Positions 1-64,000 of a stretch of DNA of 64,000 nucleotides are shown piece by piece. Within the stretch, counting starts at the first letter, position 1, and each line of letters begins with the position of its first letter. A program made the position numbers and the translations under genes. A model generated the notes under the pieces. The model ran no database searches. It saw only the letters and a list, made by a program, of their open reading frames with translations, and was not told the DNA's origin. The stretch lies in assembly GCA_032821775.1 (NCBI GenBank), contig JAVLRN010000011.1, positions 496,001 to 560,000 of the forward strand, in the 5' to 3' direction. This DNA is from Sanguinoderma infundibulare. Taxonomy: Eukaryota; Basidiomycota; Agaricomycetes; Polyporales; Polyporaceae.

Positions 1-918
1 AGTGCTTATTCGACGGTAACTGTCTCAACGTCATCCTCACGAGGACGCTGCGGTGGCTTCCTTATAACCTAAGCCGTCGCCGCCCACCATGCCAACAACG
101 CCCTTCCAGTGACCCCCACATCCACATCACCTCTTTTCCCCGCCCACTCACCATGTCCTCGAAAGTCCCGCTCAAAGTTACACCTATTTAATTAGAGCTC
201 AAGTTCTCTACGATTACAGAGATCGATGAGGTCAGTCGGCTACGCAACCGTCGCGGCGGGGTCGACGTCACCGTCGTGCTCACATCTTCCTCGATCGACG
301 GCCTCACCGGTCGGTCCCCGGCCTTCGCAGTAACTACGACACAACGTCCCGCTCGCCTCATCGTACAGGTGGGAAAGGATGAACGGACGTGAGCGTGTAA
401 TTTTCGAGCAGGAATAGGGGTGGTGTCCCGAGAACCATCTGAGAGGGCATAGTCGTGGCAAGCGCGCGATGCCCGAAACAGGAAGTTCCCCGGCAGAACA
501 AACAGGCGCAAACAGCCTTGCGCTGGCGCGCGACCTGCAGTGTTTTTTTGCAAAGCACTGTAATCCAGCGCATAAATAAAGTGGCAACTGCGGTGAGGAT
601 CCGAAGTACGCGGCGGCGCATAGAGTGAATACTGAATCGCCGCGCCTTAGAATGTGAAAGCGGCGAACATCGCCTCTCCCACCGACAACCCCGTCACTGG
701 CCATTGTCTCGGTGTGGCGGGACGCGGCGGGACCCGCCCCGCCTAGGCGTCTCCTTTGTGGCACGCCCCATATATTGGCGTCCTGCGATCCTGCTCACCA
801 GCCTAACTCCCACTGTCACAACACTTACCTGCAACTTCCTCGTAAGTCCTCTCCAACACTCGCTGCAAGCATCATCCGCTCATACGATTGCCCCTAGATT
901 ACCGTGTCATCATCAATC
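1..918. other. Left edge and promoter region without a supported gene
   Basis: No open frame here shows fungal codon bias, splice continuity or a motif I recognise. The last 150 bases look like the promoter and leader of the gene starting at 919. There is an ATATAT stretch near 768, and a likely 5' UTR intron at about 842-897 (GTAAGT donor, CCCCTAG acceptor) just before the start codon. Confidence 0.5.
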
Positions 919-1481
919 ATGCTCGAGGTAGTCCGCACACAGGACGTCCCTAGCCCGCTAACTACTAGCTCGCCAGACGACTGGCTCGCCCGCGACCATG
1001 ACCTAGATCGCCCCGTATACCTTATCCTCCACCGGCCACGTACCTCCACCGAAACATACCGCTGGGGCATCACATGGACCGTGGGCGGCCTCGCGCGGAA
1101 CGAAGTCCCAGCGTGGCGGTTCATCCAGCTCGAGACGCTTGCTGACCCGTTCGACGCGGAGCTCGAGCAGCGTTACGTGTACTTGGGCGCGATCACCAAG
1201 ACCGTCGCGCCAGGTACGATAGACACGAGGCTGTATGATCTCGGTACGTTGAGTCTGGCGAAGCGCCAGGTGGTTGAGGAGGTCGCGAAGACGATCGCTG
1301 TCGACGCCGAGACCGACGCCTGCTATCCACGAGGGTGGGTCAAGGAGTTACTGAGGAGGCTCGTCATCGCGGGCGTGCTGTCCAAGAACAGCTGCGATGA
1401 CGTTGTGTCCAAGGCCTGGAGCGGTGAGTGGCTTCATACTACTGTGCCGTCCGTTGTCTGACAAGCTTGGTCGTAGCCTAA
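919..1481 (+). CDS. Small orphan protein, possible papain-like-fold basidiomycete family
   Basis: Unrecognised protein of about 169 residues, exons 919-1423 and 1477-1481. The ATG at 919 is the first real methionine; a longer frame only begins at a GTG. The unspliced reading ends at 1461 instead (180 residues). I favour the splice because GTGAGT, a CTGAC branch-like site and a TAG acceptor fit, leaving a two-base-plus-stop last exon. Visible layout: strand-rich N-terminal half (RPVYLILHRP, YRWGITWTV), then a helical tail reading CYPRGWVKELLRRLVIAGVL. The layout, with hydrophobic W-containing strands followed by a Cys/Trp helix and a last intron near the C-terminus, resembles the minus-strand gene at 23793-24413. 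By inference both belong to a small permuted-papain-like family, but no catalytic triad can be assigned. No signal peptide or membrane segment. Function unknown. Confidence 0.6.
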
Positions 1482-4400
1482 TCCCCCTTTGTGCGATGCT
1501 TTCCGAATCGCACTCTATTTTGCATACCTTATCACTTCCGTAATGTCCCGGTTGTCGAACTGTATCATACCTGCTGACGGAATGCATATACCCCCCTCGC
1601 TCCGCATTGCAAGCTAAGCTTCGCTCGTCACCCCGCCCCTGTGGTTCCCGTACGTATCGTACGATAAAGGACCCCCTATGTTGTGTGTGTGCAGGTGGGT
1701 AAAACCACAAATCCACTGTTCCAGAATCTTTTCACGCCAAGATTGACGCAATTCAGTCAGGTAAACCCTGACGTCCGACTTCGATGTTCGACTGATAAGA
1801 ATTTGCGACGCTTTTGGGTTGCTTCGCACACTACGCCTCTACGGCACGGGGAAGCGAACTATGTACGTCACGGCGTTGATATTCTAAGGGTGATCTGATT
1901 CCGCTGGTATTCTAGGATCTCGGTGTAAGTTGTGCCGTTATTTCTCGCCTTTTGTATTGCTGACTGAGCTGCGGTCGACTTTGCCAGACGATGTAGATGT
2001 CAAATCCGGTGCATCAATTCCTCTGAAGGAGACATCACACTACTAGTGCAAGGCAACAGCGTATGCCATCGCCGTCGCGTCAGCCTCCGGAAACCTTCTG
2101 TTAAAACGCGCGAGCTGCCATCGAAATGGATGCAGCTCCACTACACCTATCGTCCGCAATGCTTCCGACACGGCGGCTCCCGTACACGGATGCCCTCTTC
2201 CCGGATATGAAAGTTTGTCGGCCGTTTGGGAGGATCAGCAGGAAGCAGGGCGCCACTGCCGCCCGGTAGCCGTGTGGACACATACCTCTCCGGGTTCCTT
2301 CTGGCATCGTCCTTCTGACGAAATCTGCGGACGCGTGTCTCCGCGGGTCTCTCAGGCTATCTAACAGGCTTCCGATGAAAGCAATAGTAGGGCCGGCCGA
2401 GGACCTGGATGCGGAGGATCCACCTTTTCTTTCTTGGTCAGGCAGTCGAGCTATCGAATGTAAACACTTTTGCCCACCTACAATTTAAATGCCGGTTCAT
2501 GATACGAAAATGGATTGCATGACTTGACCGCAGAGTCCTTGAAGCTTGAAGTGCTTGTGACCCCTGCAATGGAATGCACCACTGCCCCACACGCGACGCG
2601 TCTTGGACACGTGATGGTGGCGTCGGCGTGGCCACGCCAGCGGCAAGCGAACGGGTTCAGCTGGTTGACCTCGTACCGCGACCAGTCGCCCGGTTTTCCC
2701 TCCACATCTGTCTGCCGATAGTCCACCCCATGTCTTCTTTACACTCTCTAATCCATGTTGCTCACCTGGTATTGCCGCGTGGACGGCGAAATTGCTGGCT
2801 GCGGCTTTTCAGCTGCCCGAATGGGTTCTCGCCACGTTTGATAGGTCATGATCTCCCTGCCAAAACACACGGAGATGTCGAGGAAGAGGGTTCAGGCTGA
2901 GTATTAGATAATGCTTCTTACCATTCGGTGAGTAAAACACCCCATAACATGTTCTCAGTAACCTAACAGCTTCCGGCTGTTACCCACGTTCCTGTAGGTG
3001 CAAGTAGGATCCCTCCTAGTTTCGGTATCGGTTGGAGGAGCCTCCGTTGCGCAACATGAGTCCATCTCCCGATCGTGTAGGGAAGCCGCTGCGCATGTAA
3101 AACGGTAAGCCTTGTAAAGCGCATTTCGCCTCCTTGACCATCGCACTCCTGTGACGCCTTCCCTGCGCGACGCCGAGACATCCGTGTTCTTTTCGAACAC
3201 GTTGCACAAACTTGTACCCTTATGCTGTAAGCACCCTCTTACTATCCCCGCCCACCGCTGCGGTCTCTACAAACACGTAACACTTACCGATATTAACTCT
3301 TATCACCCATAGGCCTCGATAGACCCCAATCAAGTCTACTACCAGCGCATGGTCCTCGACGGCGTTCTGACCAAAATAGGATCAACTTCGAGGCCTCCCT
3401 GCTCGACCACACGAGGAGCGCCCCTTGGGAATGAACCAAGGGCATACGACCATCAAGTTCCGTCCACCATCGAGGCATCTCGCGAGCATCGTTCTGGCCG
3501 TTTTAGAGCTTCGCTCGCGTACCTGCAGCATTCACGCCCGTCGCACATTTTCAAGTTTACATCCGGCGTCCTTCTCCCGCCTGGTTCTCGTCACATCCTA
3601 TCGTGGACGATCACCGTTATCACTTTCCTCATCGGTCTCCCTCGGGCTTTCGCTCACTAATCGCCATTGGCTTGCCTTCGCCATAGATCTCGGCACCGGG
3701 CTCCTCCCACGCACGCCTTCAGCGGTTCACACTTTCTATTTTCCACCGAGGGTCCGCCCAAGCTAGGCGGACACGACTGCTGCAGCCCACTGTTTGGGCG
3801 ATTCCCAGGGTTTCTGATACTGAACACGCCCGAGCTTGCTTCGGCGACTCCTCCATTTACCGCTTAAGTCTCCAATCCCACTCGTCCATGTAGCGACATT
3901 GACGCTACACCACACAGACACCGCTTTCTATACGACCAGGAGACAGCTGTCGCTCGTCGTCCGCGGACACGTTCCTGTCGTACGATAAGTGCAGCGTGCA
4001 CTTCAAGTTACCGGCGCCCTCGTCTTCGCAGCAAAATCCCACCCTACCGCCGCTCGACCTATCCTTGGCTTGCGAAGAGGCGATTCGCTTACGCCATGTT
4101 CATTTCCGCCTTACCGGATCCTTCCTGCTCCTCCGAGCACACTCCTCGCGCCTGCAGGGCCCTGAATCCTCATCAGGCGTCGATAACCTTCCGCACACTC
4201 CGCCCGGCCACCTTCAGCGCGCCTGCCACTGATTCCTGCGCATCCCGTCACCACGCGCGCCATCTCGCTGGGTGCCTTTCGTTCTCTATGGTCGCTCAAG
4301 GCGTTGACGGTTCACGCGCATTCCTACCCTCTTTCTGTTTTCTGAGCCTATCCATCGTGGTATCTCGGCGTCGAACGTACTCCCTGCTCCACTTCGCTCG

Positions 4401-7400
4401 CCTTCTATGCTCTCCTCTTGGGAATGTGGCCTGGTCCCATAGCCTCGAGCAGTGCAAAGTTACAAGCTCCTTCCGTCCCCGTACCTCCAACCCTTCACGC
4501 GGGATCTTCTGTGACAGAATCCTCCGCCGGCCCCAGCGGAGCGCGGGTCCGCAGCCAGCCTGCAGACCGGCATCCGGAACCAGGGTCCGAACTGGAGCCG
4601 GCCAGGGAATCCGACCTTTGCAGTCTCGCGCGTTCGAATAGCGCGGCAGGTACGTACCTCTGCGCTGACTCGTTCACTCCGCTATCATTCCACGTGCATT
4701 ACACTGCGACATCGGACAGTCCCCCTTCCCATTTCCCTTTCTTCCCCAGCCACAAGCTGCCCCGCCGTAGCTTGGGCTGGCTTGGAACCTGCGAATCGTG
4801 CGAGCAGCTCCCGATCCTCTCGCACGCTCGTTCGCCGAGGCGCGCGCTTGGAGTCGCCCTAAAGCCGCCCATTGTGTCCTAGATGCAACTTTATCTGCAT
4901 CTGACAAGCGTCATAGATGTCGTAGTTTGCAATTATGGACCTCAGCGCCTTTGCCTTTGCCGCCTTTCCCATGTTTTCCGTGTCGGGCTCTTCGCTGCTC
5001 CCCGTCTGTCCACAGCTCTCTCGTAAGCCTGGACGGCGCGGTTCGGTGTCAGACTGGAGACCGGGAGGGGGAGGGTGGGTAAGCTTCAACTTGGCTGCCG
5101 CTTAGGGCCTTCGTTACGCCGGCAGCTGGCTTCGCCCTTCTGACGGGCACCTCTTGGACGGACGGCACGGGCGCCCGAACACGCTTCTCTGGCACTCCCT
5201 TACGTCGTGGCGGCCCACCGCAGGTCCGCAGAGGCCCGCAGGCGACGGGGGCCTGTGTGGGAGGCGATGGCCATAACCGGCGGCGAACAGCCAGAGCCAC
5301 ACCGTGCGAGCGCCGCCGTCGGCTTCGGGAAACGTCATACGAACAGAACCGGGGAGAGGAACGCACGCGAACGCGGAGGCCAACGTTGTGGAGTTGTCAA
5401 GGCGCGATTGCGGCCCCTCAGGACGCGTTCGACACCACCCGGCGCGCCTCGTCGTGCGTCAAGGACGCTCCATTGGCCGTGGCGGTTCTTGCGTCTGCGT
5501 CCGCGTCCGTGGCATCTGGAATCCGGAAGCTGGACGGACGTTCGACGCGGCCGTCCGTCTTGGCCGCTCTGCGTCCGGCGCAGGGGTGGTGGGGGAAGGG
5601 ATCTGTGGTTCTGAGACACCGCATGGGCGAGTGCTGGCGCCCATTTCAGCTGGCGGCCTGCTTAGCTCCCTTGGTTCAATTTCCCCATCCATCCCTCTGT
5701 GCGTCTGTCAGAACGTGCGTCAGAGTCACGTCACGCCGGCGGGCACGACTTCTCCGTTTCCGTTACCTTCGTGGCGGGCCTCTAGCTAGCCTCGTGCAGC
5801 GCAGCTCCCCGTCACCGGCCGTCTCTCTCTGCGTAGCCGTGTGGCCGAGAAGGGCGAGGGGGGCGAGGGGGCCTAGGGCGCGCAGTGCGAGCGAGTCCGG
5901 CCGCGTATGTAAGGCAGCATGGTGAACTGGGGCTGGGGCCTGAACTTGAAACCCGAGGATTTCAATGTAGTGCCGCTGTAGCCGAGGTCGCGGTGGTCAG
6001 CCACTTGCGGCTCTGAGCATCTTGCACGCACAACTTCGATCATCACGGGCAACTTTACTTTTTACTTTGCTGCAGACGACCGCGGTGTGCATGCGCGATG
6101 GACGGTGCCGTAAGCCTCACGCTTCGATCACGCTCCTTGGTGAAGCTTGAAGTTTGTGGCCCGTGGTTCGTGGTTCTCGGATCGTGACGCGCGGGTTCAT
6201 GGCCCCCCCTGCCCAATCTCGGCCTCGGCCTCCTCCTTCGCCGCACCCGCGCGCTCGTGTTCCAGCTCATCTGGGACGGGGGGGCATCGATCACGATCAT
6301 GGACGTGTGGCACGGGTCGTAGAGCGAGCTCGCGAAAGCTTGAAGATCCGGCCTGCTGTGGGGCGGTGCTCGTGCGTACACTGAATTGACCTTGGAGAGT
6401 GCGATTTCGGGGAGCTCGATCGCGCATACGTAGCACGCCACTGTGCTCAGATGCGCGGGGATCGAGTCGGCGGATGACATGGGGAAGCAGAGGACGGTGT
6501 GGGGTAGAAGGCGGCCCCCGGCCACCACCCTTAAGCCACGCCTGGCTGAGTTCCGGTGATTCTACCGCAGCGGTGGCTGCGGTCCCATACAGTACACGCG
6601 AGCACTCCAGACGTCAGCGAAGGGAGGGGAAGGGGCTCCGCCTCGTCCTCTGGGACTCCGCGGACGGCGTTGGCACGGGCAAGTGCATCTCCCCATCGAG
6701 GGCGAGGAAGGGTGTCTGTGCCACTGCCAAGAGATGCCAGGCGTGGGGCGATCGAGCGTGTCGCTGACTGCAGTTCGTTTGCCCAGGTCTCAGCTGCCGT
6801 GATCAGTTGGAGATGATGGTGATGGGACCAGGGGAGAGGACGCGAGTCCGCGCGACCCACAGCGGGCATTCGGATTTCAAACCTGTCAAAACTCAGCCAG
6901 CAGGCGAGCCACCACGCACTACTCGCTCTCTGCTCTGGCCGAGATGAATGAAGATTTGGAAATCGATCAGGGTGCGACTCTCTGAGTCGCGACTGACGCA
7001 GGGCAAGGACGACACTCGACCTGGGGTGGCGGTGACTTGCAACCACAAGTCGTGGTGTCCGGGGCACTGGACGAGTAAATTGTCGATTGCCGGAGAACAC
7101 TGAGCAGAGAAGGAAAGACGGGAGACGGGAGGCGGAGGGTTCCCGGATTGGCTCGCGACTCATTCGCGGGTAGGTCGCTTGGCCGGTAACGGCAATGGCG
7201 CACACTCAATACGCCGACGGACCCACGGTGCTCGTTAGTACGTACAATCTGCGTACAAAGGATGCTGCTCCCCTTATTGTCCCTCTGTCCGTAGCCACCG
7301 CCGTACGTACAGCGCGTACGATGTGCATTGATATACAGGATGTGTCCAGCGGGAGCTCCGACTCGGCCTTGGAGTTGGAACCGGCGCGTTCTCCCAACCA

Positions 7401-9958
7401 GCGGTCGAACGCTGCCGCCGTGCATTGTGAGTTTTCGATTCGTGCTTCCAAGCCGCCGCCAACCAGCCGTGATCCAAGCAAAGGTACGGCGCAGAAGCGT
7501 TCTTGTCTTGTGTGTTGCGAATCGACGCTTAGGACTCGATTTTTTGCGCCTGTAGTGCGAGAGCAGACGCAGGATGAAAGGCCTTGATTAATCTGATTTT
7601 TTTTTAAATCAGAACAACGATCCGGAGTGGATGTCGATGTCGATGTGCGCGCATCGCAGTGATCTCAATCATCATTCGCCCCCGCCGCCGTGGCCCGTCA
7701 GTCCCAACGGTCCAGGATTGCCGTAATAAAACACAAGTCCGAGTCGGGCTCGAGGCAGGCCGGACTTTACCATCTTTTAAATTCGCTGCAGAGCATGTGC
7801 GCAAGCCCAGCGGTAAGGATGCCGACTTGTCCTTATCCTCATTGCATATTCACCGAGAGCTGAGTGCTACTAGCAAATGCGAACATACATATCGCCCTCC
7901 GTACGCGTGATCAGCTACGGTCATCGCCGACTTGGACGTGACTCCGACTTCGACCCGCGGATGGAAGGATGGCGGATGGCACGCTGCACGCCACTGAGAC
8001 TGGCACTGCACCCGTGCGCATACACGGGTGTGGCGGGCTTGCACGTACCTGCAGGCACTCTCGAGACGGCTGCTGGGGCCTCGGTCGCGACATACTCTGA
8101 AAGTTAAAAGACCGAGGCCGGCACGCGACCAAGTGAGACCACGGCCTCTTGGGCACGGGGCCACTGCTCCCCACAGCGCCGCGCTCGTGGCCGGAGTTCC
8201 CCAAATGCTCATGCTTATGAAAAAGCGGGAGATGGCCTCGAGAAGAGACAGCGTGCTCTTCTGGTCCAAGGCCGTAACACAGTCTCCACAGTCAAGTCGA
8301 GTCTTCCATCGCACCGTCAGTCGCGGGAGAGAGAGAGCGCGAGCGCGGGAGGGCTTACTGTATGTACACACCCATACAGTATTTGGGAACTCGAAGCCCG
8401 CGCCGATCCGACTCGCGTGCGCGTGCGCCGACAGGCATCGTCCTGACCGCACGTCAGTCGGCCTCCACACTTACGGCGGGTGCGGACCAGGCGACGGGCA
8501 CGATCTCATTTGGGGGGCCGTTTCATTCATTCATTCATTCATTCATTTTGCGTTTAATCAGAGTGTCGTCCGCACCGCCGCTCCTCCTCCCTGGACCGGC
8601 CACCAACAGCCAATTGCGACGCGCTTTCACAGAAGCGTATTTCGCGATGACGAAGAAGCATACCGCTTTCTGCAACGAGGTGTGTGCGGTGGGTGTCATG
8701 GCGCCCGGTATGTCATCTGAGCATGCCGCCAGCCTGTGTGTGAACCTGAGAACCTTGGTCAGGTCCAAGCACACCGGCGTACATAGCTTACCAGCGCACC
8801 AACTCCGAGATCGCTGTGGACAAAGCAAGCTAAGCCAATCGATTGTGGGAGAAAACGTCCGTGTAACTACCTATACACATAATTTACCGCCATCGTACTT
8901 ACTCAACGGATCTCTTGTACTCGTAAGTAAACGAATCATATTATGTAGATCTCGACGGCTCGGAAAGCGAACGGATGACATGGGATATACCTGCCAATTA
9001 ATTGTACGCGTATCTTTTTGAGCTCATCTGCAGAGAGTCTCTTCTCGACGACGAACGCGCGCGCCGATGGTATGGCAAACTAATGTACACGCGGGCACGT
9101 CCTCCGCGGCGCACCAGCAGAGCGGCAGGTGCGAATAGTACGAATACGGGTGCAAATATGCGCGATCGGGTTTGGGGATCAATAGGTGCAGGTGATCGCG
9201 AGACACGAGCGGGAGGGAAACGCAAGGATGATGGGAAGTGCAAGACGGTCAGTAGATACTAGCAGCAGGAGTGACAGAGGAAGCGATGAAAAATGAGACA
9301 GAGGACGAGATGGAGACGGAACGGGTAATACTGATACATCGAAGGACATCCTACACGGGCGGACGGGTGTTGGTCGTTCAATCGTCGAAGGCGCGAGCGT
9401 GCGTGGGTAGCAAATAGAGAGGGAATATGAGAGGGCGAGCAAGCGAGGCGGAGATGAAAGAGATGAGGCGAGCAACGAGAGGGACGGCAGGTGGGAGGTG
9501 AAGCGATGGGGCCACGAGATGAGAGATGAATGAAGATGAGGTGGTGCACGCAAGACATGGACATGGACGTGGCATGACATGGGGGGAATCGTGAGAATGG
9601 AATATGCGGCATGCAGCAGGAGCCAGAGCCGATAGACAGGACCCGATTAGGCGGACACGGCGTAAACGAGACGCAGACGCGGGGGGTGGAGGGCGCAGGA
9701 CGAGACGATACAACGAGGGCGAACGGGAGTCTTGAATGGCAAACATGAACATAGAACGATGTGGATCATGTGCTTCGGAGCGGCACGGGCACGGGCATGG
9801 GCATCGACCAGGACCAGAAAGCAGCCGCGACCGAATGTTTTGCGGGAACGCCGAGACGGCGACATGGAAGGGGGGATGGCGATACCCGGGAAAGAGGCGA
9901 GGAGGAGGTGGGCTGACGGGTACAAGGTCGGCGCCCGACCCACCGCCGGCTCGGAAGC
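1482..9958. other. About 8.5 kb gene-poor region downstream of the bHLH gene
   Basis: I see no gene I can support. The open frames are Arg/Pro/Ser-rich, overlap on both strands and show no motif or spliced continuation. Content: long pyrimidine-rich stretches on the plus strand at about 3,240-3,870 and 4,020-5,030; a T-rich hairpin at 7592-7613 (8-bp arms TCTGATTT/AAATCAGA); an 8-bp inverted repeat ACTGTATG/CATACAGT at about 8355-8379; and an ATTC microsatellite at about 8522-8547. The part next to 9958 should hold the 3' UTR of the bHLH gene. A lineage-specific or non-coding transcript cannot be excluded. Confidence 0.5.
8522..8547. repeat. (ATTC)n microsatellite
   Basis: Six consecutive ATTC units lie in non-coding sequence. 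It is a simple tetranucleotide tract with no sign of function. Confidence 0.9.
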
Positions 9959-12381
9959 TCATGAGACCTCCATCGTGTCCCCGCGATCGCTCTCCTTCTT
10001 CACCTTGACCCCTGCGCCCACACTGACGCTCTTCCCCTTCCTCCCCACGCGCTTGCCGACTGGCCTGCCGTCACGCCCCTTACGGCCGCGCTCGATCTCC
10101 ATGTCCTCATCGCCATCATCCTCCCCGTCGTCCACATCGTCAGCATCGTCGTCGATGTCATCGTCCATGCTGCTTCCTGGCGAAACACCGGTGCCGGTCG
10201 ACGGGCGCTCCATCTCCTGCTCGTCTTGGTCCATCTCCTCGACGCTGGGCAGGTCCCCCGAGAAGCCGTAAGCTTTCCGGACGCTCCCGCGCCGTGCCCG
10301 GCCGTTGACCTGCGTCGCACAGTTCGTATTCACGTTCGCATCGCCGTTGACGGTCCCGTTGGGAAGCCCAAACCCAACCTCGTCGTGGAGCTTCATCTCA
10401 CCGTCGTCGCCGTTGACGGATAGGGAATCTGGCACATCGCCGCTACGGAACGCCTGCAACTGCTGCTCGAGGTCACGGTTCCTGTTCGCCTGAGCGCTCA
10501 CGAGCTGCTGGAGGTAGCGGATGTACTCGACGCTCTTACGGAGGATCATGCCCTTGTTGGCCTTGACGATGTTGGCGCCTTCCGAGGCCGGGCCGCCGTT
10601 GGCTGCGCTCGCACCGGTGGTAGTAGTCGGCGTCGGGGTAGGGTTGGTAGGATCTTCGGGCTCAGCGCTGCCAGATCCCTCTTTTTTGTCCGACGGGCTG
10701 TTGATCGTGACGCCGAAGAGGAGATCTTCGCCGGAAGCCGCGGAGAGGGAAGCAGGGAGCGTTATGGTCGCTATTCCCGGGGGCGCGGTCAGTCCTGAGA
10801 CGGACACGCGAGAATGGTGGGGTGGAAGTGGCGCTTACCGTTGGGGTCAAGCAGGCACTCTGGAATGAGGGTGGCGAGTTCAGAGATCTTCTCGTTGATG
10901 TTGTCCCTCCGCCGACGCTCGACGGCGTTGTGGGATTCGCGTCTCCGGCGCCGCTTCTCGTTAGCAATCAACGCTCTATATTCCCGCCATACGTCATTGC
11001 AAGAAGCGCGATGATCGACAGGTTTATAAGAGGAGAAAGTGACGTAGGGATGAGCACGCGAGTGTGGTGGTAAACGAAGCAAACGCACTGTTTCGCAGCC
11101 AGGTCGTCTGGAGGGGTCTCGGCGCCCTTCTGCATGCCCACCATGCCCATTCCGGGGACGTTGACCTCCTTGGGACTCACGCCCAAGCCCACGCTACCGA
11201 TGCTGGTTCCGCCATTGAAAGCAGTGAAGCCTAAACGAGCGCATGCATTCAACGGGAGCGCTACATGCAGTGTTTACGCGAAACGCACCATGGACACTCT
11301 CGGGCGTAGGGAGGCCAAACTCATTACCTTGGCCGCCTGGCATGAACCAGCCATTGGTATGGAGGCTCAGCGGGCTGGCGGGACCCCGGCCAGCGCCGTT
11401 TGGACCGCTGGGGATGACGAGGGGCTGTGTGTGGCCGCGGTGCATTGGGGGTGGCGATACGCTCGAGACGCTGTTTCGCTTCGCGCGGGTGCGACGGGCC
11501 GGGCCGCCGTTGGTGCTGGGGGGGTTTGCGGGGTCCAGGGCGGAGGCAGGCGCGCGGGAACGCGATCGGCTCCTGGAGAACTCTGCGCCGGCGCCGTTGG
11601 CGGAGACAGGCGATGGGGTTTGGCGTTGGCCGTTGGGCTGGCCATTGGGTATGTGGAAGTCGGAGGGGGCTGTCAGATTGGAGAAGGAAGAGATACCCGA
11701 GAGATTAGACATGTGTGAAGAGAAGGAAGATGGCTCGGCGGCCGAGAACGGGTTGTTGCCGGTGGTTGTGACCGGCGAGGACGGGGTGTTGGATGGTGGC
11801 TCGTAGCGCATGGAGGAGCCGATGGCAGGAACGGTCGAGTTGAAATGAGAGTGGGCGGTGAATTCATGGAGAGGATGTGCGCTGTGAGATCCGTGAACAT
11901 TGTTCGAGTGGAGGGACGAGGAGGGCGGGAGCGAGAAGGACGGATTCTGATGGTTGAAGTGGTTATGATGCGATGATTGGTGATGGGATGTGGGGGCGGA
12001 GATGTCAAAGATGTTATGAGTGTGGTGGGATCGGTAATCGTCGTACGCGCCGGGTGACTGGGTAGAGCGTTCGTGTGAAGAGTTGTGGGGATGGGCTTGT
12101 GTGGGCGAGGTCGCGATGAGCGAGGCCAGCTCGTCAGTGGAGAAATCCATGTTGCTGTTCGAGTGGTCGCTACTGTGCGAGGGGAACTTGCGAAACGAGT
12201 CTGGGACGGAGAAAAGTGGGGGGACAAAGAGCGTGTCGTACTGGCCAGAGTTGCTGCTGGAGCCCTGGTTGCCGGCGGACGGAGACGGGGGGCTGTTGGA
12301 GGGAGGCGGGGACGGGAGATGGAAGCCCTCTGTGCGGGAGAGGACCTGAGGCTTGTAGGACGGGTAGAAGGCAGAGCTCAT
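9959..12381 (-). CDS. bHLH transcription factor, Rtg3/MITF-like, with an enlarged loop
   Basis: Predicted 735-residue nuclear DNA-binding protein. Exons on the minus strand: 12381-11289, 11230-11089, 10975-10839 and 10794-9959; all three introns are GT-AG and keep frame. Residues 1-360 are Ser/His/Asn/Pro-rich, low-complexity and probably activating. The basic region and helix 1 (about residues 415-457) include ESHNAVERRRRDNINEKISE, whose H..E..R pattern predicts E-box (CANNTG) binding. Helix 2 comes only at about residues 540-560 (KGMILRKSVEYIRYLQQL), followed by a short leucine-zipper-like stretch. The ~80-residue Gly/Pro/Thr-rich loop between the helices is far longer than usual, and an intron falls at its start. 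The tail has an Asp/Glu-rich run, then basic patches. Helix 2 resembles yeast Rtg3 and animal MITF/TFE, so homodimer or heterodimer binding is expected. Targets cannot be told from sequence. Large gene-free tracts flank the gene on both sides. Confidence 0.9.
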
Positions 12382-15318
12382 CGGACGGAGTCAAGAGGGC
12401 GAATGAGACCCGGACGAGAGAGCAGAGAAGAGGGCGGCCGTCGACCCCGCATCTGAGGCTTAAAGACAACCATTCTCTTACATATTCCCTCTTATTATTA
12501 TTTTCCTCACCCCGCGTTGCCGCTATCTCGGGTCCCTCCTCGAATCTCCATCCAGATCCCCCCAACACGGCCAGCCGGAGCGCCATCACAGGCCCCGGCC
12601 GGGTCCCCGCATCCGGCTGTACCATCTTCCCCGCATCCCCGCATCCAATTCCCCACCCTCCCCTCCTCTTCCGCTCCCAATCATCCTCGCACACCGTCCC
12701 AATCTCGCCCCATCACCCTGCCCAATCAACGAACTCTCATATTCGTCCTCGTCGCCAGGACGCGTCCCGGTCGATCGCTACTCCGCTAAGCGGGAGCGTT
12801 AGGCTTTCCCGGACTATCGACTGCGTCTGACGTAATCTCCCAGTCCCCATCTTCGTCTGCGAATGCTATAATTCTGGATCGTCGCCTCCCTCTACGGCGA
12901 GCTTGCCAACAAACCATCCGACACCCGAATTCGACGGCCCAGCATTTAAATTCCTCGTCCGGCGCTGTCGGTGCGATATACGGCAGAGCGCTCTCCACTC
13001 CCGGAATGCACTCGGCTCAACAAATTACCCCAGATCCTTCCGCCCACCTCGGTCATTTCCCACGACTCACCTCTATAGCCATCATGTCCGACTCATGCAA
13101 TGTCTCGCATGTGGAGATCCTCACCACACAGTACGCTTGGTCCACTCCTCAGCATCGATGTACAACTCTTACCTCTCAAAACTTAAAAGCCGCCACTAGC
13201 CAAACTCAACCTCATCCAACTTTGTATCTCTCGAATACATACCCCAATTTCACGCTCATCAACGCCACAAAGCCACCGTCGTCACCTTGGACCGTTTCGG
13301 CGCCCGCATCAACGACGGCCCCGACCCAAATCATCACAGCGCCTCATCACAGCGCCCGATCCCCGGTCCGCCCCTTCCGCGCCGGCGGTCCTCCGCTGTT
13401 TCGCCCGCGATCCACCCTCGTCTCCTCGACTGTTCATTCCTCGGCGCGACTGAATATCGTCGAGCTCATGCCAGTTTTTGGTTCCGGATGCACTCGGGCA
13501 CGCACATACCTACTTTCAAATATCATCCTTGCAATGTGTTTACCGCATGCGCATCCGCTGCGCGACTCTACACAAAGAAGTGTGGATGCACTCCACGAGT
13601 AATCCTTTTGATGTTTCTACGCTCCCTCGCACGCCCTCGTCCACTCTAATTCCGTTCAGTTGATCACTCGGCTGCGTGTCGATTTCCGTCTCCTGTCGTG
13701 CTATATCTTCGACAGGACGTCAGGTAGTGCTCATTGATTTCCCTCCGACCTTTGTCCCGCGCCTTTCATCCAACTTCGCGACCTTGCAACTTTCCGTCTT
13801 TCGACACCTCCGCATCCTTTCCTCTCATCATTCCCCTTCCGTTCATCTGGAGCCACTCGTCACCGCGTCGCCCCCAACGTTCCTTCCCTGAGCGGATCGC
13901 CCAGTTGGTTAATCGTACGCACCTCTGCCTCGCCCTGCAGCGGACGTAGTGCGCCCTCGACCCTGCAGACCAAAGTTCGATCTCTTGTAAGCATCCTGCC
14001 CTCTACGGCCATGCTGCGACCCAGCGCTCCATCGAATCTTCTGTGCCTCCCAGAGTCCCTCAGCGTTTGTCCAGCGCGCCTTTAACATTCGTGGCGCTCG
14101 TCTTCTGCGGTTTTCTCGCAGTACCTCCGTCAGGCGCGCGCTTCATTCCCCAATTGCGCCGGCCACAGTTTGTTACAGAGTTCACCGAACAAAGCAGCGC
14201 ACTTCGGGCTTTCGTAGAGGTTCCTGCCGTGGATGCACCAGTCCTGTGGCATCGGCCTTACCTCTCCCTTCCGCTCGATCGATTCTTGCACCGTGCGGAG
14301 ATCCTTCAAGTACCCACACAGGCTCCGCGACCCATCCCGGTGAGACAACACATATTGCTGCACGTCCGGTCCTCGGTGTCTCACACCTTTTCGCCCGGCC
14401 CAGGCTCCAGACGAGCTGCTGGGGTGTGAAAATGCACTAGCCGCCTTAGGTCTGAAGGGCCTCCGCCACAGCCTCCCACTGCATGCCGCCGGATCTTGCT
14501 GTCTTCGTCGCTCCCACACTCCACCGCTCTGCGAGCGCCAGGATGGGATACATATCACTTGTCAGTCAGTCAAGGAGGAGAGTGACTGTAATGATGGTGA
14601 TTTCAAATCGCGTCCGTTCGACAGGTCGGTGGTGGGTCTGGGTGGGTGGTGTTAGCGTTTCTGTACGGCAAGTACGTGCACCACTTAAACCTTCTACCAA
14701 CACGCCTACTGCATTTCCAGTTAGAAACAACACCAGTGTCCGTGCTGATTACACGCCTATGATGTCAACTGGTGTTGCCAACGGACGCCCGCACCCGATC
14801 GTCATGTACGTCGCCGTCCACGGTGGTGTCCTGTTGGGCGACCTTCGCCGGGCGGCTCCTGCTAAGGCATCCCAGGATTGGCATCTCTGTTGCAGTTGGG
14901 AGCCTGATCGACACCGCATCCATCGAAATCCCTTCGACAGCTCGCGGTTCCCATCCGCCAGCCGAGTGGAGACGGTTCAAAGTTTCAAACCATCCCCTCC
15001 AGTGCCACTCCCCTCCTTCGCGCGTCGTGCGACAACGGTGACGTCCCTGATCTTTTGACGTCTCTTCATCTGCCCTGTCTTATCCGCTGTCCGGGGCTGC
15101 GCACTGGCAACTGCAGCGAGCTATACCATATCGTAACGCGATGTCATCATCAGCATATCTATCGCTCTGCCAATCGAGTACTTGCTACTCACCTTCGAGT
15201 CGCCCGAACTGATGTGTTGTTAGGCAGTTTCGTTCTTTACTTAATCCACCCCGGCACGTTGCAACCGCACCCCTGGGCCTCCGTTTCCCCCCTCGAAAAA
15301 ATTCTTCATGTACTTAGT

Positions 15319-15328
15319 ACTTGCAAGT
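15319..15328. repeat. Solitary ACTTGCAAGT palindrome
   Basis: Same 10-bp palindrome as the ends of the elements at 25.5 and 59.9 kb, here extended to TACTTGCAAGTA. There is no partner copy within 100 bp, so it may be a relic or chance. Confidence 0.6.
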
Positions 15329-18300
15329 AAGCATAACTTACCTTTTACGCGCACGCGACGTGCGACGATGCACACCATCACAAGCAACGAGCTCTCACTT
15401 TGGCGTTCTGCCGCGCTCTGAATCCGAGCGCCCGTGTCGCCCGCGGGATCGTCATGGGACCACTGAACCCCCCACACATCCGCGAGCCCCTCCCCCACCT
15501 CTCTCTCTCTCTCTCGCTCTCCGATTCCGAATGCAGTATTAATCTCTCGACGATCCGGGCATTGAACGGGCGTTCGCGGAAGCATTCCGTCCAGTCCGCT
15601 GTCCGCGCCGCCGCGCCGCGTGCGTTCATATGTATGCGATCGGAGCGACGTGTCGCTCACGCGAGTCGGACTCGGAACGGATGGGGCCACGTCGGACTAT
15701 CCTTTTGTTTTGACTTTTTTCGAGAGGCGTTTAGGGGTGATTGGATCGGCGAGCGGGTACGTTGACAGGCTACTAAATTATGTAGCCGGTTAAGTATGCA
15801 AAGGTGCACAGCGCTCCACGTCGGGAACACTGGCAGTCGGGACATACAGTCAGTTTGCAGTCTGCGGCAAAAAAAGGCGCTTCTGAATGCAGGTACTGCA
15901 TACTCGAGTATACACAGCGAGTGTGCCGGAAGCGTACACCGCAGATCCCGATCTGCGAACGTCGGTCGGAGCGGGCAGCGCGGTGCGGGGGGTGGCACGC
16001 AAGTATATGCACGCAGCGCAGAGCAATATCAGCGGGCCTTCAAAACCTCGCAAATTTCAAACCTCGTCGACGCCGCGCCCCAGCCAGGCGCGAGCACCAA
16101 CGAGCTAACTGCTCTTGAGGGCCCGCGATCGTGATGGCGCAACGTCAACCCCAGAGAATGGACACAGACGAGCAACGCTAAACGCATAACGCATTATCAT
16201 TGCGACGACACGTACGCCGCCGATAGAATAATCGCGCCGCCAGGTCCAAGCATGCAAGAACCGCAAGCCCGGTGCGACCGCGTCGATTCCTAGCATTTGT
16301 CTGGCGTGACATATGTCGCGGGGCGATGAATTGCGGGGCCCGCGTTCCGAGGGTCGCTTCCCGTTCGGTCGTTGTGGCCCGAGCTATGACATACCGGGAA
16401 GCGTACCTGGAAAGGCCCGGACGTCTTCGCTCTCTTCTCTTCCATCTCCAGTATGAAAGACGACCCGGGGACGATGTTCCGAAGCTTGATCCCGAATCCG
16501 AAACCTGCTGAGGAAGGAGGCAGAACCTCTCCGCACGCGAACGTAACCGCAACCCCTCGAAAACTCCTATATACTTGCATGCTTGGCAGCAACAGCAAAG
16601 GGATTCAAGTTTTGAACCGAAAGTCGCGCGCCGAACTGCGCAGGCCTTGAAATCGTTCGGCCCTCGCGCCTCCTCGTGCCGTTCGCCTGGGGCTGAGGCA
16701 CCGATGGCAGAAGCGAACTGCGTGCATATCAGCCCTGGACCAAGCGCAATAAGGCAGCGACGCCAGCGAGATTCCGAGATATGCGCGTGCGGGGGGACCG
16801 TGCGGGGGAACGTCTGGCTGAATATGGCAGCCGGCGCGGATCACCGCCTTCCGCTCGGCTTCCGGGGGTGTGGGGGTGGGGGGTGGGGGCGGCTCAGCGG
16901 CTCAGTCCGGGGTCGGCAATCCAGAGAAGCGAGCGACCACGACACGGCGCGCGCATGGGCGCAGGGAACCAGGGCTTCCGATTCTTGCAGGCTTCGGCGT
17001 CGATGGTTGCCCGCGGGCACACTAGTGCTGGGGAGAAGCAGAGAGCGAGCGGTGTCAGAAGAGGGAACCGCCAAGCGACTCGAGCTCGGAGAATCAAGAT
17101 GGCCGTCGACATGGCGCACAGAAGCCGGGACCGACGGCTAGCGGGGTGCAGGATGTAGAGCAGAAGGTCTGCGGATACCGATTGCGGAGGACGCGCGCTA
17201 TCGGACGAAGCGCGAAGGAACGTTGCACCACGCGCGATCCGGCGCAACAGCATGCGCGACAGCAGGTGGCTACGCTTCGTCGGGCGCAATGCGGCCGCGC
17301 GAGCTGTGTGTGGTGTTTGGTTAGCGTCGATGAGGTGCGCGCGGCGCGCAAGGATATGCTCCCACCAACTGGTGTGAAGGTAGGACGGAGCCGACTCATT
17401 GCGGCATCGATTCTGCGTGGCTGGCGCTCCACCACCGATAGATGTAGATGCCTGCGAAGTCGCCGTTCGCAGGGAGCCGGATGTGGCCCGGCCGCACATC
17501 CAGAGTATGTGCGCAAGTCTCCACTGATGCGGTGATCGCGGCGCGGTTCGATGGAGTAGGGGTGGGGTGCGTCAAGTCGGAATGAACTGCGTCCGACATC
17601 GATGTCGTTTGGGGTTATCGAGCTGCCCGACTGGCGACGGCATCTGTGAAGGGCGGGTTCGTAATGGCTTGTCGCATCACGCAACTGAAGCGTAAAGTTC
17701 TAGAGGAAATCAGTACCTGGGCGTTCGTGGCGTGACGGCTTACGGGATGGTTTGCGGGAAGCACACACACCGTTGTGGGTTGAACGTTGAGCGGCCAAAC
17801 GCGCGAAGCCGATGAATGATGCAGTACACTTGAAGACCTGACGTTTGACACTCCCTCGATGAGATCCTGTTTCCACGTGAATTGGCGGGCAAGATACGGT
17901 CCAGACAACGGAATCTGCGTTTCCGAATAGTCGCCGGTAGGGTACCTGTACTACGAAGGCATTTCGAGTTCAGTCTGAGCCTAACGCACGTCCCCCACCA
18001 CTCTAGGGTTCCGCAAATAATACCGTTGACCATTCGCCCGTACTCATTGTCTGCATGCGGAAGGTGAGGCGTGCCTGGTATCCCAGCAAGAAGACAGCCA
18101 GACCTGGGTTCAGGTCCGATCCGCCCGAACCCGTGAGCACAAGCTCGTCATGCCAGAAAGGCACCGACGCGGCACGACGCAGCGGTGCCGTCAGAACTGT
18201 CCAGCAACCGTTCTCGTCAGTGGAGCCCCAGACGGTGGTGCTACCGCGGTTCGTCAGGCCACATCGGCGATAGTAACAGTGCAGTCGCTCAATCGCGCAA

Positions 18301-18699
18301 TGCTCTGCGAGCGAGGCCCGCTCTTGGAACAGGGTCCGACTGGAGCCGTCGCTCACGCGCAGCGCGTCGATTGCCTCCCACAACGCAGGCTGGCCACAAT
18401 AGACGAGGTGGACCGCTCAGAGCGTAGATCCCCCTGCGGCCAGTGGTAGACAGCCGCCGCTCGAGGAGCGACGACATGCCGAAGATGCGAAGACGGGTGG
18501 GGCACCAGAACGCGGGGGGCAGTCGCCCTTCAGTATTGAGTCAGCTAATCAGGCCAGCCCTGACAGTCGCCTCTCGCATGGAAGAAGAAGCCCCTGGCCG
18601 GTGCTGAGGAGGCAATGATACTGCAATCGGGAGACGCGGCGAGCATTCCACCGGCTCGTTTCGGTACCCGGACGATCTCATCCCCCGATGGCAAAAGCA

Positions 18700-21347
18700 T
18701 GCGATTGTGGGGGATCGACGTGGTGCGAAAGAGGAAGGGCGCGGCAGCCGTAACTGAGGCGAGAAGAGGAGAGAGCACAGAGGTGAGACACGTACGTTCC
18801 GGAGGCCTCCCAATGTTGTTCCGGGAACGAATGGACCGTGGGCGTCGGCGGCCCGTCCAAATCAACCGAAGCTGCCGTTGGTCTTGGTCTAGACCACCGT
18901 ACCGGTGGGGATTGCTCGGGAGTCGGAGATGGGGGGCGCGAATCTCGGGAGGCGGCAAAGGAAGTTAGGGAACGCATGCCATCTCGTCGTTCTCGAAGCT
19001 GGTTAGCGATGAGAGAAGCTCTGCTTTCGAACTGAGATAGATGGATGATGGACAAGGCGTACTTTAGGTGGATGATACCCACGACCGAGATGCCACTCGT
19101 CCAATAGGAATGCGGGAAGCGCTCAAGCCTTTTGTTCAGGGAACGAAGGCAAGGACTTAACAGCGTCTCACACGTAATAGTTGCTGGTATACCAAGCCTT
19201 GAGAGACGGCCTTGATTGAGCGTTACGGCGTCAGTTCCCAGAGCGGGCTGGAGGACGAGGCGCATTAGCTCAGATGTGACAATACAGACTGCAGACCTCG
19301 TAAACGTCGAATTGTGAAGCTGCGGCGAAGGCACCATCAGACATTCGCAAAGATACTACCTGGGAGTATAGCCGATGGGTGAGCGCATCAACAATCAGCA
19401 TGACGTAGAGCACTCAAGTATCTTACCTTGTCGTGGTTCAGAATAGCCATATGCGAGTGCCGGCCACACGGCGACGAGATCCCGACTCCACTCCCCCGTG
19501 CACGTTCAGGACGCGACGTTCAGCGAAGTTCTGTGTGTGTCCACAGGAGTCAGTAAGCTCCCCTTGGGCTGTGTGCTGTAATACTGCACGCATCCAGAGA
19601 AGACGCAACTGTGTCAAGGAGGGACCCTACCTCGGAAAAACCGCCTTCGACCACCATGTGCTTGACCACGGAAAGAGGCGCACCGGTAATCGCATCCTGA
19701 TCACAAACTGCCCTAAGTCGGGAGAACGAGTCAGATTTCGAGGACGATGGAACAGATTAGGCAACGTTACTTATGCCCCCCGAGCCCTCTGGGAAGATAA
19801 TAATAGGGGGGGATCGTCGATTCCGAGGCTCTTTGCGGGGATACCGGTTGCAAAAGAGGCCTGCGGCGGGAGCTAGCGGGAGGTGTAGGAGTAGTCGGGA
19901 CCCGACCTGATGGATACTTTGACGCGCTGCAACAGGACGAATCGATCAGAAATGGCTGGGCGGCTGTGGCAGAAAAGCATGCGGAGAAGGGAGCATTTAT
20001 GCACAAGGGTTCAGGTCCACCAGCGCGGGTCTTAGCGACGTTCTGGACGTATGTCCTTCAATGCATACCCGCGGGACTCTGCCGAGGAGAAGCAATTCGT
20101 AAGGCATTCGGTGAGAACTGCGGGAGCGGGTTGCCTTCGGAGCCGCAAGTCGCTCCCGCTGACGGCAGGGGAATCCGAGTGGGAAAAGAAATGGAACATG
20201 AAGTACGGCAGGCGGATTGGAAGTCGGATCCGTCTTATCAAAGTTGCGCATGGCTCGAAGTACAGGCTGATTACCCCTGGGGCCTGAAGGGAATAGGAAT
20301 GTGTCTGATCCTACAGGCTTGGAAGAACCGATGATGCGCCCTTCGTGCTTCTCAATGGACGATGTGGGGTCAGACTGGGGTAGAAAGTGGAGTGCGCTCG
20401 GGAAGTGCGGGGAATGACTGCGGAACAACTGCACTCGTCAAGATGCTTAGTACGGACCGTTGATGGAATGCGGACCGATGGACACCCGAAATGCGAGAGG
20501 CAGATGATGGCCATACTTGTGCGAACCGTTCGCATGGTTCTGCTAACCGCAGTATTATAATACGGATCGAATATCTGAACAGAGGACTTACCAACGCGAT
20601 TCGTCCATTCCCGCCGACACTGGATGACCTTAACATGCGGAGAATGAGTATGTCCTAGTCAGGCGCTAACGTAAATGGGAATATTGATTGTGATCGCTCA
20701 ATCCATCAAGAATTAGGCTGCGAACAAAAACAGACTTACAGATTCGCAGGCAACGTATCCAAGCAAAGTCTCCGATGAAAGCCAATTGGTCTCCGAGTCG
20801 TTGCGTTGGCGCGACTGTCGGACGGGACCTATAAGATGAGTCATCCCATGCAGGTTTCAAGCAGGGCGAAGGGGCTCAGGGCGAACGCAGACAGTGTGAA
20901 AAGCACTTACCATCATCTTTACATCTCTCCATGAGCTGTTGAGACATAAAAGGGCCGGATGGAAGCGATCGGAAATCCGCAGGGTTTCGGGGATCTGATG
21001 GCCGGAAAGAGGGGAGGGGAGACTGGTAACAGCCGCACAAATGGGAAGCCAGCGCGACAAAGGCGAACATCTAGGTCGAGCGAAATAAAATGGTGAGCAA
21101 TTCGGACGGGGTCGACGGTTCTGCCAAGGGCGTACTGAACGCCAGGGGGCGGATGATTCAGGCGTCCAAGGGCCTTTTGGCACAGCGTGCTTCCGGACAC
21201 TGCTGTGATCGACTGACGACACGTTTCGTCGATTCAATCTGCAGGTTCTTGCGAGCCAGGGGAGTAGAAGAGCCTGAGGAGGAGGAGACGAGGTTCAGCG
21301 GAGATAGGAAGATAGGCGGGGGCAAGATGTGACCTGCAGTTTTTATA
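18700..21347 (-). other. Possible multi-exon transcript of unknown product
   Basis: A run of splice-like signals fits a minus-strand transcript. A TATAAAAA box lies at 21340-21347. An ATG at 20947 opens exon 20947-20911 (MSQQLMERCKDD), which joins in frame to 20828-20740 and then to 20654-20592. Donors are GTAAGT-type and acceptors are preceded by CTNAC-like sites. Open sequence continues after an acceptor near 20,543, and further donors occur near 19,424 and 18,797. The predicted protein is Ser/Arg/Pro-rich, has no domain I recognise and lacks the GC-rich codon use of the neighbouring real genes. It may be an orphan gene, a spliced non-coding RNA, or chance. Boundaries are approximate. Confidence 0.25.
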
Positions 21348-22601
21348 CGCTCGCGATCGGTTGGCCATTCACGTTATATGCGCGTATGACCACGTCGCCA
21401 AAGTGACAGAAGAACGTTGTGCGCCGTTCATCTGACTATCGCAACATGCCCGCCCCTCACGTGGGTGGAGCGAAATGGTACGAGATCCCAGCGCGTGTCG
21501 TCCTGTCTTGTCTCCCGAACAGTGCGAGCGCACGCGTCGGCCACACGGGCGGATGGTCGTCGGATATAGTTGCGGGCTACAGCGCAAGTTCAAATTTGCG
21601 ATCACCAGGTGTGACTCCCGTTAATTGCGAGTAATATCCGTCTTGAAATGCTTGAAGCTAGGGGTATTCACCCATAGACTGCGGCACCATATGGACAAAA
21701 TCTAGCGAAGGAGGATAACGTTACATATTCAAACATGGCATTGAGTCTGCCCAAGGTTTCCAGAGGGTAGAACGGTCGCAACGTGGCCGTCGTGGTGGAA
21801 AGATGAGAAGGTGAGTGTTGCCCACAAGCGCCGGAATTGAACTCGTGTCTCGCGTGACCACGTGTGCTAGGTTACATCCGATGATGTGTCTCTACTCACC
21901 GTCCGCCCTTTCACCTCCTCCACATGGCATTTGCTCACAAAGTATGACGGACAATCGCTATACTATTTCTATTGACCGTCGCCCAGATGCGGGGACGGAA
22001 AGAATTCTTAGCTTCAAGGTGCAGATTCTCCTTTGAATGCCGGGCCGCCGCTGTGGACTGACCACGGCCACCAGGCAAACTCCTGTAAGCCCTCTGGTGC
22101 GCTCTAAGCCCTCGATGGCTACCGTCAGACGGCCGTGTTCGGGTTCGCCCTACTTTCAGAGTCTGGATTACCTACTTCATCAATTCTGAGTCGCTCATGC
22201 GCATCCATGTGGGTCGCACTCCGTGAAGCCGTTCGTGGTAGTGACTATCATGGCCTTAGGTATGTTTAGTCTGTGAACCTGCCGAGCATCACCCGTTAGC
22301 TCGAGTAGATCATGAGTGCTTTGAGTCAGTCGCCTTCTGCACCCAAAAACACTGTTCGCTCGGGGCGTACGGAGGCGTTATTCACGGATGCAGTAGACGT
22401 CGGAGGAGACGAAGTGGGCCACATCACCCGGGACCTCCTGGTACATGCACCGAACAAAATATGTGCCGCTGTGTCCATTGAAAAGGACAAAGCAGAGGAC
22501 ACATGATCAAGGCAAGCGCTCCATTGTTTGTTTCATTGTTGACATTTATTCGTAGGAGACATTCTTGTCCCCCAACCATCTCCTCTTCTCTCATTCGCGC
22601 A

Positions 22602-23635
22602 ATGTCAACCACGAGTGCCAACACTGACCTGCTAAGGCGAGTCCTGTCGTCGACGTGCTGCCGTCTTCTCCTGACCACCGTGTCGTTTCAGACCCCTCAC
22701 ATGGCCGTGCCAATTTCCCAACCGCATCTTCAACCCTCCAAGAGACGCCATCGACGCGATTTTACCGCTTTTGACCAAGCCATTTGAGCCTCTCGGGCAC
22801 GCAGTATACTCCAAGAGCGCATTATACGACCTCGGTGACGGTCGTGTGGTCAAGGCCGGGCCCTCCGTCACGGTCTACGAGGCCCGCGCCATGCACTTCG
22901 TCCGCTTGCACACCACCATCCCCGTCCCCGAAGTCTTCATGGTCTTCGAGCACGACGGAAACGTCCACATAGTCATGGAGCTCGTCGACGGCATCGCTCT
23001 CCGTGAAGCCCTCGACCACGACGCCGCCGGGACGCCCTTGGCCACCAATCCCTTAGTCGCGGGCGAAGACGTGGCCTCCGTCGTCCGCCACCTCCGGGAC
23101 ATCGTCGACGAGTTGCGAGAGCTGGGACGCCGCTTTGCTCCCGAGAGCCCGCTCTTTGGTGCGTTCCCCGCTAGTCCGTTCAAGAACTGCTACACGTTCA
23201 CGTCCCACCCCGTGGAGCCGTTCAAGTCCGTGGACAAATTCCACGCGTACTTCCTGGAGTGCTTGCGGCCGGCGTACGAAGGCTACGACATATATCGCGA
23301 CCTGGAAACGGTGAGACGCGAGTCCACGGAACACGCTCCGGTCTTAACGCACGGCGATCTCGCCCCGCGCAACCTGCTGGTGAAGGATGGACGTATCGTC
23401 GGCGTCGTGGACTGGGAGGCGTTTGGATGGTATCCGGACTTCTGGGAGCGCATGGGGATCTCGAACGAGGAGGGCACTCGAGAGCTTCACAGGGCGATCA
23501 ACGAGGTCTTCGGGGAATCGGCGTTCGTCTGCCGGACCTACTTCGATGTGGACTCTGCGCTGAGCTTCCCAGGATGTAAGTCTTATCCCACTCTGCGGCT
23601 GAACATGTACTGATGTTGTACATCTAGACTGGTGA
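22602..23635 (+). CDS. Aminoglycoside-phosphotransferase-like (APH family) kinase
   Basis: Predicted 308-residue cytosolic small-molecule kinase; exons 22602-22636, 22692-23575 and 23628-23635. The N-lobe strand GDGRVVKAG supplies the ATP-binding lysine. LTHGDLAPRNLLV is the Brenner catalytic loop (Asp base, Asn for metal), and VVDWEAFGWYPDFWE is the DFG-equivalent metal-binding motif. The first intron is GC-AG (AAG/GCGAGT, TTTCAG acceptor). It is needed because the long frame otherwise begins at a TTG with stops just upstream, and the splice restores frame exactly. The last intron leaves the exon AC TGG TGA, giving the end FPGYW. The family is much expanded in basidiomycetes with unknown substrates, so antibiotic resistance should not be assumed. 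A related fragment lies at 60.9-61.5 kb. Confidence 0.85.
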
Positions 23636-23792
23636 CTTGAATTCCAAGGCATATATACGGGATCGGACAAATGTGGTTGGGACGATGTACAATAAATATG
23701 CCTGACATTCTATGACCAGAAAACACTTAGCCGTTCCCGAAGAATGGAGGCCTCAATGCCACGGAAGAGGCGGAGGTTGTGTTTGGAGAACA

Positions 23793-24413
23793 TCAATCCA
23801 AGCTAAGAGCAACCGCTTGTTCAGTTCGCCAGTCGTGTGGTTAGGACTCGAAGCGCCACGTACCGGTTGTAGCAGCTGCGACCGCCGTCGCCAAAGTGCT
23901 CGACGAGATGATCCTCTGCGCCACCATCCTCCCCAGCAGCGTCTGGCACCAGCTCTGGCAGTTCCAGTGCTCGTTCGGCTTCGCGACCTCGACTGTCCAC
24001 GAGAGCTGCTCGACCTTCTGCCTGGATCGGAGGTCCATCGTTCCCAGCGAGAACCTGCGCGCCTTGCTCGTCGCAGCCCCGGCCATCTTCGTCTGTGGCC
24101 CCCAGAACACGTACCGCGGGATCGGCCGCGGGTCCCGGAGGTCGTTGTGCATGTCGAGGTGGACGAGTCGCATGCCCCGGTTGTTGCCGCTGCCGACCTC
24201 CCAGTACATGGCCCAGTGCAGCCAGCGGTGCGGGTTGACTTCGTTGCGGTTTTCGGGGAGAGGCGGGTACACGAGGATGAACACCTCGCGGACGCAGTCG
24301 AGGTCCTTGCACTGGTGGTCGCTGTTGATGGGGCCGAGATCAGCGTGCCTCAAGCGATACCTACCCTGTTGTGGAACCCATTCCGGTACGGGGGCGGGGG
24401 CGTTGAGAGCCAT
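23793..24413 (-). CDS. Small orphan protein, second member of the family seen at 919
   Basis: Predicted 190-residue protein. Start at 24413 in a strong context (AACCATGG), downstream of a TATAAA-like box near 24,570 on the same strand. Spliced model: 24413-23864 plus 23815-23793 (GTACGT donor, CTAAC branch-like site, AAG acceptor). The unspliced reading stops at 23841 and is also 190 residues. Visible pattern: strand VREVFILVYPPLP, then WLHWAMYWEVG with a candidate His, and a C-terminal NCQSWCQTLLGRMVAQRIIS resembling Asn-Cys-Gln-x-Trp helices of permuted papain-like folds. The order of elements and the near-C-terminal intron match the gene at 919-1481. By inference they are distant paralogues. 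Whether it is a peptidase or only shares the fold is unknown. Confidence 0.6.
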
Positions 24414-24639
24414 GGTTGGGTTTCGGTGCTGCTGCTGACAATGGTGGTTAGAGAGTACAACGCGTTCAGAGCCTTCGGACGTACTATTCGCAGGGATGAC
24501 GTACCGCACGGTTTTGGCTGGGAGGTGAACACTGTTGGTGTTGAGAGAGTCAGATGCAAAGGGCCAGCGAATTTATACTTCCCCGACGACGACAGGGTGC
24601 GAGCCATGGCCAGTATAGCTCACACAATGTGACGCGAGA

Positions 24640-25517
24640 GTCTTTGTGAACCTTTCGCAGTGTTAAAGAGACGCTTTGTGATGGTAACCGAGTACGGCTG
24701 GAGTGATATTTCATATGTCAACGCAATGTAAATATGTTTTATAGAGATGGCCATTACCTATTGGTCAATGTAGTCGACGCCGAGGCACTACGAGGTCTTT
24801 TCGACGCTTGGTGGACATGATAGGACGGCTCGCTACTAACGACTCTGTTTCCTGGGACGAAATTGAACTTGGTGGTTCGAAAAACGCCGTTTCGAGTCCT
24901 CTGAAACCTGGGCAGGCTTGTATGTCAATATATGCTATATATATGCGCAGATGTATGCGCCCTACCGCGAAGGCGTGAACAAGTCGCGTACCCGATAGCT
25001 CCTACCCTTTCAGATGGCGGTCACATCGTGAAGACATGACCACGGGTTGCGGTGGAGGGAGGTTAAGAAGTAGTAGGGCAGTACGCCCTCTCACCGAACT
25101 CCTGAAAACGGTCCACCGAATGAGCACTCGATTCCCAACTGTCGGCCCGGTTTCTGCTTGCGCCCCCACAGCGCCTGAGTCCTGGAGAAGCCTTTAGTGG
25201 TTGGATCACACCAGGGAGGACACGAAATGCAAATTAACCACCACGAGACGATTGCGCTAATAGATCGACCGTCATCTATATCCGGTATATGGTCGGCTAC
25301 GGAGACTACGATTGCGCTTTGCATGTTAGAGGATACTATATGTGTCCTCTCCATCCTGACATTTATTCCGACCGTAAGGGCACCTACCTTGAGGATTCCC
25401 GATCGGACATTGAGGCTTGAACCCGCGCTATCACGCGGAGTGTCGCCGGCTTGATCATATATATAGCAACGCCAAGGCGTACTCCATGCACGTGCCTTCT
25501 AACCGCATGCGAGAGCC
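24640..25517. other. Intergenic region before the inverted-repeat element
   Basis: No gene seen. It holds the upstream region of the minus-strand gene ending at 24413 and an AT run (TATATATATG) near 24,937. Weak similarity between the outer flanks of the element (ACGTGCC, CGCATG) suggests the inverted repeat once extended a little further out. Confidence 0.5.
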
Positions 25518-25890
25518 GTCTACACACTCACTTGCAAGTGCGCGGTATATTATACCGGGCCCACTTGCAAGTGCGCAGACACCCCCAGCCCCTCCGCCTC
25601 GTGACCCCTCCCTCCCCTGCCCGTGTTCGCCCCCCCTCCCCCTATTACCTCCCTCCGGACCTTCGTAGATAGGCTTTTGGACACCGCGCCACCGGTAGTG
25701 TGCTTGTACGGCTGTGTAAAGTAGTAGAGGGAAAATGTCAAAAATATACGCATGAGTCGTACTCGAACCAAGGGACTCACGTGTGCATTAGAAAGAAGAC
25801 TGTCAGTACCGTTCAGACATTCGACCTTGCTAAAGGGAGGGGGAGGAGGTAATAAATGCAGTCGGACGTGCAAGCGATCTCCGCGCGCCC
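25518..25890 (+). repeat. Left inverted arm of element 1
   Basis: 373 bp. From outside in: terminal decamer, palindrome, hairpin, palindrome, a C-rich tract, a tRNA-like stretch at about 25752-25828 (read on the minus strand), and a polypurine stretch. Pairs with 26294-26695. Confidence 0.85.
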
Positions 25891-26025
25891 GCGTTGATGC
25901 AAGTGTCCCCCTCGCGCCCGCGCTGATGCAAGTGTCCCCCCGCCGCCCGCGCTGATGCAAGTCACTGCGCCCTGATGCAAGTGTCCCCCGTGCGCCCGCG
26001 CTGATGCAAGTGTCCTCGCGCGAAG
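25891..26025. repeat. Five direct repeats of TGATGCAAGT in the element centre
   Basis: Five copies of a unit built around TGATGCAAGT (four continue as GTCC, one as CACT) separated by GC-rich spacers (CGCCCGCGC-like). TGCAAGT is also the right half of the terminal palindrome ACTTGCAAGT, so these could be internal half-sites for the same binding protein. That link is inference. Confidence 0.75.
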
Positions 26026-26293
26026 CCATCCGCGATGTCGAGCTCGAGCTCGCAGCACCCCCATCAGCACGCGTACAGGATGCCCTTGGCCTTCTTGGAA
26101 AACGGCGAGCGAGACGACGTGAACGAGCGGTGCCCCAAGTCGACGACGCTTCCAATCGGCTTCGGCGAGGGTGAGGTCGACGGAAGAAAACGAGAAGTTC
26201 GACAGATGCGTCTTGCACAGGGCGAATGTCAAGCATGGGGGGTGAACCCGGCGAGGAGCGACCTTGGGTACTCAATGACCGTGAGTCGGACAG

Positions 26294-26695
26294 GGGCGCG
26301 CGGGGATCGTTTGCACGTCTTACTGAATTTATTACCTCCTCCCCCTCCCTTTAGCAAGGTCGAATGTCTGAACGGTACTGACAGTCTTCTTTCTAATGCA
26401 CACGTGAGTCCCTTGGTTCGAGTACGACTCATGCGTATATTTTTGACATTTTCCCTCTACTACTTTACACAGCCGTACAAGCACGCTACCGGTGGCGCGG
26501 TGTCCAAAAGCCTATCTACGAAGGTCCGGAGGGAGGTAATAGGGGGAGGGGGGGTGAACACGGGCAGGGGAGGGAGGGGTCACGAGGCGGAGGGGCTGGG
26601 GGTGTCTGCGCACTTGCAAGTGGGGCAGGCGTCTCCGCACACTTGCAAGTGGGCCCGGTATAATATACCGCGCACTTGCAAGTGGGTGTGTAGAC
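26294..26695 (-). repeat. Right inverted arm of element 1
   Basis: 402 bp, the reverse complement of the left arm apart from scattered differences and a 29-bp extra segment near 26,612-26,640 carrying an additional ACTTGCAAGT copy. Confidence 0.85.
26358..26445 (+). other. tRNA-like pol III module in the element arm
   Basis: The right arm in this direction (and the left arm on the minus strand) contains a stretch resembling a decayed tRNA-Arg(TCT): CTTTCTAAT as a possible anticodon loop, CCTTGGTTCGAGTAC as a B-box-like sequence, then ATTTTTG as a possible pol III stop. Acceptor and T stems do not pair properly, so it cannot be a working tRNA. It may be an internal promoter or a SINE-like relic. 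Confidence 0.35.
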
Positions 26696-27125
26696 TCTAC
26701 CATGCGATGCGGCACGTTCCTGCATCATTAATTAATGATACTGGCAATGCGTGAAACATGAACGAAACTCACTGTCTGAAAAATGGCAAGGCGTCGCTGG
26801 TCGGACGGTTCACCCTCCGATGTCTGCGTCCAGCCTGACGGCCGCATACTGCCAAGCGTAATATCCATTAAGATAACGCTCCGGTTGGAGAATCTATAAT
26901 GCATCGATATCGCCTTCAGGATACAGACGCAGGCCACAGGGCATAAAGCCCGTCCGGAGAAGTCACTCGGATGCAATGCAGACGCCGACATGGATCTCCG
27001 CAACGAAAAAGGCCCCCAGTGCATGCACACGCGCGCAGGTCTGCGCCTGGATACATAGAGCGGGAACCCCGTTTACCATTCATATATCAACAAGCACTCG
27101 TAACTCACAACTCCCGAAAGCCACC
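26696..27125. other. Intergenic region with a 16-bp palindrome
   Basis: No gene seen. A perfect palindrome ATCATTAATTAATGAT lies at 26724-26739, just outside the right end of element 1. The rest is the upstream region of the gene at 27126. Confidence 0.6.
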
Positions 27126-28016
27126 ATGCGCGTCGTCCTCACTGGCGCAACAGGAGCAGGTATGTCCCCGCCCGGTCCCCGTCATCTTTCTCTCAGTCCA
27201 CAGACTGAAATCAGCTAAAATTATGCGCGCGTAGCGGGCCTCGCGATCTACCGCGCCGCCCTCGCCGACCCCGAAATCAAACGTGTCACGCTCCTCACCC
27301 GTCGCGCCATGCCCTCCTGGGCCGAACTACCGACAAACGCCTCAGAAAGGGCCGATGTCATCCTCCACACGGACTTCAAGTCCTACCCCGCCGAGCTTGC
27401 CAAGCGCCTCGCCTCACACGACGCATTCATCTGGGCTCTAGGCAAAAGCTCGACGGGCATGAGCGAGGAAGCGTACACGGAGCTGACGTACGAGTACACG
27501 ATGTCCGCCGCCCGCGCGCTCAAGGACGCGGGTGCGGGGAGCACGGAGAAGCCGTTCAGGTTCGTGTACATCAGCAGCGAGCTGGCCAGCCCGGAGGGGA
27601 CGTCTCGGCAAATGTGGGCCAACGTCAAGGTGCGCACTCCGGGTATACGCGAATGAGAATTTGGGACTCACCAGCTGTGATCATATCTGATCATATTGTA
27701 GGGCCGCGTCGAGCGGGAACTCCCGCGGCTCTTCGAAGGGACCGGTGTCAGGGTGCAGCTCTTCCGCCCAGGCTACTTCTTTCCGTCCAAGCAGTATCCC
27801 AAGGACCGACTGAACCAGCGGAGCGCAGTCGCGCGCGTGCTCGACATCCTCCAGACGCCTTTGTACTCGACGGTCTCGCCGGCGTTTTACTCACCGATTG
27901 AAGACGTGGGCCGGTTTTCGGTCGAGCTCGCGAAGGGGAGGTGGCCAGACCAAATGCTGTTCAGGAATGCGGATATGAGGAAGCTGGTCAAGAGCTTGTC
28001 ACCGCTTGGCGCTTGA
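27126..28016 (+). CDS. Rossmann-fold NAD(P)-binding protein, short epimerase/NmrA-like
   Basis: Predicted 247-residue protein; exons 27126-27159, 27235-27629 and 27702-28016, both introns GT-AG and frame-keeping. The start context CCACCATG is strong. The N-terminus MRVVLTGATGAAGLAIYRAA has the dinucleotide-binding fold with GxxGxxG, created exactly by splicing exons 1 and 2. RFVYISSELASPEG is the Ser-containing strand that follows the nucleotide site in atypical SDRs, and FRPGYFFPSKQYP follows. There is no clear YxxxK pair, as in many NmrA/oxidoreductase-HTATIP2-like proteins, so it may be a redox sensor or an enzyme. It resembles HTATIP2/TIP30-type proteins in length. No signal peptide; probably cytosolic. 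A truncated copy of exon 3 follows 0.5 kb downstream. Confidence 0.85.
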
Positions 28017-28517
28017 GATGGATAGTTCGTTATGTTACTTACAATGAATCATCCTAGACAACATTGCGTATTTGATCATACGCGGAGCACGACTGCACAA
28101 AGTCAATACTACTTCTCAGGAAAATTGGCTCTATTCACTCACCTTCATGATGAATACATGCAATGCAACGGAGGATCTACTGTAAATACAAATTTCTACC
28201 CGTCGTTCGCATACCGGGGCCGCGGAGCCATGATTCCCGGATGGAAGCGATCGTGCCAGGTCAAAGTAGGTCAAAGTGCTGAGCCTTGGGAGTTATGCCC
28301 ACTAGTAGGATCGTCGACCCTCGCAAGCCTGCGTCCGGTTTGACGGTTGCGGACCTCGCAAGAGCAGTATCCAACATAGCGACCAGACTAGAGAGTGCAT
28401 ATACACATCGTCAATATATGAACTCGCCTTCCGGAAGCACATCACATAAAACTCGTCCGACGATGTCGGTCGCTCACCGTCAGGTGCAATACAGATGACC
28501 GAGTCGAAGTGAAAGTG
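28017..28517. other. Spacer between gene and its truncated copy
   Basis: No coding signal. If the copy downstream arose by tandem duplication, the 5' part of the duplicate should lie here, but I see no trace of exons 1 and 2. Confidence 0.5.
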
Positions 28518-28766
28518 AGAGGCTATTTCTTCCCGTCCAAACAGTACCCGGAGGACCGAGTGAACCAGCGAGGAACAGTCGCGCGCGCGCTGGACGTCGT
28601 CATGGCACCTCTCCGCGCGATCCTCTTGCCGTCGTTTTACTCGTCAATAGGGGACGTACGCCTGTTCTCGGTCGCGCTTGCGAAGGGGAGGTGGCCACAC
28701 CAGGTCCTGTTCAGGAATGCGGATATGAGGGAGTCGGTCAAGAGCTTGCCATCAGTTAGCGCTTGA
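28518..28766 (+). pseudogene. Truncated tandem copy of exon 3 of the NAD(P)-binding gene
   Basis: The frame starts abruptly at GYFFPSKQYPEDRVNQRG and follows the C-terminal ~83 residues of the gene at 27126-28016 to the same last residue (SVSA versus PLGA before the stop), with moderate divergence. It lacks the nucleotide-binding exons, so it cannot give a working enzyme. The stop and downstream bases (GCTTGAGATGGA) are shared with the parent. It remains open, so the duplication may be recent, or a short peptide may be made. Confidence 0.8.
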
Positions 28767-28915
28767 GATGGACAGCTCAATCTTTGTCACACCTGGATTG
28801 TTTGTTTGCGTTATTTTGTGGACCACATTTGGGAGTACGTGGAGAACGACTGCCGAATGTTCCCGCCTCCAGCTTGGACGGACATTTAGAGCAAAAACGG
28901 CGCAAACTTTCGTAG

Positions 28916-28988
28916 TTCCCATTAGCCGACTCGAACGACTGACCTCGTCATTACTAGTGACGCGCTCTACCAACTGAGCTAAACGGGA
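28916..28988 (-). tRNA. tRNA-Thr (anticodon AGT)
   Basis: Full 73-nt cloverleaf on the minus strand without intron. Acceptor TCCCGTT pairs with AATGGGA; D stem GCTC/GAGC; anticodon stem CGTCA/TGACG around CTAGTAA (anticodon AGT, threonine); T arm AGTCG-TTCGAGT-CGGCT. A T5 run about 20 bp downstream (28897-28893) is a pol III stop. It lies between the truncated exon copy and MED22. Confidence 0.95.
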
Positions 28989-29089
28989 GCTGCAACTATA
29001 ACTGATGTTTACTTTCAACTTCTCTATCGAACTTTATGTAACTACGTTATATGCAGCCCGCCTGAGAGTCAGACCTGCCACCAACGACG

Positions 29090-29803
29090 ATGTCCGAAGT
29101 CCCCCAGACCGACGTCTCACGCCCTTCCGCGCTCCCGACCGCGAAGCTCCTCCAGCGCCAGTCCCAACCGACCATCGACCAGGACTCGAATGAGTACCTC
29201 GACGCGATCGAAGAGGAGTGGAACAAGCGCGTCGACGTCGAGATCGAGACCCTTGTCGACGGCATGGCGGACATTGTCGGCCTCGCTTCGGTGCGTGCGC
29301 ATCTCTCACATGTTGACTGTGCTGCTCAACACACACGCGCGCGGTGTATACTATATGGGTGCGGGGTTTGGGGTATGTGGAATGCGGGGTCGCAGATTGG
29401 CGACAAGGACAAGTTCCGCATCGCGCAGGAGGCGTTCCAGGCGCAGTGTCGCGCGGAGTCCATGGTGCGTTCACTCGTCTTCGTAGGTTCATGCATGCCC
29501 TCATCTATTACTTTTCTTCTTCACGCATCCTGAACAACCGGCGACCGACTTCTTACAACCTCGTCCTCCCCACCCTAGATCCGCGCGGCGAACTCGCTCA
29601 TGTCGACGATCCACTCCATGAAGCTCCTCCTCCTCCTCTCAGACGAGTCCCAGATCGCGAAGCGCCGCGACGCCGAGCTGCGGGACGTGCAGGCGGAGAA
29701 GACGGACGCGCAGAAGAAGGTCGCCGCCCTGCTTGACGAGCTCTTGTTGTCCAGCAGAGGAGACAATGATAGGCTGCGCGACGAGAGCATGGACACCAGC
29801 TAA
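29090..29803 (+). CDS. MED22: Mediator complex subunit 22 (Med22/Surf5)
   Basis: Predicted 164-residue nuclear subunit of the Mediator head module, which bridges activators and RNA polymerase II. Exons 29090-29290, 29396-29464 and 29579-29803, all phase 0. The family core is clear: EEEWNKRVDVEIETLVDGMA, then IGDKDKFRIAQEAFQAQC, then IRAANSLMSTIHSMKLLLLL and a charged helix ending SDESQIAKRRDAELRDVQAE. The protein is nearly all helical, as expected for a subunit that pairs with Med11. The N-terminal ~35 residues are variable. Length is normal for the family. Confidence 0.95.
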
Positions 29804-30231
29804 ACTACGCGCGACTCGAACGGGAGCAGCATCGAGGGTGTGGCGGACCGGTAGTCGACCACGAGAGGTACACGCGTCACGCGTCAAGCCCGAGCTTCTC
29901 GCCTTGCGCCTTCAATATCGCAAGAGCACGCGCATTTTCGTGCCATGGGCCGATGGCGGCGAGAATGGCCTCTCCCTATGGACCATACCCATTGCCAGGA
30001 GCGGCGGCCCTACTTATGGCGACTTCGGGCGAAGTATACTTACATCTTGACTTGTACAAGGTCTATTACAGGTGCGGCAGCGTCATTGTATCGTAGTCCT
30101 TCGATGCATGTGAAGATGCCCTTGGAATTAAACATTCATATCCCAGAACGAAACCCAAGCAACCAATTCGTCCACTTCGCCGACTAGTCTCATCTTACAC
30201 CATCCAAAATCGCGTCCAAAAGCACGTCGTT
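29804..30231. other. Convergent 3' intergenic region
   Basis: Lies between the ends of MED22 (+) and the chitinase pseudogene (-). No coding signal; it should hold 3' UTRs. Confidence 0.5.
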
Positions 30232-31760
30232 CTAGTCCCCAGCCGCCTCCCACAACGCGAACCCGCCCAGCCTCACCTGCTTCACAAACCTGCCCTTCGC
30301 CTCGAAGGATGCAGTGTCATCGTATGACATCATGATCTTATTGTACGCGTACGGAGTCTGTGCGGTTGTCGTACCGGTAGGAAATGCCCTCGCGGGCAGT
30401 CCCGTTCGCCGTCAGGAACCCGTCCGTGGCGTTCACGAGGTTGTGGAAGTACCAGTAACCCGTCGCGAACACCGGGTTCCCGCAGATGTCCGTCGCGTTC
30501 GCAGCGGGAACCACGTCTCACGCATCCCCGAGCGGGTGTGCGGTCTGGTTGAAGGCCGGATACTCGTGGATCATCGATCATCCCCGAGGCGTCGATGGCG
30601 GCCGAGGGCTCGACCTCGTACCCATGGCCGTACGTAGGGACCCCCAGAAGGATCTTCCTCGCCGGCATGCCGGCCTTGGTCCACGCCGCCACCGCTGTCT
30701 CCGCGGACTCACTGCTGATCCTGTCGTCCAGCGTACATGTCATGGCGAGGGGGGCATTGGGCCCGAGGGGCTCCAGACGTCGTAGGCCATGAGGGTGACG
30801 TAATCGAGGAACGGCACGAATAACGCGTAGACGTCGAGCATCGGCACGCCGTACTCGCCAGAGTTGAACGGGGTGAGGCCGACGGCGGCGGAGAGGGTGA
30901 CGCCGCCGCCTTTGGCGCGGAAGTGTTGGAGGAAGAGGGAGAAGTTGCTGGTGTCGTTCTCGCTGCGCTTGTCGCAGGGCAGGCCGTCCTCCATTGTCCT
31001 GGGGAACTCCCAGCTGCGCACAGAGCGACGTCAGAAAATCTCGTTCGTTGGAGGAGGTAAGTCGATAGAGGAATGATGCACTCGAAGTTGGACCCGTCGA
31101 GCTGATATTCGGTTTTCAGGGCGTGGATGGACGTCACGAGGGCCGAGTCACCGTCGTCTGCGCTGTGGCGCATCATGGACGAGAAGTACCGGAACCCTTC
31201 TCTGCCGCGGATTGACAGCACAACTTTCACTTTCTGTAGTGTGCATCGGTGAGTGCGCAAAAACTTTGGATCGCTCACGTTGTCGTGTGCAGTCTTCACG
31301 AGCTCCTTCAAGAGGTTCTGGACATCGGAGCCTTGTGCTCCTATGAGGCCCAAGCTCGTATCGTTGGTTAGCGGGCTGTCTTCTAATCGGGAATCGATCG
31401 TCAGCCGTCTGTCCTCAGTCATCGCGTGGATGAGTAAGTTGAGGTCCGAACTTGGTGACGCTGTACTTATCCCAGCTGATGTCCGTCACAGCAAGGTACT
31501 TGGAGAGCTTAGGAATATACCAGCCAACCGAGACAACCCCATTCACAAGCCCTGTGCCGCCGTTCTTGACAGGAGTGGAAGTAGGTGCCGATCCAGCTGC
31601 CGTGGCGGCAGTAAATGCTGGGGAAGATGATGATGGAGGGGTAGATGAGGCGGCGGCATCTTGCTGAGTTGAAGTCGCGGAGGTAGTACTGTCCCTGAAC
31701 GTTGTTGGAGATGACTGTGTCGCGTCCGGGGCTGGAATAACTACCACGAGGAGCGGAAAT
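30232..31760 (-). pseudogene. Decayed GH18 chitinase gene
   Basis: Related to the intact chitinase at 34336-35855, but with at least four lesions. (1) A one-base deletion at about 30,745-30,762 breaks the GPNAPLA segment. (2) A 7-bp tandem duplication (GATCATC twice on the plus strand, 30569-30582) shifts the frame. (3) TGA at 30518-30520 stands where Trp is expected. (4) A one-base frame break lies near 30,341-30,350. The N-terminal junction near 31,430 is also out of frame. Still visible: a Ser/Thr/Ala-rich segment after a hydrophobic start (FPLLVVVIP), SVGWYIPKLSKYL, SIRGREGFRYFSS, and the active-site strand QLDGSNFDWEFP formed across an intron (31,056-31,013 region). Clean splice sites persist, so decay looks recent. 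The 5' end is uncertain. Confidence 0.85.
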
Positions 31761-32466
31761 GCTGCTAGTTAAAGACGGGTGTCCATGGGCATTTAGACAG
31801 TACTTGTAGAAGGCGAGGAACTCCGGAAGAACGGAACGATGATATGTATACCTAGTAGTCACCGAAGTTGCCATGACCAGGCCCGCCGGCGTTCAGTATT
31901 GTCTCCTACCGAGAACAGGTGCGGCTTCATGCGCACCTTCTTGGTGACAACGGGCGCTCCAGATCACAAAAGAAATGTGGCGATGGAAAGTGCGGTAAAG
32001 GCGCAGTAACGCAGGTTCATCCAGCGTGATCATGGAGATGGGGAGCCAGCCTGGCAGAAACGTGGTTCAGCCGGGTGTGTGCTGAAAAGCAGGTTCAACC
32101 CAATGGGCGGTGGTAAGTAACCAAGCGCTTGTGACTTGTGGCATCCAAGGCTATGCTGATCATCGGCAAACGCCTCACGTTCTCCAACTCTTACTACGTT
32201 CGTCACCGGTTTCGTTGGCCCGGGTGCAGTTGCTTTACAGTTGCAAATGACTATAGTTCGTCCGACTCGAGCGTACTCAGACATAAGCACATGCATCGTG
32301 GGCCCGGCTACGTTATAGCCCCCGCACGCTCACGCGCGCCCAGAACAGCCTCACCAGATCATTGCACCTTCTTTCGAATCTCGAGGTGACGTCTTCTGGA
32401 TATAAGGTTCAAATCCAAGGGCCCAAACCCACCATCCACTAGCAAGACGTTTTCTCCTGCGACAAC
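31761..32466. other. Divergent promoter region
   Basis: Between the 5' ends of the chitinase pseudogene (-) and the hydrolase gene (+). A first exon of the pseudogene could reach about 31,874 (MATSVTT before a GTATAC donor). No other coding signal seen. Confidence 0.45.
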
Positions 32467-33710
32467 ATGGACCTCGCCAAATTCAAGTCAAACGCGGTCA
32501 CACGTACCACTACTACTACTCCCCCGCGTCGCCCGGGAAGCCCACGCTGCTCTTCATCCACGGCTTTCCCTCGACCGCGCTCGATTGGTCCCGCCAGGTC
32601 GCGCATCTGCAGCCCAAGGGCTACGGCATCATCGTCCCCGATTGCCTCGGATACGGTGGCACGTCCAAGCCGGCGGACTACCAAGAGTTCCGCCACAAGC
32701 TGCTCGCGCAGGATCTCGTCGATATACTCGATGCCGAGGGCTTGCAGTCCGTCATCGGCATCGGTCACGATTGGCATGTCTATCGCTCAGCCATCTTGGG
32801 TGGAACGCTGATCAACTCGTCTTTCTACACATCGCAGGGGCTCCGTGATCTTGTCCCGTCTCGCGCACTGGCACCAAGATCGTGTGATCGGATTCGCGTG
32901 GATCGCGTTGTCGTACACCCCCGTCGGCTCCGAACCGCTCGACTACGAACGGTTCCTCGCCACCATGCGGGAGAAGACGGGTAACGATACGTTCGGCTAC
33001 TGGGCTTTCTTCGCCAAGTCTGACGCGCACGTTGTTTCTGAACAGAACGTGAGCCGTCTTCTCGTCCTCTAATACTACCTTGCGCGTCCGCTGATTATGG
33101 ACCGGAAACCAGATCGACAGCTTCCTCAGCATCATCTACCCGAACGTCCCTGAAGTTTGGAAGGAGTGGCTCGGGCCCCTCGGGAAGGTGGAAGAATGGG
33201 TGACGAGCGACCGTCGTTGCGAACGCCCGGATTGGTTGTCCGAGCGAGTGCGTTTGACACTCTGACGTTTAACCAATACACATAACTGATGACGTCCTTC
33301 TGGATCTCCAGGAATACGCGGCTGCTCGTGAAGGGTTCATCCGGAACGGTTTACAGTCGCCCATGAATTACTACAGGACCATCATGTTCAACTGCGACGT
33401 TGCGGACGGCAAGGGTACGTACACCGCCCCTCCCTCCTTTTGCAATCCAACTCAAGTCCCTTGCTTCGCTGCAGAGCTTCCCGAGGCGGACAAGCACATC
33501 AAGAAGCCAGCCCTCTTCGTCGCGACCACGCAAGACTACGTTTGCCGCGCGGACGCCGGGAAAGCACTTATGAAGCAGTGGGCGCCGCACGCCAAGATCG
33601 TTGAGCTCGAATGTGGGCATTGGGCGCAATTCGAGGCGGCCGATCAGCTCAACCAGACGTTGGAGCGCTGGATCGAGAGCATCCCGCCCGAGGACAAGGC
33701 TCAATTGTAG
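32467..33710 (+). CDS. Alpha/beta hydrolase, epoxide-hydrolase-like, with a frame break near the start
   Basis: Probably a cytosolic epoxide hydrolase of about 330 residues. Exons 32467-32773, 32838-33048, 33113-33247, 33312-33414 and 33475-33710. The oxyanion segment LLFIHGFPST, nucleophile elbow GIGHDWGSV (catalytic Asp), cap region with LSYTPVG and C-terminal ECGHWAQFE (catalytic His) are all present and joined in frame by the introns. The first intron is GC-AG (TG/GCATGT, CGCAG acceptor). Oddity: the ATG at 32467 reads MDLAKFK, but the conserved VKRGHTYHYYYSP runs in another frame, so one base seems to be missing at about 32,486-32,490. Either the gene is newly inactivated, the base is an assembly error, or a different start or leader exon is used. 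The family is common in mushrooms and handles lipid or xenobiotic epoxides. Confidence 0.75.
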
Positions 33711-34335
33711 AGTTGATTGTCGATCGTCGATCGTCATCGCGTCGTCGGGAATATGGTGCATGGAAGCAGAACGCGTAGTCTCGGAATTCTCGTTGAACAG
33801 TCAACCAGTCGAAATGAGATTCGTAAGAAGGACTGAACACGACACACGTATGTATGAAGACGGCGATACGATATAGTATACAAAGAAGAGCGTGCTATGA
33901 TGATGCTGACAATATCGTCAGTCCACGGATGTGAAGACGCCCTGAAAAGAGTGTCATTTCGGAAGGTCGGAAGGTGTCTTAGGTGGAGTGGCGAGGGTGC
34001 AGGAGACGAGAGGGCGAGATGGTGGTCGAGTTCAACGTTCAAATCACTATAGGCGCTCAAGATCCAACTTCTCGCTTACCGTGACGGTGTGTGGAAATGT
34101 CAACTCACAAGCCAGCATGAATTTTTGAGACTTGCCAGCACGTATTGTGAAATGTAACGTTCGGGTCTTTTCAAATGATGCATAGCGTTGTGTGGGCATG
34201 TCCAAGAAGCGTTCAATAGACTGTAGAGCCACAGGCTCATCCGAGTCCTAGTACTAATGTGACGTGCAAGGCTAGCGCAGGTCTTAATCACACAGCATCG
34301 AGAAAACACCGAGTAACGAACGTGAACTGGCTCCT
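33711..34335. other. Convergent intergenic region
   Basis: 3' flanks of the hydrolase (+) and chitinase (-). Two GATCGTC repeats at about 33,721-33,736. No gene seen. Confidence 0.5.
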
Positions 34336-35855
34336 TTAAGAGTCCATACTGCCCGTCATGTTCATCACTATCGCGTCCACCAACAACGGAGTGGCACCCG
34401 CCGCCTCCCAGACCGCGAACCCGTGCAGGCCCTGTTCGCGGATGAACGACCCCTTCTGCCCAAACGACCGCACGTCGTCGTACGAGAGCATGACCTGGCT
34501 CGTCGCGTTGTACACCCGCGGCGTCTGGCTGCACTCGTCCCACGTGTAGTCGATCCCCGCCCGCGGCGTTCCGTTCACGTGCAAGAAGCCGTTCGCCGCC
34601 GAGTCGTCCGCGAGGTTCCTCCAGTACCATACGCCCGAGTAGTCGTACGGCACGCCGCAGGTGTCGTTCCCGCCCTTCCCGTCCCAGACGTCTCCGGGAA
34701 CCTGCGATGCCGCGTTGTCGAACATGAGAGGGAAGACGGACAGATCGGCGCCGACGTAGGCGTCGTTCGGGGCGACGATGGCGCTGTGCCCGTACGCTGG
34801 GACCCCGAGCACGATCTGGTCGGCAGGGAAGTGGGCGTTCGTCCAGTCCCTGACGGCAGATTTGGCGGAGCCGTGCTGATACTCGGGAGGAGCGCAGCTG
34901 TCGTTCAGGGGTGCGTTGGGGCCGAGGATTCCGTCCGCCCTGCCCCAGACGTCGTAGTTCATGACCGTCACGTAGTCGAGGACCTTTGCGAACTCGGACA
35001 CGTCTTCCGTCGGCTGGCCGGTCGCGTCGAGGAAGGGCTTGTCCGACACGGCGGCGGAGAGGATGTACGATTTGGCGTCGGGGTTTTGGCGGAGCTGTTG
35101 GAGGAAGGCGAGGAAGTTGGCCGAGTCGTCCTTGTCGATGGAATTGCACCCTACGCCCTGCTTGTTCGGGAACTCCAAGCTAGTGGCACAATACGTACGT
35201 AGGTAACCGGTCAATATCACAGCAGATTGCAGAAAGCGACGGACGCACTCGAACTCGATGCCGTCGACGGCGTATTTGTGGGCCATTTCGACGACCGCGT
35301 TCACGAACTGTGTCCGAGTGGTATTCGCTGCCAAGAGATGCGAGAACCACTTCGAGCCCGTCCAGCCGCCGACTGTCATCATGACTTTAGTGCCCTACCA
35401 AAAGGTACCCCTCGTGAGCAACTTCGATTGAAGAACGAGGAAACGTATCACGCTGACCTTATCGTGCGCTTTCGCAACGAGCTCCGTAAAGATGGCTCCC
35501 TGAGGATCATCCGAGGTCAAGTTCACCATGTTCTCCTGGTCGGTCGCTCTGCAAAGAGTGGGTGAGCAGAACATCCCGGCGCCACGGTATGTCGCCGCCG
35601 CCACACTTACACGAACGCATACGAAACCGAGTTATACTGCCCCCAGTCGATCTGGTCGACAGGCACCCTGGAATTATGCCAGGTGGTGTACCACGTCCCG
35701 GCGAAGTAACTGTAACTGGAGTTCGTGGGAGTGTCGTCCCTCGCCACCCCGCGATGTGTCTCGGAAGAGCAGGTCGGTCCGCCGCACGGATGTGCACGCG
35801 CCACCGCGGAAAGGGAGAAGAGTGCGAATGGTAATGAGAGGAGTTGGATCCGCAT
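34336..35855 (-). CDS. Secreted GH18 chitinase, altered active-site motif
   Basis: Predicted 441-residue secreted glycoside hydrolase acting on chitin. Exons (minus) 35855-35611, 35548-35458, 35394-35249 and 35179-34336, all GT-AG and in frame. Signal peptide MRIQLLSLPFALFSLSAVARA. Substrate strands: TWYTTWHN...VPVDQIDW; KVMMTVGGWTGSKWFSHL (the SxGG-type strand); YDVWGRADGILGPNAPL; and C-terminal GLHGFAVWEAAG. The catalytic DxxDxDxE strand is formed across the third intron and reads DGIEFDLEFP: the catalytic Glu and the Asp two residues before it are kept, the middle Asp is Glu, and the usual Trp before the catalytic Glu is Leu. The gene could still be active. Roles could be wall remodelling, autolysis or feeding on other fungi. 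Tandem relative of the pseudogene at 30.2-31.8 kb. Confidence 0.9.
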
Positions 35856-36624
35856 GGCCGAGAATCAAGAATTTGAGGTTGCCTCTCGTCCTCAACGTCT
35901 CTCGCTTTGTACTCGAGCTGTGGCAGAACGCCAGCAAACGCATATCCAACCTACGTGTACCGGACGACGACACCCGAGCCCACCAAATAGCCCGAGGGTT
36001 ATTGTGCATGTCACGCTCATCCAGTCCCGAAGTGGCGGGTAAATAACCAAAACCGACCCTGCACACGACGTCGTCAGCCATACAGCGTCGACGCACAAAA
36101 GACGAAACACCTACAAGTGGTGGCGAAGAATGCAATTCCAGGCCGCCCAGTAAGCACGAAATGATGGGATGGCGTCTCTACAGCAAGCAATTGTTGCAAC
36201 AGCTGTCAATAGGACGTGGTGACGAAGTACTACTACGGTACAAGTATAACCCTACAGATTGAACTTTCTAACAGTGGTGCGTGCGCGTGCTCGATGGTGC
36301 TAATGGTGGTGGCAAAGGATAAGTTAGGTGTACTATACATTGCTGTTAGAGTAGCGCGACTGCTGCGATTGGAACGTGAACACGATCAGGAACGGGCATT
36401 GTCCTCCGCGACGAGTATGGTATGCTGTATAGGTGGGGGTCGGAATACGATGTGCTGTAGATGTATCGGTCATGCGGAAATCGTATCCATCCGGATCAAC
36501 GGACATTGTCCGAGCGATGTGCGTGCGAAGGGGGGTATCGAAAGGTGGTGGTGCGGTAGGATGACGGAAGGATAGAAAGCAAAGGTCCAGATGTGAGAGA
36601 CAGAGAGAGAGGGAGAGGGGGCCA
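35856..36624. other. Intergenic region
   Basis: Upstream of the chitinase and downstream of the ubiquitin protease, both on the minus strand. A GA-rich tract lies at about 36,596-36,620. No gene seen. Confidence 0.5.
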
Positions 36625-39600
36625 TCAAACACGCTCGTACATGCAAATGTACGCCTTGGCCTTGAGGACCTCCTCGAGCGTCGTGAGCTTCACAACATGG
36701 TCACTGATGTACGCCCACTTTCGTGCAGGGCGGTGCGCGTCCGACGAGTGACTTGTGCGTGAGTCGGAGGCCTCCGGGGTGGGTGTACCAGGCTTTGACG
36801 TAGCAGGCTTGCCAGACTCGGAGGAGGGCGTCGCAGAGCCGGGCGCAGGGTTGCTATCGGGCAGCGCAGTGTACGCGATGTAGTGCCCGCCAAGCTGAAT
36901 AGCAAAACATCAGTACACAATCAACCACAACGCTCAAGCAAAACTTGCACGCACCATATTCCCGATGTGCACCACAACGGCATACAGCCGGTACATGCAC
37001 TTCTCCTGTCGCTGCTTCTGCTTGCCCTTCTCCGCTTTCTCCCCACCAACAAACTCCTCCCGCCTCGGCGCAAGGAATGGCGCGAGGTCAAGGTACTCCG
37101 GGAACGCCACGAACTCGTCCAGTTTCTTGAACCCGCCCGACAGCGCGTAGTATGGCGTCCGGCCTGTCTGCTGGAAGCGCTTCAGGTGTACGACAAGGAT
37201 GGGCGGCAACCTGCTGATCAGGTACCGCTTGTACATCCGCCGCGGGACGACCTGCTTCGACCGTGGCACCTTCTTGTCCTGTACGCGTCGTGCCGTCCGC
37301 TTCGGGGATGCGAGAGGAGAGGGCGACTGGGTGTCGGACAGCTTCTCCACAGACGACCGCGGGGACACGGATGGGGAAGCCGAGCCGTCAGAGAGGGAGG
37401 TCGCTGCGGACGTGTCGCTGCCGGAGTCGTCAAATTCCTCGTCGGAGCTCGTCCCGCTGTCATCCGCGCCTTCCTTCCTGAGCACTTTCTTCCCGCGCCG
37501 CCTCGCCTTCGGCGTGAGAAGCGAGTCGTCCGAGAGCGACACGCCGACCATGGCGCGAGTTGAGGACCACGTCTGGGACAGCACATCCCTGGAGAGCGGT
37601 GCTGCTCCCTCGGGAGTGTCCGGCTCCGTAGTGGAGATTTGGGGGATTGGCAGGCCACCGTACGTCGAAGGTCGCCGAGACATCATCACGCTGTCCTTGC
37701 GCAACAAGGAGGCGGAAGATTCGGATGAAGGGACGGTGACGGTTGTCGGCGCAGAGGATATCGACATAGCGTCGTCTGGTCTCCTCGTCGCATCAGTACT
37801 CACCGTCGACACCATAGACGTTGACGCGGGCGAGACGCGCCCGCTGCCCAAGTCTGGCGAAGACACTCCGCCATCCTCGAGCTCGCTCAGCCCGGGCGGA
37901 ACCCTCGGCTGTGCGCTATTAAGAGAGGATCCGCGCGTGCTCTTCGCCGCGCTCTGGTCAGACTTGCCCGACCAGTCATTGTCGTCGCTCGACTCGCCCT
38001 CGCTCTCCGTGTCCGAATCGTCCTCTAAGTCTGCAGCGGCGCCCTTTTCGCGCAGGCGGGGCTCGTACATCCCATTCGCGATTTTCCAGCACCGATGGCA
38101 CCCGACCATGTTCTCCCCGTCCAGGATCTCGACCGCGGTGAACATGCGCAGGCATTCCTCAATACCCGGGAGATGCCCCAGCTTCGCCCATAGCGCTTGT
38201 GTCGCCAGTGCGGCTGTGTTCCCCATCTGCCCAGAGGCGAGGGGTCCGTTGCCAGACAGAGCGTACTGAAGAATCGAGAGTGGGTTGCCAGTGATGGGGT
38301 GTACGTCGGCGAGTATGCGTCGGAGGTACGCCATATCCGCCTCTGACATCTTGGGAGCGGCAGACGAGCGTGGAGACCTCATCGTGCGTTCGTGACTGTG
38401 GCGCGAGAAGGGGTTACCCGACGATCGTCGCCCGTTCGACTGGCGCAGAGGCGACGGTATCTGTGGCGAACCTGATACGGGCGACGTCGCGCGCTTCGTA
38501 ACCTCCGACGTGTCCGCCCACCCCTCAGATGAGGGACCGAGGGACGCCGGGCGTGGTGAGCGTATCGCGCGGAAGGCGTCCTTCATGTCCGTCTTGCGAC
38601 CGCGGTCGCTCGCACGGCTCGACGGTCGCGAGTCCTTGTCCTGGTCCTTGTCGCGCGCTCCGATTTTCATTGACACGCTGATCCGCCGCGCAAGCTTCCC
38701 CCACGCGTCATCCTTCCCGGCCTTCTCCTTCAGCTTCTCCTCGGCTCCCGCGCCATTAACCTCTGCGTCTACACGGGTCCAGTCGTTACCAGCGTCCATC
38801 TCGAACGCGTCCGCTTGCTCCGCGCGCTCAGCCTCCGCCTCCCTTTCCTTCTCACTCTCCCTCGTCGCTTCCTCATCGTCCTCAGCGATCGCTGAGCCCA
38901 GGGCCAAAGGTGAAGTCCCGACGCCAACCATATTCCTCACCACGTCCCTCTTATCCCCCTCCTCCCCCGGATGATCAAAGCTCTTCCTCCTCGGGTCCAT
39001 GCTCGTCGGCGGCTCCTCCTCATGTAGTGCGGCCTCCATGCTCCTCCGCACCGGGCTCGCCGGCACGGACGACGCTCGCCCCTTCTCGTTCTCGTTCTCG
39101 TTCCCGCTCCCGCTCCCCTTCCCGTTCTCATCTTTGCTCCCGTTCCAGCCGTTGCTTGCGTATGCGTGCGCCGTTGGCGGCCGGATGCGGAGCTTGCGCG
39201 CGATCTTCTTGATCCTGTCCCGCTTCCGGTTTTTGTTCACGTAGTCCTCGGGCTTGATGCTCAGGCTGAGATCGTTGAAGTCCTCGTGCGTGAGCGAGAT
39301 CTTCTTGCACTTTTCGCACACGAGGATGCTCGCAAGCTGGCCCCCAAAGAGCATGTCCACGAACGACTCCAGCTTCTCATCGCCCACTGGTTCTGGAGGG
39401 AGCAGAGGCTCGCCACGCTGTTGATGTTCTGGCGGTGGGGTCATCGGAACGCCGGAGATGTACACCGAGGTTTCAGAAGGGAGGGCGGGCGGCGGTAGTG
39501 GCGGAGGAGTCGGTACCGGGTCGCGGTCCCGACGGGCCTGTTTCCGCTTTGTCTTAGGGGGTGGCGGTTGGCGTTTCTTGATGATCTGTAACACAACTTT

Positions 39601-40929
39601 GAGTAACATGTCATACGAGTGGAGACATTCAGAAGAGCACCACTCAGCATAGCTGAGTGGTCGCAAGTAGGCTTGACGTTATATCCATAGTGACACCGCT
39701 GACTCAAGTTGTGCGAGCGACATCGTAATTCTGATGCAGTGGTGGCCGGCTATCTGCCCGCGCCCTACCCGCGCGCCTCCGAGGGGTGCCCAGATTCGAT
39801 AACACAGGCACCTGGACCAATCAAAAATGAAGACGAAGTAAGACTTACATCAAGTTCCTCCATGCGCATCGCGTCCAGCATATGTCGTATGAACTCATGG
39901 GCATCCTGTTGCCGGAAGTCGAGGTATTGGTCGTACTTGCGACCAATCGTCGTCAGAATGTCTCTGTGTAAAGGCGATAGGGGTCAGCATCGGCAGCAGT
40001 GACAAATCGAGAGCAACATAAGGGGCGTGTGTGAATAGATGCCGCTCGAATCTCGCGCGCGCAGTGAAGGGTTGCTCGTTTCTTACGCGTCGTCTCAGCA
40101 TTATTATTGCCCGAACACGACTAGACGGGGTTCACTGGTATCCGCGAGAAGAAACCTCGTTGGAGGTCCTCCGACGAGAGCATCGCAACAGACGATTGGC
40201 TAAGGAGAGCAAGAGGACGGGTTCTGGGCGAAGTGAAGTGACGTGCAAGAATTGAGCAGCCCTGGCTGCAAAGGGACGCGAGCGAGCACCGCACGCGCAT
40301 GCGGTGAATCGAAGGGTGGCTCCCTGCATAAACATACCGCTTGGGGTTTGGTCGGCCGCCGGACTCGATGCTTGGCAACACGCTGAGCATGGTCGCGGAT
40401 GGAAACGCGACGCACCCTCACCAAAACGTGATCCCGCGCAGTCCGAGGGCATGAATGGCAAAATGAATGGTGACACTCACTTGGGACTCATGGATTCCCG
40501 CCTCTTCGCATCCTGCATGTCCCAAGCGTTGCGCATGACGGCCGTGAAGACGTCGCCGAGCGGCATGCCCTCTGACCACTTCAATTCATCGGAGCCACCG
40601 AGGCCGTGGCCATTGGTGAGCTGCGGTGATCGTCGCGAGAGGATGGACGGGCCCTGGGCGGGCTGGATGGATGGGGACACGGGTTGGAAGTATACGAGGT
40701 CGTGTAGTGGGCGTGTCGCGATGAGCTATTCGCACAGACCACGGTCAGAGACTTGCAGGCTATGCGAGAGACGAATGGGACGTACGCCCTGAAGGGTCGA
40801 GTTCATGAAGCAAGTGTTTCCATGATTGATGAGTCCGGGCGGCAGACTCGCATCCTTCTCTTCCTCCTCGCGCCTCTTGCGCTCCCAATAAATCTCCTGT
40901 GGGGTGTGCTTGTTCTTGTGTTTGATCAT
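36625..40929 (-). CDS. Ubiquitin-specific protease (peptidase C19, USP) with very large insertions
   Basis: Predicted 1,134-residue deubiquitinase. Exons (minus) 40929-40786, 40725-40481, 39963-39849, 39585-36955 and 36894-36625; all junctions GT-AG and in frame. The Cys box GLINHGNTCFMNSTLQG has its nucleophile at residue 40. DFRQQDAHEFIRHMLDAM is the QQDAHEF motif. Two zinc-ribbon CxxC pairs lie about 400 residues apart (CEKC near 258, CHRC near 660). VVHLKRFQQTG is near 966, and the His box LGGHYIAYT begins the last exon, with KWAYISDHVV following. The catalytic core is interrupted by two long Ser/Asp/Glu-rich disordered insertions, roughly residues 300-630 and 690-940. The core is USP16/45-like. 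It removes ubiquitin from substrates in nucleus or cytosol; targets are unknown. Confidence 0.93.
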
Positions 40930-42072
40930 CTACGATGGGCCGAGAGCCGAAGGTGACAGAGAGTGAGAGAGGGAGAGGGACAGTGTGCACAGCGCACGGA
41001 AAGCCGGTGTGGGGTGGGGTGCTTAATATAGCCGAATGGATGCGCAGCGCCCGGCGCGGGTGTCAGGCCTAAGTAGTACGTGCTCGAAGAGAGGCAAATG
41101 TGGCTCCGGAGCGCAGCGAAGCAGAAGATGAGCTGCACACGTCGCTGCCGGCAGTGAGACGCAGTCGTAGGGCGCGGGTGGGGAGAAGGAGGTGGGATGG
41201 CAAGCAAGCTCGGCGAACGGGCGCATCGAATTGTGGGCCAGGCACGTTGGCCCTTCTTCCTCTTCCCACCCTTTTCCGCCTTCCCACGCGACGCTTCCTC
41301 AATAACCAACGCTTGCCACAGTCCGCTATTCACAATATTCACACCCGCCCGACATTGTCGGCATTGTTCTGGGAGTTGGCAGCTACGTGGACCTCCATAT
41401 ACTCGGCATACGCTCTTGGAAGGCTCTGCTGAGAAAAGCTGAGAGGTAGCCCCCGACTCGAGAACAAATCAAGTTACCTCGGCGCATCCTTGGTGCAGCT
41501 CACCTCTTCGACCGTTGATGCTCGGCAGAGCAATTTGGGGCTTGCTGCTTCAAAGGCTTTGACCCAACCCTCCTTTAACCGATGTCCGACTCTCGGCTCG
41601 AACGACAATATTTCTACTCAATCCTAGGCAAGTCACCGACGCGTTCAGAGCGGGCAGCAGACCCTCGAAAGCCTCTGGAATGAGTCTTACCAGATCGCCG
41701 ACCAACCTATAGCTCACGCACAACCTCATGCACCGCCAACTTTGTCGACGACCCAAGCCAAGCCGCCAACAGGCACCCAAGAACGAGGGGAGAAAAGTTG
41801 GCCTTACGCACAAGGCGTCCGCATCGTCATTCGAAGCAGCAGTAACTCATGCTACAAGACGTACGTACTAGCAGGAGTCCGAGCAATAGCCCGCACTGCG
41901 CGCCCCAGAGCACTTCGGCAGCGCGACAGGTGCGGGAGAGTCACCACAATGTAGTCCGTAGCTGTGTCCCACGCTGTATGTCAAGAAGTGTACGTGTCTG
42001 CCCGTCCAGCGTAAAAAAACGTCCTCGAGCGTACTAGGGATGCGGAACGGGTGGAAGAACGCGGGAGCGCGC
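40930..42072. other. Intergenic region
   Basis: Upstream of the ubiquitin protease and downstream of the secreted repeat protein, both minus strand. No conserved frame or RNA seen. Confidence 0.5.
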
Positions 42073-43913
42073 TCACAAGCGGAACTTGGCGGAGCGGCGG
42101 CGGCGAAGGGAAGAGCCGTCCGTAGCAGAATCCGATGCACTGTCGGTCACGTCCGAACCAGTCGCGTCTGTCGCGGTAGCGGACGCAGCGTCCGTGCCAG
42201 TCGCGGCAGCGGTGTCCGTGGACCCTGCGACAGCGGTGTCGGTCGCACCCGCAGAGGAGTCGGTGGCAGTGGCGACGGATGTGTCGGTTGAGCCGGCCCC
42301 AGTCGCGACAGCGGTGTCGGTCGAACCCGCCGCCGCCGAGTCGGTCGCGGTCGCAACAGCGGTATCGGTGGCAGTCGCAACAGCGGTGTCGGTGGCAGTC
42401 GCAACAGCGGTGTCGGTCGCAGACGCAACGGAAGAATCGGTAGCAGTCGCGACGGAGGTGTCTGCCGCAGTGTTCTTGCCCTTCTTACCCTTGCCCTTGC
42501 CCTTCTTGCCCTTTTTACCCTTCTTCCCGGCGGCCGCGCTCTCCGTGGCCGTGGCCTGAGCACCGGAGGCGTCAGTAGCGGTCGCGACAGCCGTGTCCGT
42601 CGCTTGTGAGCCTGAGACGTCGGTGGCGGTCTCGACAGAGGTGTCCGTGGCTTGCGAGCCCGAGGCGTCAGTGGCAGTAGCGACGGACGTGTCTGTGGCC
42701 TGAGCACCCGACGCGTCGGTGGCGGTCTGAACGGAAGTGTCGGTGGCCTGCGAGCCCGAGGCGTCGGTGGCAGTGGCAACAGACGTGTCGGTGGCCTGAG
42801 CACCCGACGCGTCGGTGGCGGTCGCAACAGACGTGTCCGTGGCCTGTGCGCCCGACGCGTCAGTGGCTGAAGCGGCGGCAGCGCTGCCCTTGGCCTTCTT
42901 GTCCTTGGCCTTATCCTTCTTGCCCTTCTTCGCCGCACCGCCGGTCGCCTGCGCACCCGATGCGTCAGTGGCCGTCGCAGCAGACGAGTCAGTGACCTGA
43001 GCACCCGACGCGTCCGTAGCAGTCCCGACAGCGGTATCGGTAGCTTGAGCACTCGACGCGTCGGTAGCGGTCGCGACAGAGGTGTCAGTGGCCTGCGAGC
43101 CCGAGGCGTCGGTGGCAGTGGCAACAGACGTGTCGGTGGCCTGAGCACCCGACGCGTCGGTGGCAGTCGCGACTGCGGTATCGGTGGCCGAAGCGGCGGC
43201 AGCGCTGCCCTTGGCCTTCTTGCCCTTAGCCTTCACCTTCTTGCCCTTGCCCTTGCCCTTCTTCGCCGCGGCGCCAGTGGCCTGCGCACCCGACGCGTCA
43301 GTGGCCGTCGCAGCAGACGTGTCCGTAGCCTGAGCACCCGACGCGTCCGTAGCGGTCCCGACAGCGGTATCGGTAGCCTGAGAGCCCGAGGCGGCGGTGG
43401 CAGTCGCGACAGACGTGTCCGTAGCCTGTGCGTTGGCACCAGAGGCGGAGGCGGAGGCGTTTGAGCCCGAGCCGTCGACGCCGCCGTCGGCCCCTGCGGC
43501 CTTGATGCGCGCCGCGGCGTCGGACGCGGTGTCGCAGGTGACGGACGTGCCCGCCTTGTTGACGAGCGGGAGCGCGAAGCACTGCGTGTTGCCCGAGCAC
43601 GCCGTCACCTGGAACTGGCCGCCCGAGCACTGCGCGAAGCCGCCCTGCACGCAGGCCTGATCGCCGTCTGTCGACGAAGGATAATCGGTCAGCGACTGGG
43701 CAAGAGCGCACATGGGGGGAGAGTGTGTGTGAGTGATGGGAACGCACCAGTGCAGGTCGAGTTCGCAGTGAGGGTTGCGAACTTCGCGTTGAGCTTCTGA
43801 GCGTCGAGCGCGTTTTGCTTTTGGAAGTCTGAGGGCGCGGCTGCGGGGGCGGCGACGGAGAACGCCGCAAGGGCGAGAACGACGAAGGCGGAGAACCGGG
43901 AGGAGATCATCAT
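42073..43913 (-). CDS. Secreted repeat protein: Cys-rich N-terminal domain plus Ala/Thr/Asp repeats with Lys-Gly blocks
   Basis: Predicted 586 residues; exons (minus) 43913-43748 and 43667-42073. The start at 43913 is the first ATG; a longer frame begins with TTG. Signal peptide MMISSRFSAFVVLALAAFSVAAP. The N-terminal ~90 residues include STCTDGDQACVQGGFAQC and a further SGGQFQVTACSGNTQCFALP, a Cys pattern like the CBM19 chitin-binding module. The rest is a minisatellite-encoded array of 16-residue units (SGAQATDTSVATATDA type, 48 bp), broken by three Lys/Gly-rich stretches (for example KKGKKGKGKGKKGK), ending in RRRRSAKFRL. There is no GPI signal. A TATATAA box lies near 44,143 on the same strand. 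Probably a cell-wall or extracellular-matrix protein with alternating acidic and basic zones. Confidence 0.85.
42100..43450. repeat. Coding minisatellite of 48-bp units
   Basis: About twenty imperfect 48-bp units within the secreted repeat protein, each encoding A/T/D-rich 16-residue repeats. Length variation between strains is likely. Confidence 0.85.
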
Positions 43914-45228
43914 GACCAAGGAAGGGGGGATGGGGACGGGAGTAGGGGGTTAACGGACCAGGTCGTAAAGCAGAGTGTACACAGCAAGGAATGGAAAGCG
44001 TCGACAGCAGACGACGAACGACGTGAACGATGCGGTAGACGAGGCTCAGGCCAACGAATGGAAAGGGAAGCTCTGGCACCGGGCACAGAGGATGGAACAA
44101 GGAGATGTTCTGAGGGTGCACCCCCCGCTAACCCAGGTGTTATATACGAATGGGCTTGTTGATGCTCCACCATGTGAGACACGTCTCACGATCGGCCCCG
44201 TTACGTTCATCTCCCCGGAGCCTCGACGTGGTCGCGACATGCAGACTGGCGTCTGCGCAGTAAGATGGAAGGCCTCGGAGAGAATATGTCACGGAATGGG
44301 GGCGTTGATGCGCTTGTCGTGCCCCCGTTGTCCAGCAGAAGGCATCGCCGTTGGAGCAAGTGGAGCACGTAACGCGCGCTTCGCTAGCGTGTTGTTCTAA
44401 CCCACGCGTGATGCCCGTGTTCTAAAAATGCACAAAATTAGCGAGCAACCGTTCATATTGGATCACCGTCCGGTGTTGCACGCGGTGTCGAACTAGAACT
44501 GGAACGGCCAGAGTAAGTGACTTTAGTAAGTGCGTCGAATTTGCGCGGGTCGGGGGACGAATGTACCTCTCATTTTCCGATGGACCAGCCCACATCGGTG
44601 TTGCAGTGGCGGGTGAGTATCTTCTGAAAGGACGCACAGTTGCAACCTCCAATTGCCAGCTATGATGCAGGCCCATCGCAAACTTGATGGCAAATCATAC
44701 GAACGTTAAGTGACACCACCAGCCTCCACCAGTCCGTCATCAACAGGCACAGGCCTAGTAACAAGGGTCGTTGATCACGCATATTCTACGACAGAAGTAC
44801 TCTGCCTCATGTATAAATAACGGCCCAGCAGGCGCAAGGAGGCGCAAGGGCAGTCCGCAATGCTGTTCAAATGCTGGACGGAGGATGCACTACGCAGCAG
44901 CATACCACACACAGTGCTGTCAGCTGGATGCTATCTCCAACCTCATTCGAGAGCAGATGACCACGCATCCCCACGCATTGACAATGACGGGACAGCAACA
45001 CCAGGCACCACCCCCACGAAGACGACAATCAATGGGCGCACCAAGATCAGCACTTGGTAACAGGGCCAGTCAGGTCCCAGGAAACGCGTATGTTCGAGGA
45101 CAAGGTATTGGCTTCTGATCTTGGTGACCACGTCCACGTAGCAGCGCGGGGTTTATGCGATTCCTTCGGCCATACACACACGATCTAATTATGACTACCA
45201 CATCTAGACCCGCATCTCGTTCGGGAGC
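43914..45228. other. Intergenic region of 1.3 kb
   Basis: Holds the promoter of the secreted repeat protein (TATATAA near 44,143, minus strand). From 44,400 to 45,228 I see no gene; the short open frames there lack motifs. Confidence 0.5.
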
Positions 45229-45745
45229 TCAGTGGGCGTGGTTCTTGTGGTGCTCTGAGGCGAACGGCGTTCAGCAACAGCGCATCTGACGCGACACTGA
45301 AAAAACATCACTCACTCAAGTGCACTGGAAATCCCGACCACACCAACAGACCCAACAGTCGCATGGCCCCCGTCAGCAACCCACATCGTCACGCAGATGA
45401 AGAAAAATGAAATGAACGCACTCTGGTAGTCGATGGTGTAGCCCAAAAAGCAGATGCCGAGGATGCCAACCAGCAAGGGAGCCGCTGACGCGTTTTTGCC
45501 ATTGAAGAAGCGCGCCTTTATGCCACCCACGGCCGTAGGAGCGGGGCCCTTGGGGAGCCTGGAGTAAAAGTTGACGAGCGGCCCAAGACCTGCGCCCGTG
45601 CCAGACGACTGTCCGAGGTAAGTAGTGAGCATGTTGATGCTGGCAGAACATGGTCGGCGTGTATGCGACTCACGAGGAGTGATGGAGTGGCAACTTTCGG
45701 GGGTACGAGGCCACCAAGCTGACGACGAATGAGAGTAGGCTGCAT
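45229..45745 (-). CDS. ATP17: Mitochondrial ATP synthase subunit f
   Basis: Predicted 94-residue inner-membrane subunit of the F0 part of ATP synthase. Exons (minus) 45745-45674, 45608-45422 and 45254-45229. The N-terminus MQPTLIRRQLGGLVPPKVATPSL, then VNFYSRLPKGPAP, GGIKARFFNGKNAS, and one membrane helix PLLVGILGICFLGYTIDY match the family. The last intron is essential: reading through gives a spurious hydrophobic tail, while splicing to a 26-base exon gives the expected end KHHKNHAH. The intron is about 167 bp, longer than most here. Length fits the family. Confidence 0.92.
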
Positions 45746-45886
45746 GATGAACGCGACCCGGTGGAAGACGAGAGGGAAGCGGTGGACGTCGTCTTCGTCT
45801 GCATCCCCATCGTCTTCCGCACGTGTCCCGGAACCTCCCGGAGGGAATTACACGATTATATACGTATAGTTGTTCTTACTACGACA

Positions 45887-45984
45887 TGCCCCGTGGCTGA
45901 GTTGGTTACAGCGTCCGACTGTTAACGCTCTAGTGCAGAGCTTATGACATCGGAAGGTCGTGAGTTCGAGCCTCACCGGGGCAG
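45887..45984 (+). tRNA. tRNA-Asn (anticodon GTT) with intron
   Basis: Cloverleaf: acceptor TGCCCCG/CGGGGCA, D stem GCTG/CAGC, anticodon stem TCCGA/TCGGA, loop CTGTTA-A with anticodon GTT, and T arm GTGAG-TTCGAGC-CTCAC. A 24-nt intron interrupts the anticodon loop after position 37 (about 45,927-45,950). A T5 run near 46,004 is a pol III stop. Divergent from the ATP synthase subunit f gene, only about 140 bp away. Confidence 0.92.
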
Positions 45985-46344
45985 TCTTCTCCTTCCGAAG
46001 TTATTTTTCCAACACCCTGCCGCACAAAATCGCCCTCGACCTTCAGGATTTTGATTCAAGAAGGAAGGTAGGAAAGGTCAATACGAGATGCATCAACCCA
46101 TTGACAGGTCTGCCAGCATCGTAAAGTCTGTGCATTGCAGATGATAGAGTGGAATCTATTGATACAAACGCGACCCAGAGATGCTGAAAATCTGGGAGGG
46201 CCGGACTATGTTGAATACCCGACATAGACTATGTTACCTCTCATCCAACGAGACCCGAACCAAAACCTCCTCCCCTACCCCCACCACGAATATGATACAA
46301 GCAGAACCGCACCATTCCCCTCCCTGTCCTCTTCAGTCCATCGC

Positions 46345-48246
46345 CTACTCGTCCTCCTCGATCCCGGCGGGACGGGTGATCGTCGAGACGTCGACGCCGG
46401 GCAGCGGCCACCTGCGCGCGAACACGCGGACCTCCTTGCGGAGGTCGGCGACCTGCTGCGCGCCGACCTTGCCGTCGGAGGGCGTGGTCGCGACGCGGAC
46501 AAAGTCCTTGAGGAGCTTGCTGCCCGCCTCCTTCTGGAGGGTGAGCGAGAGCTGGACGGCGCGGTGGAGGAAGTCCGCGACGGCCTTCATGTCGTCCTCG
46601 GTCATGTTGCGCGAGGTCAAGGCGGCGGTGCCGAGGCGGATCCCGCCGGGCACCTGCGCGTTGGTGTCGCCCGAGACGGCGTTCTCTGCGGAAAATGCGG
46701 CGTGGGGTGTAAGAATAGGAATGGAGGGCACGGAAGGAGAGGTCCAGGACAAGGACAGAGATACGCACTGTTGATGGTGATGCCGACGATGTCGCAGAGC
46801 TTCTCGAGCTTGGAGCCGGTGAGACCGAGCGGGCGGAGGTCCCAGAGGACAAGGTGGTTGTCCGTCCCGGACGTCTGGAGCTTGTAACCACGGGCGACGA
46901 GCTCCGAGCCGAGCGTCGACGCGTTCGCGATCACCTGCTTCGCGTACGCCTTCCACGTCGGCTGGCAGGCCTGGAGGAGGGCGGTGGCGACACCGGCGAT
47001 AGTCTGCAAGCAAACACACGTCAGCTCGTCCATTTGCTCGGCGCGTGAAAAACCGACGAACGTTGTTGTGCGGGCCACCCTGGCACGCAGGGAAGACGGC
47101 CTCGTTCACGCGCTTCTCGAGGTCCTTCGCCTTCTCCGAGTCCCGCCTGAAGAAGATGAGGCCCGCGCGCGGCCCACGGAGCGTCTTGTGCGTCGTCGTC
47201 GTGACAACGTCGCAGTACTGGAACGGGTCCGCGAGCTCGCCCGCGGCGACGAGGCCGCTGGTGTGCGCGATGTCGGCCATGAGGAACGCGCCGTGCTCGT
47301 CCGCGATCTCGCGGAGCGCCTTGTAGTCCCAGTCGCGCGGGTACGCGGACGCGCCGCAAATGAGGAGGCGCGGCTTGTAGATCTTGGCGAGCTTCGCGAC
47401 GCCCTTGTAGTCGATCAGCTGCGTTGCTGGGTCGAGCGCGTAGGGCAGGGACTGGAAGTAGATCGAGGACGCCGTCATCTTCTTCTTCGCGGTCTGTCCA
47501 ATGGAGTCAGTCATTGGCGGGCTGGGTGGACGGCAGACGAGAGGTGGGCGTACATAGTATCCGTGCGTCAGGTGACCGCCATCTGGGAGACCAAGACCCA
47601 TCAGACGGTCCTGAGGCTGGATGAGCGCAGTTAGCGCGGCGAAGTTGGCAGTCTAATGAACACCACGCGTGGGGGAGATGCGCATCAGTCAATTTCACGG
47701 GGACGGAACGGAAGGACGGGATCGCGGGATCACGTACGGAGCCGGAGTAGGGCTGGACGTTGACGCCCCACTGGGCGGCGTCGAGGTGGAACGCCTGGAG
47801 GGCCCGCTTCTGGCAGAGGAGCTCGAGCTCGTCGACGTACTCGTTGCCGCCGTAGTACCGCGCATTGGGGAGGCCCTCCGAGTACTTGTTGGTGAGGATC
47901 GAGCCGTTGGCCTCCATCGTGGCCCGGCTCGTCAAGTTCTGTGTTCCGCAGAGTGAGGAAGGTGATAAGCAAAAGCCAGGACGGCCAGAGACGCACCTCG
48001 GACGCGATCAGCTCCAGGCCGGAGAACTGCCTCCACGTCTCCTTGTCGATGATGTTCTGCACCTCAGGGTCGACCTCCGCGAGCGGCGCGTACAGGCTCT
48101 TGTTCTGGAAGAGATAGATCAGCCGGCCACCAGGACGCACACCCGAAGCCGCGACTCACGAAATCGGGAGTGTTAGCCATCGTTCTGGACAGCGGTGCGC
48201 GCAGGAGGGAGGTGGTGCGGATGGGACGAGCGAGGAGGCGGAACAT
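46345..48246 (-). CDS. SHMT: Serine hydroxymethyltransferase, with both mitochondrial and cytosolic start codons
   Basis: PLP enzyme converting serine and tetrahydrofolate to glycine and 5,10-methylene-THF. Exons (minus): 48246-48160, 48104-47997, 47938-47738, 47652-47554, 47493-47062, 47003-46769 and 46685-46345; all junctions phase-consistent, 500 residues from the first ATG. Motifs: [35 protein letters not shown], the PLP-lysine strand [20 protein letters not shown], and NKNAVSGD...[14 protein letters not shown]. The first 22 residues, [20 protein letters not shown] plus RT, are Arg-rich and acid-free, like a mitochondrial presequence. A second in-frame ATG at 48180 (MANTPDF) has a better context (A at -3, G at +4) than the first (T at -3). 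One gene may therefore make both isoforms by leaky scanning. Confidence 0.95.
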
Positions 48247-48843
48247 TGAAAAAAATCGACGGCGCTGGTGCTATAAAGTCAATCTGCCTTTGCCAATCGA
48301 AAGTTTCGCCACGACCCCGTCACGTGCCCGTGCCCTTGACTCGACCTCAGTCTCTTGCCTCGTTCTTCGCGTGCGCACCGACTTATAGCACCGCGGTGCA
48401 TTCCGGTATGGCAGCAATAAGCCGCAAGCACACGCCGGGGGCGAATCGTTCGATGCGCATGTTTTTACGGCAGTGTGTACACCTGGCACCGTACAACACG
48501 CGAGGGAGGACCCGAACAGTTAGGTAATAGTACGAAGATGATGGTGGTACAACATCGGCTGTAGAGTATAGCGTAACAGAGCATCGAGCAACAGCGTGTG
48601 TAACATACAAAATACATAAATGCGCGCATAGTGATGATGATGATGATGAACGCGAACGATGATGACAGAGATCCAGATGCGACGACATGGCCTTCCAATC
48701 CAGCCAACCACCAACCCAAAATCCAGAGCGGAGCGATTAAAAACAGCGGATCGGCGGCGGGGTATATGATGGAGGAAGCGACAGTCCACCGTCCGAAACC
48801 AGACCGAAAAAATAACCCGAAAAAAACGAAAGACGAGACACCA
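48247..48843. other. Intergenic region with (GAT)n tract
   Basis: Between SHMT start and esterase end, both minus strand. A trinucleotide run (ATGATGATGATGATGA) lies at about 48,632-48,649. No gene seen. Confidence 0.55.
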
Positions 48844-51037
48844 TCACCACCTCGGCCGCGAGTCCGCCGGCGGCCCATTGCACAGCTCGACCCCGAGCTT
48901 CTGCACGAGCTCGATTCCAAGCGGCTCCAACGCCTCCCTCCACACCCGCGTCCGCCGACGCGCCTCGAAGATGCTCATGCTCCGCTCGCCCGTCTCGCCC
49001 TCGGGCCCGAACACGAACACCCGCTCCTCGCGCCATGGCGCCTCCCCGTACGCGAACGCGAGCCACCGCTCCTGCACCGCGTTCCGCACGCGTGAGTACG
49101 TCCAGTCGTCCACGACCGGCATCGCCCAGTCCGCATCGTACTCGTATCGCGGGCACCCGCCGTCGGAGCTACTCGACGACGTCGAGAATGACGTCTTGGT
49201 GATCATGCATTCGTCGTCGTCCGAGTCGTCGTCCGAGTAGTAGCACCCGTTCTCATCCGGGACGAGCTCGCAGTCGTAGAACGAAGGGGACGAGAGCGCC
49301 GGTAGCGGCACGTTGTCGAAGAGGTACATCAGGTCCACTCCGTGGTGCGGCACGCCCCGCGAAGGGCCCTCCTGGTCGAAGACGTAACGCCACACGCCCT
49401 GCCCACCGCGCTCGGTCCGCAAGCTCGACGCGAGCAACTCCGTGGGCCACGCGAACCGCGTGTCGTTGATGAGTTCCAAAATCCGATCCGGCAACTCGTC
49501 CGCGGGCGTGGCGGCGCTGATGTCGTACAACCGCAGGATCGTGTTCGCCTTCGTGATCGACTGGCAGATCGCGCGTATCCGCTTGACGGCGCCGGTAGAC
49601 GTCCAGAGCGAGGCCGGAAGAGACCAAAGCAAGGATTCCGCGCCGCAGTCGCCAACGAGTATCGGCTGGTGAACATGCCTAGGATGAGGTATCCTCGAGC
49701 GGGAGCGGGACCGAGAATGTGTGCGCAGATGGTGAGCGCCCTTCAGGTGATGCGCCATGCTGAGATGTGATGCGTGGTGTGCCGCCATAGAGCCGTCCGC
49801 AGGATCCGACACCAAAGTCCCAGACCAGCCTTTGCGGAAGAAGACGCCGTCGTCCGTAGCGCGAACGTTCTGGCCTAGCATCACGAGCTTCTCCACAGGA
49901 ACCTGGCGCAGCTCCTCGACGCTCTGCACGCGCAGCGCCGCCATCGTCTTGCCGAGCTGCCAGCCGGCGGAGTGGACGTTCGGAACCTCCAGGTCCACGA
50001 TTGCGCTCTGCACGATCGTGCGCTGGAAACGCGGCGCGACCTCGTTCGCGGATGAGTGCAGGTGGCACAAGATATCGCCCGCGCCCGTGGATTCGCCGAA
50101 GAGCGTGACGTTGTTCGGGTTCCCGCCGAAGGGCCGGATGAAGCGATGCACCCACTCCATTGCCCTCCTTTGGTCCCGAAGGCCTAGAACACGACATAGA
50201 CAGTAAGCAGCGAAGCGAGACCAACGCAGAGGAGTAGGTGACGCACCATAGTTGCCCACGCCCTCATCACCTGCAGCAGCATTGTCATCGCGCAGAGCCG
50301 GGCTGGCCGCAAAGCCAAGCAGACCCAGGCGGAAGCTAGATGGTCAAGTTTAGCCCCCGCTGGCAGCGCTCGAAACGAACGCAAGGCGCACAGAATCGGA
50401 ACCGAGAGAAACACTTACTTGATCGACACGACGACGACGGGCTTGCCGACCTGGATGCTCTTCTGGACAAGCGGGCCAGCGTCGGTCACCCAGTTCGCGC
50501 CGGAGCCCCGGTTCCCACCCCTGGGGCATTTACCACGATCAATGAGACCGCTGTCGCGAGGACGACACGGGGGAAGGGGGCTTACCCATGGATCCAGAGC
50601 ATGACTGGCAAATGCGAGTCAGGCGTCGCGTCCGCTGGACATGTGATGTTGAGGTTAAGGCAGTCGAATTCGGACTGCTCCAACGCCTGGTTGGGGATGC
50701 AGTCCTCGGTGAGGTTGAAGAGCTCCTCTTCGACGCTCTTGAATTTTGGTTGAGGGCAAATCGGGCTGCAAACGGACGAGGTTAAGGCTGACGCTTATAC
50801 GACGGATATGGATATGAACACGTACCCATTTCGAGAGCATTCAGTTAATGGGGGGTAGCGCGTGAAGATCTTTGACTGGCGGAAGCGGGCGGGTATGGTG
50901 CCATATCTGATGCCGAGGTACTGGTGAACTGGTGCGTCAGGGGTCGAAACCTGGTGGACGACACCAGTGAAAGTGGTCTTGAGGTCCTCGTGGAGGACGA
51001 CGGGTTCCTGAACATTGTCGAGGATTTTGGCAATCAT
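48844..51037 (-). CDS. Type-B carboxylesterase/lipase (COesterase family)
   Basis: Predicted 640-residue alpha/beta hydrolase. Exons (minus) 51037-50826, 50765-50586, 50520-50419, 50335-50247 and 50183-48844, all GT-AG and in frame. QYLGIRYGTIPARF is the family N-terminal signature; CLNLNITCP and MLWIHGGGNRGSGANW give the oxyanion hole; NPNNVTLFGESTGAGD is the nucleophile elbow (Ser). RGVPHHGVDLMYLF carries the likely catalytic His. There is no obvious signal peptide at this start; an extra upstream exon is possible. Oddities: a His/Ser/Arg-rich insertion after residue ~330 (HSRSRSRSR) and an Asp/Ser-rich insertion (YYSDDDSDDDE) late in the protein, both unusual for the family and likely surface loops. 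Confidence 0.88.
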
Positions 51038-53730
51038 CGCTGACGCTGCAGGAAGGCGCTGAGACCGGTAATCGTGCAGGTGCGCAGGGTGTATGCGAGT
51101 GCGAGCGCGGGGTAGGAAGTAGAGGGAGGAGTGCGGAGGCGGGGGAGAGTGGGGTCATGCTCACGGGATCCTGGATTTGTACTCGCGACGCAAGAGCGCA
51201 TCCGCCAGCGGTCGATCGACCCTTTTCCGGAGAGGAGGAGCAAGAAACTACAGGCTTGCGCTCGAAGAGGCAATTGATCCATGCCAGCTATTCAATGCAG
51301 TGTTCGCAGCGAGGGCGGCTATCGCCGAGAACCTGCGTCAACAGAGCACAACAGGCGCACCGACCGGCCGTAGAATGGACTCGAACTTTTCTCGTCCATG
51401 CGACTGGGTCCCCGGCTGTCTGGGCATCATATTTGACATCAGGGTTACGAATGTCTCCTGAATGTTGGCTCCGACTTCATCCGACGCCCAGGGCGTCCGT
51501 CACGCGATAACCTAACGAGGCCCTCGCAGTCACTGCGAACGTTCCAGACCCTAGGTTCAGAAGAAGTTAGAAGTTTTATCGAAGTGAAGGAACATGAAAC
51601 GCACGAGCAGCGTGAGCGTGGAGCACGAATGTTAGGCAGCACTACGGACGAATGTGCCTTGGGTTTATCCGAGCGTCGGCGTCCGTGTCCTAGGACGTAA
51701 ACGAGATGCGGTTTAACTATCCCGGGCTGTCATCTGCTGATGGTCCAAAAGGTGCAGAAAGATTGCTCCTTCAGACCCGATTGGGCGCAATGAGCATCCA
51801 TACGCGAAGGGAAGATCGGAAGGAGTAGAACGGGGACATACATCCGGAAGCCGCCAAACGGCTGACAGCCACACAATGAAAAGACGTCTCTCTCACATCT
51901 TACAGCGACCATATTGGACCGGCTGTAGTTCGGGCGAGGCATAGAGCAGGATACATTGCGGCGGAAGACGTATGTATCACAGCGCTTTCCACTACATAAC
52001 CTAGACGATAACGTGTTCAATGAATGTTGCCTCAACTAGTACGTAACAAGGACCTACCCATCCCCACGTACACCAGGGATAGCGCGGGGTACGTACCGGT
52101 TTCTCCGGTGCACGCATGGTTGTGGCCACCACCATAAGTGTCGCGAAGCGCGAAGGCGGCGTACACGCTCAATGCGTGTGTGGCAGGTTCGATGGCTTCT
52201 ACGCTTAAAAAGAGAACAAGTTAGCTTAGAACGAAGAGCGATTGCATTGAGTGGATCTCACATGAGGTCACAGAGCTATATAAGTTCTCGACTGATACAT
52301 GAAAACGGCACCCAAGGATTCCTTACCTGAGAGACATGTTGGACCACCTGCACTACGTGCACGCCGTTGAACAGAGCTGTCGTATGAGGGTGTCATATGC
52401 GGAGCATCTCGGTCGCGAGGGTAGTCGCGAGATGGACATCAAAGACAAGGGTCCAAGGGACGACCGCGCAGTCCAGAAGGCGATAACCAGACCGACGTCA
52501 GCAGGGGACATTCCCAGCGCGCATCCTTGCTTCTGGCGAGATGAATACGCGCTGGGAAGTTACGATATCGCGGCCATCCACGGACGATCCTCGGGAACGC
52601 AGCAAAACGCAGATCCAGGCGCATATAGTGACCAAAGTCAAGGGGCGGGGACGGGGTGCATTGGGAAGAAGAACCAGAGACACGGGGGGAAACGGCCGAC
52701 CTATATAGCGATGCGACAGGACTTGCGCCTTTTACGTCGGTCGCTCGTCCGTCAGGCGGGAGAGCGTTCTGGGGTGCATTGTGGCCACTCTACCTTTGCA
52801 TGCGAGTGGGCGTCGAGTGCTAATCGTGGAACGGGGTTGCTTCTCGACCCGTTATCGGACGCTGGTGCGTTCCATCGCTGAACGGGTAGCACGTCGAGTA
52901 GGGGGTCTGTGTTCGTGTTCAAGAAGGGATGGTGGGGGTTCGGAGGAAAGGAAGAGTTGCGGTGGTTTGAAACGTTTCAAGGACGCCCTCGCAACGGCGC
53001 GACGGGAGCACCATTTTGGGATGGGCGGGTGGCGCGGCGGGCCGATTGCGATCGAGGTGCGGGGATGGCGCTCATCGCACCCGATTCGCTCAGGCAGAGC
53101 GAGTCGCGGCACGCATTCGACTCGCAGTCAGTGACACGGTGAGCTTCGACCATGAGTGGATGTTGGTGGTAGATGTCAAGAGTGAGGTGGTATCAGATGC
53201 GCGGCCGATGCGTATAATCGATGATGGTATGGGAGGTGGACTCAAAGCGTCTCACGCCCATCGTCGGCACTGCGGCATCATCATATAGTCCCCCGAGCAT
53301 GGACTCCCTTGCTGATACTTATCGACGATGTAAACTTGAAGCTTGATGCTTGAAGGCGTCCGCCCTCAATTTCTTGTGAAAGTCAACAAAACGAACCACC
53401 CACAAACGGATTCAGAGTAAACCACCAATTTGGGTTAACGTAATAATAAGTACAACCGGTCTGCGGAGTCATGTATACCTCCTCAAGACGCTGCGATCTC
53501 AACATGTAGCTTGGATGTCAAGCCCAGTTGCGAGATACTGGTAGGCAAACGTGTATCTCGGTAGAAGTAAGCGTCTGCCAGAGGGCGTTTGCGATCAGTG
53601 CGACCGCACCGAGAGAATTGCTCCTCAGGGTTCCCGTATCCATCAAACGAGGGAAATGCACGAGATTACATTGATTGTGTAAGTCTACAACGTACATACG
53701 CACGGGTTCGGTACATACCAGCGCCGTCTC
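51038..53730. other. 2.7 kb without a supported gene
   Basis: Between the 5' end of the esterase and the 3' end of SRP19, both minus strand. Open frames (for example 52336-52881, +) have no motif, codon bias or spliced continuation. A CTTGAAG-type repeat cluster lies at 53,334-53,355. Confidence 0.5.
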
Positions 53731-54822
53731 CTAGCCTCGTACACGCACGACCTTCCGCTTGCCCTTACCGCCGCCACCTCCGCCACCGAGACCAGGCGCA
53801 GCCTCTGCGTTCATCCCTGCCTTCACCGTCTCTATCAACACCCCGGAAGGAAGCGCAGGCGAATAGGGCGAAATCCGGCTTGTGAGCTGCGGCCAGGGTT
53901 GGGGAGGCGAGGGCACCTTGGTGGGACGCTTTGTTCCGGGGGACGGTGAGATGGTTGTATTTGATACGGACGTCGCCTTCGATCCGCTCTTTGCGGGCTG
54001 CTTCCCCTTGAGCGGGGTCGAGGGCGCAGGAGCAAGAGGCTCGGTCGTCTGCGGAGTGGGATCGGTGTCATATGGGGGCTTGGGGACGTTATCGGGCTTG
54101 AGCATCTGGATCTGGAACGAGATCATCTCCAGCAGCTGCTTCTCTGGACACAAGACGCGGATAATTAGCATATGAAAGCCTAACGCAAACGGGGCTGGCG
54201 TGCGCAGAAAATATGAAAGGGAGACGTAGACGTACTGGTCTTGATCGCGGGGTTAACCAGCCGTCCGTCCTTCTTCCACTGCACGCGCACGCGACCAGGG
54301 TTCTCCCAATCGCGCGGGTGCGCCTTGTGCACCTCGTGTAGCGTCCCCAACCCCAAACGGTTCGTCGCATCCGCAATGTCCTTGCTGAGCGGCCACCACA
54401 CGCTCTTGGCCCGAGCTATGCGCCGCTCTCCTCTTCCCGACGGACGCTTCGCATCGATGTATATGGGATAGATGCACGTCCACCTAAAGGCAGCGTCCAG
54501 TTGTTGCCATCCGCACGCGCACGGGCGCACGGCGCGGATTGTGTTTGAGATAGGTTATGAGAACGTACTTCTTGTACGGTGTCAAGTCCGTCACCGTCTT
54601 GCCCGCGTCTCCACCGGTCCCTGGCCTGAACTGCGGCAATGACGGGGATGCGGGACCCGCATGGGGCTCGAGCAGGGTCGGCGCGTCGTCCTCGTCCTCC
54701 GAGGCGTCCAGCTCCTCGAGGATGGCGCCTCGGGCACCGGTGTTTGGGAGAGGCTTGGTCGGGAGAGGGAGATCGGTGTCATCGTCGAACTCTTCCTCCA
54801 CGACTGCAGCGCGCCGAGACAT
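53731..54822 (-). CDS. SRP19: Signal recognition particle 19 kDa subunit (SRP19/Sec65)
   Basis: Predicted 304-residue RNA-binding subunit that helps assemble SRP RNA with SRP54 for co-translational targeting to the ER. Exons (minus) 54822-54569, 54483-54236 and 54143-53731. The core is unmistakable: WTCIYPIYIDAKRP, GERRIARAKSVWWPLSKDIA, LGLGTLHEVHKAHPRDWENP, GRVRVQWKKDG and KKQLLEMISFQIQMLKP. Fungal-type extensions flank it: an acidic N-terminal ~80 residues and a Pro/Ser/Thr/Lys-rich tail ending GGGGGGGKGKRKVVRVRG. Divergent from the DUF4336 gene with a shared 0.55 kb promoter. Confidence 0.95.
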
Positions 54823-55374
54823 GGGGCCTGATCAAAAGGGTTGTACGTATGCCGGGTGCGTGTGGTGATGCAGGGATTCTGTGCCGTGAAAGCGAGGAAG
54901 GGGCAAAGGTCGTGGCCGCGAGAAGATGATGAGCACCCTGTGCGCCTCTCCGATCGCCGTCAACGGCCCTTTGGCGCTCGTGTGCCCGCCCATTCGTACT
55001 AGTACTCCGACGGCCTCCATTTGCACTGTCATCGCTCTCTGCGACACCGAGCGGCCTGGCGCTGTCGGAGGTCTCTTTGCGCCTCTCCAATCCATAGCTG
55101 CGGTCAAAGGGACACTGATCGACTACCGGTAGCTCATAGTGGCCTGACCCGAGTCAATGCTTCGATGTCCGCCATCATCGCCGTCATGATATTATGGAAA
55201 ATCGTACCTGTCTCTCAGTACACCGTCGCCTCCGAGAATCTATATACCGGAGGCTTCGGGGCATTGCCAACAGCGCTCGTCAAGACAGGCTTCCCTTCCA
55301 CCCATCCCACTTAAACTTCGCCAGCGTACGCGCTCTCGACTCAATAATTCATCCACATCCCCCTTGCGCTCACC
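54823..55374. promoter_or_regulatory. Shared divergent promoter region
   Basis: 552 bp between the start codons of SRP19 (-) and the DUF4336 gene (+). No TATA box stands out on either strand. A bidirectional promoter is inferred only from layout. Confidence 0.45.
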
Positions 55375-56654
55375 ATGTCAGATATCGTCATTAGAGAGGT
55401 GAGCATGTTTTCAGCCTCCAGCGGAGGTCCGTGGAGACTGATAACGTTTGCCCATATGTTCAAGGTTACCAAAAACGTCTGGACGTTCTCGAGGTTGGTG
55501 CAGTATTCCTACCTCGCTCCGTCTCATAACGAACTCAACGTCCCGTCCGCAGACCGTTCACACTCTTGAGAATATTCCCCGTCGGCGGCCGGTCGACTGC
55601 GATTAGGCTCGAATCCGGGGACGTTTGGATCTTGGCTTCCACGCCACTCACCGACGACACGAAGCAAAAGCTCGCCGAGCTGGGCGACGTGAAGTAAGCC
55701 CCGACTCACTCCTTCGTCCGTCATGCTTTTCGCTGACATGGTGTTCAGGTATATCATTGCTGGGAATGCTTTCCATTACCTCTTCGTCAGTGAGTTTTCG
55801 ACGCTTCTGTCGAATTTTGGGCCAAATTCACTGGTGTCTACTAGAGCAATACAAGGAGGCGTACCCCGATGCGCAAGTGATCGGTCCGGAAGAGTTGCCC
55901 AAGATGAAGCAGCTTGAGTTCTCTTTGGATGGCAGTAAGTGGGACGTGTCATCGGACCCGTCGAAGAGTAACGCATTGGTGTGCATCAGCGTACGGCGCG
56001 TCTAACCCGGACCCTAAATTTGGCTACGAGGACGAAATAATCGCTTGGTTCGTCCGTCCTGACCGCTCTTGCCATGCAACGTGCTAACGCTGGCTGCAGT
56101 CACTTTTCGGGATACGCAAACAAGGACATTGCGTTCCTTCACAAGCCGTCCAAGACCGTCATTGCGGCAGACCTTCTGTTCAACAACCCGCCCACCGAGC
56201 AGGTTCGTATCAAACAACGCCACAAAGGGACTGTGTGACCTTACTCTTCATCGTATCACAGTACTCAAAGTCGAAAGATTCGCCAAAGTCTCTGCTCCTT
56301 TCAGGTTTGGTCCCGACGGGCAGGACGCTGCGGCTCTTCCTGATGTCCAAACAGGAGAACAAAGCGTAAGCCGTACCCTCCACCTCCCCGTCCTCCTCCT
56401 TGTTCGGCATCTTCCCGAGCATTCAGCTGACGGAACCCGTTCGATTCGCAGAGACATGATTCGGGACGCAAACACTGTCGCGTCTTGGGACTTTGACCGT
56501 TACATCCCCTGCCATGGGGTAAGCACTTCCTTGCGCTGACCATGTGCGCCTTGTCGTTGATCTGTTGCTAACGCGTTGACTTGGTGACCAGGACGTTATC
56601 GAGACTGGAGCAAACGCTGCGTGGAGGTCCGCATGGAGGAACTACCTCGCATGA
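55375..56654 (+). CDS. DUF4336 protein, metallo-beta-lactamase-like fold
   Basis: Predicted 239-residue protein with ten exons: 55375-55398, 55465-55493, 55553-55693, 55749-55789, 55845-55934, 55990-56047, 56100-56202, 56262-56365, 56452-56518 and 56592-56654. Every junction keeps frame. Reading: REVTKNVWTFSRPF, then SGDVWILASTPLT, YIIAGNAFHYLFVKQY, ACHFSGYANKDIAFLHKPSK, VIAADLLFNNP, and IPCHGDVIETGANAAWRS at the end. The strand order and isolated His residues recall metallo-beta-lactamase folds, but the HxHxDH metal motif is reduced (NAFHYLF), as usual in DUF4336, so hydrolase activity is doubtful. Cytosolic; function unknown. Ten exons in 720 coding bases is dense even for a basidiomycete. 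Confidence 0.88.
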
Positions 56655-58331
56655 GGTCCTGATAGCCCACAGCCGGGATCCGGATCACTTGCGGATGGCC
56701 AGAGGAGTGCTGCACATGGACACGCTGATGGTCGAGGCTCGTTGGATGTATACAAAGATCTTGTGTCTTGCTGATTCCCCACGGGGAACTCGGTCTAAGC
56801 ATTCGGTGCTTTTGATCAATTGGAGGGGTATTACTACTGCGCCATGATGGCGGTTTGCGAGTTCTCGCGACCCACCGTGCATCAGGGCACGATGACTTCC
56901 GGACCGTAACAAATGGCTAGGCTGATCTGTGACCGCCAAGATGCTAGCCGCACTCCCGTTCTGCATCCCAGTCGTTACAGCACATCTGGACTGATGGGTT
57001 GACGATCCGAGTGTCCCCTCGCTCAGCTTGGCCTTCGTTACTTGGGTCATTTTCTACAGCTAAAAAGAGGCCGAGTCGTTCATGGTGTAGCTCAACAATT
57101 AGAGACCAATGTCTACCTCACATTCGAAGATGGAGCTCCCAGCAGCTCAGCCTGCGCGTATACCATAGTAACGTATGCACTGACGTACTTTCATTTACCG
57201 CGCCGGACTCGAGCGTGGCACTGCCTCAACTTCGCGATGGCGGTGACAACCCTCCCACCTCCATCTGCATCGGCGCTATGCCAAGCCCTCCTTTTCTCGT
57301 CAGCACACTCGGACCTGTGCAGGAAGCGTTCGACTGCCGATATCGGACTGTGCAGTGTGGAGAGCGGCGGCGCGTCGCCAGGTTATGTCGGCGCTTGTAC
57401 GCGATCCCGACAGTGAATCACCGACTCGGCTCTTTACGCGTACGCTCATCCACTCATCAGCGACCTTCGTGCCTTCGGAGATCTCGGAAAGTCCGGACAA
57501 GCTGTTCGGGGTGCAACGACAAGGGTTGGAACCGGAGCAGGTATCGACGAGCGACTGAGACAAGGTGTCGGAGAGGCATTGTTGACCGTTTACATACAAC
57601 AAAGACGCGCGGTGGGAACGGAGGTCGGGTTGTAGTCAATAACCGGCTTACGCCAGGTGAAAGAAGCTTTAATAAGGCCTCCAATTGTTCCGAATGCATG
57701 CTTCATCCTTGTGTCCTACGTCACTGTCATTTTGAATGGCCAAAACGCGTTTTCCTCGCGTCCATTGTCCCCGTAGTGTCCAGTGCAGGCCGTTGTTCTG
57801 GCCAATCATGTTCTCAGGCCGATCTGTGGAGGCTCACGATGCGCAGGTAAAAAACGACCGGACGAACGGTTTCACTGCTTGAAGCTTGAAGCTCAAAGCA
57901 GCCTGCTCAATCTGTACGCGTACGGCGGCGGTGTAGGCGTTTCCAACAATCCCTCAGCTCTAGATCTCGCTTGGTCGCGTCCTTCTGAACAACACTGCTC
58001 TTGGCACTTTTGCAGTGATCGGCGCGCGAGTTTGGTTACCAAGGGACACACCACGAGGCTCCGGCCGCGCTTTTGTGTGCTTTACTATGCATGGCTTTGT
58101 GACCTGGTAGGATATAAGAGGGGGAGAGGGGGCAAGTGTTCAAGGCCATCCTCCCTTTCTTCCTCACCTCCTCCAGTCACACACCGGTTGTGTAAAGTCT
58201 CCTTGTCTGTCGCTCTCTCTTTCTTAACGAGTTTTTCAACGCGTATTCAAACGTGTGTATATCCTTCGCGTCCACCTCGATGACGACTCACCTGTTGGCT
58301 TTGGTAGGACCCCCACACACTCATTACGAAC
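56655..58331. other. Intergenic region and promoter of the secreted four-module protein
   Basis: No gene supported between 56,655 and about 58,050. A CTTGAAGCTTGAAG repeat occurs at about 57,879. A TATAAG box near 58,110 and a pyrimidine-rich leader (58,140-58,290) precede the gene at 58332. Confidence 0.5.
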
Positions 58332-59470
58332 ATGAAGTTCTCCGTGCTCTTCGCTATCGCCCTCGTTAACTGTGAGTTGTTTCATCAACGTGTCGAATAT
58401 AACAGCCCGCTCACCAGATACCGTCTATAGTCTCTGCTGCGACGTACGTCCCCCGTGCGGCGCCCGGTACGCAGTTCATCACCGGACCCTGCTCGAGCGA
58501 CGTGGACTGCGCGTCGGACTGCTGTGGCTTCCGCAGCGGCAAGTGTGCTGGTCCCATAGTCGCGCAGGAGCGTGATGGAGGGTGTGGTTTCGGCGACCCC
58601 CAGCCCAACGACAACGCGGCCCGCAAACTCCGCGGCGAGGCCCCCACGTCCGCTGCCTCAGCTGTCGCCGCGTCGTCCACTGCCCCGACTAGCACCTCCC
58701 CTGCTGCCGCCGCGGGCACGCAATTCATCACAGGCGCGTGCTCGAGCGACGCCGATTGCGCCTCGGGCTGCTGTGGCTTCAACAGCGGGAAATGCGCGGG
58801 AGCCATCGTCGCGCAGGAGCGTGATGGTGGGTGTGGTTTCGGCGACGCCCAGCCCAACGACAACGCCGCTCGCAAGCTCCGTGGAGAGGCCCCCACGTCC
58901 GCCGCCTCATCCGTCGCCTCGTCTTCCGCCGTAACATCCTCGGCGCCCGCTGTAACATCCTCAGCGCCCGCGACTGTCTCGTCCGCCCCAACCAGTACCT
59001 CCCCTGCCGCCGCGGCGGGCACTCAGTTCATCACCGGCGCGTGCTCGAGCGACGCCGATTGCGCGTCGGGCTGCTGCGGCTTCCACAGCGGCAAGTGCGC
59101 GGGCGCAATCGTCGCGCAGGAGCGCGACGGCGGGTGCGGCTTCGGCGACCCTCAGCCCAACGACAACGCTGCTCGCAAGCTCCGCGGCGAGGCCCCCACA
59201 TCCGCCGCCTCATCCGTCGCCTCGTCTTCCGCCTCAGCTGTCGCCGCCTCCTCCACCGCCCCGACTAGCACCTCCCCTGCTGCCGCCGCGGGCACCCAGT
59301 TCATCACCGGCGCGTGCTCGAGCGACGCCGATTGTGCCTCGGGCTGCTGTGGGTTCCACAGTGGGAAGTGCGCGGGGGCGATCGTCGCGCAGGAGCGCGA
59401 TGGCGGCTGTGGCTTCGGGGACGCGCAGCCGAACGACAACGCCGCGCGCAAGCTTCGTGGCGAGGCTTGA
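58332..59470 (+). CDS. Secreted protein of four near-identical Cys-rich modules
   Basis: Predicted 359 residues; exons 58332-58371 and 58431-59470. Signal peptide MKFSVLFAIALVNFSAATYV is completed across the intron. Then come four modules of ~55 residues, each GTQFITG(A/P)CSSD.DCAS.CCGF followed by SGKCAG.IVAQERDGGCGFG and QPNDNAARKLRGEA. Each module has six cysteines with one CC pair, so three disulfides are likely. Modules are joined by Ala/Ser/Thr/Pro linkers, probably O-glycosylated. Repeats are very similar also at DNA level, implying recent duplication or gene conversion. The module resembles small secreted Cys-rich proteins of plant-associated fungi (BAS2-like). That likeness is from memory, and a role as effector, wall protein or adhesin is open. 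Confidence 0.85.
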
Positions 59471-59929
59471 AGCCTTGAAGACTTGAAGTTGACGAGCGTT
59501 CGCGACATAATGGTTATTTCATGAAGATGCCTGGCGCTGTTCAGAGGAAGGATTTTGGAGTAACTTATTTCAAGTTGGCAGACATTGTAGACTAGATGCA
59601 TCCGAAGATCCGTTTCACGTTGATGTTTGCGGGTGCGGCGTGCGTGCGATCGACGAGGACGGCCTGAAGATATTTGAAGACTCTGAGTCAAATGACAGAG
59701 GAGTGGATGAAGAGATATTGATCAGTACCATATGGTTTGCCATTTCAGAACCTCGACCGTGTCGTTGCGCTGAAAGCACTTCCGTCAGCCCCGAGTCGGC
59801 ACATACGATGCTAGGTAGACAACAGCAAGTAACTCATGCTGACAAGACACTGAGGGGGCGGATGGTGGATGTAGCCTTGACGCAACAACCATGATACCGA
59901 ACACATTACGCGGAGCCGTATACAACGAC
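59471..59929. other. 3' flank of the secreted protein
   Basis: Begins with three CTTGAAG-type units directly after the stop codon (59,467-59,490). No gene seen. Confidence 0.5.
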
Positions 59930-60208
59930 ACTTGCAAGTTCGACGCCTATTAGGCGTCCCCCACTTGCAAGTGCCGGGCATAGGCGCCGTAGAACACAGC
60001 CACATTCTCACGAATGGCGCCCAGAAAATCAACCTAAAATAAAGCACGAGCCGGGTTCGAACCCCGGCCCCAACAGAATGAGCCAGGCGCTTTAACACCT
60101 AAGCTAAGTGCGCCGTGATTCCTGAGGTTATTCAAGACTCATATACCTTTTCAGCCAGCCCCTGGCCCAATCTGTCCCGCATACTTGCAAGTTGAGCAAC
60201 TTGCAAGT
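59930..60208. mobile_element. Element with paired ACTTGCAAGT palindromes (element 2)
   Basis: 279 bp bounded by two palindrome copies at each side: 59930-59939 and 59963-59972 on the left, 60183-60192 and 60199-60208 on the right. Between the left pair lies GACGCCTA-T-TAGGCGTC (59942-59958). The left pair has the same 33-bp spacing and the same hairpin centre as element 1 at 25.5 kb, although the sequence between is different. The interior carries a tRNA-like sequence. No coding capacity. Calling it mobile is inference from the recurrence. Confidence 0.6.
60036..60115 (-). other. tRNA-like sequence inside element 2 (pol III A and B boxes)
   Basis: On the minus strand, GCGCACT is followed by TAGCTTAGGTG (A-box), a 4-bp D stem GCTT/AAGC, a CTCATTC loop-like stretch, GGGGTTCGAACCC (B-box) and then TTTATTTT, a possible pol III stop. 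The acceptor pairs for only four bases and the T stem is shifted by one base, so it is not a functional tRNA. On the plus strand the same segment has a perfect T arm (CCGGG-TTCGAAC-CCCGG) but no partner 5' half. Confidence 0.5.
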
Positions 60209-60280
60209 CTCCCCCATCAGTCCCCTTCGAACGCGCGCCTCCCATCCGCCTATCCCCCTAGGTGCTCTCCCCCGCCTGCC

Positions 60281-60432
60281 ATCTACACCGCCCGCCGCTG
60301 TCTATCTGTCTCGTCCCGCCGCCTGGCGTCTATCCCGCCGTCTGCCGTCTATCCCCCTCATCTACACCGCCCGCCGCTGTCTGTCTCATCCCGCCGCCTG
60401 GCGTCTATCCCGCCATCTGCCGTCTATCCCCC
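60281..60432. repeat. Two tandem copies of a ~75-bp pyrimidine-rich unit
   Basis: Units 60281-60359 and 60360-60432 share ATCTACACCGCCCGCCGCTG, then CCCGCCGCCTGGCGTCTATC and more; they differ by a 4-8 bp indel and two substitutions. Confidence 0.85.
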
Positions 60433-60595
60433 TTCTCCTGCCACACACCATCAACCGCTCTTCTCCCTCCTCCTCGCTCTCGCCATGAAGCCCCGACATC
60501 CGCGCGTCGCATCTGCCAACGTCACTGTTGCCGTCGGCGACCCCATCTCAAATTAGGTGCGCCCGTTGCGTCATCCGTCTCACGTTACTGACAGT
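60433..60595. other. Short leader-like stretch
   Basis: CT-rich sequence leads to an ATG at 60485 (MKPRHPRVASANVTVAVGDP, then a stop three codons later). It looks like a 5' UTR and first exon, possibly joined by a GTGCGC donor at about 60,557, but no second exon could be identified. Confidence 0.25.
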
Positions 60596-60631
60596 CCGAA
60601 TCTGATGCGCCGAACGGCGCATCAGATTCGG
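60596..60631. repeat. 36-bp perfect palindrome
   Basis: Arms CCGAATCTGATGCGCCG and its exact complement are separated by AA only, giving a 17-bp stem. It is the strongest hairpin in the window. Confidence 0.92.
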
Positions 60632-60652
60632 GAACGTTCGTGAATCCGTGAG

Positions 60653-60803
60653 TATCCCATTATCCCAGACAATGATCTGGATGATGGGATAATCATCGGT
60701 CCAGACCGGTCGCTCGGCCGCGCGATTGGATCTGGGCGCCTAAATGGCATCGGGCCAGATCGAGCATGTGATACGCCACATCGATCATGTGATACGCCAC
60801 ATC
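60653..60803. repeat. Second inverted repeat and tandem 21-bp repeats
   Basis: An imperfect inverted repeat (TATCCCAT/ATGGGATA with inner CCAGA/TCTGG) lies at 60653-60691. An 18-bp direct repeat CATGTGATACGCCACATC lies at 60765-60782 and 60786-60803 (21-bp period). Together with the 36-bp palindrome they form a 200-bp repeat cluster. Confidence 0.85.
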
Positions 60804-60959
60804 TCTCGCGTCACACCGCGCTCGATTAGCACTTCCGATCCGCACCCCACCGACAAATTCTTCAAACACCACGTCCTCGACATCGCGCTTCAACGGCATA
60901 GCTCGGTCTGTGTGGGGTTATCTCCCTGCACAGGCTTTCTCTAAGTGCAGGATCTTCTC

Positions 60960-61475
60960 AGCTTCTCTTGCGTTAAACCGATTCACACCGTATACTTCGT
61001 CCTCGGAGGAGGAGCACGACCAACACCGTCCGAGGATACCAACGAGCGTCGCAAGGTTATCCAGAACAAGATCCTTGCTGTTGGTCGTATCTCCAGGCCT
61101 TTCGCGCTGTTGCGGTATGTGCTGCTGCTGCATTCGGATTATTATCGTCTTCTAAGTGAGGAGTCCGAGAAGGCTCCCCTACGGTACTCTTGCTCTAGGG
61201 GTGGAGTGTATGAAGGAGGCTATCTCTGGCTTCGAAGACGCGTATGTCATACCAGAGCTTTTCTTTGTTCCATATCTGATGAACTATCGCAGCCGGACCC
61301 CGAGCCCGAAGAGGGCAAGTGCCTCATCACCTCCCAACCAACAACGCCCTCAGAAGACGTGCGGAACGTCATCGTCGGGGACGACGGAAGGCTGTGCCTC
61401 CTTGACTGGGCCTGGGCGGGGTTCCATCCAGAGTGGTTTGAGTACGCGGTCTTGATGCCCCGGTGGAAGCTTTCG
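60960..61475 (+). pseudogene. APH-like kinase fragment
   Basis: The 3' half reads DVRNVIVGDDGRLCLLDWAWAGFHPEWFEYAVLMPRW, the metal-binding C-lobe segment of the basidiomycete aminoglycoside-phosphotransferase-like family. The catalytic loop expected just before (H-G-D-x-x-x-x-N) is degraded to SEDVRN, and the N-lobe cannot be traced. After RW the frame runs on into sequence antisense to the F-box-like fragment, so the gene's own end is missing. Upstream exons are unclear. It is related to, but distinct from, the intact kinase at 22602-23635. Confidence 0.5.
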
Positions 61476-61476
61476 C

Positions 61477-62120
61477 TCACAGACGGTGCCGGTTCCGCAG
61501 CTCATGCGTCTCCTGCGCAAGCAGCACGCTCACGCTCCCGCTATCCATCTTCGTTCCGCTCGCCCGGTCCAGTGCCATCCCGCTCACCAGCGCCGGATCC
61601 ATCATCCCCAGGCTCCCCTGGTCGTCCTGCGGCACACCGTCGTCCGAAGGGATGTCTCGCACGAGGATTTTGGTCGCGATCCGCTGCCCGTGGTCGCCCG
61701 CCAGCGAGCGCGTCGCCGCGTCCGTGGACGCGTCCAGCCAGAGCGCGGTCCCGTACGGCGAGAGGACCATGTCCGAGGGCGTGAACATGCGCAGGGGCGA
61801 TGGGTTCGCATGCGCCATCACAGGCCCATCTGCGCTCTGTGGGGAGGTGAGGTAGGGGAACGTTTCTGAGGAGGTGGGGGACAAAGTGAAGGGGGAGAAG
61901 GACAGGTTGGGAGCAAGGACAAAGTGGTGGAGGATGTTGACAGGCCAGGGGAACAGGGTGTCGAAGCGGAGGAGGTCGATCACGGGCGGGGCATGGTAAG
62001 TGTGCGGGTGTTGGCGGCGGGGGTTGATGGAGATGCTGTCGATGCGCCAGCGCCATCTGTATTGCGCGATGGGCTCGAGAGTCTGCGCCGATGGGATGTT
62101 GAGCTGGCCGTTGTGTAGCG
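61477..62120 (-). pseudogene. F-box-like protein fragment (C-terminal region)
   Basis: Exon 62120-61477 after a TTTCTACAG acceptor reads ALHNGQLNIPSAQTLEPIAQ, then PVNILHHFVLAPN, FTPSDMVLSPYGTALWLDAS and DPALVSGMALDRA, a pattern I associate with the C-terminal part of basidiomycete F-box proteins. The usual end (an ED...GRIALG-type strand) is missing: after SVSVLL the sequence departs and stops. Upstream, 62,125-62,237 is open (SASSDRESRRFAFECCDLVQ) but would need an unusually short ~32-bp intron. No F-box was found further up. Partial or broken gene. Confidence 0.4.
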
Positions 62121-62239
62121 CTGTAGAAAGCGAGCGATCCTAGTGGGTCCACCTCGCGCCTGGATCTGGACGAGATCGCAACACTCGAACGCGAACCTGC
62201 GGCTTTCGCGGTCGGATGACGCCGAGTAGAGGGTCAATG

Positions 62240-63480
62240 TAAGTAGGTAACGGCCACCATGCCAAGGGAGAAATTCGACGGCCAGGGTACGATGACTGAG
62301 GAGGGACGACCAAGGTCTGGCGGTGGGGCGGATGTCGAGGCGGGAGTATGGTTGCGGCTCGGGATTTCAATACCTGCTCATTTGAACAGTCAAACGTTCT
62401 AGCTCAGTGGCAGATAGCGAAGAGATATCGCAGTGTTTTGCACCAGGGACGGGCATTCCCTTCTGGAGGAAACGTGTAGATAAGGCTTCGTGCCAGACGC
62501 TGCGACTCCTCGTAAGGTTTTCGAAAACTGTACATGTCTGAGACGCGTCCGACGCATGAGGGGAGTGTCCAAGGGGGAGGATGTTAGACAAGGGGGAGGG
62601 ACGAAGGACGGCTCATGCACAGGCCGGGGTGAGGCGATGGAGGAAGGGGGCAAGACTTTGATGCCATACCCTCGGGTAGAATCACGTACCTGCCACGGCT
62701 ATAATATCCGATAGTACATGCTCGGGGGCTGAATATACACTATGGACAACATGGTTGGATTCGAGACTCAGAAGATGGCGCGTGAAAGCACAGACGCGAG
62801 TAGCATGGCCATAGCCCGCGATACAGCCCAAAGAGGGCATTCGTTCGGGACGACCACGTCAGAAAGACGACGCTGAAAGCTGGCGCACCGTGTCCCGGGC
62901 AGTAATACACGAACGTCAGCGTATTGGAGCCGTTGGCGGGGTGTGAGATGGCCATCCGGGCCTCGATAGCGGGCCAAGTGGTCTCCACTGGTCGTTCCAA
63001 GGGTGGGGGGAGGTGGGCAAGGGTTGACGAGCAAGACTGACTGACCGAAACTTCGTGTATGCGTCTACAATACGCTTGGCGAAGCCGCTCTACTCCTCTG
63101 GCGTAACCTCGCACTCTGCCAGGCATTTCTCGCCTTCGGTTTGGGAAAGACGGAGCACGTCAAGATTGTCGTTTGGGCTCGGAAGCTCAAGCAGGTTTCG
63201 GTATACGGTTAAGCGGAGTCTGGAACGTCGAGGAATCGCGTTGAAGCGATTCGACAGTCTGGCAAAGTAAGCTTAAGCTACAGGCCTATACAGTGCATCT
63301 TGTAGCAAAGTTTCCGCACATCCGGCATTTTGTGGTGGTCTGGTCGGGAGAAGTAAGGTCTGCACTCGTCGAACTCTAATCCTGCTGTCTATCGTCTCGG
63401 CGACCAACTTCAACCCACACCAACACTTTCCCCACACTCTTCTGCTGGTACCGCGTCCATCCATCCTTTACAACCCCACC
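62240..63480. other. Region without a supported gene
   Basis: May contain upstream exons of the F-box-like fragment (minus strand), but I could not assemble any. The last ~100 bases are the promoter and leader of the gene at 63481. Confidence 0.45.
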
Positions 63481-64000
63481 ATGGTCACCAGTGTCCGGTG
63501 CAACAGCTTCACGCACCGGGATATCCGCTGCAAAAACAGGATTAGCACCAAGAACGCTGTTCGCTTCCCGAATGGAAAGCAACTGAAATCTCACTGTTTT
63601 CGTCACCTCAAAGCGAAACTCCGGCAGCCCACGTTCCGCTGCCTCAAATTCCGGAGTCGTTACATCCGTTACGACGGTGAGCAGTATAGTTTTTGTCCTC
63701 CCTTATACGACTCACTTGCAGGTTCAGCATACATTCGCGATTACCTCCAACCTCGCACGCAAGCCTTGCTTCGCGAGCTCATGTGCAAGCCGCCTAGTGT
63801 GTGCGATGGACCTGGTCACATCTATGCGTTCGAAGTGCCTGGTACGTTATTCGCTCCCTTCACCGCTCTCACTAACCCCCTTCAAGATCCCGACAACGAC
63901 GACTTCGTACACATCAAGGTCGGGCGTACCAATCGGCTTAACCGTCGCTTCGACGAGCATCTCAACAGATGCCCTTCCTTAAATGCGGTGCTCCTCGGCT
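63481..64000 (+). CDS. GIY-YIG nuclease-like DUF1766 (T5orf172) protein, cut by the window edge
   Basis: 5' part of a gene; exons 63481-63676, 63722-63841 and 63897 to beyond 64000, frame-keeping. The start has a perfect context (CCCACCATGG). The N-terminal part is Cys/Arg-rich (RCNSFTHRDIRCKNRIS), as in the zinc-binding preamble of this family. Then come YIRDYLQPRTQALLRELMCKPP, GHIYAFEVPDPDNDDFVHIK and VGRTNRLNRRFDEHLNRC. GHIYAFEV followed by HIKVGRTN corresponds to the GIY and YIG strands, with Arg after the second strand as the likely catalytic residue. In mushrooms this family is greatly expanded and its function is unknown; fission yeast Mug113 is a relative. The C-terminus lies outside the window. 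Confidence 0.85.
   Translation, partial: MVTSVRCNSFTHRDIRCKNRISTKNAVRFPNGKQLKSHCFRHLKAKLRQPTFRCLKFRSRYIRYDGEQYSFCPPLYDSLAGSAYIRDYLQPRTQALLRELMCKPPSVCDGPGHIYAFEVPGTLFAPFTALTNPLQDPDNDDFVHIKVGRTNRLNRRFDEHLNRCPSLNAVLLG

Follow-up and report, generated by a model that had tools for sequence, protein, structure and literature searches.

The window analysed here, a stretch of 64,000 nucleotides from contig JAVLRN010000011.1 (C11) of the polypore Sanguinoderma infundibulare, contains two palindrome pairs that enclose a hairpin, and both lie at the left end of a transposon. In element 2 the arrangement ACTTGCAAGT - GACGCCTA T TAGGCGTC - ACTTGCAAGT occupies positions 59930-59972 of the plus strand, with the self-complementary hairpin at 59942-59958. 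The corresponding arrangement of element 1, ACTTGCAAGT - GGTATA T TATACC - ACTTGCAAGT, is found at 25530-25572 of the same strand and its hairpin (25544-25556) is self-complementary as well. Read directly, the palindromes start at 59930 and 59963 and at 25530 and 25563, i.e., 33 bp apart both times, and each hairpin is centred on a T (59950 and 25550), in both cases at a distance of precisely 20 bp from where the first palindrome starts. This geometry had been described in an earlier note on the same DNA and was found again in every detail. The segment 59930-60208, there taken for a “second element”, is actually the first approximately 300 bp of a transposon of 39,727 bp.

Element 1 (25513-26700, C11:521513-522700, plus strand), delimited from its sequence, is 1,188 bp long and contains no transposase gene. 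Its inverted termini comprise 68 and 336 nt, and the target site duplication CATGCGA on its left (25506-25512) is matched exactly on its right (26701-26707). The left tip is GAGCC (25513-25517, plus strand), the right tip TCTAC (26696-26700), which reads GTAGA on the minus strand. Close to the latter a minus-strand subterminal array (26612-26683) presents ACTTGCAAGT three times (26612, 26641 and 26674) together with the hairpin GGTATAATATACC (26657-26669). Further inside, at approximately 25894-26013, there are direct repeats around GATGCAAGTGTCCCCC in which one half of ACTTGCAAGT recurs in a different context. Between the two elements an ordinary tRNA-Thr gene (anticodon AGT) is located on the minus strand (28915-28988).

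Only the first 4,088 bp of element 2 (59913-64000, plus strand) are contained in the window. It begins with the tip GAGCC (59913-59917, plus strand), preceded by TTACGCG (59906-59912), and possesses an inner subterminal pair of ACTTGCAAGT (60183-60208, plus strand) whose members are 16 bp apart and enclose no third palindrome. Downstream of 59913 no right end for it was found within the window. The nearest correctly oriented one is located at C11:595613-595639, 35.6 kb past the window, and is followed by the very same TTACGCG, which means that element 2 extends over 39,727 bp (C11:555913-595639). Its tips are asymmetric (GAGCC...TCTAC) and its inverted repeats are 94 bp long and 91% identical. 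A second giant copy of 39,728 bp was detected at C2:40810-80537 with a different duplication, CGCAAAG. Over the 13.3 of 39.7 kb that were compared in three separate stretches both giants are 99-100% identical (first 4.2 kb 99.7%, middle 3.5 kb 99%, last 5.6 kb 100% after rounding, last 3.2 kb 99.5%), and a 3.5-kb piece of the giant matched both of them and no other place when searched in the genome. That the same structure occurs at two loci strongly argues against two tips having been matched by coincidence.

The palindrome is strongly enriched. With at most one mismatch, 11 matches to ACTTGCAAGT are found in the window while 1.17 are expected, and genome-wide 349 sites stand against 64 for the pattern read backwards. 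Pairs at a distance of 20-40 bp number 84 versus none backwards, those at 41-70 bp 14 versus none, and the listed examples of the wider pairs span arrays of three sites. Among the 50 of 84 closer pairs that were listed a spacing of 33 bp dominates (34 pairs), followed by 29 bp (6), 34 bp (4) and 26 bp (3), with one pair each at 28, 32 and 36 bp.

The inverted repeats of the copies begin 12 bp outside the first palindrome, and beyond them follow five more, asymmetric bases, GAGCC at one end and GTAGA at the other. Searching for these tips in combination with GTNTACA and ACTTGCAAGT (two mismatches allowed) revealed 91 left (46 + 45) and 89 right ends (45 + 44) in the genome, and reversed patterns used as controls gave none. 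Pairing of left and right ends by orientation within 60 kb yielded 70 pairs, one of which (34,803 bp on C8, using a right end twice) was dropped, so that 69 pairs are considered here; 22 left and 20 right ends stayed unpaired. Twenty-five of the 69 pairs were tested for target site duplications: 24 show an exact 7-bp duplication and the remaining one has a single mismatch. Mispaired flanks agreed within one mismatch in none of 600 cases. These tip pairs with their 7-bp duplications are insertions of a DNA transposon group. One unpaired left end (L055, C9:2483009) is flanked by ATCTATG, as is an unpaired right end on C18 (L060, C18:361781), which looks as though the halves of one insertion had been swapped when copies rearranged with each other. 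The left end at C9:2483009 was also inspected as a candidate giant on account of a KDZ gene found 9.5 kb downstream of it. This gene, however, is only 35-37% like those of the giants; no right end within two mismatches follows this gene on C9 and the candidate was not counted.

Within the group the families A, B1 and B2 have tips, duplication length and ACTTGCAAGT in common but differ in their hairpin arms. Family A includes, besides the giant, four short copies of 1.9-6.4 kb. Only their outer 0.3-0.45 kb are common with the giant, with 81-87% identity over this part, which fits derivatives that kept the ends while the interior was replaced. The copy of 6.4 kb has the left-end sequence of the giant at both its ends. 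Element 1 is a short copy (family B1) of a family that may be sister to the one of element 2, a relationship of A and B that the proteins do not show; at the sensitivity that detected the short copies of family A no match between element 1 and the giant was found.

Profile searches of the whole genome gave 87 KDZ matches, with more than one in the same gene in some cases, and 48 CxC2 matches. All four tip pairs of 21-40 kb, namely those on C11, C2, C6 (21,099 bp) and C10 (38,446 bp), contain both CxC2 and KDZ matches and are flanked by exact 7-bp duplications. These four giants come from three families. In the KDZ domain the C11 and C2 copies are 99% and the C6 and C10 copies 86% identical, and between these two groups identity amounts to 56%, compared with 17-37% for five other KDZ genes chosen among the 87 matches. 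A TGA within the CxC2 match of the C10 copy and three stops in the first KDZ piece of the C6 copy may be introns or signs of decay. The KDZ of family A is 85% like a protein from Dichomitus and that of B2 85% like one from Ganoderma, with A and B at 56%. Judged from these similarities, the divergence of the A and B lines likely predates that of the two genera; each of these proteins resembles its own line more than the two lines resemble each other, so that a sister relationship of A and B is not shown. Read as spliced, the transposase has matches among the CxC2-KDZ proteins of Dichomitus and Ganoderma (best 71% at a query coverage of 66%, and 48% at 99%), from which a host in or near the Polyporales would be deduced. 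Among the matches listed none to KDZ falls within the five pairs of 5.3-8.9 kb, and most copies are therefore assumed to depend on a transposase supplied elsewhere. The longer copies L020, L021 and L041 were considered as transposase carriers, and none of the genomic KDZ profile matches lies inside them. Elsewhere CxC2 and KDZ matches follow each other in the same order at a distance of approximately 22 kb (C10:360304/382651, C12:78131/100104, C18:188124/210597 and C2:4721474/4743573), possibly representing a second family of giant KDZ elements with other ends.

The giant contains 163 stop-to-stop frames of at least 100 amino acids, and 20 of them were scanned against Pfam. They revealed one CxC2 (6.2e-33), one KDZ (9e-25), one T5orf172 (3.8e-07) and one GDE_C match (6.1e-36). 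The frame with T5orf172 (GIY-YIG-type; PF10544) is a passenger gene that starts in the window (63277-64000, plus strand) and continues for 290 bp past it. The GDE_C piece (glycogen debranching type; L046:753-2773) is 88-93% identical to C6:1730457-1732902, and this match with another sequence of the genome points to a gene fragment that was likely captured from the host. An additional frame of 823 amino acids gave no match in this Pfam scan. Its three best relatives, among which is one from Ganoderma sinense, show 52-53% identity to it; PF28437 is found in 12 of its 18 relatives. Neither a tyrosine recombinase captain nor a TET/JBP gene was found among the 20 of 163 frames scanned, whereas the KDZ transposase is present.

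It could be argued that the group is moved by a transposase of another kind and that the KDZ genes are mere passengers or nested inserts. Copies can indeed harbour a foreign transposon, as shown by L040, in which an AcademH-like insert (L040:117-8090, C11:331916-339889), flanked by the 11-bp repeat GCGGTTTATTA, interrupts the hairpin of a copy of 0.94 kb; besides, five copies of 5-9 kb are without KDZ among the matches listed. Nevertheless, KDZ together with CxC2 occurs in four of four giants from three families, the 20 of 163 frames of the giant that were scanned revealed no other transposase domain, and 7 bp is the duplication length published for two Kyakuja families (PMC12730594, in excerpt). 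We regard such a foreign mover as quite unlikely and the KDZ protein as the probable transposase. AcademH itself was rejected as mover because the DUF6589 and DEAD helicase domains of the 8.9-kb L040 lie in the nested insert. We take DUF6589 to be a marker of Academ elements, a link for which our literature search found nothing. Moreover, the helicase-encoding Academ elements known as AcademH have duplications of 9-10 bp (PMC10045372, in excerpt), as against 7 bp here.

The earlier note had pointed to conserved spacing combined with compensatory change in the hairpin between the palindromes, which in its view suggested selection either on a structure (cruciform or RNA stem) or on a protein reading sites about three helical turns apart. 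The rows used for this question derive from 54 distinct 75-mers at part of the 180 ends; identical 43-44-mers were merged and rows lacking a second palindrome that agrees in at least 8 of its 10 letters left out. Because the rows are related, the following counts should not be taken for independent events. At a spacing of 33 bp, 23 distinct oriented ends offer 138 arm cells, 131 of which pair around position +20 (all six pairs in 16 of the 23), compared with at most 66 of 138 around any other centre tried between +15 and +27. A central palindrome is present in other pairs among those listed, too, so that for these neither of the two outcomes named as refuting in the earlier note (33 bp no commoner than other spacings, palindromes absent elsewhere) is observed. 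When the spacing is 34 bp (six ends), 33 of 36 cells pair around +21, which means that the hairpin centre moves with the spacing. By a stricter criterion, the longest perfect stem exceeds shuffled sequences (P < 0.05) in 13 of 26 distinct 33-bp rows and in neither of the two 34-bp rows; at spacings of 26, 28, 29, 32 and 36 bp the stems are no better than shuffles in 11 of 12 rows.

The letters of the arms are characteristic of each family, namely GACGCCTA in A, GGTATA in B1, CCGGTTTA in B2 and CCAGTTTA in L041. Compensatory change is therefore supported between families but not within family A, in which the C/T and G/A changes of the arms lie at CpG and are often one-sided. In one subfamily (mostly GGTTTATTATACC) the stem is mismatched in 42 of 45 ends, so a perfect palindrome is not required. 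Both the one-sided CpG changes and these mismatched stems count against strong selection on pairing. A comparison of only three transposase families with their hairpins is no more than suggestive of co-divergence.

These data also bear on the structural readings. The 43-bp end could act as DNA structure, i.e., as an extruded cruciform or single-strand hairpin whose shape is recognised by the transposase, and indeed the whole 43-mer folds as one DNA hairpin (-17.3 kcal/mol in element 1, -15.5 kcal/mol in element 2, with 0 of 200 shuffles as good in each case) and pairing is maintained while the arm letters vary between families. However, any site bound by a dimer would look alike, the outer ACTTGCAAGT is conserved in its letters and not in pairing alone, and stems are mismatched in 42 of 45 ends of the subfamily mentioned above. 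A cruciform is not needed to account for the observations and we consider it unlikely. Even more doubtful, in fact very improbable, is a hairpin that belongs to a transcribed RNA (small RNA or terminator). The fixed position of the stem would suit such a role, but the palindrome is found at both ends in inverted orientation, as ends of DNA would show, and no Rfam match with E up to 1 was obtained in either of the two stretches searched. The inner sequence gives a tRNA-like impression based on tRNA box motifs, which neither ARAGORN nor Rfam confirmed and which was therefore discarded. Of the earlier proposal the RNA stem is thus unsupported, while selection on a protein that reads paired palindromes fits, because transposons endowed with a transposase gene have the motif in their ends and because palindrome form and spacing persist in three families.

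A palindrome is a natural target for a protein dimer. We are fairly confident that the 33-bp palindrome pair with its hairpin, situated in the inverted ends of a CxC2/KDZ-carrying transposon group, is the likely binding site of dimers of that transposase, and by analogy with piggyBac the palindromes are likely sites of a dimeric transposase. According to this proposal the KDZ protein would cut at the tips and pair both ends via ACTTGCAAGT, which occurs in all families, and via the central palindrome, which is family-specific. Sites about three helical turns apart would be presented on the same face of the DNA. The same protein would mobilise giant and short copies alike, the latter having no transposase gene of their own. 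The cysteine cluster CxC2 may be the part that reads the palindromes, as in piggyBac and piggyBat. Between A and B2 it is identical in 50 of 104 positions and has diverged about as much as the KDZ core (56%), so that CxC2 is not singled out as the reader of the sites. More tentatively, and with less than even confidence, one may think of a modular palindrome code read by KDZ transposases, consisting of a universal ACTTGCAAGT pair at a fixed distance of three helical turns and a centre whose letters vary with the transposase family, with the giants of 20-40 kb as recombinase-independent counterparts of Starships in polypores that capture and spread host genes.

Contrary to the expectation of an undescribed system, the palindromes belong to the end of a DNA transposon of a kind already known, one with a KDZ transposase. 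Members of the KDZ superfamily have a KDZ domain (PF18758), often accompanied by a CxC cluster, and a fixed target duplication of 7 or 8 bp; the four giants described here contain matches to this domain, and 7 bp are duplicated in 24 of 25 pairs tested. The group is classed as KDZ transposons whose end architecture is new. Giant members of this superfamily have been reported before, and it is the end architecture, the size and the short derivatives that look new. In the open-access literature searched we found neither a description of palindromic KDZ ends nor an explanation of end recognition by KDZ transposases.

The published duplications are 7 bp for Kyakuja and 8 bp for Zisupton and Dileera (PMC12730594, in excerpt). 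Two Kyakuja families of Laccaria resemble the present group in their KDZ transposase, the Agaricomycete host and the 7-bp duplications, but they are reported in the same excerpt to have CA..TG ends without inverted repeats and to carry a TET/JBP gene, in contrast with the GAGCC...TCTAC tips, the inverted repeats of 94 bp and the subterminal palindromes found here and with the lack of such a gene among the 20 frames scanned. Our elements agree with KDZ1-3 of Cryptococcus (PMC12810828, in excerpt) in their fungal host, in having inverted repeats and in a KDZ transposase that includes a CxC cysteine cluster. Those elements differ in length (9-11 kb versus 21-40 kb), in their inverted repeats of 139-241 bp, in the type of cluster (CxC1 versus CxC2) and in their duplications (8 bp for KDZ1 and 4-8 bp for KDZ2 and KDZ3 versus 7 bp). 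Giant size is encountered in the algae Ectocarpus (up to 30.3 kb, with additional genes in many giant families) and Chlamydomonas (31.7 kb, active), for which the consulted part of PMC12477816 describes no palindromic ends. The elements of 38-40 kb with passenger genes exceed these KDZ elements of 30-32 kb.

The arrangement of a repeated motif and a palindrome near the ends has a parallel in piggyBac and piggyBat, the subterminal palindromes of which are bound by two cysteine-rich domains, one per monomer, and are unrelated in sequence between the two transposons (PMC11707139, in excerpt). Binding by a dimer in the present case is an analogy. Both belong to another superfamily, i.e., the similarity concerns the way of working and not membership. 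With three related transposases and approximately 180 ends a single genome offers a test set in which a common outer palindrome is combined with a family-specific central one. Finally, Starships are likewise large fungal elements with passenger genes and are reported also from the basidiomycete Tremella fuciformis (PMC13066641, in excerpt), but they are defined by a tyrosine recombinase (PMC12134995 and PMC13066641, both in excerpt), whereas a KDZ transposase is found here. With the giants described here, Starships are joined by a second type of giant element in basidiomycete genomes.
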